From Alphaproteobacteria bacterium (lineage in GTDB: Bacteria; Pseudomonadota; Alphaproteobacteria; Caulobacterales; Aquidulcibacteraceae): DNA of 33,102 bases. The DNA is taken from positions 1 through 33,102 of the forward strand of contig JAGWZH010000025.1 of assembly GCA_018971945.1 (NCBI GenBank). The letters run 5' to 3'. Below are positions 1 to 33,102 of the stretch, one piece after another (position 1 is the stretch's first letter; every line of letters begins with the position of its first letter). Position numbers and translations under genes: made by a program. Below the pieces are notes generated by a model. It saw only the letters and a list, made by a program, of their open reading frames with translations, searched no databases and was not told the DNA's origin.

Positions 1-120
1 ATGAAGCTGATGCGTGACACGCCTGACAATGGCTACCGGGTCGGCAAAATCACCGAGGATGACAAATACGGCGACGCGCCGATCGAAAGCGTGGTCTATG
101 CCGGTCCGCGCGACGCTTGA
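1..120 (+). CDS. C-terminal part of a short ORF upstream of the PIN toxin, possible antitoxin (partial)
   Basis: The frame is open from the first base of the window and ends in TGA at 118-120, giving 39 residues with several acidic ones near the end (ITEDDKYGD). The ATG at position 1 may be internal, so the true start is probably outside the window. The stop overlaps the likely start of the PIN-domain gene at 98 by about 20 bases, the arrangement usual for antitoxin-toxin pairs. I do not recognise the family from this fragment. The antitoxin role is inferred only from position. Confidence 0.4.
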   Translation: MKLMRDTPDNGYRVGKITEDDKYGDAPIESVVYAGPRDA

Positions 121-544
121 CAGCAACATCCTCGTCTATGCCGAGCTGGAAGCGAAACAGCCCAAGGGCATCGCCGCGCAGCGGGTCATTGAACTCGCCG
201 CGCCTAATGGCGTGATCGTCAACCAGGCGCTGTTGGAATTCGTCGCGGTCGTCTGCCGACGCTTGCCTACTAGCCTCCCAAGCGCCATCGTTAAAGTGGA
301 GGCTTGGTCGCAGGTGTTCGAAACGGCGCCAACAACAAGCGCGATTTTGAGTGAGGCCCTGCGCATTGTAACCTCGCATCAGTTGCAGGTCTGGGACGCC
401 GTAATCTGGGCCGCTGCGCGGTCTGCCGGCGCAACGGTGTTCTTCAGCGAAAACCTGCAAGACGGCTTGAAGCTCGACAGTATGCGCGTGGTGAATCCCT
501 TCCGTCGCACCGACGCGGAACTGGCGGCGCTCCTGAATCCTTGA
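98..544 (+). CDS. PIN-domain ribonuclease toxin (VapC-like)
   Basis: Encodes 148 residues from the ATG at 98. A longer frame opens at 14, but its first 28 residues overlap the upstream ORF and do not look like PIN sequence. The N-terminus carries the PIN strand with the first acidic residue (TLDSNILVY, D8). Further candidate metal ligands are E47 (ALLEFV), D100 (VWDAVIW) and E118 (FFSENL). This acidic set binds Mg/Mn in VapC-type toxins, which cut RNA, often tRNA, when the antitoxin is lost. The length is typical. The gene overlaps a short upstream ORF that could encode the antitoxin. It sits in what looks like the end of an integrated element, where such modules are common. Family assignment is good; target and partner are unknown. 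Confidence 0.8.
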   Translation: MPVRATLDSNILVYAELEAKQPKGIAAQRVIELAAPNGVIVNQALLEFVAVVCRRLPTSLPSAIVKVEAWSQVFETAPTTSAILSEALRIVTSHQLQVWDAVIWAAARSAGATVFFSENLQDGLKLDSMRVVNPFRRTDAELAALLNP

Positions 545-766
545 ACCTGCATGATCAATGAGGTCGATCGCGGGCATGGGAGTGACCACGACGTTGCATT
601 TTGCTGACTGGGCATGATGCGGAACGGCAATCGTATCATCGTGGACGAATGCCAGATCAAGGTGTGGCCCAAATCCAGCGCAATAGGCCGCAATTCACCG
701 CTCTAGCAAAGCCTTTGCACGGGACACAGGAGGCCAACGACGGCCGGCTGCGCAGGGGAGTGGACG
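545..766. other. Intergenic stretch between toxin and excisionase-like gene
   Basis: No convincing gene. A 29-codon frame at 617-706 starts with tandem ATGs but has no clear ribosome binding site and no recognisable product. The stretch may be a remnant of mobile-element sequence. A good Shine-Dalgarno (AGGGGAG, 753-759) precedes the next gene. Confidence 0.4.
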
Positions 767-1009
767 ATGGCGGACGCCAGCGTAACGGGAGATCACCGCA
801 AGCGTGCCAAGCGGGAAGAGAGGCCCAAGCTGATGTCAGTCCCCGCGGCGCTCGACCGATACGGGATCGGCCGGACCAAGCTTTATGCGCTGATCGGAGT
901 GGGTGAGATTCGCGCGGTGAAGCTTGGGGCGAAGACTCTCATCGACGTCGAATCAGCCGATGCGTTCTTCGACTCTTTGCCGGAGTTGCGGGGGCAGGCC
1001 CGTCCTTGA
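767..1009 (+). CDS. Excisionase-like helix-turn-helix DNA-binding protein
   Basis: An 80-residue protein whose residues from about 23 onward (LMSVPAALDRYGIGRTKLY) form an AlpA/excisionase (HTH_17, MerR-like) winged-helix fold, followed by the usual short wing and a GAKTLIDVESADAFFDSLP-type end. The start at 767 is backed by AGGGGAG seven bases upstream. Proteins of this family act as recombination directionality factors or small regulators in prophages and integrative elements. Here the gene is the last one before the tRNA-Asn 3' end, separated from it by a 185-bp region with three direct repeats. That fits a role in excision of an element lying to the left. No integrase is visible in the window, so a purely regulatory role is also possible. 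Confidence 0.75.
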   Translation: MADASVTGDHRKRAKREERPKLMSVPAALDRYGIGRTKLYALIGVGEIRAVKLGAKTLIDVESADAFFDSLPELRGQARP

Positions 1010-1110
1010 AGCAGTCATCTGGGTGGTCTGCAGCGACTCGTATGGCGTCCAGACCTGTGGATAACTGGCCACCGTTGTTCACCTTTGTTCGCGTTTAGAT
1101 TCTGCAAAAA

Positions 1111-1154
1111 AGGGGAAACGCGAGGGGAAACGCTGTCAGGGAGAAGGGGAAACG
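1111..1154 (+). repeat. Three direct repeats AGGGGAAACG beside the tRNA
   Basis: AGGGGAAACG occurs exactly at 1111-1120, 1123-1132 and 1145-1154, so the starts are 12 and 22 bp apart. The copies lie 40-85 bp from the 3' end of tRNA-Asn, between it and the excisionase-like gene. Short direct repeats at this distance from an attachment core are typical of arm-type integrase sites or excisionase sites. That role is inferred from position only. Confidence 0.6.
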
Positions 1155-1194
1155 ACGCTAAGTCATTGAAAAATATAGAGAAAAAACAGCGCAA

Positions 1195-1269
1195 TGGCTC
1201 CCCGGGTAGGATTCGAACCTACGACCAATCGATTAACAGTCGATTGCTCTACCGCTGAGCTACCGAGGA
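1195..1269 (-). tRNA. tRNA-Asn (GTT)
   Basis: On the minus strand the sequence folds as a full cloverleaf. The acceptor stem pairs TCCTCGG with CCGGGGA, the D arm has AGCTCAGCGGTAGAGC, the anticodon loop reads CTGTTAATC with anticodon GTT, the T arm contains GGTTCGAATCC, the discriminator is G and the CCA is encoded. The 3' end (1195) points toward the PIN and excisionase-like genes, so this tRNA is a plausible attachment site for an element to the left. Confidence 0.97.
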
Positions 1270-1366
1270 TCAGGCCGCGCCGCACAGCGTGTACCAAGAT
1301 CAGCGCCGCGGGAAAAGCCCCTTGGCGCGATAAAGAGCGGTGGAACAACAACGCCAATGGCGCGCC

Positions 1367-1396
1367 AAAAAAAAGGGGGGGCCGAACCGGCCCCCC
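1367..1396 (-). terminator. Rho-independent terminator, minus strand
   Basis: Read on the minus strand, a G/C hairpin (GGGGGGCCG with CGGCCCCCC, 3-nt loop) is followed directly by eight T residues. It lies downstream of tRNA-Cys and probably ends that transcript, keeping it separate from tRNA-Asn. Confidence 0.8.
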
Positions 1397-1545
1397 GAAG
1401 GCGTTGGGTATGGTGGGGTGTCTCCAAGGGAAGACGGTGAAAGAGTGGTCCATAAAGGTAAAGGGCGGGTTAAGCGACCTTGCCGGCCGATGAAGAGTTC
1501 GCTGGCCAAGGCTCTAGAGGTCCCGGAGCGGTCGAGACGAGAAAC

Positions 1546-1619
1546 TGGAGGCCACGCCCGGAATCGAACCGGGGTACACGGATTTGCAGTCCGCTGCGTC
1601 ACCACTCCGCCACGTGGCC
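1546..1619 (-). tRNA. tRNA-Cys (GCA)
   Basis: On the minus strand the acceptor stem GGCCACG pairs with CGTGGCC, the anticodon loop CTGCAAATC gives anticodon GCA, the T arm is GGTTCGATTCC, the discriminator is T and CCA is encoded. It is followed, about 150 bases downstream, by a strong terminator. There is no sign of integration at this tRNA. Confidence 0.97.
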
Positions 1620-1800
1620 TCATCGCTATCCCGAAGTCTTTAGCAAGCCTTTGAATGGGCGCCAATGATCCCTGCGCAGGCTTCTCGACCCTGGGCCGGC
1701 CGAGGGGGCGCTGGGGATGGCGCTGGGGATGGCTTGCGGCGGCAGGCGCTGCAGCCTATCACCCACTGCGTCGCGGCACCGCAGGCAAAAGGGACCCCTC

Positions 1801-2451
1801 ATGGATTACGGAAAGGCGCGAACGGCGATGGTAGAATCGCAAGTGCGGCCTGCGGACGTCACCGATCCGATGCTGGTGTCGGCCCTGCGTGCAGTGCCGC
1901 GGGAACTCTTCGCGCCTGCAAAGACGCGGGCTGTGGCCTACGCCGACGCCGAGTTGGACATTGGTGGGGGACGCTACCTGCTGAGACCGCGACACTTGGC
2001 GAAACTACTGCAGGCTTTGGAGCCCCGGTCGGGTGAAAGAGCCATCGAGTTGGCGGGAGGCGCCGGTTACGGCGCAGCGGTGCTCGCCTCGTGCGGACTG
2101 TCCGTCTTGGTCTTGGAGTCCTCCGCCGCTCACGTGGCGTCTGCGCGGCAAGCGCTTGAGGCGGCGGGTTGCGGGGAGGTGGGGGTGGCCTCGACCGATC
2201 TGTCGGCGGGATGGCCCGCCGGTGCGCCCTATGACGTGATGCTGCTCGCCGGGGCGGCGGAAATCATCCCGGAAGCGTGGCTGGCCCAGCTCGGGGAAGG
2301 CGGTCGGCTGGGCGCCATTGTGCGCAACGGTCCCGCGGGTCAGGCGCGGATCTATCGGAAGGAACGCGGCGTCGTATCCTTTCGGGTCGTTTTTGACGCA
2401 TCGCCTCCGACATTGCCGGAACTTGTGGCCCCGCGACCATTTGCGTTCTGA
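1801..2451 (+). CDS. Protein-L-isoaspartate O-methyltransferase homologue (degenerate)
   Basis: Encodes 216 residues from the ATG at 1801 (MDYGKARTAMVESQVRP). The N-terminal pattern, with an R-x-M-V-E-S-Q-V-R-P start and VPRELFAP, is typical of the Pcm-like protein found just upstream of tolC in many alphaproteobacteria. The Rossmann SAM loop is present but loosened (ELAGGAGYGAAVLA). The substrate-side motif of true Pcm enzymes, containing a serine and TIS(Q/A)P, is not recognisable: that region reads RYLLRPRHLAKLL. It may be a methyltransferase with another substrate, or catalytically weak. A longer in-frame extension to 1717 lacks family-like sequence. tolC begins 79 bases downstream in the same direction, so co-transcription is likely. 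Confidence 0.8.
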   Translation: MDYGKARTAMVESQVRPADVTDPMLVSALRAVPRELFAPAKTRAVAYADAELDIGGGRYLLRPRHLAKLLQALEPRSGERAIELAGGAGYGAAVLASCGLSVLVLESSAAHVASARQALEAAGCGEVGVASTDLSAGWPAGAPYDVMLLAGAAEIIPEAWLAQLGEGGRLGAIVRNGPAGQARIYRKERGVVSFRVVFDASPPTLPELVAPRPFAF

Positions 2452-2530
2452 AGAACTCCTTCACCGTTTACGCAAGCAGTAGCGCCGAGGCGCGGAAGCG
2501 ATTAGACTTCCCTTTGCAGAAGGGGTGATC

Positions 2531-3979
2531 ATGCGGTTTTGGATGAGATCGGCCTTACTGGCGGCGACAACCGCTGTCGTAGGCGCGGGAAGCCAAGCGG
2601 CGGCCGAGGGGGCTCTCTCGGCGTCGCCAGGCGGCGCAACGCCGCAAGCGGAGGCTTTTGCCGCGACCGAGGCCGCAGCCTCTGGCGAGACCCTGGCGGC
2701 GGCGGCGGCCGGCGCATACCGGGACAATCCGAATTTGCAGGCGGCCCGTGCGCGCGTCAGGGCCGCCGGCGAGGGGCGCAGGCAGGTCTTTGCGGGATAT
2801 CTGCCGGAGCTGTCTTTCAGCGCATCGGGCGGGGTGAGCGCAGCCGAAAGCGAAGTCAACGGCGTGACGACCCCCCGGGAGGGCCTTGGCCCGGCCTCGG
2901 CGTCGGTGCAGCTGCGACAATCTCTGTTTACGGGCGGTCGTCGCGGCGCACAGAGCCGCATCGCTGAGGGACAGGTTGGGGTTGCTCTGGCGCGCCTTCG
3001 CGCCGCCGAACAATCGGTTTTACTGGCTGTGGTGAGCGCTTTCGTCGATGTGCGCCGTGATCAGGACCGCGTCGCGATCCGGGCCAACAGCGTCGAGGTC
3101 CTGGCGCGTCAACTTCAGGCGGCCCGCGACCGTTTTGAGGTCGGCGAAATCACCTTGACTGACGTGGCGCAAGCCGAGGCCCGTTTAGCGGGGGCGCAGG
3201 CGGGCCTGGCTGCGGCGCAAGCGCAATTGCAGGCGTCTCGAGCCTCGTTCGAAGAGATTGTGGGCGAAGCGCCGGGCGAACTCGCCGCGCCGCCGCCTGT
3301 CCCATCGTTGCCGGCAGGCCTGTCCGAAGCGCTTTCGGCCGCGCTTGCGGCCAATCCCGATCTGATCGGCGCTGAGGAAGCGGCGCGGGTCTCTGGCGCG
3401 CAGGTCGATATTGAGCGCGCCGCGCTCCGTCCGCAGGTGGGGATCGTCGGCTCTGTGCAGCGCGCCTATGAAACCTCTGCGCCTGATCTGCGCGCCGACT
3501 CTGCGAGCGCCGCCGCTCAAGTCACCCTGCCGCTCTATGAGGGTGGCTTGGCGCGTTCCCGGACCCGCGCCGCCCGGCAAAACCTTGCGGGCGCCGAGGC
3601 TGATCTGGAGACCGCTCGCCGCCAGGTAATCGCCGACGTCACAGCGGCTTGGAGCGCGGTGCTCGCCGCTCAACGCGTCATCGACGCTTCGCAAACTCAG
3701 GTGCGAGCGAACGCCTTGGCGTTTGAGGGGGTGGAGCAGGAGCAGCAGGTCGGCCTGCGCACCACGTTGGATGTCCTTGACGCCGAGCAGGAGCTCCTGG
3801 AGTCGCGTCTGGCGCTCGTTGGCGCGGAACGCGATCATTATGTTGCGGCGCATCGTCTGCTGGCGGCCATGGGCGCTTTAGAGCCGGTCCTTTTGGGCGT
3901 TAACGAAGACTTATCGGATCCTTTCCACCATGAAGCAGAGGCGCGAATCGGCGGATGGTCCAGGTCTGGCGAAGACTGA
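2531..3979 (+). CDS. tolC: TolC-family outer-membrane efflux channel
   Basis: Encodes 482 residues. The ATG at 2531 is preferred over the GTG at 2525. The N-terminus has a signal peptide (MRSALLAATTAVVGAGSQAAA) followed by two TolC repeats of long Ala/Gln-rich helices and short strands. Examples are AAGAYRDNPNLQAARARV and, in the second half, ALAANPDLIGAEEAARVSGAQ and VTLPLYEGGLARSRTRAARQ. Family members trimerise into a barrel plus periplasmic tunnel that serves type I secretion and RND/ABC efflux systems. The ending LDAEQELLESRLALVGAERDHYVAAHRLLAAMG is typical. The gene lies between the Pcm-like gene and popZ, as in Caulobacter relatives. No export ATPase or adaptor is next to it, so it is probably the general housekeeping channel. 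Confidence 0.92.
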   Translation: MRFWMRSALLAATTAVVGAGSQAAAEGALSASPGGATPQAEAFAATEAAASGETLAAAAAGAYRDNPNLQAARARVRAAGEGRRQVFAGYLPELSFSASGGVSAAESEVNGVTTPREGLGPASASVQLRQSLFTGGRRGAQSRIAEGQVGVALARLRAAEQSVLLAVVSAFVDVRRDQDRVAIRANSVEVLARQLQAARDRFEVGEITLTDVAQAEARLAGAQAGLAAAQAQLQASRASFEEIVGEAPGELAAPPPVPSLPAGLSEALSAALAANPDLIGAEEAARVSGAQVDIERAALRPQVGIVGSVQRAYETSAPDLRADSASAAAQVTLPLYEGGLARSRTRAARQNLAGAEADLETARRQVIADVTAAWSAVLAAQRVIDASQTQVRANALAFEGVEQEQQVGLRTTLDVLDAEQELLESRLALVGAERDHYVAAHRLLAAMGALEPVLLGVNEDLSDPFHHEAEARIGGWSRSGED

Positions 3980-4004
3980 AAACTTTCCCAGGGTCAAAGT
4001 GGTG

Positions 4005-4085
4005 GAATCAGCTGCGGCTCGCTAGCCTTCTTGCTTATTGATTCTATTTCGACGCTCAGGTGCGCGCTATGGCGATGAACGAGTC
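4005..4085. promoter_or_regulatory. Cluster of three GANTC methylation sites around the popZ start
   Basis: GAATC at 4005-4009, GATTC at 4040-4044 and GAGTC at 4081-4085 flank the popZ start. In alphaproteobacteria GANTC is the target of the cell-cycle methyltransferase CcrM, and the regulator GcrA acts at promoters carrying it. At this base composition one site is expected about every 300 bp, so three in 81 bp is an excess. A regulatory role is inferred. Confidence 0.45.
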
Positions 4086-4599
4086 CCAATCCGAACCCTC
4101 GATGGAGGAGATCCTCGCATCTATCCGTCGGATCATCGCCGAGGACGACACGCCCCCCCCCGCTTCTGATGATGTGCTTGAGTTGCAGGAGCCGGTCGAC
4201 GCTCCTCCATCCGCGTCCACCCCAGGGGCGGCCGCCAATATCGGCGCCGACGACCTTGTGTTTGAGGATGCGTTCGAAGGTGAGGCGGAAGAGTACGTTG
4301 CCCCCGCCCCCGTCGATCGCCGGGAGCTTTTGCGCCCCGCGTCTATGGGGGATATGCCGCTCCCGTCTGGGCGAGAGGAGGCGCTTTTGTCGGAGGCGGT
4401 CGCCAGCGCCACTGCCGCTGCGCTGACGAGGCTTGCGGGCTCGATGCGCGTCGCCGACGACCCTAATCAGACCATCGAAGGGCTCGTCCGTGATCTGTTG
4501 AAGCCCTTGCTGAAGGATTGGCTTGACCGGCACCTGCCCGACATCGTGGAAGCCAAGGTCGAGGCCGCGCTCGAGCGGGTCGCCAGGCTCGCCCGCTAG
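4069..4599 (+). CDS. popZ: PopZ-like polar organising protein (DUF2497)
   Basis: Encodes 176 residues from the ATG at 4069; 4075 is also possible. The N-terminal helix SEPSMEEILASIRRIIAEDD is the family hallmark. It is followed by a long acidic, proline-rich, probably disordered stretch (residues about 28-120) and a C-terminal helical block (TIEGLVRDLLKPLLKDWLD, then RHLPDIVEAKVEAALERVA) that drives oligomerisation. In Caulobacter PopZ forms a cytoplasmic polar matrix that anchors the ParB/parS centromere and recruits cell-cycle proteins. The same neighbourhood, upstream of valS, is found there. Three GANTC sites around the start hint at cell-cycle control. Function in this organism is inferred from the family. 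Confidence 0.9.
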   Translation: MAMNESQSEPSMEEILASIRRIIAEDDTPPPASDDVLELQEPVDAPPSASTPGAAANIGADDLVFEDAFEGEAEEYVAPAPVDRRELLRPASMGDMPLPSGREEALLSEAVASATAAALTRLAGSMRVADDPNQTIEGLVRDLLKPLLKDWLDRHLPDIVEAKVEAALERVARLAR

Positions 4600-4688
4600 G
4601 CGGCCAACCCCTGCAAGGTCTCTGGCGTAGGCCGGAGTGTCCGGTTTATAGATGGCGCCCGCCCAGACGATTGGGCGCTTGAGGCCTC

Positions 4689-7430
4689 ATGATCAACACC
4701 ACGTTCGAGCCCAGAGCCGTTGAACCCCGTGTGCGGGCCGCCTGGGACAAGGCGGAAGCCTTCAAACCCAAAGCCGATCCTGCGGCCGAGGCCTTTTCAA
4801 TCGTGATCCCGCCGCCGAACGTCACGGGGGTGCTTCATATCGGCCATGCGCTGAACAATACGCTCCAGGACATTCTGGTCCGGTTTGAGCGGCTGCGGGG
4901 AAAGTCTGTTCTTTGGCAGCCGGGAACGGACCATGCCGGCATCGCCACGCAGATGGTGGTGGAGCGCGCCCTCGCCCAGGAAGGGACTCAAGACCGGCGG
5001 TCCTTGGGTCGTGAAGCGTTCCTGGAGCGGGTCTGGACCTGGAAGCGCCAATCTGAAGGCACGATCCGCGAGCAACTGATGCGGCTCGGGTGCTCCTGCG
5101 ATTTCAGCCGCGAGCGGTTCACCCTTGACGAAGGCCTGTCGGCGGCGGTGCGCGAGGTTTTCGTCCGTTTGCACAAGCAGGGCTTGATTTACAAAGACAA
5201 GCGGCTTGTGAACTGGGATCCGCATTTTGAAACCGCCGTGTCAGACCTTGAGGTGGAAAACCGCGAGGTCTCTGGGCAATTTTGGCACTTCAAGTATCCG
5301 CTGGAGAACGGCGAGACCTATCAGTTTCCGGTCGCCCATGACGCCGAGGGCGTTCCCACCGCGTGGGAAACGAGAAATTATATCGCCATCGCCACCACGA
5401 GGCCCGAGACCATGTTGGGCGACGGCGCGGTGGCGGTGCATCCGAGCGACGCGCGTTATGCGGGCCTTGTTGGCAAAAGAGTTCTTTTGCCCCTTGCCGA
5501 CCGGCTCATCCCGATTATCGCCGATGAATATCCCGATCCCGATTTCGGCTCTGGCGCGGTGAAGATCACCGGCGCGCACGATTTCAATGACTATCAGGTG
5601 GCCCGCCGCCACGGTCTTCCTCTTTTTGTGCTCATGGACGCCAAGGGGCGCATGGCTGAAGCGCCACATGTTCCGGCGCGTTATCGAGGCCTTGACCGTT
5701 TTGAGGCCCGCAAGCTGGTCGTGGCCGATATCGAGGCCTTGGGCCTGCTTGATCGGGTGGAAGACAAGAAGATCATGCAGCCCTTCGGCGACCGGTCTGG
5801 GGTGGTGATCGAGCCGATGCTGACCGACCAATGGTATGTAGACGCGCCAAAGCTGACGCAGCGGGCGACTGCGGCGGTCGAAACCCAGCAGACGGTCTTT
5901 GTGCCGCGCAATTGGGAAAAGACCTATTTCGAATGGATGCGGAACATCGAACCCTGGTGCGTGTCCCGCCAGCTCTGGTGGGGCCATCGCATTCCGGCCT
6001 GGTATGGGCCGGATGGGGCCGTCTTTGTCGAAAAGACCGAAGAGGAGGCCTTGGAGGCGGCGCGCGCGCACTATGGCGACATCGTTGAACTGAGGCGCGA
6101 CGAGGATGTCCTCGACACCTGGTTTTCCTCCGCGCTGTGGCCGTTTTCGACGATGGGGTGGCCGGAAGACACAGAGGAGCTGCGCCGTTATTATCCGACC
6201 TCCACGCTGGTCACAGGCTTTGACATCATCTTTTTTTGGGTCGCCCGGATGATGATGATGGGCTTGCATTTCACCAACCAGGTCCCGTTCAGGACGGTGG
6301 TGATCAATCCCTTGGTGCGCGACGCATCGGGCGCGAAGATGTCGAAATCCAAGGGGAACGCGATGGACCCTTTGGAATTGGTCGAGAAGTACGGCGCGGA
6401 CGCCTTGAGGTTCACCCTTGCAGCGCTCACGACCTTCGGCCGCGATCTGAAGCTGTCTGAGGCGCGCATCGAAGGGTACCGTAATTTCGGCACCAAGCTT
6501 TGGAACGCAGCGCGCTTTTGCCAAATGAACGAGTGCGCGCTGTGGGAGGATTTCGATCCCAAGAGCGCCAAGGACCCGGTCAATCGCTGGATCATCGGCG
6601 AGGCGCAGAAGGCCGCGCAGGATCTGACCGCAGAGCTTGAAGCCTATCGTTTCTCCGAAGCCGCCGCCGTGATGTATCGCTTCGTCTGGAACACGTTCTG
6701 CGACTGGTATCTTGAGCTTGCAAAACCGATGTTGTCGGGCGACGACGAGGCGCTCAAAACCGAAACACGGCATGTGGCCGCCTGGACGCTCGACCAGATC
6801 CTGGTTCTGTTGCATCCGTTCATGCCGTTTCTCACTGAGGAGCTCTGGGCGCGGCTGGGAGACTATGGGGCCAAGCGCGACGGACTTTTGATCAATGCGG
6901 CGTGGCCCAAAACACGGTCCGACCTGAGCGACCCGGCGTCGGAAGAGGAGATTGGCTGGATCATCGACCTGGTCAGCGCAGTGCGCGCGACCCGAGCGGC
7001 CCTAAACGTGCCTCCCTCAGCGCGGATCCCTTTATTGCTGATCGGTGCGGATCCCGCGATCAGCAAACGCCTCGAGGACCGCCAGGAATTGATCGATCGG
7101 CTGGCCAGATTGGAATACTCCACCACCGCGGACGAAGCGCCCAAGGGCAGCGTCACGTTTGTGCTGCGCGGCGCGACCGCGGCATTGCCCCTGGAGGGGA
7201 TTGTAGATTTCGCCGCCGAAGCCGAGCGTTTAAAGAAAGAGGTCGCCAAGCTCGAGGGCGAAATAAAGAAAACTGAGGCTAAATTGTCCAACGCAGATTT
7301 CGTGGCCAGGGCGCCGGAGGAGGTTGTCGAGGAGAATCGCGAACGGCTTGAGGAGGCGAAGAGCGCGCGGACCAAGCTCGCAGATTCGCTTGCGCAGCTG
7401 GAACAGGCCTTGGCGGCTGGGCGGGACTAG
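4689..7430 (+). CDS. valS: Valyl-tRNA synthetase
   Basis: A class I aminoacyl-tRNA synthetase of 913 residues that charges tRNA-Val in the cytoplasm. The HIGH signature is at residues 50-53 (GVLHIGHALN) and KMSKS at 550-554 (KMSKSKGN). The editing CP1 domain lies between them (TTRPETMLGD, and later GSGAVKITGAHDFNDY). The C-terminus has the anticodon-binding helices and the ValRS-specific coiled-coil arm (LKKEVAKLEGEIKKTEAKL), which contacts the tRNA. Length is normal. It starts 89 bases after popZ on the same strand and may share its transcript. Confidence 0.98.
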   Translation: MINTTFEPRAVEPRVRAAWDKAEAFKPKADPAAEAFSIVIPPPNVTGVLHIGHALNNTLQDILVRFERLRGKSVLWQPGTDHAGIATQMVVERALAQEGTQDRRSLGREAFLERVWTWKRQSEGTIREQLMRLGCSCDFSRERFTLDEGLSAAVREVFVRLHKQGLIYKDKRLVNWDPHFETAVSDLEVENREVSGQFWHFKYPLENGETYQFPVAHDAEGVPTAWETRNYIAIATTRPETMLGDGAVAVHPSDARYAGLVGKRVLLPLADRLIPIIADEYPDPDFGSGAVKITGAHDFNDYQVARRHGLPLFVLMDAKGRMAEAPHVPARYRGLDRFEARKLVVADIEALGLLDRVEDKKIMQPFGDRSGVVIEPMLTDQWYVDAPKLTQRATAAVETQQTVFVPRNWEKTYFEWMRNIEPWCVSRQLWWGHRIPAWYGPDGAVFVEKTEEEALEAARAHYGDIVELRRDEDVLDTWFSSALWPFSTMGWPEDTEELRRYYPTSTLVTGFDIIFFWVARMMMMGLHFTNQVPFRTVVINPLVRDASGAKMSKSKGNAMDPLELVEKYGADALRFTLAALTTFGRDLKLSEARIEGYRNFGTKLWNAARFCQMNECALWEDFDPKSAKDPVNRWIIGEAQKAAQDLTAELEAYRFSEAAAVMYRFVWNTFCDWYLELAKPMLSGDDEALKTETRHVAAWTLDQILVLLHPFMPFLTEELWARLGDYGAKRDGLLINAAWPKTRSDLSDPASEEEIGWIIDLVSAVRATRAALNVPPSARIPLLLIGADPAISKRLEDRQELIDRLARLEYSTTADEAPKGSVTFVLRGATAALPLEGIVDFAAEAERLKKEVAKLEGEIKKTEAKLSNADFVARAPEEVVEENRERLEEAKSARTKLADSLAQLEQALAAGRD

Positions 7431-7841
7431 ACCGATTGCGACCAGGGCCGGTTGTACGACGGCGGCGTCAGACGAAGAAAGCCAAGTTCTAGGCGTCCTT
7501 TGATGGGCGCCATCCTTCCCAATCGACTGATCCCAAAGCCGGCAAAAGGCTCGCCTGGGCGGCGCGGGCGAAACTCTGCGCGTATGGGGCGTTTCTCTCC
7601 AGCTTTTGCGTTCGGCGATCTTGTGCGAGGGCGAGTGTGAAAATCATCGGCGGAGCCGGTTGTTTCAAGCGCCGCCTGAGCTGGATTTTGGCGGGCCGCG
7701 GTTCGATAGGGAGCGGTCCTGCCGATGATGGTACGCCGCGCTCTTGGCGTGAGCGCTAGACCGCGCGCAAGTATTGAGGAGGGGGCGAGAGGCTCCGATT
7801 GCTCTGGCGCGGCCATGGGGTCACAGTCTAGACTGGCCCGC
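7431..7841. other. 411-bp region between valS and ilvD, no supported gene
   Basis: Open frames here on both strands are rich in arginine and proline and look like composition artefacts. The only faintly protein-like stretch is on the minus strand, ending at 7427 (RMAPIKGRLELGFLRL), but it has no clear start site and I cannot place it in a family. The ilvD promoter must lie here or upstream. I see no good sigma-70 hexamers, attenuator or T-box-like structure. Confidence 0.4.
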
Positions 7842-9560
7842 ATGACCAAAATCGACAAATCCAAACTGCCGTCGCGACACGCCACCATGGGCCCAGAGCG
7901 GGCCCCGCACCGGAGCTATTATTATGCGATGGGGCTTGGGACCAAAGAGATCGAGCGGCCATTTGTGGGCGTAGCCTCCTGTTGGAATGAGGCGGCCCCC
8001 TGCAACACGGCTCTGATGCGCCAGGCTCACGCCGTCAGCCGTGGCGTCAAGGAGGCCGGCGGCACGCCGCGGGAGTTTTGCACCATCACCGTCACCGACG
8101 GCATCGCCATGGGGCACGAAGGGATGCGCTCGTCCCTGGTATCGCGCGACTGTATTGCGGATTCGGTCGAGCTGACGATGCGGGGTCATTCCTATGACGC
8201 CCTCGTCGGCGTCGCAGGCTGCGACAAGTCCCTGCCTGGCATGATGATGGCGATGCTGCGCTTGAATGTGCCGAGCGTGTTTCTCTATGGCGGATCGATC
8301 TTGCCGGGCCAGTGGCGCGGCCGGGAGGTGAATGTCAAAGACCTTTTTGAAGGCGTCGGGAGCCACGCTGCAGGCAAAATGAGCCTTGAAGACCTTTGCG
8401 ATCTTGAAAAGCACGCGTGTCCCGGCGATGGGGCCTGCGGCGGCCAGTATACCGCCAACACCATGGCTTGCGTGGCGGAGGCCATTGGCCTGGCCTTGCC
8501 GCTATCATCGTCATTGCCTGCGCCTTATCTGAGCCGAGACGCCTACGCGGTGGCCTCGGGCCAGGCTGTCATGCGGCTTTTGGAGATGAACATCAGGCCA
8601 CGGAGCGTCTGCACGCGCGAGGCTTTCGAATACGCAGCGATCGTGGTGGCCGCAACCGGCGGCTCCACCAATGCAGGTCTGCATTTGCCGGCGATGGCGC
8701 ATGAATGCGGGGTGAGATTCACACTCAAGGACATGGCGGAGATTTTCAAGAAAACCCCTTGGCTGGCGGACCTGCAGCCAGGCGGCAAGTACGTCGCCAA
8801 ACACATGGGCGAGGCTGGCGGGGTTCCGTCGTTGCTTCGGGTTCTCTTGGACGCCGGTCTTTTGCACGGCGATGTCATGACCGTGACCGGCAAGACCCTG
8901 AAAGAGAATCTCGAAGGCGTCGTGCTGCGCGCCGATCAGGACGTGATCAGGCCGATGGACCGGGCGCTCTCGGAACGCGGCGGGGTGGTGGGGCTGTGGG
9001 GTTCTCTGGCCCCCGAGGGGGCGATTGTGAAGATCGCGGGCATGGACAAGCTCATTTTTCGAGGGCCCGCCCGGGTGTTTGACGGGGAGCAGGCGGCGTT
9101 CGAGGCGGTGACAAACCATCAGTACAAGGACGGAGAAGTCCTGGTGATCCGTTATGAAGGCCCGAAGGGCGGTCCTGGCATGCGGGAAATGCTCTCCACG
9201 ACCGCCGCGCTTTATGGCCAGGGGGCGGGGGACAAGGTGGCGCTGATCACCGATGGTCGGTTTTCCGGCGCGACGCGGGGCTTCTGCATTGGCCATGTCG
9301 GGCCTGAGGCCCAGGCCGGTGGGCCGATTGCGTTTGTCATGGATGGCGACATGATCGCGATCGACGCCGAGAGCGGACGGATCGACCTCGAGGTTTCCGA
9401 AGCCGAACTGGCCGAGCGTCGCAAGGCGTGGAAGCCCAAAGAGACAATGTATGGCGCGGGCGCTTTGTGGAAGTTCGCCCAGCTTGTTGGTCCTGCCCAT
9501 GAGGGGGCCGTGACCCATCCGGGGTTTGCGGGAGAGCGTTTCGTCTATGCCGATATCTGA
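7842..9560 (+). CDS. ilvD: Dihydroxyacid dehydratase
   Basis: Encodes 572 residues and converts 2,3-dihydroxy acids to 2-keto acids, the last shared step before valine, leucine and isoleucine. The ATG at 7842 (MTKIDKSKLPSRHATMG) is chosen because the 39 residues added by the upstream start at 7725 do not resemble the family. Three cysteines fit ligands of the Fe-S cluster: C47 (VASCWNE), C127 (AGCDKSLPG) and C199 (GDGACGGQYTANTM). All three conserved Cys positions and the short length suit the [2Fe-2S] type. The active-site serine motif (TDGRFSGATRG) and the EGPKGGPGM motif are intact. The SYYYAMGL and SWNEAAPCN segments support DHAD rather than phosphogluconate or sugar-acid dehydratases. 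Confidence 0.95.
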   Translation: MTKIDKSKLPSRHATMGPERAPHRSYYYAMGLGTKEIERPFVGVASCWNEAAPCNTALMRQAHAVSRGVKEAGGTPREFCTITVTDGIAMGHEGMRSSLVSRDCIADSVELTMRGHSYDALVGVAGCDKSLPGMMMAMLRLNVPSVFLYGGSILPGQWRGREVNVKDLFEGVGSHAAGKMSLEDLCDLEKHACPGDGACGGQYTANTMACVAEAIGLALPLSSSLPAPYLSRDAYAVASGQAVMRLLEMNIRPRSVCTREAFEYAAIVVAATGGSTNAGLHLPAMAHECGVRFTLKDMAEIFKKTPWLADLQPGGKYVAKHMGEAGGVPSLLRVLLDAGLLHGDVMTVTGKTLKENLEGVVLRADQDVIRPMDRALSERGGVVGLWGSLAPEGAIVKIAGMDKLIFRGPARVFDGEQAAFEAVTNHQYKDGEVLVIRYEGPKGGPGMREMLSTTAALYGQGAGDKVALITDGRFSGATRGFCIGHVGPEAQAGGPIAFVMDGDMIAIDAESGRIDLEVSEAELAERRKAWKPKETMYGAGALWKFAQLVGPAHEGAVTHPGFAGERFVYADI

Positions 9561-9649
9561 CCCTGAGGACGCCGCCCCGAGCGCGGCTTAGCGTCGGCGC
9601 GGTCTATGGCGCTCTGATCGAGAAGGGGCGGTGCGCCATGGCGTGCGGG

Positions 9650-9671
9650 TGCGCAGCCGGTGGGCTGCGCA
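9650..9671. terminator. Hairpin between convergent ilvD and acyl-CoA synthetase genes
   Basis: TGCGCAGCC (9650-9658) and GGCTGCGCA (9663-9671) form a perfect 9-bp stem around a 4-nt loop. It lies in the gap between two convergent genes. There is no T-tract on either side, so it may mark or protect 3' ends rather than act as an intrinsic terminator. Confidence 0.45.
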
Positions 9672-9714
9672 GCGCAGGGCGCGCGCCCAGCGCGGGCGAA
9701 ACAGACAAAGAGGT

Positions 9715-11259
9715 TCAGACGATCTTGCTGTCCCGCCCGTTCCAATAGGTATCTCGCAACAGCCTCTTATAGAGCTTGCCGGTCGGATGCCGCGGCAACT
9801 CTTCCATAAAATCGACCGACCGCGGACATTTGACGTGGCTGAGATTGGCCCGGGCGAAAGCGATGAGCTCCGCCTCTAGCTCTGGCCCCGTGTCATCCCA
9901 ACGCAAGGGTTGTATGACGGCTTTGACCTCTTCCCCGAACTCCTCATTCGGCACGCCGAAAACGGCGGCGTCCGCGACCTTGGGGTGGGTGACGAGCAGG
10001 TTCTCCACTTCCTGGGGGTAGATATTCACCCCGCCGGAGATGATCATGAACGCTTTGCGGTCTGTCAGGAACAAATAGCCGTCTTCATCGACATAGCCCA
10101 CGTCGCCGAGGGTAGACCAGGTCGGCTCGTTCGGATGCTGGCTCTCGGCGGTCCGCTTGTCGTCATTATGGTAGCTGAAGCGCGGCCCCCCTTCGAAATA
10201 GATGGCGCCGCTGAGCCCTGGCGGCAAAAGCCGGCCTTCCTCGTCGCATATCCGGACTGCGCCGAGGATCGCTTTGCCCACGGACCCTTTTTTCTTGAGC
10301 CACTCCGGAGCGGATATGGTGCAGAAACCGTTGCCCTCGGTGCCTGCATAGTACTCATGGATGATTGGTCCCCACCAGGCGATCATCTGCTCTTTGATCG
10401 GGATCGGGCATGGCGCAGCGGCGTGCACGGCCATGGTGAGGCTTGAGACGTCATATCGCCCTCGCGCCTCTGCGGGTAGTTTCAACATTCTGACGAACAT
10501 GGTCGGCACGAGTTGGCTCGCGTTGGCGCGAAAGCGTTCGATCGCAGCCAGATAGGTCTCGGGCTCGAACTTCTCCAGGATGACGGTTGTGCCGCCAAGC
10601 CGATGCACGGCCATGCACCAGCGCAGGGGCGCGGCGTGGTAAAGCGGGGCTGGAGAGAGATAGATCGTGTTTGCCGAGAGGCCGAAGACGGCGCTGGTCA
10701 TGAGCGTCAGAGGCGAGGGCGCATCGATGGCGTCGCCGGACAAGGGAGCGCGGACCCCCTTGGGCCGCCCCGTCGTCCCTGACGAATACAACATATCGAG
10801 CCCAGCGCTTTCGTCTTGGATCGGGGTGTCCGCCTCGCGGGCGCGCGCAGGCTCGTACGCTTCGTATCCCGCGATGGCGCCGCCGACGGAGAAAGCCGGC
10901 AGGTCCGGCCTTTGCGCCTTCACCGCCGCCGCTGCGCTGGAGAAGGCGGCGGAAGCGAACAGCGCCTTGGCGCCGCTGTCAGCGAGGATATAGGCGATCT
11001 CGTCTTGGGTCAGCTTGGTGGAGATGCAGACATAATAGAGGCCAGCCCGTTGGGCCCCCCAGACGAGCTCGAAAAACGCTGGGTTGTTCTCCATCAAGAC
11101 CGCCAGGCAATCGCCGGTTCCAAGTCCCAGACGCCGGAACAGATGAGCGGCCTGATTGGCGCGGGATTCCAACGCGCCGTAAGTCAGGGTTTCCCCGCTT
11201 CCGGCCATAATGAGCAAAGGTTTTTCGGGATTGGCCGCGGCGTGCGCACGTGGATGCAT
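9715..11259 (-). CDS. AMP-dependent acyl-CoA synthetase
   Basis: Encodes 514 residues of the acyl-adenylate-forming (ANL) superfamily, which activates a carboxylic acid with ATP and joins it to CoA. The start at 11259 (MHPRAHAAANPEKP) is backed by AAGGGAG upstream and matches related FadD-type enzymes. An extension to 11310 adds 17 unlike residues. The AMP/phosphate loop is at 158-168 (YSSGTTGRPKG). Further motifs are HEYYAGTEGNG, GDVGYVDEDGYLFLTDR, the hinge with GGVNIYPQEVEN, and the C-terminal lysine motif PTGKLYKR. The chain-length or aromatic preference cannot be read from sequence. It stands alone, converging on ilvD. The crotonase and monooxygenase further right could belong to the same catabolism. 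Confidence 0.9.
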   Translation of the reverse strand: MHPRAHAAANPEKPLLIMAGSGETLTYGALESRANQAAHLFRRLGLGTGDCLAVLMENNPAFFELVWGAQRAGLYYVCISTKLTQDEIAYILADSGAKALFASAAFSSAAAAVKAQRPDLPAFSVGGAIAGYEAYEPARAREADTPIQDESAGLDMLYSSGTTGRPKGVRAPLSGDAIDAPSPLTLMTSAVFGLSANTIYLSPAPLYHAAPLRWCMAVHRLGGTTVILEKFEPETYLAAIERFRANASQLVPTMFVRMLKLPAEARGRYDVSSLTMAVHAAAPCPIPIKEQMIAWWGPIIHEYYAGTEGNGFCTISAPEWLKKKGSVGKAILGAVRICDEEGRLLPPGLSGAIYFEGGPRFSYHNDDKRTAESQHPNEPTWSTLGDVGYVDEDGYLFLTDRKAFMIISGGVNIYPQEVENLLVTHPKVADAAVFGVPNEEFGEEVKAVIQPLRWDDTGPELEAELIAFARANLSHVKCPRSVDFMEELPRHPTGKLYKRLLRDTYWNGRDSKIV

Positions 11260-11435
11260 GCTATAAGCTCCCTTAAGGTCTGGCGATCCAGGAAAGCGTT
11301 TCCCTCCCATGCCCCAACGCGCCGCTGGGCTATGGGGCTCGACGCCTCGCCGGATGGAGAGAATGCGCTTTCTATGCGGTTTGCGTCAAACGCGCTGACG
11401 GGCTCATGCGGGCTCGCTTCACTGCGGTTCCGCCA

Positions 11436-11464
11436 TTGACAAGCGCCCCTTTTCCGAAAATTTA
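11436..11464 (+). promoter_or_regulatory. Possible sigma-70 promoter reading toward exbB
   Basis: TTGACA at 11436-11441 is a consensus -35. Seventeen bases later is AATTTA, a weak -10. A transcript from here would have a leader of about 340 bases before exbB. It is plausible but unproven. Confidence 0.3.
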
Positions 11465-11548
11465 GGGTTGCGAGTGCTGCGTGGGGATGAGTTCGCAGGT
11501 GCAACTGCGGCGGTCTACGGAGCTGGTGGGAGGATCGCACGGATCGTG

Positions 11549-11565
11549 ATCGCGGTTAACGCGAT
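11549..11565. promoter_or_regulatory. Palindrome ATCGCG-N5-CGCGAT, candidate operator
   Basis: Perfect 6-bp inverted arms separated by GTTAA lie about 85 bp downstream of the possible promoter. Just before it, CACG and CGTG form a second small dyad around GAT. Such spacing suits a dimeric regulator, but no regulator is known here. Confidence 0.3.
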
Positions 11566-11728
11566 GGGGTTCTATTGGCGGCGCCTGGCATGTCTCGTGA
11601 CTAAGAGGTTTGGCTGCGACGGTTCTCTTGGGGCCGCCGCGCTTGGGGGCGCGCTTGACGCACTCCCGCCGCCAAGCAAAACGAGGCTGACCGATCAGGT
11701 TTTCTGAGCGGGAGGCCACAGGATCACC

Positions 11729-11812
11729 ATGGTTTTTGACGACACTTCCAAACAGGCGTCACAAAAGGGCGCCATTGAAAGCTGGAACAGGGCACAAAGG
11801 GCTTATCCATGA
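11729..11812 (+). CDS. Possible 27-residue leader peptide coupled to exbB
   Basis: ATG at 11729 follows AGGATCACC, with AGG as a weak ribosome site. The frame runs 27 codons and its TGA (11810-11812) overlaps the exbB ATG (11809-11811) in an ATGA junction. The product starts [14 protein letters not shown] and is hydrophilic, with no known family. The exact stop/start overlap suggests translational coupling, as is common for genes made in fixed ratio. The ORF is short enough to arise by chance. Confidence 0.35.
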
Positions 11813-12678
11813 ACGCGCTGATGTACTCTTTGCTTACCACCTATGCGCAGGCGAGCACCGCGACCACCGCTGCTCCGGCTTCCGCCGCCGACACCGCTGC
11901 GACCGCCGACGCGGCGGCGGCCTCCGCCCCCGTGGTGGATTTGGAGGCGGCCCGGGCCAAAGCGGCGGAGTCTGCGGCGACGGCCGCCGAACAGGGCGAC
12001 ATGAGCGTGATGTCCTTGTGGGACAAGCTCAACGAAGTGGAACGGGGTGTGATCGTGATCCTCGGGATCTGCACCGTCTTTGCTGTGATGTTGCTGATTG
12101 AAAAGATCGTGGTGATGCGTAACGCCTCCAACGCCACGAAGGAGTTTTTGGCCCAATTCCGCAAGGCCAACTCTGTGGAGGAAGCTGAAGCCATCGTCCG
12201 CAAGCTGCCTGCTTCCGGCATGAAGAAAATGTTCGACGCCGGCATGAACGAAGTGCGGCGCACCCAGGACCTTGGCCTTTACACCATGCGCGACGCCCGC
12301 GACCACACCATGCAGCGGGTCGCCTCGGCGATGACGTCCAAGCAGAATGAGTTCGTTGAAGAGCTTGGATCGAATATGACCTTCTTGGCGTCGATCGGGT
12401 CGAACGCCCCGTTTATCGGCCTGTTCGGCACGGTGTGGGGCATCATGGTGGCCTTTATCGGCATCGCCAACACGCAGACCACCTCTCTGGCCGTTGTCGC
12501 GCCCGGTATCGCGGGTGCTTTGCTCGCGACGGCTGCTGGTCTTGTGGCCGCCATTCCGGCGGTTTTGATCTACAACTTCGCCGCCAAACAAATCAGCAAA
12601 CAGTCCGGCAAGATGGAAGATTTCCTTGCCGAGTTCATCGCGCTCGTGTCGCGTGACATGGACCGCCGCGCGGGTTGA
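11809..12678 (+). CDS. exbB: ExbB, proton-channel subunit of the TonB energising complex
   Basis: Encodes 289 residues of the MotA/TolQ/ExbB family, inner-membrane subunits that use proton flow to drive TonB. After an Ala-rich N-terminal extension of roughly 65 residues (periplasmic in long ExbB proteins) comes TM1 at about 80-99 ([19 protein letters not shown]). A cytoplasmic helical region follows, then the conserved channel part with [15 protein letters not shown] and the last helix pair ([20 protein letters not shown]). It heads an operon with two exbD genes and tonB, so it is ExbB rather than TolQ or MotA. ATGA overlap with a possible leader ORF may set its translation level. Confidence 0.93.
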
Positions 12679-12717
12679 TCCCCCTCACGGATTAACCCTC
12701 AAGGAGGAGTGCGCCTC

Positions 12718-13218
12718 ATGGGTGCGAAAATAGGTGGTGGTGGCGGCGGCAAACGCGGCTCCCACGATATCAACGCCGAGCCGAACGTCATCCCGTTCAT
12801 CGACGTGATGCTGGTGCTGTTGATCATCTTCATGGTCGCGGCCCCGATCGCCTCGGTGGATGTGCAGGTGTCGATGCCAGCGGCGCAGGACATCATTCCG
12901 TCCAAGCGTCCGCCGAAGCCGACCTGGGTGTCTTTGAAGCAGGAGCCGGGCGGAACGCCGCAGGTCTATGTCATGAACGACCAGGTGAGTTTTGAGACCT
13001 TGGGGGATGAGCTGCATGAGGCGGTGCTCTTCAACACCCCCGACGCTCAGGATCTGACCGGGGACGACCGCGAAATCATGATCTTGTCCCAGCGGGTTTA
13101 TCTGCGCGCGCAAGGCGACATGGAGTACCGCCATGTCGTGCGTGTAATGAACGGCCTGCAGGCCCGTGGTTTCGTCAAAGTGGCGCTCGTCGCCGAAGAC
13201 CGTCGTCAGATTTACTGA
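12718..13218 (+). CDS. exbD: ExbD, first copy
   Basis: Encodes 166 residues. The ATG at 12718 follows a near-perfect AAGGAGGAG (12701-12709). The GTG at 12709 overlaps that site and is rejected. A glycine-rich cytoplasmic N-terminus leads into the single TM helix with the essential aspartate (NVIPFIDVMLVLLIIFMV), then a periplasmic domain. ExbD forms the core inside the ExbB ring, and the TM aspartate carries the proton. The periplasmic part differs clearly from the second copy (VQVSMPAAQDIIPSKRPPKP here). Confidence 0.93.
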   Translation: MGAKIGGGGGGKRGSHDINAEPNVIPFIDVMLVLLIIFMVAAPIASVDVQVSMPAAQDIIPSKRPPKPTWVSLKQEPGGTPQVYVMNDQVSFETLGDELHEAVLFNTPDAQDLTGDDREIMILSQRVYLRAQGDMEYRHVVRVMNGLQARGFVKVALVAEDRRQIY

Positions 13219-13234
13219 GGAAAGGAGACCAACC

Positions 13235-13711
13235 ATGGCTGGTAAACTGTCCTCAGGGGGCAAAGCCCGCGGCGGCTCCATGGCGCCAAATTCAGAGCCT
13301 AACGTCATTCCCTTCATCGACATCATGCTGGTGTTGTTGATCATTTTTATGGTCGCCGCGCCGATCCCGACGGTGGATATCCGGGTGGACCTGCCTTCGG
13401 GGCAGAGCCGTTTGATAGCCGAGCCGGGCCGGGCTCCGACCCGGGTGGCTTTGGAGGAAGAGGCGGGCCAGTTGCAATACTGGGTGGATGGCGTGCAGGT
13501 GCCTTCCAGCGGCTTCGAGGAAGCGGTTTTGGAGCGAGTGCGCATCAACAACCCAGCGCTTCAGCCTATCGATTATCTCGACCAGGGCGTCATCGTATTC
13601 CGCGCGGACCAGGAGACGGCCTATGCGAACGTTGTCGGTACGATGACGCGTTTGCAGGGGTTTGGGTTTAACAAAGTGAGCCTGCTCTCTGAGCTGGCGC
13701 AAACGAACTGA
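13235..13711 (+). CDS. ExbD, second copy
   Basis: Encodes 158 residues from the ATG at 13235, with AAAGGAG upstream. It has the same layout as the first ExbD: a basic, glycine-rich N-terminus, TM helix with the key aspartate (NVIPFIDIMLVLLIIFMV), then a periplasmic domain (VDIRVDLPSGQ). The TM segments are nearly identical and the periplasmic domains have diverged. Tandem exbD genes beside exbB and tonB are known in Xanthomonas, where the second copy is needed only for some substrates. The two copies here may likewise form mixed ExbD dimers or serve different TonB-dependent receptors. Confidence 0.92.
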   Translation: MAGKLSSGGKARGGSMAPNSEPNVIPFIDIMLVLLIIFMVAAPIPTVDIRVDLPSGQSRLIAEPGRAPTRVALEEEAGQLQYWVDGVQVPSSGFEEAVLERVRINNPALQPIDYLDQGVIVFRADQETAYANVVGTMTRLQGFGFNKVSLLSELAQTN

Positions 13712-13724
13712 GGGGCGAAGACCG

Positions 13725-14354
13725 ATGATCAGACTTCGCCTTATCTCCTTTGTTCTTGCGACGCTGATCTGCGGCTTCGTCGTCTATCAGGCGGTGTCGG
13801 CCCGGTTCGGCGGCCCGGAAGAATGGTTTAATGAACGGGACGCGATCGAGACGGTGATCGAGGAGGAGGAGAAGAAGCCGCCTCCGCCGCCGCCGCCGCC
13901 GCCGCCGCCCGAGGACCGCCCGCCGCCGCCGCCGATGCAGCAGCAGCTGGTGATACCAAATGATTTAGCCCCACCGACGGAGGTCTATGTTCCGCCGACG
14001 CCGGAGCCCCCGCCTCCGGCTCCCCCCGCGCCGCCGCCGCCGCCGCCGCCGCCGTCTCCGCCACGGATCACGCCGGCCCTGTTCTTGGAGCAACCGCGAG
14101 GCCGGGACTTCCAGGATTTGTATCCCGAGCGGGCTTTGGAGCGTGGACGGTCGGGCTCGGTGCGGATCCGGTGTACGGTTCGCGCTGATGGTCGGGTGGA
14201 CTGCACGGTGCTGAGCGAAGAACCAAGCGGCTGGGGATTCGGCGACGCCTCGTTGAGGGCTGCGCGTCGGTTCAAAGTGGCGCCGCAAACTGAAGACGGT
14301 CGTCCGACGGACGGCGGCGTCTTCGAGCGGACCTTCACCTGGAACGCGGAATAG
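13725..14354 (+). CDS. tonB: TonB, periplasm-spanning energy transducer
   Basis: Encodes 209 residues. An N-terminal membrane anchor (RLRLISFVLATLICGFVVYQ) is followed by an acidic/basic patch (EEEEKK), a very proline-rich spacer with runs of 11 and 8 prolines, and the TonB C-terminal domain. That domain includes YPERALERGRSGSVRIRC, a VRADGRVDCTVL strand pair and an FERTFTW end. TonB couples the ExbBD motor to outer-membrane receptors for siderophores, cobalamin or glycans. No receptor is encoded in the window. The gene follows exbD2 by 13 bases and ends the operon at a strong terminator. The spacer is coded by long CCG repeats. Confidence 0.92.
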   Translation: MIRLRLISFVLATLICGFVVYQAVSARFGGPEEWFNERDAIETVIEEEEKKPPPPPPPPPPPEDRPPPPPMQQQLVIPNDLAPPTEVYVPPTPEPPPPAPPAPPPPPPPPSPPRITPALFLEQPRGRDFQDLYPERALERGRSGSVRIRCTVRADGRVDCTVLSEEPSGWGFGDASLRAARRFKVAPQTEDGRPTDGGVFERTFTWNAE

Positions 14355-14379
14355 CGGCTTTTCTGGCCAGCTTTTGTTC

Positions 14380-14414
14380 GGCCGCGCCCTTGCCCGGGGC
14401 GCGGCCTTTTCTTT
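14380..14414 (+). terminator. Rho-independent terminator of the exbB-exbD-exbD-tonB operon
   Basis: GGCCGCGCCC (14380-14389) pairs perfectly with GGGCGCGGCC (14397-14406) around a 7-nt loop, and TTTTCTTT follows. It lies 25 bases after the tonB stop and closes the operon. Confidence 0.88.
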
Positions 14415-14623
14415 ATAGCCCGTTGCGCAGAGCGCAGCGATTGACGTAAGCACGCCTCTCAAACGTCCCGGGGGGTCGACGTCCCATTTCGGCCGTGATC
14501 GCTTGTAAAACAGAAATAGGGTTCCGACGGGAGCGATCGCTGAACTTTGGCGTGTTCTCACAAGTTCGAAATGTCTGGCGGGGGGCCTTTGGCCTGAGAC
14601 GCCCTGTGTGATGGGAGACTGGA

Positions 14624-15067
14624 ATGATCCGCATGTTCGCCGCCGCCGCCGCCGCCGTCGCATTGACGGGGGTCGCTTTCGCGCAAGAGGAAGCCGCTCC
14701 TCCGCCGGAGGCTCCGGCCGCGTCCACGCCACAGCCGACCTTTGTCACGACCTGTCCGGCGTTGCCTGCGCCGCCAGCCTTGCCGGACGGCGCTGTGGCG
14801 CGGGAGCGGGACATGGCCGCGGGCGAGCAGCAGATTCAGGCGTGGAACGCCACCTATGTGCAGATCATCAACGAGTGCCGGCAGGCCGAGGTTCGGGCGT
14901 TCCAGACCGAGATGCAGGCCAAGGTCGCCGAGGCCCGGGTGGCCCAGGCGCGCTACCAGGCTGCGATCGCCGCCTATCAAGCGGACTCCGCGGCGGCGAC
15001 CGCCATCGCGGGCCAGTGGGTTGCGGAGGTGGAGGAATTCAATAATCGCAGCGGCCGCCGGAACTAG
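14624..15067 (+). CDS. Small exported helical protein of unknown function
   Basis: A 147-residue protein with a clear Sec signal peptide (MIRMFAAAAAAVALTGVAFA, cleavage likely before QEE). An Ala/Pro-rich linker follows, then an Ala/Gln/Glu-rich helical domain with coiled-coil character (EMQAKVAEARVAQARYQAAI). The mature part has two cysteines (TTCPALP and NECRQAE) that could form a disulphide in the periplasm. A purine-rich site (GGGAG) precedes the ATG. It has its own promoter region, since the TonB operon terminator lies upstream. I do not recognise a named family. Confidence 0.75.
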   Translation: MIRMFAAAAAAVALTGVAFAQEEAAPPPEAPAASTPQPTFVTTCPALPAPPALPDGAVARERDMAAGEQQIQAWNATYVQIINECRQAEVRAFQTEMQAKVAEARVAQARYQAAIAAYQADSAAATAIAGQWVAEVEEFNNRSGRRN

Positions 15068-15146
15068 GAGGGGATTGCGTCTTCGGGCTTGACGGACCTT
15101 AGGGCAGGTAGGCTTGCTGGGGCGAAGTCGCCAGAGGAGGCCAGCC

Positions 15147-16028
15147 TTGCCTGCATTTAAGACCCTGCTGTTGGACGTGGCTGATGGCATCGCCACGCTC
15201 ACCCTGAACCGCCCGGATCGGATGAACGCTTTCACCGGCCAGATGATGACGGACATCATCGCGGCTTTTGACGCAACCGACGCGAACGACGATGTCCGGG
15301 CGGTGATCGTCACGGGCGCGGGCAGGGCGTTCTGCGCCGGAGCGGATCTGAGCGAAGGGGCCAAGACGTTTGACTATGAGAGCCGTGATGATCGCCCCGA
15401 GCGCGGAGACAAGGGCAGCGCGGAGTATCTCCGCGACGGCGGCGGGCGCATCACGCTGCGGATCTTTGAGAGCCTCAAGCCGGTCATAGGGGCCATCAAC
15501 GGCGCAGCGGTCGGCGTCGGCGCGACGATGCAGTTGCCGATGGATATTCGCCTCGCCTCCACCGAGGCGCGGTTCGGCTTTGTGTTTGCGCGGCGCGGGA
15601 TTGTGCCGGAGGCTTGCTCCTCCTGGTTTTTGCCGCGTTTGGTGGGCGTCAGCCAGGCCCTGGAATGGTGCTACTCGGGACGCGTATTCGCCGCGCAGGA
15701 GGCGCTGCAGGGGGGGCTCGTGCGGTCTCTTCACGCCCCTGAGGATCTGATGCCTGCTGCGACAGCGATCGCTCGGGAGATCGCCGATCACGCCGCGCCT
15801 GTGTCGGTGGCTCTGACCCGCCAGATGCTTTGGCGCATGCTGGGGGCCGATCACCCGATGGAGGCCCACAAGATCGATAGCCGGGCGATCTTTGCTCGCG
15901 GCAAGCAGGCCGACGCCAAAGAGGGCGTGACGAGCTTTCTCGAAAAGCGTCCTGCAGCCTTCCCCAACAAGGTGTCGCAAGACATGCCGGACTTTTTCCC
16001 CTGGTGGCCTGACCGGCCGTTCGCTTGA
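15147..16028 (+). CDS. Crotonase-fold enoyl-CoA hydratase/isomerase
   Basis: Encodes 293 residues. The start is most likely the TTG at 15147, six bases after AGAGGAGG. The upstream extension to 15114 is unlike the family. CoA-binding and oxyanion-hole motifs are present (GAGRAFCAGADLSEG and NGAAVGVGATMQLPMD). By eye, the two catalytic glutamates of classical crotonase are replaced by Thr and Phe. A single Glu lies in RRGIVPEACSSWFLPRLVG, the place used by delta3,delta2-enoyl-CoA isomerases. This suggests isomerase-type or other crotonase chemistry on an acyl-CoA rather than hydration. It converges on the MFS gene with three bases between stops. Confidence 0.88.
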   Translation: MPAFKTLLLDVADGIATLTLNRPDRMNAFTGQMMTDIIAAFDATDANDDVRAVIVTGAGRAFCAGADLSEGAKTFDYESRDDRPERGDKGSAEYLRDGGGRITLRIFESLKPVIGAINGAAVGVGATMQLPMDIRLASTEARFGFVFARRGIVPEACSSWFLPRLVGVSQALEWCYSGRVFAAQEALQGGLVRSLHAPEDLMPAATAIAREIADHAAPVSVALTRQMLWRMLGADHPMEAHKIDSRAIFARGKQADAKEGVTSFLEKRPAAFPNKVSQDMPDFFPWWPDRPFA

Positions 16029-16031
16029 AGA

Positions 16032-17324
16032 TCAGCGACGCGTTTGGAGCTGAGCGTCGATCCGCCAGATCGGCGAGGCCATCGCCAGGACAAGGGCTGC
16101 AGCGATGATCCCCAATCCTGGGATCAGCGCGGCGGTCTGAGGTCCCCAAAGGTCCGCCGCAAGGCCCGTGATGGCCGACCCGATTGGCGCCCCGCCAAAA
16201 AAACCGAGGGAATAGATCGCGAGGACGCGGCCAAGAAAGGTCGGGCTCGCCGCGCTTTGTGTGATGGTCCGGCTCATGGAGATGGCGACGCCGGAGGCGA
16301 GGCCCCAGACCCCGACGATGACGCCGAAGATCCAAAAGGGTTTGTTCGCGGCGAACGAGACCAGCGCCATGCCGCCGATCATGTGGGAAACGATCAAAGC
16401 CATGCCTGGCCGCCCCACGGGAGGCAGCCGCGACAGGAGCGCCGCAGAGACGAAAGAGGCGCACCAGAAGATGGCGAAGAGAACCGCCAAGAGTTCTGAC
16501 TGCTGTGCGGGAGTGCCCCCATAGGCGTCCCGGATGATGATGGGAAAAAGCACCTGGAACGATCCGATGACGAAGACCCCGACATAGGCAGCCGACCAGA
16601 GCATGGGCCCCATCACCGGGCTTTTGAGGGCGTAGGCGAAGCCGTCCTGGATGTCGCGAAGGGCTGAAGCCAGCGAAGTCCCCTGGGCGGGCGGGGAAGG
16701 GGCTCTGAGGCGCAGCGCCACCCCGGCGGCCAGCAGGACGCTCACGCCCAAGAGCACGAAATAGGGGGCTGGCGCCGCTCCCGCGTTCTGCGCGGCCAGA
16801 ATGCCCAGGATCTGGGCGCCGATTTGCACGGCCGTGACCGCCGCAGCTGCGCTCCCAATCGTGATGGTTTTGCCCCGGGCCGCGTCCCGAGCGACGACGC
16901 CGTTCAAAGCGGCGTCCCTCACCGGCAGCATGAACGCCGCCGCCGTGCCCATGCACAAGGCGTAAACAATGACCAGCGGATAGGATGCGATCCCGGCGGC
17001 CAGGGCCGCCGCCAGTCCAAAAGCGGGCAGGGCGAAACAGACCTGCAGCGCCGCGAGGGCGGGCCCTGCCCGCACCCTGTCGGCCAACACGCCGCCCCAG
17101 ATCAAGAACACCGCCATCGGCGCCGAGATCGCCATTTGCGCCCAGCCTACTTCCAGCGGGCTCGCCTTGAGGATGAAGGTTACGAGGGACGGATAGAGCG
17201 CGAACTGAAGCCCGAAGGCGAAAAAATAAAGCCCCACCAGCCACAGATAGAGCGGCATTTCCGGCGGTCCGGCTGGGGCGGAACCAACCTCCGGCGCTTG
17301 GGGGGTGGCGGGCGGGGTCATCAT
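16032..17324 (-). CDS. Major facilitator superfamily transporter (EntS-like exporter group)
   Basis: About 430 residues with ten to twelve hydrophobic helices, beginning with YLWLVGLYFFAFGLQFALYPS. It includes the MFS loop 2-3 pattern (FLIWGGVLADRVRAGPALA) and a second-half repeat (LLSRLPPVGRPGMALIV). Overall it resembles the MFS_3/EntS-type exporters of siderophores and drugs. The paired ATGs at 17324/17321 are preferred. A TTG at 17363 would add 13 residues. Substrate unknown. It is transcribed divergently from the DUF2336 gene across an 85-bp gap that must hold both promoters. Confidence 0.85.
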   Translation of the reverse strand: MMTPPATPQAPEVGSAPAGPPEMPLYLWLVGLYFFAFGLQFALYPSLVTFILKASPLEVGWAQMAISAPMAVFLIWGGVLADRVRAGPALAALQVCFALPAFGLAAALAAGIASYPLVIVYALCMGTAAAFMLPVRDAALNGVVARDAARGKTITIGSAAAAVTAVQIGAQILGILAAQNAGAAPAPYFVLLGVSVLLAAGVALRLRAPSPPAQGTSLASALRDIQDGFAYALKSPVMGPMLWSAAYVGVFVIGSFQVLFPIIIRDAYGGTPAQQSELLAVLFAIFWCASFVSAALLSRLPPVGRPGMALIVSHMIGGMALVSFAANKPFWIFGVIVGVWGLASGVAISMSRTITQSAASPTFLGRVLAIYSLGFFGGAPIGSAITGLAADLWGPQTAALIPGLGIIAAALVLAMASPIWRIDAQLQTRR

Positions 17325-17409
17325 CCGCCCATAGCGCGGTTTGGGTGGGGAGGCCAAGGACAAGGCGGCGTTGACCTTGGCTTAACCCTATTTCCGGTAA
17401 GCCGGCCTC

Positions 17410-18660
17410 ATGAAGTCGTCTCGCGACGCGAATCTCCCGCCTCTTGGCGCCGCTGGGATCAGCGCGGCCCCTCTTGGCGTGAGATCTGAACAGCCAGCGC
17501 AGCCCTCGGCGCGGACGATCCTGACTGCGCGGCTCTGCGAGATCGTGACTTGGCCTGGCACGCGCATCACCCCGGCTGATCGCCAACTGGCCGCCGAAGT
17601 GCTGATGGCGCTTTTGCGCGCCGCGCCTGCTGCTGAGCGCCATCGTTTGGCCGAGCGGTTGGTCATGGTCGTGGATCCGCCCCGTGCTTTGCTGCGCTAC
17701 CTTGCTGTCGACGAAATCGGCGTATCCCAGCGTTTGTTGGAAGAAGGGATAGGTTTCGACGACAGCGATCTGATGGCCGTCATTCGAGGCGGATACACGC
17801 CCCATCGCTTGGCGATCGCGGGCCGCAAGGGGCTCTCCGAACTTCTGGCGGACGAATTGATCAGGCTCGGCGAACCAGGCGTTATCCTGAAAGTTCTGTC
17901 CAACCCGCGCGCGCGGATCTCTCAAACCGGGCTTGATCTTGCGGTGAACGCTTCCCAGAGCGACCCTGCTTTGCCGGTCGCCCTGCTGCAGCGCCCGGAG
18001 CTCAAGCCCAACCAGGCCCTGATGATGTTTTGGTGGGCCGCGCCCATCGAACGACAAGTGATTTTGCGACGCTACACCGCCGAACGCCGAACGCTGGCGG
18101 AAGGCGTGACAGAGGCTTTCCGCGTCGCCGCCGCCGAGAGCTGGCAGGACCCGGAGGTGCGCAAGGCGCTGCAGGTTATCGAACGCCGCGGCCGCAACCG
18201 CGCCGCTGCCCCGAAAAGTCCATTCGACAATATCGAACACGCCATCGCCGTCGCCGCCGCCCAGGGCATGAGCAAGTTCATCGCCGCCGAGATCGGCTAT
18301 CTTGCGGGGGTGAAACCCGTCACCATCACCCGGGTGCTGACGGATCATTCCGGCGAGGCGATCGGGGTCTTCGCCAAGGCCGTTGGGCTCAAGCGAGTCG
18401 ATCTCGACGCGCTTTGGACCGCGCTGCGGCGGCCGAAGGGCGATCATGGGTCTGAGACCCCTTACGCGCAGATGCGCTATGCGTTTGAGATTTTGTCGAC
18501 CACAAAGGCGCAGACTGCGCTCCGATATTGGAACTGGAGCTTCTCTGCCGACGCGCAGGATCTGAGCGATGGCCCTGACGACGGGGCCGAGGATACGCTG
18601 TTGCTCCAGCCTGCCAGACGCAATGCTTTGCTCTTGTCTCGTCTTTTCAGCGCCGATTGA
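17410..18660 (+). CDS. DUF2336-family protein
   Basis: A 416-residue soluble helical protein. The central part reads as stacked short helices with RLAIAGRKGLSELLADELI and VILKVLSNPRARIS, which match the HEAT-like repeats of DUF2336 proteins found widely in alphaproteobacteria. A second helical block follows (IAAEIGYLAGVKPVTITRVL, then EAIGVFAKAVGLKRVDL). No signal peptide, TM segment or catalytic motif is visible. The role is unknown: HEAT-like folds usually bind proteins, so a scaffold or regulatory role is possible. It shares an 85-bp divergent promoter region with the MFS gene. Family call is fairly sure; function is not. Confidence 0.75.
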   Translation: MKSSRDANLPPLGAAGISAAPLGVRSEQPAQPSARTILTARLCEIVTWPGTRITPADRQLAAEVLMALLRAAPAAERHRLAERLVMVVDPPRALLRYLAVDEIGVSQRLLEEGIGFDDSDLMAVIRGGYTPHRLAIAGRKGLSELLADELIRLGEPGVILKVLSNPRARISQTGLDLAVNASQSDPALPVALLQRPELKPNQALMMFWWAAPIERQVILRRYTAERRTLAEGVTEAFRVAAAESWQDPEVRKALQVIERRGRNRAAAPKSPFDNIEHAIAVAAAQGMSKFIAAEIGYLAGVKPVTITRVLTDHSGEAIGVFAKAVGLKRVDLDALWTALRRPKGDHGSETPYAQMRYAFEILSTTKAQTALRYWNWSFSADAQDLSDGPDDGAEDTLLLQPARRNALLLSRLFSAD

Positions 18661-18879
18661 GGCGCTGCCCGGCCGCGTGCTAAAAAGAAGCCTCCAGCAA
18701 TCATTCTGGTCAGAGAGGGAGGCCTGGAAACGAATATCTGGCTTTTGAGGCTGGGCCAGTCCGGGATTGTCCAGGGACCCTCTTGAACAGGAATGGCGGG
18801 ATTGGCTGGCCCCAATCATTGACGAAAGTCGGGTGGGGGACATCGTGGTGGTCCCATCGATCGAGGGAGGAGCGTCGGC

Positions 18880-20334
18880 ATGGGCGAACGGCCGGGCGTC
18901 GCAATCATCGGGGCGGGCTTCAGCGGCGTGGGCATGGCCATCCGGCTCAAGCAGGCTGGGTACAAGAATGTGACGGTTTTCGACAAGGCGCCGAAGGTTG
19001 GGGGCGCCTGGTATTGGAACACCTATCCCGGATGCGCCTGCGACGTGCCGGCGCATCTTTATTCCTATTCATTCGCCCCTTGGGGGGAATGGAGCCATGT
19101 CTATCCCGGCGCCGCTGAGATTCAGGCCTATATCGAGCGGGTGGTCGATGCGTTCGGCGTCCGTCCCTGGCTCCGGCTTGGCGTGGAAGTTCATGCCGCC
19201 CGTTGGGATGAAGCGGCCCGGCTCTGGCGTCTTGTGTTGGCGGATGGGAGCATCCACGAGGCGCAGATTCTGATCGCTGGGCTTGGTCAACTCGATATCC
19301 CGAAATACCCAGACATTGAGGGTCGCGAGACGTTCTCAGGCGCGGCCTTTCATTCCGCCCGTTGGGACTGGACCGTACCGCTCGAGGGCAAGCGCGTGGC
19401 CGTGATCGGCGCTGCGGCGAGCGCTGTCCAACTGATCCCTGAGATCGCGCCCAAAGTCGCCCATCTTGATGTCTACCAACGCACGCCGAATTATATCGTG
19501 CCTCGCAATGACCGCGCTTTTGCAGCCTGGGAGAAGCGCTATTACGCGTCCAATGCGTGGGCTCTTCAGATGAGCCGCCAGGCGATTTATTGGCGCTCCG
19601 ACACGCTTTTTTGGGGCGTGTTCAAGGGCAGTGGGTGGCGGGTTAGGCTCTTTGAGGACGCCGCGCGAAAGCACCTTGAAGACCAGGTGAAAGATCCCGT
19701 CCTGAGGGAAAAACTGACCCCCTCCTACGCCATCGGCTGCAAGCGCGTTTTGATCACGGACGCCTATTATCCTGCCCTCCAGCGCGACAATGTCGCCCTG
19801 GTCGCTGATCCCATCGCGCGGATCGATCCGGACGGCGTGCGCACGACCGATCAGCGCCTGCGTCCGGCGGATGTGATCGTCTACGCCACGGGTTTCGACG
19901 CGAGCCGTTTTCATTGGCGAGTGGAGATTGAAGGATCGGCGGGGCGGCTCAATGACGTCTGGCGAGGGGGGGCTGAGGCCTATTTGGGCTTGGCGACAAA
20001 GGGCTTTCCCAATTTTTTCATGTTGTACGGCCCCAACACCAATCTTGGGCACACCTCGATCCTGGTTATGGTGGAAGAGCAGATCAGCTATATTCTGAGG
20101 CTTCTGGCGATGATGGATGCCCGCGGCGCCTCGGTGGCCGAGGTCAGTCCCAACGCGCAGGCTCGTTACAATGCGGTGTTGCAGGCGGATCTGAAGGCAA
20201 GCCCTTGGGCCTCTGATTGCGGCAGCTGGTATAAGACCGAGGAGGGCAAGATCGCCAATAACTGGCCCCATTCGACCCAAGACTATGCGCGCGTGATGAG
20301 GCGGATCGAACCCGCGTCCTGGGCGCTGCAATGA
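18880..20334 (+). CDS. Baeyer-Villiger-type flavin monooxygenase
   Basis: Encodes 484 residues from the ATG at 18880, with GGGAGGAG upstream. The FAD Rossmann motif is at 11-16 (GAGFSG), followed by the family segments VGGAWYWNTYPGCACD and LYSYSF. The BVMO fingerprint FxGxxxHxxxWD is intact at 152-163 (FSGAAFHSARWD). The NADPH Rossmann motif reads GAAASA, with alanine at the second glycine, and YATGFD follows near the end. Such enzymes insert oxygen next to a ketone to give an ester or lactone using NADPH and O2, and help degrade cyclic ketones, steroids or terpenoids. The substrate cannot be read from sequence. No lactonase is adjacent. It converges on the two-TM gene. Confidence 0.9.
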   Translation: MGERPGVAIIGAGFSGVGMAIRLKQAGYKNVTVFDKAPKVGGAWYWNTYPGCACDVPAHLYSYSFAPWGEWSHVYPGAAEIQAYIERVVDAFGVRPWLRLGVEVHAARWDEAARLWRLVLADGSIHEAQILIAGLGQLDIPKYPDIEGRETFSGAAFHSARWDWTVPLEGKRVAVIGAAASAVQLIPEIAPKVAHLDVYQRTPNYIVPRNDRAFAAWEKRYYASNAWALQMSRQAIYWRSDTLFWGVFKGSGWRVRLFEDAARKHLEDQVKDPVLREKLTPSYAIGCKRVLITDAYYPALQRDNVALVADPIARIDPDGVRTTDQRLRPADVIVYATGFDASRFHWRVEIEGSAGRLNDVWRGGAEAYLGLATKGFPNFFMLYGPNTNLGHTSILVMVEEQISYILRLLAMMDARGASVAEVSPNAQARYNAVLQADLKASPWASDCGSWYKTEEGKIANNWPHSTQDYARVMRRIEPASWALQ

Positions 20335-20352
20335 AAGCCGTCCCCAGTCGTT

Positions 20353-21000
20353 TCAGGGCTTGATCGCCGTGGCCAGCGCCGACGCGATGGCGACTTGATG
20401 ATCGATTTCGGCCCTGAGCAATTCCTTGGCGAGCCTCGCCCGGCGCTTGTGGGTGACGCTGTTCCAAACGCGGAAGACCGCCCAGAACAGCGGATAGGCG
20501 ATCAGTCCCCACAAGAAACCGAACCACAACGAGCCCCCGGGCCCTGCGCCTTCCACGATGGGCGAAAGCCGGTTGGCCGCGAACACGAGTCCGGCAACGC
20601 CGAGGCTTGCGAAGGCGGCCTTCCAGAGAGGTCCAAAAACCGGGTTCGGCGTGGAGACCAGAGCGATCATCGCAGGGCGGTCTTCCCATTGTCCGGTGGA
20701 TTGATTGATGACCGCCACGATGCGGAGGTCTTTTTTTCGGTTCTGTTTGGCGCGGATGATCGTGACCCGGTGCTGGTCGTGCACCCCAACGGTGCAGTTG
20801 CGGATCACGAACTCCTTGTCCTTGCCGGTGGCCACATCCCGCAAAACCAGGCGCATCGCATTCACCCCGCGGCTGGGGGGCGGCGCTTTGCCGCGTCCGC
20901 CGCGGTGTCCGCCGGCGGAGGCGGGAGGAGGCGGTTCGTTGAACAGCTCCACCCTGGCGGCCACGCCGGTCACGATATCGAGATGCACCGGTTTCGCCAT
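20353..21000 (-). CDS. Two-TM membrane protein of unknown function
   Basis: A 215-residue protein starting MAKPVHLDIVTGVAARVELF. It has a proline/glycine-rich linker (residues about 22-45), a soluble beta-rich segment with LVLRDVATGKDKEFVIRNC and VTIIRAKQNRKKDLRIVAV (about 48-118), two hydrophobic helices (about 123-142 and 157-177) and a basic helical tail. A purine-rich site upstream supports the start. The soluble domain precedes the membrane hairpin, so the protein is probably an inner-membrane anchor with a cytoplasmic sensor or binding part. I do not recognise the family. It is divergent from rsmE, 119 bp apart. Confidence 0.7.
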   Translation of the reverse strand: MAKPVHLDIVTGVAARVELFNEPPPPASAGGHRGGRGKAPPPSRGVNAMRLVLRDVATGKDKEFVIRNCTVGVHDQHRVTIIRAKQNRKKDLRIVAVINQSTGQWEDRPAMIALVSTPNPVFGPLWKAAFASLGVAGLVFAANRLSPIVEGAGPGGSLWFGFLWGLIAYPLFWAVFRVWNSVTHKRRARLAKELLRAEIDHQVAIASALATAIKP

Positions 21001-21119
21001 CGCCGTCCAATCCCCTCCCCGTTCATGTCGCGGGCCGGTCGTCCAAGAGGAGGGCGCCGCAAGTCGCCGCCGTCAAGCTGTGTTGCGGGGGGACGGCGTT
21101 CGCGGCAAGGTTTTGGCGC

Positions 21120-21851
21120 ATGAGGTCGCCGCGTCTTTACCTGCCTGAACCGCTCGCCGAGGGCGCCGTCCTTCGTCTTGCTGATAAGACCGCGCACTAT
21201 CTTGTCCATGTGCTGCGATTGGGGCCGGGGTCGCAGGTGCGCCTCTTCAACGGCGAGGATGGAGAGTTCGCCGCAACGATTGAGGAGCGCAGCAGGGATG
21301 GACTGACCGTGCGTGTGGGGTCGCAGGTCCGGGGTCCGAGGCCCGAGGCGGACCTGACCTTGGTGTTTGCTCCTTTGAAGCGCGGACCGACCGATTGGGT
21401 GATCGAAAAGGCGACCGAGCTCGGCGTGACGGCGATCCAGCCTGTCTTGACCGCCTACACGGTGGCCGAAACCGTGCGGCTGGAGCGTTGGGAGGCGATC
21501 GCCCGTGAAGCGGCCGAACAATGCGAGCGCCTGACGGCGCCGCAGATTCTGGAGCCTGCGCCTTTGGCGCGGCTTCTGGGCGACTGGCCTGAGCGCCGCC
21601 GTCTGCTTGTGGGGGAGGCGCGGGCGAGCGGGCTTGTCACAGTCGCTCAGGCCCTTGCTGACGATCCAGCCGCCTCCGCCCTTTTGATCGGGCCGGAGGG
21701 CGGGTTTGACGCCCGCGAGCTTGGCGCGCTCTGCGCTCATCCCGCGGCCCGGGGCGTCACCTTTGGTCGAAGGATCTTGCGGGCGGAAACGGCGGCTGTC
21801 GCCGGCCTTGCGTTGGTGCAAGCGGCGTGGGGGGATCGGCGCGCGGGATAA
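21120..21851 (+). CDS. rsmE: 16S rRNA (uracil(1498)-N3)-methyltransferase RsmE
   Basis: Encodes 243 residues of the SPOUT class, which form a trefoil-knot SAM site and methylate N3 of U1498 in 16S rRNA. An N-terminal PUA-like domain is seen (RLYLPEPL, HYLVHVLRLGPGSQVRLFNG). The core has KATELGVTAIQPVLTAYT, the SAM-loop motif LLIGPEGGF beginning at residue 188, and the closing RRILRAETAAVAGLALVQA. Length is normal. The glutamate-cysteine ligase gene starts 71 bases downstream on the same strand, so the pair may be co-transcribed, an order seen in other alphaproteobacteria. Confidence 0.95.
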   Translation: MRSPRLYLPEPLAEGAVLRLADKTAHYLVHVLRLGPGSQVRLFNGEDGEFAATIEERSRDGLTVRVGSQVRGPRPEADLTLVFAPLKRGPTDWVIEKATELGVTAIQPVLTAYTVAETVRLERWEAIAREAAEQCERLTAPQILEPAPLARLLGDWPERRRLLVGEARASGLVTVAQALADDPAASALLIGPEGGFDARELGALCAHPAARGVTFGRRILRAETAAVAGLALVQAAWGDRRAG

Positions 21852-21922
21852 CCCTTGCGTCAGGGCGGGAAAGCCGCCACATCGCGGCCTGGGAATTGGG
21901 CTTTTCAAGTGAGGCGACAGCG

Positions 21923-23290
21923 ATGCCATCCACCGTCGAGTCTGCGCCGATCGAGAGCAAAGCCGATTTGGTCGCCCATATCGCCAGAGGCGAAAAACCG
22001 GATCCGAAGGCTTGGCGGATTGGCACTGAACATGAAAAATTCGGCTTCCGGCTCGCTGACCGCAGTCCGGTGCCCTATGACGGCGCCTCCGGCATCCGCG
22101 CGCTTTTGGAGGGCATTCAGGCCAAGACCGGCTGGGCTCCGATCATGGAAGGGCCCCATATCATCGGGCTCAAGGACGACGCTGGCGCGTCCATCAGCCT
22201 GGAGCCTGGAGGCCAGTTCGAGCTCTCCGGCGCGCCTCTTGAACATCTTCATCAGACTTGCCGCGAGGTTGGTCAGCATTTGAACGTCGTCCGCGAAGTC
22301 GCAACCGCGCTGGGCATCGGCTTTCTCGGTCTTGGCTTTTCCCCGCAATGGAGCCTTGAAGAGACCCCGATCATGCCGAAAGGCCGTTATCGGATCATGC
22401 GGGCCTATATGGCCAAGGTCGGCCGTCTTGGGCGGGAGATGATGTTTCGCAGTTGCACGGTGCAGACAAATCTCGATTTCCGCTCCGAGAGCGACATGGT
22501 CAAGAAGATGCGGGTAGGGCTGGCGTTGCAGCCGATTGCGACGGCTCTGTTCGCCAATTCGCCCTTCGCCGAGGGCCGGCCGAACGGGTTTTTGAGCTAT
22601 CGGGCGCATGTCTGGACCGATACCGACCCTGACCGCACCGGCATGCTGCCGTTCGCCTTCTCCAACGGCTTCGGCTATGAGGCCTATGTCGATTGGGCGC
22701 TCAGCACGCCCATGTATTTTGTCTATCGCGATGGGGTCTATATCGACGCTTCGGGGCAGTCATTTAAAGATTTCCTGGCCGGCAAGCTGCCCGCGCTTCC
22801 TGGCGAGCGGCCCACGATCACGGACTGGGAGAACCATCTTTCGACGCTGTTTCCCGAGGTTCGGCTCAAGACTTATCTGGAAATGCGCGGCGCCGATTCA
22901 GGACCTTGGAGCCGTCTCTGCGCTTTGCCCGCCTTTTGGGCCGGGATCTTCTATTGCGAGGCTGCTCTGGAAGCCGCCTGGCGGCTTGTGGCGCCTTGGA
23001 CGGCAGAAGAGCGGGAGGCCTTGCGCCGATCTGTGCCCTATCTCGGGTTGAAAGCGCCCATTCGGGGTCATTCGGCCCAAGACATCGCCAAACAGGCGGT
23101 CGCCATCGCCCGGCAGGGCCTGAAGAGCCGGGCCAAGCTCAACAGTGCGGGCGATGATGAAACAGGGTTCTTGGCCGAACTCGACGACATTGCCGCCACC
23201 GGCGTCACCCCGGCGGAACGGCTTCTGGAGCGTTACCGGACGGAATGGGGCGGGCGGATCGACCCTGTGTGGGAGGCTGCGGCGTATTGA
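21923..23290 (+). CDS. gshA: Glutamate-cysteine ligase (plant/alphaproteobacterial type)
   Basis: Encodes 455 residues and catalyses the first step of glutathione synthesis: ATP-dependent joining of glutamate's gamma-carboxyl to cysteine. The start at 21923 (MPSTVESAPIESKADLVAHI) is chosen; the 32 extra residues from 21827 overlap the rsmE end. The GCS2-family motif WRIGTEHEKFGF lies at 31-42. Other markers are SLEPGGQFELSGAPLEHLHQ and the FLGLGFSPQW and MPKGRYRIM segments. This form is typical of alphaproteobacteria and plants and unlike enterobacterial GshA. The stop is three bases from the convergent porin gene. Confidence 0.95.
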   Translation: MPSTVESAPIESKADLVAHIARGEKPDPKAWRIGTEHEKFGFRLADRSPVPYDGASGIRALLEGIQAKTGWAPIMEGPHIIGLKDDAGASISLEPGGQFELSGAPLEHLHQTCREVGQHLNVVREVATALGIGFLGLGFSPQWSLEETPIMPKGRYRIMRAYMAKVGRLGREMMFRSCTVQTNLDFRSESDMVKKMRVGLALQPIATALFANSPFAEGRPNGFLSYRAHVWTDTDPDRTGMLPFAFSNGFGYEAYVDWALSTPMYFVYRDGVYIDASGQSFKDFLAGKLPALPGERPTITDWENHLSTLFPEVRLKTYLEMRGADSGPWSRLCALPAFWAGIFYCEAALEAAWRLVAPWTAEEREALRRSVPYLGLKAPIRGHSAQDIAKQAVAIARQGLKSRAKLNSAGDDETGFLAELDDIAATGVTPAERLLERYRTEWGGRIDPVWEAAAY

Positions 23291-23293
23291 GGG

Positions 23294-24814
23294 TCAAAAC
23301 GCGACTTGCAGCCCCGTGAGAACCACATTGGTTTGCACACCCTGATCAGACCATGTTGAGCCGTCCGCAAAATTGCCCCCGCTGACGAAATTCAACGGCG
23401 CGAAGCCGTTCACATGAACATATTCGCCAAACAGGTTCACGTTCTCCGCGACATATCGAGAGTAGCCGGCCACAAACTGGTGTTGCCGCTCCCAAGGGCT
23501 GCCTTCGGGACCTGAGATGAAGGTGGAAAACTCCGCGGACAGGAACTGGGATCTTCCGAAGGATTGCGGGTCGAAGCCATAGCGCGCTCCCAGGGTCCAG
23601 CTGGTCACGTCGCTGGCGGCAAACTGTGAAAGCGGATTGGGATTGATCGTCCACACGCGTTGCGGTGGCGTCGTGGCCGCCGGATTGCGGAGATCGGCGG
23701 CTGGGACCTGCGTCCCGGGCCACACATCAGTCGTTTGATTGTATTCAGCGATATACTCAAACCCGCCGAACCGCCCCTCGGTGTAAAGGGCGAAAGCCGG
23801 CACCACGTCATTGCATGGAAAGAAGTGAAACACCGGGTACCCTTGGCAATAGGCCGAGCCGTGCAGATAGCTGCCCCCGACGGCCACATACCCGTCAGCG
23901 CCGATGGGCTGCCGGTAGTTCACGTCCAACGAAAAATTATTGATCCGGGAGGGCACGCCGCTGTCTTCCACAGGGGCGTTGGCGCCTCGGAACTGCGCGC
24001 CCCCTTGGATCGCCATGACCCGGGCAGACCAGCGGTCGCCAGCGTAGCCAATTTGCGCTCCGTAGGCGAGGGGAGCGAAGGCATGCCACGTCGTTGAGTT
24101 CGTGAACGGGCTCACCGTGTCGCCAAGGCCGAAAGGCGCATCAAGCTTGCCGACCAATGCGTAAACTGGGGAGCGATCGAGATCGCCGAGCATGAGCCAG
24201 GCCCGGCGTACCGACACCGTATTGCGCTCAAGCGAGGTGATCGTGCCGGTCCCAAAGCTTTGGCTGGGAGCGTAAAGCATTTCGGCGTAAAGGGTAACGC
24301 CATCCATCGGCTGGGCCGTGATGGCCAGCTGCGCAGAGTGAACAACCGCTTCTGAGACGCTGGTCCCAAGCTGATTGGCGCTGGTGGGATTGCGCATGAG
24401 GTAACCGAACTTGTTGTCGGTGTCGCTCCACTGCGCGTTGACGACAGCGGTCACAGCGCCCGAAACGGTGACCATGGCGTCCAAATCGCCATTTTGACGA
24501 CCACGAAGCTGAAGCAACGCGCGATTTTGCGTGTTTTCCGCGTGATCAAGGATTTGGAAGCCATAGCCCGGGCTTACGCCGATCGCGGGGCGCGCCGACG
24601 GTCCAGAGACGGCCTGTTCGGAGGGTGACGCTCTCGCGGGCGCATGGGGTCGCTGGATTTGGTCATAAGCGTCAAGGCGCGCCCTGAGCTCCTGGTTTTG
24701 CCGCTCAAGCAGAGCGACACGCTCTTCGAGGGTTTCCGCGCTCTGGGCCAAAGCAGGCGAGGCAAGGCACGTCGCGGCTAGAAAAGCGGCAACCGACGGG
24801 GTGACGTTACGCAT
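23294..24814 (-). CDS. Outer-membrane beta-barrel porin with N-terminal coiled coil
   Basis: About 506 residues from the ATG at 24814. The N-terminus has a signal peptide (MRNVTPSVAAFLAATCLASP, cleavage after ALA), then a short leucine-zipper coiled coil (ETLEERVALLERQNQELRARL) that probably trimerises, then a proline-rich linker. The rest alternates amphipathic strands with aromatic edges (AWLMLGDLDRSPVYALVGKL, FAAGYSRYV-like stretches) and ends in LQVAF, with the terminal phenylalanine typical of barrels inserted by BamA. It resembles coiled-coil-bearing porins such as the siderophore-porin LbtU group, but the substrate is unknown. An in-frame extension to 24874 is unlikely. It is divergent from the peptide transporter. 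Confidence 0.82.
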   Translation of the reverse strand: MRNVTPSVAAFLAATCLASPALAQSAETLEERVALLERQNQELRARLDAYDQIQRPHAPARASPSEQAVSGPSARPAIGVSPGYGFQILDHAENTQNRALLQLRGRQNGDLDAMVTVSGAVTAVVNAQWSDTDNKFGYLMRNPTSANQLGTSVSEAVVHSAQLAITAQPMDGVTLYAEMLYAPSQSFGTGTITSLERNTVSVRRAWLMLGDLDRSPVYALVGKLDAPFGLGDTVSPFTNSTTWHAFAPLAYGAQIGYAGDRWSARVMAIQGGAQFRGANAPVEDSGVPSRINNFSLDVNYRQPIGADGYVAVGGSYLHGSAYCQGYPVFHFFPCNDVVPAFALYTEGRFGGFEYIAEYNQTTDVWPGTQVPAADLRNPAATTPPQRVWTINPNPLSQFAASDVTSWTLGARYGFDPQSFGRSQFLSAEFSTFISGPEGSPWERQHQFVAGYSRYVAENVNLFGEYVHVNGFAPLNFVSGGNFADGSTWSDQGVQTNVVLTGLQVAF

Positions 24815-24881
24815 GGACGATCTCGATGGCCATTCAAGCAAAGCTCTCAATGGCGCAAGGTTTTGAACTTCCAATGGTAAA

Positions 24882-24909
24882 TATCGTGTGCCTGATCTGG
24901 CCCGATATC
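24882..24909. promoter_or_regulatory. Dyad ATATCG-N16-CGATAT in the porin/transporter divergent region
   Basis: Perfect 6-bp inverted arms sit in the 218-bp gap between the divergent porin (24814) and peptide-transporter (25033) starts. It could be a shared operator or only part of a hairpin. No matching regulator gene is nearby. Confidence 0.25.
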
Positions 24910-25032
24910 AGCCTGCGAGCGAACGCAGGGCTCAATGGATCGCTGTCCCCCGCCCTTGATGCCCCCACGCCCTCTGTGCTTGCTTGGCCGACATACGGAT
25001 AGCTAACGATCGCCGGGGAGGGCTCGTCAGCC

Positions 25033-27009
25033 ATGAACATCGTCATATTGGGCGGGATCCTGATTACGGTCCTGACGCTCATCCCGGTCCTGGGCCAGTT
25101 GCGCCAGCATCCGAAGGGCCTTGTGGTCTTGTTTTTCGCTGAGATGTGGGAGCGGTTTTCCTATTACGGAATGCGAGGCATTCTGATTTTCTATTTGACG
25201 CAGCACTTCCTTTATTCAGACGGCTTCGCCAACGGGATGTACGGGGCCTATACCTCCCTCGTTTACCTTTTGCCGCTGATTGGCGGCTTTATCGCCGATA
25301 AATACCTGGGGACACGCAAAGCGATCGCTTTTGGCGCTTTGCTCTTGGTCGGCGGCCACCTCCTGATGGCGGTGGAGCAGGAGCCTGCTCGCCAGACCCT
25401 GACCTATCAGGGCCAAACCTATGAATTTGCGTCCGAAGGCCGGATGGAGCGCCGCGAAGTTGACCTGATCGTGGGCGGTGAGCGCTATGCTTTTGAGGGG
25501 GCGACGCAAACCAACGCCGCGGGCGAAGAGGTCAATGGTCTGGCGATCAGCGGCCTCCCCGCCGATGCAGGCCTTCCTGCCTTCCTCCCCGAAGGCGCCT
25601 ATAAACTGGGCGTTGAGGGCCGCCAGCCGCTCTTTGAAGGCGTGATGCTTTTTGCACTTGCCCTGATTGCTGCTGGCGTCGGCTTCCTGAAGCCCAATAT
25701 CTCAACCATCGTCGGCCAGCTTTACCCGGGCGACGACCCCCGTCGGGACTCCGGCTTCACCCTCTATTATTACGGCATTAATCTGGGGGCGTTCTGGGCG
25801 TCGATTCTCTGCGCTTGGCTTGGGCTTGAGATCGGCTGGTGGGCGGGCTTCGGCCTCGCCGGCATCGGCATGGCCCTAGGCTTTATTGTCTTTGTCCTCG
25901 GCAAGCCGCTCTTGGAAGGCAACGGCGAGCCCCCTGCGCCGGAGCGCCTGAAAGAGAAAGGGCTTTTCGGCCTCAGCAAGGAGAACACGATCTATCTGCT
26001 GGGCGTCTTGGGCGTGATCGCGGTGTTCGGCGTGTTCCAGGCCAATGCGGCCGTTCGCTCCGCCATCGATGGCGCGATCAGCGCCCATCAGGCCGCCAGC
26101 GGGGTGGGGGCGTCTTTGCCGCTGGGATTGGCGCTGGCGGACTTTTTCGTCGTTGTCGGCGTCTTGCTGGTGATCGGGTCGGTTTTGGTGCTGGGCTATA
26201 TTTTCCGGTTCATGTCCGCCCGCTGCGCCAAACAGGAAAGCGACCGACTTCTTCTGGCTCTGATCCTGATCGCCGCCTCGGTGGTCTTCTGGACACTGTT
26301 TGAGCAGGCGGGAACCTCTTTGAACCAGTTCGCCGAACGGTCCACAGACCTGACCGTGATGGCGCAGCCTTTGCAGCTGGGGCCGTTCTTTATCGGGACG
26401 CCAGAGCAGCTGGCCGTGGCCGGCTTCCCCGCCGGCCAATCGCCTATTTTCATCGACGCCGGCTTCGCCGCGGGGCAAGCCCAAAGCTTCAATTCGGGCT
26501 TCATCTTGATCTTCGCCCCGCTTTTCGCAGGCCTTTGGGCTTGGTTGGAAAGGCGCAAGCTGGATCCCAACGACCCGATGAAGTTCGCTCTTGCCTTGAT
26601 TCAGGTGGGGGCGGGGTTCCTGGTTTTGGTGGTCGGAGCCACGATGGCGGGTTCTGACTACAAAGTCCCGCTGATGTTTTTGGCCTTGGCCTATCTGCTC
26701 CACACCACGGGCGAATTGTTCCTGAGCCCTGTGGGCCTGTCCATGGTGACCAAGCTCTCGCCGTCGGCGGTGGTTTCAACCATGATGGCCGTCTGGTTTC
26801 TGTCCTCTGCCTGGGCGCAGTGGATCGGCGCGATCATCGCCGCTCAGACGGGAGCAGAGACCATTGGCGGCAGGGTTCTCAATCCCGCGCAGGCCCTGGC
26901 CACCTATGTGGAGGTGTTCCAGTCCATCGGCCTATTCGCCATCGGCGTCGGCGTAGCGCTTGCGGTCTTAAGTCCTTTTCTGCACAGGCTTTCCCACGGG
27001 TCTCGCTGA
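25033..27009 (+). CDS. POT/PTR-family proton-coupled peptide transporter with periplasmic insert
   Basis: Encodes 658 residues and should import di-/tripeptides with protons. The ExxERFxYY proton motif is clear at 37-45 (EMWERFSYY), and the PTR2 signature reads LYYYGINLGAF near 245. Two features are unusual. First, an extra hydrophobic helix (residues 2-21, IVILGGILITVLTLIPVLG) precedes canonical helix 1. Second, a hydrophilic, beta-rich insert lies between helices 3 and 4 (about 116-199, TLTYQGQTYEF to EGAYKLGVEG), on the periplasmic side by the usual POT topology. Later helices and KLSPSAVVSTMMAVWFLSS are normal. The gene is alone, divergent from the outer-membrane barrel, which could supply peptides to the periplasm. 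Confidence 0.92.
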   Translation: MNIVILGGILITVLTLIPVLGQLRQHPKGLVVLFFAEMWERFSYYGMRGILIFYLTQHFLYSDGFANGMYGAYTSLVYLLPLIGGFIADKYLGTRKAIAFGALLLVGGHLLMAVEQEPARQTLTYQGQTYEFASEGRMERREVDLIVGGERYAFEGATQTNAAGEEVNGLAISGLPADAGLPAFLPEGAYKLGVEGRQPLFEGVMLFALALIAAGVGFLKPNISTIVGQLYPGDDPRRDSGFTLYYYGINLGAFWASILCAWLGLEIGWWAGFGLAGIGMALGFIVFVLGKPLLEGNGEPPAPERLKEKGLFGLSKENTIYLLGVLGVIAVFGVFQANAAVRSAIDGAISAHQAASGVGASLPLGLALADFFVVVGVLLVIGSVLVLGYIFRFMSARCAKQESDRLLLALILIAASVVFWTLFEQAGTSLNQFAERSTDLTVMAQPLQLGPFFIGTPEQLAVAGFPAGQSPIFIDAGFAAGQAQSFNSGFILIFAPLFAGLWAWLERRKLDPNDPMKFALALIQVGAGFLVLVVGATMAGSDYKVPLMFLALAYLLHTTGELFLSPVGLSMVTKLSPSAVVSTMMAVWFLSSAWAQWIGAIIAAQTGAETIGGRVLNPAQALATYVEVFQSIGLFAIGVGVALAVLSPFLHRLSHGSR

Positions 27010-27408
27010 CCCGGGGCGGCGCCCTCAAGAGGGTCTTCTGGGGCTCTTTGACGCTCTCTTGTAAGGTGAGCCGCACCCTTGTGACGGGACTTGCGGAAAA
27101 GCCTGCAAACGAGGGGTGTGGGCGGTGGCTTTCCCATCTTTGGGGCCCGACAAGGAAGACGCGCCGCTCGACGTCCGGGACATCGTGGTCTTATGATGAG
27201 GTCCTGGCGTCGGGGGGCGGCAAGAACGGGCGGTGGCGAAAGCCGGGGCCTCATGGACATGGTGTGCAGTGACCGCCTCTGGCGCGCGAGCGGGTTTCGG
27301 CCTGCCTGTGGCGCCATGAAGCCTCGATTGCGCATGGTGTGGCCTTGATCCGACCCTACATGATGGATGGGTTGCGGTGTCGCGACCGCATCGGCGAAGG
27401 AGTGATTG
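27010..27408. other. 399-bp region between the peptide transporter and the VirD4-like gene
   Basis: No convincing gene on either strand. A short frame beginning with GTG at 27125 (VAFPSLGPDKEDAPLDVRD) stops after 23 codons. A longer one (27091-27348) is arginine-rich and not protein-like. A good ribosome site (AAGGAG, 27397-27402) lies at the right end. I see no clear terminator for the transporter gene. Confidence 0.4.
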
Positions 27409-28842
27409 ATGCCGCGGAAGACCTCTCCCCTTCGGCCCCCCGCAAAGCCTGCGGCGGCCCCCGTGGCGGGATTGGAGCTGCTTCTGGGCTGGCGCGATGG
27501 GGAAGAGCCAAAGGCCCCCATGGGGTTTTCTTCGGCGTCCCAAACCCGGAGCGCGGCGCCCAAGCCCGCCCCCCGCGAGCCTTTGCTGTATGGCGAGGAC
27601 CGCCATTTGGTGACCATCGCCCCGACGGGCGCGGGCAAAGGCAGGGGGGTGATCATTCCAAACCTTTTGCGCTTTGAGGGCTCGGTCATCGTCATCGACC
27701 CCAAGGGCGAGACCTGGCACGTCACCCACCGTCGTCGGATGGAGATGGGTCAGGAGGTGCGGCTGCTCGATCCTTTTGGCGCCGTTTCCAGACGCACCGA
27801 CAGCTTGAACCCGTTTGACCTTTTCGACCGGCCTGGGGCGCTTTTGGACGCCGACGCCGAGATGTTGGCTTCCCTTCTCGCGGGGGATCAGGGTTTCCAT
27901 AAGGAGCCCTTTTGGGACAATTGGGGTCGGTCCTTAATGTCGGGGGTTGTTGCTGCGGTCGCCCAAACCGCTCCGCCTGAGCAACGGCATTTCGGCCGCG
28001 TCCGCGAAATTCTGATGAGCGACGACGCGGTCTATAACCTGGCGACAATCATTGAAAATCATGACGATCTGAACAGGCTTTCGAAGCAGAATATTTCGAG
28101 TTTCTTGCCTATAACAGAACAGACGAGATCGGGTATTTTATCTACGACCCAGAGTTATTTAAAGGTCGTGAATTCTGACTCAGCATTGCGATCACTGTCG
28201 AAATCAACCATTAGCCTTGAGGCGGTCCGCAAAGGAGATCCGATCACGATTTATATCGTGTTGCCGCCTGACAAGCTCGAAAGTCATGGGGCGTTGCTGC
28301 GTCTTTGGGTCGGAGCCCTCATGCTCACCGTCATGGGCCGCAAGCGCCGGCCCAAGCGCTCAACATTGTTTCTTCTCGACGAGTGCGCGCAATTGGGGGA
28401 GTTCGGCCCCTTGCGGCAGTCGATGACGCTTTTGCGTGGCTATGGTCTGCAGGTATGGCCTTTCTTCCAGGACCTGTCCCAGCTTCAGAGGCTTTATCCG
28501 AACGATTGGCGGACGATCTTCAACAACGCCGGCGTGTTCCAGCTTTTCGGGGTCGCCAATCATTTGATGGCGAAGGAGAGCAGCGATCTGATCGGCGACA
28601 TCGACGCCGACAGTCTCCGGGCCATGCCGGCGGACAAGCAGGTGATCGCGATGAGCGGGACCAAGGCCTTGCACGCGCGCCTGCCAGATTATCTGCAGGA
28701 CGCGGCTTTTCAGGGGATGTGGGATCCAAACCCGATGTTTGACAGCATTGATGAGACGGACGTTCCGGCGAAAACAAAGTCCAAGGCGAGGCGCAAGACC
28801 CAAGCGCGCCGCGGCAAGAAGGCGACGATCCCGGCCCGGTGA
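27409..28842 (+). CDS. VirD4/TraG-like coupling ATPase lacking a membrane anchor
   Basis: Encodes 477 residues. The ATG at 27409 follows AAGGAG by six bases. It carries the type IV coupling protein core: Walker A (APTGAGKGRG, residues 71-80, with the GKG variant normal for TraG), VIVIDPKGETW, and Walker B with D324/E325 (LFLLDECAQLG). Later come FGPLRQSMTLLRGYGLQVW and MSGTKALHARLPDYL. Full VirD4/TraG proteins have one or more N-terminal TM helices. Here the first 58 residues are Pro/Ala-rich and hydrophilic, so the protein looks soluble. No relaxase, virB or mobilisation gene is nearby. The C-terminus is very basic (KTKSKARRKTQARRGKK). A 120-bp stretch (residues about 225-264) is only 42% GC. 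A role in moving DNA or protein is inferred from the family. Confidence 0.85.
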   Translation: MPRKTSPLRPPAKPAAAPVAGLELLLGWRDGEEPKAPMGFSSASQTRSAAPKPAPREPLLYGEDRHLVTIAPTGAGKGRGVIIPNLLRFEGSVIVIDPKGETWHVTHRRRMEMGQEVRLLDPFGAVSRRTDSLNPFDLFDRPGALLDADAEMLASLLAGDQGFHKEPFWDNWGRSLMSGVVAAVAQTAPPEQRHFGRVREILMSDDAVYNLATIIENHDDLNRLSKQNISSFLPITEQTRSGILSTTQSYLKVVNSDSALRSLSKSTISLEAVRKGDPITIYIVLPPDKLESHGALLRLWVGALMLTVMGRKRRPKRSTLFLLDECAQLGEFGPLRQSMTLLRGYGLQVWPFFQDLSQLQRLYPNDWRTIFNNAGVFQLFGVANHLMAKESSDLIGDIDADSLRAMPADKQVIAMSGTKALHARLPDYLQDAAFQGMWDPNPMFDSIDETDVPAKTKSKARRKTQARRGKKATIPAR

Positions 28843-28950
28843 GGGCGAGGCCCCGGCGGCTCGCTGCATGAACGGAAGTGGGATTCTGGAGAGGACAAGG
28901 TCATTGGCGAGGGGAGGCGGAAGGCCGCGCGCTGCGGGCTGGCCCAAGCG

Positions 28951-29035
28951 CCCAGAGAGCGCGCCCAGAGAGCGCGCCCAGAAGAGAGCGCGCCCAGAAG
29001 AGAGCGCGCCCACAGAGCGGGGCCCACAGAGCGGG
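28951..29035 (+). repeat. Tandem repeat array 1, units of 13-16 bp
   Basis: Six consecutive units all start with CCCA: two of CCCAGAGAGCGCG (28951-28976), two of CCCAGAAGAGAGCGCG (28977-29008), then CCCACAGAGCGGGG and CCCACAGAGCGGG. Units come in pairs that differ from the next pair, as if duplicated stepwise. No spacers separate them. Confidence 0.92.
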
Positions 29036-29051
29036 CCCAGGGTGCGGATCC

Positions 29052-29126
29052 AGAGGGTTTGGCCAGAGGGTTTGGCCAGAGGGTTTGGCCAGAGGGTTTG
29101 GCCAGAGGGTTTGGCCAGAGGGTGGC
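29052..29126 (+). repeat. Tandem repeat array 2, 13-bp unit, five exact copies
   Basis: AGAGGGTTTGGCC is repeated exactly five times (29052-29116) with a degenerate sixth copy (AGAGGGTGGC). Perfect identity suggests recent expansion or active copy-number change. A 13-bp unit would shift frame with each copy, so the array is unlikely to be coding. Confidence 0.95.
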
Positions 29127-29153
29127 CCCCAGAGCGCGCCTGATTTGACGCAT

Positions 29154-29172
29154 CCAAAGGGCGGCCCTTTGG
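29154..29172. repeat. Palindrome CCAAAGGGC-G-GCCCTTTGG
   Basis: Nine-base arms are separated by a single base, about 27 bp right of the minisatellite. As RNA it would need a larger loop. There is no T-tract. It may be a protein-binding site or part of the end of the minus-strand transcript from the YdcH-like gene. Confidence 0.6.
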
Positions 29173-29278
29173 CGTGTTGGGGGCTTGGGGGCTCCGCCGA
29201 GCGTCTGAACGCGTCCACATGCGTGATCGTGCGCGTAGTCAGGTCGCGTGGCTTCGGCCGGAGAAGGCGGAAACCGGC

Positions 29279-29527
29279 CTAGCCCTGCTCCGCCTTGGCC
29301 AGCATCGCAGCGATCTCGTCAAGAACCGAGAGTCGTTGCTTCTCCAGGGCCTCCAGCGCCGCGTCCTCGGCGGGCCGAATATCTTTTTGTATCTGTTGGA
29401 TTTCCTTCCATAAATGGTGGTTTTTTTCCAACAAGTTTGCGAAATGGGCGCTTTCGCCGGCCACGCGACGGATCAGGTCGGCTTTGCCAGGAAACTCTTC
29501 TGCGAGGTCATGGGATAAAGCGGTCAT
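29279..29527 (-). CDS. YdcH/DUF465-family small protein
   Basis: An 82-residue, highly charged helical protein. It has the DUF465 pattern: HDLAEEFPGKADLIRRV, then SAHFANLLEKNHHLWKEIQQ, and a second helix EALEKQRLSVLDEIAAMLAK. These are typically short cytoplasmic coiled-coil hairpins. No biochemical role is well established. Part of the gene is locally AT-rich (a poly-T run around 29423-29430), unlike its neighbours. It is upstream of the repeat region, reading toward it, and 86 bases downstream of tldD on the same strand. Confidence 0.8.
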   Translation of the reverse strand: MTALSHDLAEEFPGKADLIRRVAGESAHFANLLEKNHHLWKEIQQIQKDIRPAEDAALEALEKQRLSVLDEIAAMLAKAEQG

Positions 29528-29613
29528 CGAGTTCCTCGTTGAGTATGACGCTCAGGAAATGGCTTGCGCCGAAGGCGTCTGCGAACGGGTCGAAAGCCGC
29601 AGGCTGATCAGCC

Positions 29614-31035
29614 TCACCCGGCGCCGCCCACGGTCAATCCTTTGATATAGAGCGTCGGCTGACCCACTCCGACGGGCACGCTTTGCCCCGCTTTGCCGCA
29701 GGTTCCGACCCCGTCGTCCAGCTTGGAATCGTCGCCGACCATGGTGATCCGGGTGAGCGCTGAGGGGCCGTCTCCAATGAGGGTGGCGTTTTTCACGGGC
29801 GCTTTGATCTTGCCCTTTTCCACCAGGTAGGCCTCGGTGCACTGGAACACGAACTTGCCGCTTGTGATGTCGACCTGACCGCCGCCGAAATTGACAGCGT
29901 AGAGCCCTTTTTTGAGGCTCGCGATGATCTCTTCGGGGTTTTTGTCTCCACTAAGCATGGAGGTGTTGGTCATGCGCGGCATGGGCTGATGGGCGTAGCT
30001 TTCGCGCCTTCCATTGCCGGTGGCCTTCACGCCCATGAGGCGGGCGTTCATTCGGTCCTGCAGATAGGCTTTCAGGATGCCGTCTTCGATGAGGACCGTC
30101 CGGCCCGTCGGGGTGCCCTCGTCGTCGATGGTCAGGGATCCGCGGCGGTGCATGAGGGTGCCGTCGTCGACGACGGTGACGCCGGGGGCGGCGACTCTCT
30201 GGCCGATCATTCCGGCGAAGGCAGAGCTTCCCTTGCGATTGAAATCGCCTTCCAGCCCATGCCCGACCGCTTCGTGTAACAAAACGCCGGGCCAGCCGGG
30301 GCCCAAAACCACGTCCATCTCGCCAGACGGCGCGGGGATGGCGTCGAGGTTCACAAGCGCGACGCGCAGGGCCTCGTTGGCGAGCGCCTTCCATTGTTTC
30401 GGAGCGATGAAGGCCGCATAGGCGCGCCGTCCGCCAGCGCCGGCCGAGCCGGTTTCCCGTCGTCCGTCGCGCTCCACGGTGACGCTCACATTGATCCGCA
30501 CCAGAGGCCTCGCGTCGTCATAGCGGGCGCCGTCCGGGCGAAGGATCGCCACCTCCCGCCGGCTGCTGGCCAGCGACACGCTGACTTGCGCCACGCGGGG
30601 GTCTTTGGCGCGGACATAGGCGTCGATCTCAGCGAGAAGCGCGGTTTTATCGGTGAAAGCCGGCGCGCTGAGAGGGTCAAGATCGGCGTAGCGGTGACGA
30701 TTGGTCCGCCGCGGCGCGACCGCCAGGGTCCCAGCGTGGCCCCTTTTGGCGGCGCTGGCCGCGTCTGCGGCCCGATCGATCGCGCCGTCGTCGAGCAGGG
30801 AAGCATGGGCGTAACCAGTGGTTTCCCCGCACACGACCCGCATGCCGAAGCCCTGCGTCGCGTCGTAGCTGGCCGATTTGAGCCGTCCATCGTCCCAGAG
30901 AAAGCTTTCTGAGGCGCTGTTCTCCACGAACACTTCGCCGTCCTCGGCGCCCCGCGTGGCTTCCGCCAAACGCTTGTGCGCCTTGGTCCAATTGAAGTCC
31001 ATGGCGGCCATTGCTCCGCCCGCGCCGTCGGCCAT
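29614..31035 (-). CDS. tldD: TldD zinc metalloprotease
   Basis: Encodes 473 residues. TldD pairs with TldE/PmbA to form a hollow protease that cleaves unfolded peptides, and is known for microcin B17 and CcdA processing. The zinc motif HEAVGH is at residues 254-259, followed by LEGDFNRKGSSAFAG. The third ligand region (GTCGKAGQSVPVGVGQP) is intact near the C-terminus. The start at 31035 is chosen; internal ATGs at 31011 and 31002 are possible and might suit the family better, since residues 1-11 are extra. The tldE partner is not in the window. In alphaproteobacteria tldD commonly lies next to the cox operon, as here, though two TPR genes intervene. Confidence 0.94.
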   Translation of the reverse strand: MADGAGGAMAAMDFNWTKAHKRLAEATRGAEDGEVFVENSASESFLWDDGRLKSASYDATQGFGMRVVCGETTGYAHASLLDDGAIDRAADAASAAKRGHAGTLAVAPRRTNRHRYADLDPLSAPAFTDKTALLAEIDAYVRAKDPRVAQVSVSLASSRREVAILRPDGARYDDARPLVRINVSVTVERDGRRETGSAGAGGRRAYAAFIAPKQWKALANEALRVALVNLDAIPAPSGEMDVVLGPGWPGVLLHEAVGHGLEGDFNRKGSSAFAGMIGQRVAAPGVTVVDDGTLMHRRGSLTIDDEGTPTGRTVLIEDGILKAYLQDRMNARLMGVKATGNGRRESYAHQPMPRMTNTSMLSGDKNPEEIIASLKKGLYAVNFGGGQVDITSGKFVFQCTEAYLVEKGKIKAPVKNATLIGDGPSALTRITMVGDDSKLDDGVGTCGKAGQSVPVGVGQPTLYIKGLTVGGAG

Positions 31036-31147
31036 GAAAGGGGTCCCTTTTCGCTCTCTTCGTGGTCAGTATGGGGAAGCAAGCGCGCTTCGGAAAGGGG
31101 CCGGTTTCCTCATGGCGTGCGCGCGCCGCGACCCGCTGCGATCTGTC

Positions 31148-31711
31148 TCACGGGGTCCTTACCGTGAAGCGCGCCAGCTCGGCTTGGGGAAGCGGCCAAT
31201 CCGGGGCCAGTGCGGCGGCGCGGGCATAGTCGCGATAAGCGGCTGGGAGATTGTCCAGGGCCTCGTGGGCGATCCCCCGGTTGAAATAGGCCTCGTGCGG
31301 GTCTGCTGCATTGAGGGCGAGTCCCTGGTCGATGGCGGCGAGCGCCTCTTCAAACCGGCCGAGCAGGATGAGCGCCGCGCCGCGATTGACATGGGCTTCG
31401 CCTCTTTCGGGACGCAACGCCAGGGCGGCGTCGAGGTCTGCAAGCGCCATAGCGCCTTCGCGCCGCTGCAGGCGCAGCACGGCCCGGTTGGTGAGGGTCG
31501 CGGCCCGGTCCGCCTCCGACAAGAAGCCCCCCAGCGCGGCTGTGCATTCCTGCAACGGGACAAGCCCCGACGCCCCGTCGCGCGCGGAGACATAGCAACG
31601 CTCGGCGGGACCTGGCCCAATCGTGGTGGTTGCGGTCTGCGCGCGCGCATTGCCGATCAAAACCGCCAGCAGCGCTGCGGCCGTGCATGCAGCCCATCCC
31701 AGAACCCTCAT
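31148..31711 (-). CDS. Exported TPR-repeat protein, second of a pair
   Basis: A 187-residue protein with a signal peptide (MRVLGWAACTAAALLAVLIG, cleavage near ARAQ) and about three tetratricopeptide repeats: ATLTNRAVLRLQRREGAMAL, GEAHVNRGAALILLGRFEEA and HEAYFNRGIAHEALDNLPAA. Two cysteines lie in the N-terminal part (ERCYV, LQECTAAL). TPR proteins are binding scaffolds. This one is likely periplasmic. Its ATG overlaps the stop of the neighbouring TPR gene by four bases (31708-31711), so the two are translationally coupled. Domain order suggests the two arose by duplication. Partner unknown. Confidence 0.85.
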   Translation of the reverse strand: MRVLGWAACTAAALLAVLIGNARAQTATTTIGPGPAERCYVSARDGASGLVPLQECTAALGGFLSEADRAATLTNRAVLRLQRREGAMALADLDAALALRPERGEAHVNRGAALILLGRFEEALAAIDQGLALNAADPHEAYFNRGIAHEALDNLPAAYRDYARAAALAPDWPLPQAELARFTVRTP

Positions 31712-32433
31712 GGCGCGCTCCGATTGCCGCCGCCGCCATCGTCCGCTTCGGAAGCGTCGGCGAGCGCATCGCGCCGCACCCGTGCGAAGCGTCCCAATTC
31801 CTGGTAGGCGGGGCCCCAGTTGGGTTCGATCGCCAGCGCGGTGCGGTAATCTTCGTAAGCGCCCCGGGCGTCGCCCAGGGCTTCCCGCGCCGCCGCCCGA
31901 TAATAATAGGCGACATAGGGCGCGGACAGCCCCAGGCTCAACGCTTCCGTGATCGCCGCCACTGCAGGGCCCGGTCGTCCGATCATGTGAAGCGCGACCC
32001 CGCGGCTCAGATGCGCGTCGGCGTTGTCCGGGTCCAGAGCGATCGCCGCGTCGTAGGCTGAGAGCGCGGCCTCCCCGTCCCGTCGGCGCAGATGAACGGC
32101 GCCGCGATTGATTTGGGTGGCGATTTGGTTGGCTCGGTTCAGTCGTTCGGTCTCCACCGCCCGGTCGCAGGCCTCGGCGGCTTGATCGTCGACACGCCCC
32201 GCGGCGGCGGCCTCAGCGCAGAGGGCGGCGTTCGGCGCTCCAAGCGATACCCGAGAGCTGTCGGGCCGGTTCCGATCCTCGGGCCGATTTTGCGCAACGG
32301 CTTCCAAAGCAAAGCAAACAATGAGCGCGAAACTTGCCGCCAGGATCGGAAACAGGTAGGAGCCGCCCGCCGTCGACGCCGAGGCGTTTGTCGTCGTCGC
32401 GCTGGGTGGCATGCGGATACCTGCGAGGCTCAT
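31708..32433 (-). CDS. Membrane-anchored or exported TPR-repeat protein, first of a pair
   Basis: A 241-residue protein starting at 32433; the ATG at 32412 has a slightly better upstream sequence and is an alternative. A Ser/Thr/Ala-rich start precedes a hydrophobic helix (YLFPILAASFALIVCFALEA) that is an uncleaved anchor or late signal peptide, ending near AVAQ. Two cysteines (AALCAEAA, AEACDRAV) precede TPR units such as ATQINRGAVHLRRRDGEAAL, ADAHLSRGVALHMIGRPGPA and ALGDARGAYEDYRTALAIEP. The paired Cys plus TPR layout resembles the following gene. It is divergent from coxB across 180 bp. A role with cytochrome oxidase is suggested by location only. Confidence 0.83.
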   Translation of the reverse strand: MSLAGIRMPPSATTTNASASTAGGSYLFPILAASFALIVCFALEAVAQNRPEDRNRPDSSRVSLGAPNAALCAEAAAAGRVDDQAAEACDRAVETERLNRANQIATQINRGAVHLRRRDGEAALSAYDAAIALDPDNADAHLSRGVALHMIGRPGPAVAAITEALSLGLSAPYVAYYYRAAAREALGDARGAYEDYRTALAIEPNWGPAYQELGRFARVRRDALADASEADDGGGGNRSAP

Positions 32434-32613
32434 GGGGTTGGGTTATAAAGCGTGCGGGGCTGCCGCGCATGCGACGCTTGGCCCCGTACCTCCGTCGACT
32501 GCGACAAATCGGCACGAAACCCGTCGCCGTTGGAGTGAAAGAGAGTATATGCCGGTTCGACGAAGCGCGCTACTGCGTGGCGTCGTTAGGTGCACAATGA
32601 AGGAGGCGAGCGC

Positions 32614-33102
32614 GTGGGGCACGCAAAGAAGGGCGTTTGGTTGAAAGGCGCAGGGGCGTTGGGCGCCGCGCTCGCGTTCGCGGGATCTTTGACGAGCGTT
32701 GCGCTGGCGGCGCAGCCGGAAGAGCGCGGCATCGATCTGCAACCGGCTGCGACTGATTTGATGGAGAACGTCAGAGAGTTCCATGTTTTCATGGTCTACA
32801 TCATGGTGGGCATCTCCGCCGTGGTGCTGGCGCTTTTGATCTGGGTGATGTTGCGCTACAACCGGCGCGCCAACCCGACGCCGAAAACCTTCACCCACAA
32901 CGCGACCGTCGAGGTGATCTGGACGGTGATTCCGGTGTTGATCCTGGTCGGGATCGCCTGGAAGTCTTTCCCGCTTCTTTTTGAAGAAGAGCGCATTCCG
33001 CCCGCGGAATTGACCATCAAGGCGATCGGCAATTCGTGGTTTTGGACCTACGACTATCCCGACCATGGGATTTCGCAACTGACCTCCTCGATGCTCACCG
33101 AC
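32614..33102 (+). CDS. coxB: Cytochrome c oxidase subunit II, N-terminal part (cut by window end)
   Basis: The frame is open from a GTG at 32614, seven bases after AGGAGG, to the window end (163 codons). A signal peptide (KGAGALGAALAFAGSLTSVA, then LAAQ) is followed by the two TM helices of subunit II: FMVYIMVGISAVVLALLIWV and VEVIWTVIPVLILVGIAW. The ENVREFHVFMVYIM and HNATVEVIWTVIP segments are typical. The aromatic patch WFWTYDYPD, which passes electrons from cytochrome c, is visible. The CuA ligands (C-x3-C-x3-H) would lie beyond the edge. This subunit takes electrons in aa3-type oxidase. The rest of the cox operon is expected to the right. Confidence 0.93.
   Translation, partial: MGHAKKGVWLKGAGALGAALAFAGSLTSVALAAQPEERGIDLQPAATDLMENVREFHVFMVYIMVGISAVVLALLIWVMLRYNRRANPTPKTFTHNATVEVIWTVIPVLILVGIAWKSFPLLFEEERIPPAELTIKAIGNSWFWTYDYPDHGISQLTSSMLTD

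Follow-up and report, generated by a model that had tools for sequence, protein, structure and literature searches.

An anchorless VirD4-like ATPase retained as a core chromosomal gene in one clade of Caulobacterales

Introduction

VirD4-type coupling proteins, such as TrwB of plasmid R388, VirD4 itself and Cag-beta, are built from a nucleotide-binding domain carrying Walker motifs and an all-alpha domain, and typically possess an N-terminal transmembrane domain. They are regarded as parts of conjugation or secretion machines, and VirD4 proteins handle protein substrates too. Members without a transmembrane domain are known, as noted in a review (PMC7434980); among them is TraJ of pIP501, which lacks an anchor, is part of a plasmid T4SS and is treated in that review together with TraI. 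The same source states that, in TraD, interaction of the cytosolic domains depends on the anchor (PMC7434980), and it has been put forward elsewhere that domestication may often turn conjugative systems into systems of protein transport (PMC3158045). Ring ATPases of the same superfamily can also act without a classical T4SS, as HerA does and as is described for TdtA of Thermus in DNA donation (PMC5365140). Our literature search, judged on titles and the openings of abstracts, returned no recognised description of an orphan, domesticated, soluble or Caulobacterales VirD4 like the protein reported here.

The gene in question lies in a stretch of 33,102 nucleotides from an alphaproteobacterium of the Aquidulcibacteraceae (Caulobacterales), referred to below as the window. 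Its product has the nucleotide-binding domain, all-alpha domain and Walker motifs of TrwB, VirD4 and Cag-beta, and differs from them in having no anchor and no cognate relaxase or T4SS nearby, and in being kept as a core gene. It resembles TraJ in lacking an anchor, but its core loci hold neither a T4SS nor a small membrane-protein neighbour. A likeness to TdtA and HerA also exists, although the core clade, unlike HerA, has no recognised nuclease partner.

Results

A VirD4-type ATPase core without a membrane anchor

The frame is open from an ATG start on the plus strand and encodes 477 residues. The features of the locus, in window coordinates, are as follows.

25033 to 27009, plus strand: POT-family peptide transporter, the conserved and much faster evolving upstream neighbour (profile match; 31/33 loci)
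27010 to 27408, no strand: intergenic region between the transporter and the ATPase gene, expected to hold the latter's own promoter; without a TM-like frame
27409 to 28842, plus strand: anchorless VirD4-like ATPase gene, 477 aa (open reading frame, Pfam, Walker motifs; model pLDDT 85.5, pTM 0.83)
27409 to 27474, plus strand: basic, low-confidence N-tail, residues 1-22, in place of the VirD4 membrane anchor (net +4; pLDDT ~50)
27619 to 27642, plus strand: Walker A, residues 71-78, APTGAGKG, in which G74 is a signature of the anchorless clade
27811 to 28233, plus strand: helical insertion, residues ~135-275, equivalent to the all-alpha domain of coupling proteins (model helices; TrwB alignment spanning 17-443; PF10412)
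28366 to 28383, plus strand: Walker B, residues 320-325, LFLLDE, invariant in 20 orthologues
28435 to 28437, plus strand: R343, aligned with a TrwB arginine and a signature of the anchorless clade (TrwB alignment; clade residue counts)
28741 to 28839, plus strand: basic, low-confidence C-tail, residues 445-477 (net +7; poorly conserved among orthologues; pLDDT ~45)

Pfam matched the protein to T4SS-DNA_transf (PF02534, 5.3e-58) over residues 62-398, corresponding to positions 42-385 of the 468 in the profile, and also to TraG-D_C (PF12696, 3.7e-18) and TrwB_AAD_bind (PF10412, 2.6e-14); in NCBIfam nine VirD4/TraG-type models were matched, every one below its curated cut-off. The PF02534 nucleotide-binding core with both Walker motifs, the all-alpha insertion and the C-terminal part of the ATPase core are all present, and Walker A, like Walker B, was invariant in 20 orthologues, in agreement with the first-pass annotation of this DNA, which had called the ATPase core intact. 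The TrwB residue aligned with R343 is presumably the arginine finger.

An AlphaFold model built from 26 diverse rows, which replaced a run on 20 close orthologues (pLDDT 43), was of low confidence only at the first ~20 residues, residues ~37-49 and the last 30. The model superposed on TrwB lacking its anchor with Z 31.5 over 359 residues, on Cag-beta with Z 28.6, on the C-domain of DndH with Z 26.1 over 324 residues, on VirB4 with Z 25.6 and on HerA with Z of ~18-21, and by sequence the nearest solved relatives were Cag-beta (the nearest) and TrwB. Despite the likeness in fold to DndH, no Dnd genes were recognised beside the window gene and PADLOC gave no Dnd match. HerA was compared by structure alignment in place of a separate HerA profile: the alignments started at chain residue ~105-158, and with the P-loop as early as residue 71 a HerA N-terminal domain could hardly be accommodated.

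The highest 19-residue Kyte-Doolittle mean over the whole protein was 1.24, indicating that it has no membrane segment, while anchored relatives measured in the same way reached 1.7 to 3.0 ahead of the ATPase core. The N-terminal transmembrane domain of the VirD4 type is thus missing, as had been proposed, and all full-length copies among 34 close loci lack it too. A split anchor gene beside the ATPase gene was ruled out, because no TM-like stop-to-stop stretch was found on either strand of the flanks (27000-27420 and 28830-29640). Directly downstream of the gene are two short tandem arrays of 13-base units (28948-29040 and 29050-29123), and an 82-aa frame on the minus strand (29279-29527) encodes what we take to be a YdcH/DUF465-like protein.

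In place of the anchor there is a basic N-tail, with a net charge of +3 to +7 in 20/20 orthologues; from the model, its residues 1-22 are probably disordered. The C-tail ranged from -3 to +7 across the same 20 proteins, at zero or below in three, with the window protein carrying the strongest charge (+7). The conserved charged feature is therefore the N-tail, the basic C-tail being less consistent, and the earlier suggestion that a basic C-terminus points to contact with nucleic acid describes the window protein correctly but is weak as an argument, since the feature is weakly shared. The core itself has a net charge of -5 to +1 in these orthologues, and in the window protein the all-alpha region has one of -4. 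These charges bear on the substrate. A soluble motor that unfolds or remodels proteins or RNA-protein complexes, and not DNA, would accord with a core that is not basic, with the handling of protein substrates by VirD4 proteins and with the nearest solved relative by sequence, Cag-beta, which comes from a protein-injecting system. We nevertheless consider such a motor unlikely, in view of the basic N-tail in every orthologue and of the DNA motors that make up much of the remaining fold list, though fold shows no function.

A housekeeping neighbourhood

A scan of genome contigs returned 39 loci, 34 of which (L034-L067) were 73-87% identical over the best segment, the other five being distant. 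Contig ends truncate two of the 34 (L060 and L064), and one (L066) is out of frame; across 20 aligned copies, mean column identity was 80%. The neighbourhoods of homologues of the same length were then compared, using 35 loci including the window. The POT transporter lies directly upstream on the same strand in 31/33 loci with enough flank, at a distance of 133-403 bp (median 272 bp in the 31 loci), a gap which suggests that the ATPase gene has its own promoter. Further upstream, gshA or rsmE occurs within 8 kb in 28/29 loci with flank, and TldD lies downstream within 6.5 kb in 18/25 loci with room. RsmE, GCS2 (gshA), TldD and POT were named by profile matches on the window copies; the labels GNAT, TonB-like, SMC, CoxA/B/C, UbiA, MutY, RluD and SLOG are our presumptive ones, given from reading the sequences alone.

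Neither a LexA box nor a full CtrA box was found in 33 upstream regions. A GANTC site (CcrM-type methylation) is present in 25/33 of them, often ~41-46 bases before the start, as a raw count without a background control.

Two origins were considered and rejected. The gene is not a recent remnant of a mobile element, given the proximity of gshA or rsmE in 28/29 loci and the existence of a 55% identical copy beside rsmE and gshA in a genome of another family (G718), and it is not a phage gene, as phage records hold only matches of at most 32% identity.

Retention and constraint across Caulobacterales

Retention was scanned in 398 Caulobacterales genomes at a match threshold of E 1e-70. Matches were found in 64, of which 41 belong to the family of the window (f1) and 23 to families f2-f4. 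In the carrying genera of f1 (g1, g2, g3, g5, g8-g12 and g14), all 31 genomes at least 90% complete have the gene, with identities mostly of 72-87%, as do 10/13 of the less complete ones, the three misses being 83, 65 and 57% complete; in the 83% complete genome (G025), TldD and POT were likewise without a match. None of 16 genomes from the sister genera g4, g6, g7 and g13 has the gene. Two genomes (G002 and G004) hold copies of 54-55% identity at other places, where the POT transporter does not adjoin, and the copy of G001 is cut by contig ends. In one carrier, titled Terricaulis sp. (G588; L066/L172), the orthologue is broken into two frames, and either a sequencing error or genuine gene loss could account for this. 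Terricaulis has been placed in the proposed Aquidulcibacteraceae (PMC12700997), with which f1 is therefore probably identical.

In a tree of TldD the sister genera form a group apart from the carriers (support 100/99), and, with weak support, the f2/f3 outgroups and long branches are interspersed with the carriers. Phylogeny and distribution make one gain in the f1 carriers likely, short of proof because of the position of these outgroups.

The ATPase is strongly constrained. On the same locus pairs its median identity was 87.2%, versus 82.2% for GshA, and it was more conserved than GshA, RsmE, POT, UbiA and CoxB, equal to TldD and below CoxA; compared with POT on shared pairs, the medians were 84.5% and 47.7%, respectively. 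Median dN/dS was 0.143 for the ATPase, 0.133 for GshA, 0.121 for TldD, 0.128 for CoxA, 0.196 for RsmE and 0.472 for POT, values that are comparative only, because dS is near saturation. The gene is under purifying selection and changes as slowly as the neighbouring housekeeping genes, and it is a strongly conserved chromosomal core gene of its clade rather than a decayed orphan. The word orphan in the first-pass annotation misleads, because the gene is core to its clade and has many anchorless relatives.

Independence from T4SS genes

Among most of the larger ORFs of the window, searched with Pfam and NCBIfam, no relaxase or secretion gene was seen, and none of the 35 core loci compared had a recognisable T4SS cluster next to the gene. 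Neither observation that would have overturned the first-pass reading, a split anchor gene close by or a complete T4SS adjoining the gene in relatives, was made. The wider genome is a different matter. Contig C217 of the window's genome encodes VirB4, VirB10 and an anchored VirD4, and contig C45 a second anchored TraG-like protein together with a weak relaxase match. Because of these matches on other contigs, it is the window gene, and not its genome, that lacks a T4SS, and the absence of relaxase and virB genes holds beside the gene but not genome-wide.

In a set of 61 genomes, VirB4 (PF03135) was present in 15/21 f1 carriers and in 13/16 f1 non-carriers. Six carriers lack it (G002, G007, G013, G017, G021 and G032); VirB10 is absent from G002, G007, G017 and G021 and present in G013 and G032. 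Matches to PF03432 occur in G002, G013, G021 and G032, and no match to three relaxase families was found in G017, a single contig, or in G007, which is 85% complete. Most genomes are draft assemblies, so that not all of these absences are safe.

This distribution bears on whether the protein acts in trans as the coupling protein of T4SSs, resident or visiting, and of mobile elements, held at the membrane by a partner in the way of TraJ with TraI of pIP501. It belongs to the coupling-protein family, anchorless coupling proteins are documented (PMC7434980), a multi-pass membrane transporter is encoded immediately upstream, and most carriers, the window's genome included, have VirB4. Such a role is nonetheless improbable: VirB4-less carriers keep the gene intact, one of them (G017) being without VirB4, VirB10 and the three relaxase families, the presence of a T4SS does not follow the gene, resident T4SSs possess an anchored VirD4 of their own, and in G002 and G004 the transporter does not adjoin the gene. 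With its housekeeping neighbourhood, no T4SS beside the core gene and carriers devoid of VirB4, the locus supports the earlier proposal of a soluble, chromosomal motor independent of a T4SS.

A wider anchorless clade and a partner domain

Anchorless relatives were found in f1-f4, in another family of the class (G323), on Sinorhizobium plasmids (38.7-40% identity) and on a Runella plasmid (33%). In a 53-row tree, 34 anchorless rows formed one clade (99/95) apart from 16 anchored rows. Three short or low-hydropathy rows (L208, L023 and L024) fell outside it, and anchors may therefore have been lost more than once in the superfamily. L208 (3851-5242) is a 464-aa anchorless VirD4-like protein on a viral contig. 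Two residues mark the clade: G74 occurs in 34/34 anchorless rows, versus R in 15/16 of the anchored coupling proteins sampled, and R343 in 34/34, versus A in 14/16. Further residues of the anchorless clade are S292, H293, R311, F352 and D355.

The clade has two branches, one comprising the core gene and other solitary copies, including that of G718. In the second, ten copies (L159-L163, L168, L169, L173, L077 and L078) have a common gene directly upstream, mostly overlapping or within ~180 bases. It encodes a domain of ~245 aa, sometimes with a longer N-terminal part, for which the copies scanned (part of the ten) gave no Pfam or PADLOC match; the domain occurs in 19/398 Caulobacterales genomes and is absent from that of the window.

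The partner domain was also seen within proteins of 800-1280 aa (L195 4854-8078, L196 2-2443, L197 2-3091, L198 5811-9332 and L199 8244-12080), which have repeats that look pentapeptide-like and C-terminal hydrophobic helices, and in L201 (2875-6984 and 8229-9071) a CHAT-domain protein lies near a protein with the domain. Among other anchorless copies, one on an S. meliloti plasmid is near a DUF4062/NB-ARC-like/TPR protein, and two are followed by a 1400-aa P-loop protein, one of them with McrBC next on. On the Runella plasmid pSP2_1 (Bacteroidota; L174 4188-14152) the anchorless gene has small unknown genes around it, along with two caspase-family genes and a TPR gene.

Associations with such proteins, and the occurrence of an undescribed domain in a two-gene unit at ten loci, would suit the motor of an anti-phage or conflict system, like HerA in HerA-Sir2 and HerA-DUF4297. 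For the window gene this role is decidedly improbable: its clade has no effector partner, every well-assembled genome of that clade has the gene, and it changes very slowly, unlike typical defence genes. The sole PADLOC match of the window protein was a weak one to mad8 (20.4 bits), well apart from a strong match to a defence model.

Discussion

Our preferred explanation, to which we give about an even chance, is a domesticated, soluble, ring-forming motor derived from VirD4 that would handle nucleic acid independently of secretion. A cytosolic ring motor of the VirD4 family, made of the nucleotide-binding and all-alpha domains, would have had its membrane anchor replaced by a short basic tail, and its gene would have become a fixed part of the chromosome in the ancestor shared by one half of the window's family, with vertical inheritance as a core gene from then on. 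The protein would most likely form a hexameric ring around nucleic acid and use ATP to move along or remodel it in the cytosol, in the manner of HerA or FtsK; its action would be independent of secretion systems and might lie in some form of chromosome or plasmid handling.

What the data show directly is the anatomy, the predicted fold, the missing anchor, the retention, the purifying selection and the occurrence in genomes without detected VirB4; the single fixation, the hexamer, the nucleic-acid substrate and the cellular task are inferences. A domesticated motor with a cellular role is suggested because the ATPase and all-alpha domains are retained, the constraint is strong, the gene is held throughout its clade and T4SS genes are dispensable to its presence; another job inside the cell is probable since the gene is kept even where no conjugation machinery was detected. 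Nucleic acid is the preferred substrate on account of the family, the fold and the constant basic N-tail. Against this, the net charges of the core and the all-alpha region are near neutral or negative, and the anatomy would also suit a motor that handles proteins. The core clade yielded no conserved partner, and one may be needed for ring formation, because TraD cytosolic domains reportedly fail to interact once the anchor is missing (PMC7434980). A further point against the reading is the Terricaulis carrier with its gene split between frames.

A wider reading, possible but doubtful, is that a separate family of cytosolic ring motors arose from a VirD4 protein which lost its anchor. One of its branches would have become an important chromosomal housekeeping core gene, and the other would drive an undescribed system of two genes, with a new partner domain and a possible part in cellular conflict; the family would then parallel HerA, with an origin in VirD4 and no connection to secretion.

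Proteins of this type are viewed as components of conjugation and secretion, and here one is kept lineage-wide, also in genomes where no T4SS was detected. Its slow rate of change matches that of glutathione and respiratory genes, and a short tail takes the place of the anchor on which most coupling proteins depend. Should its role lie on the chromosome, it would show how a conjugation motor can enter core cell biology.
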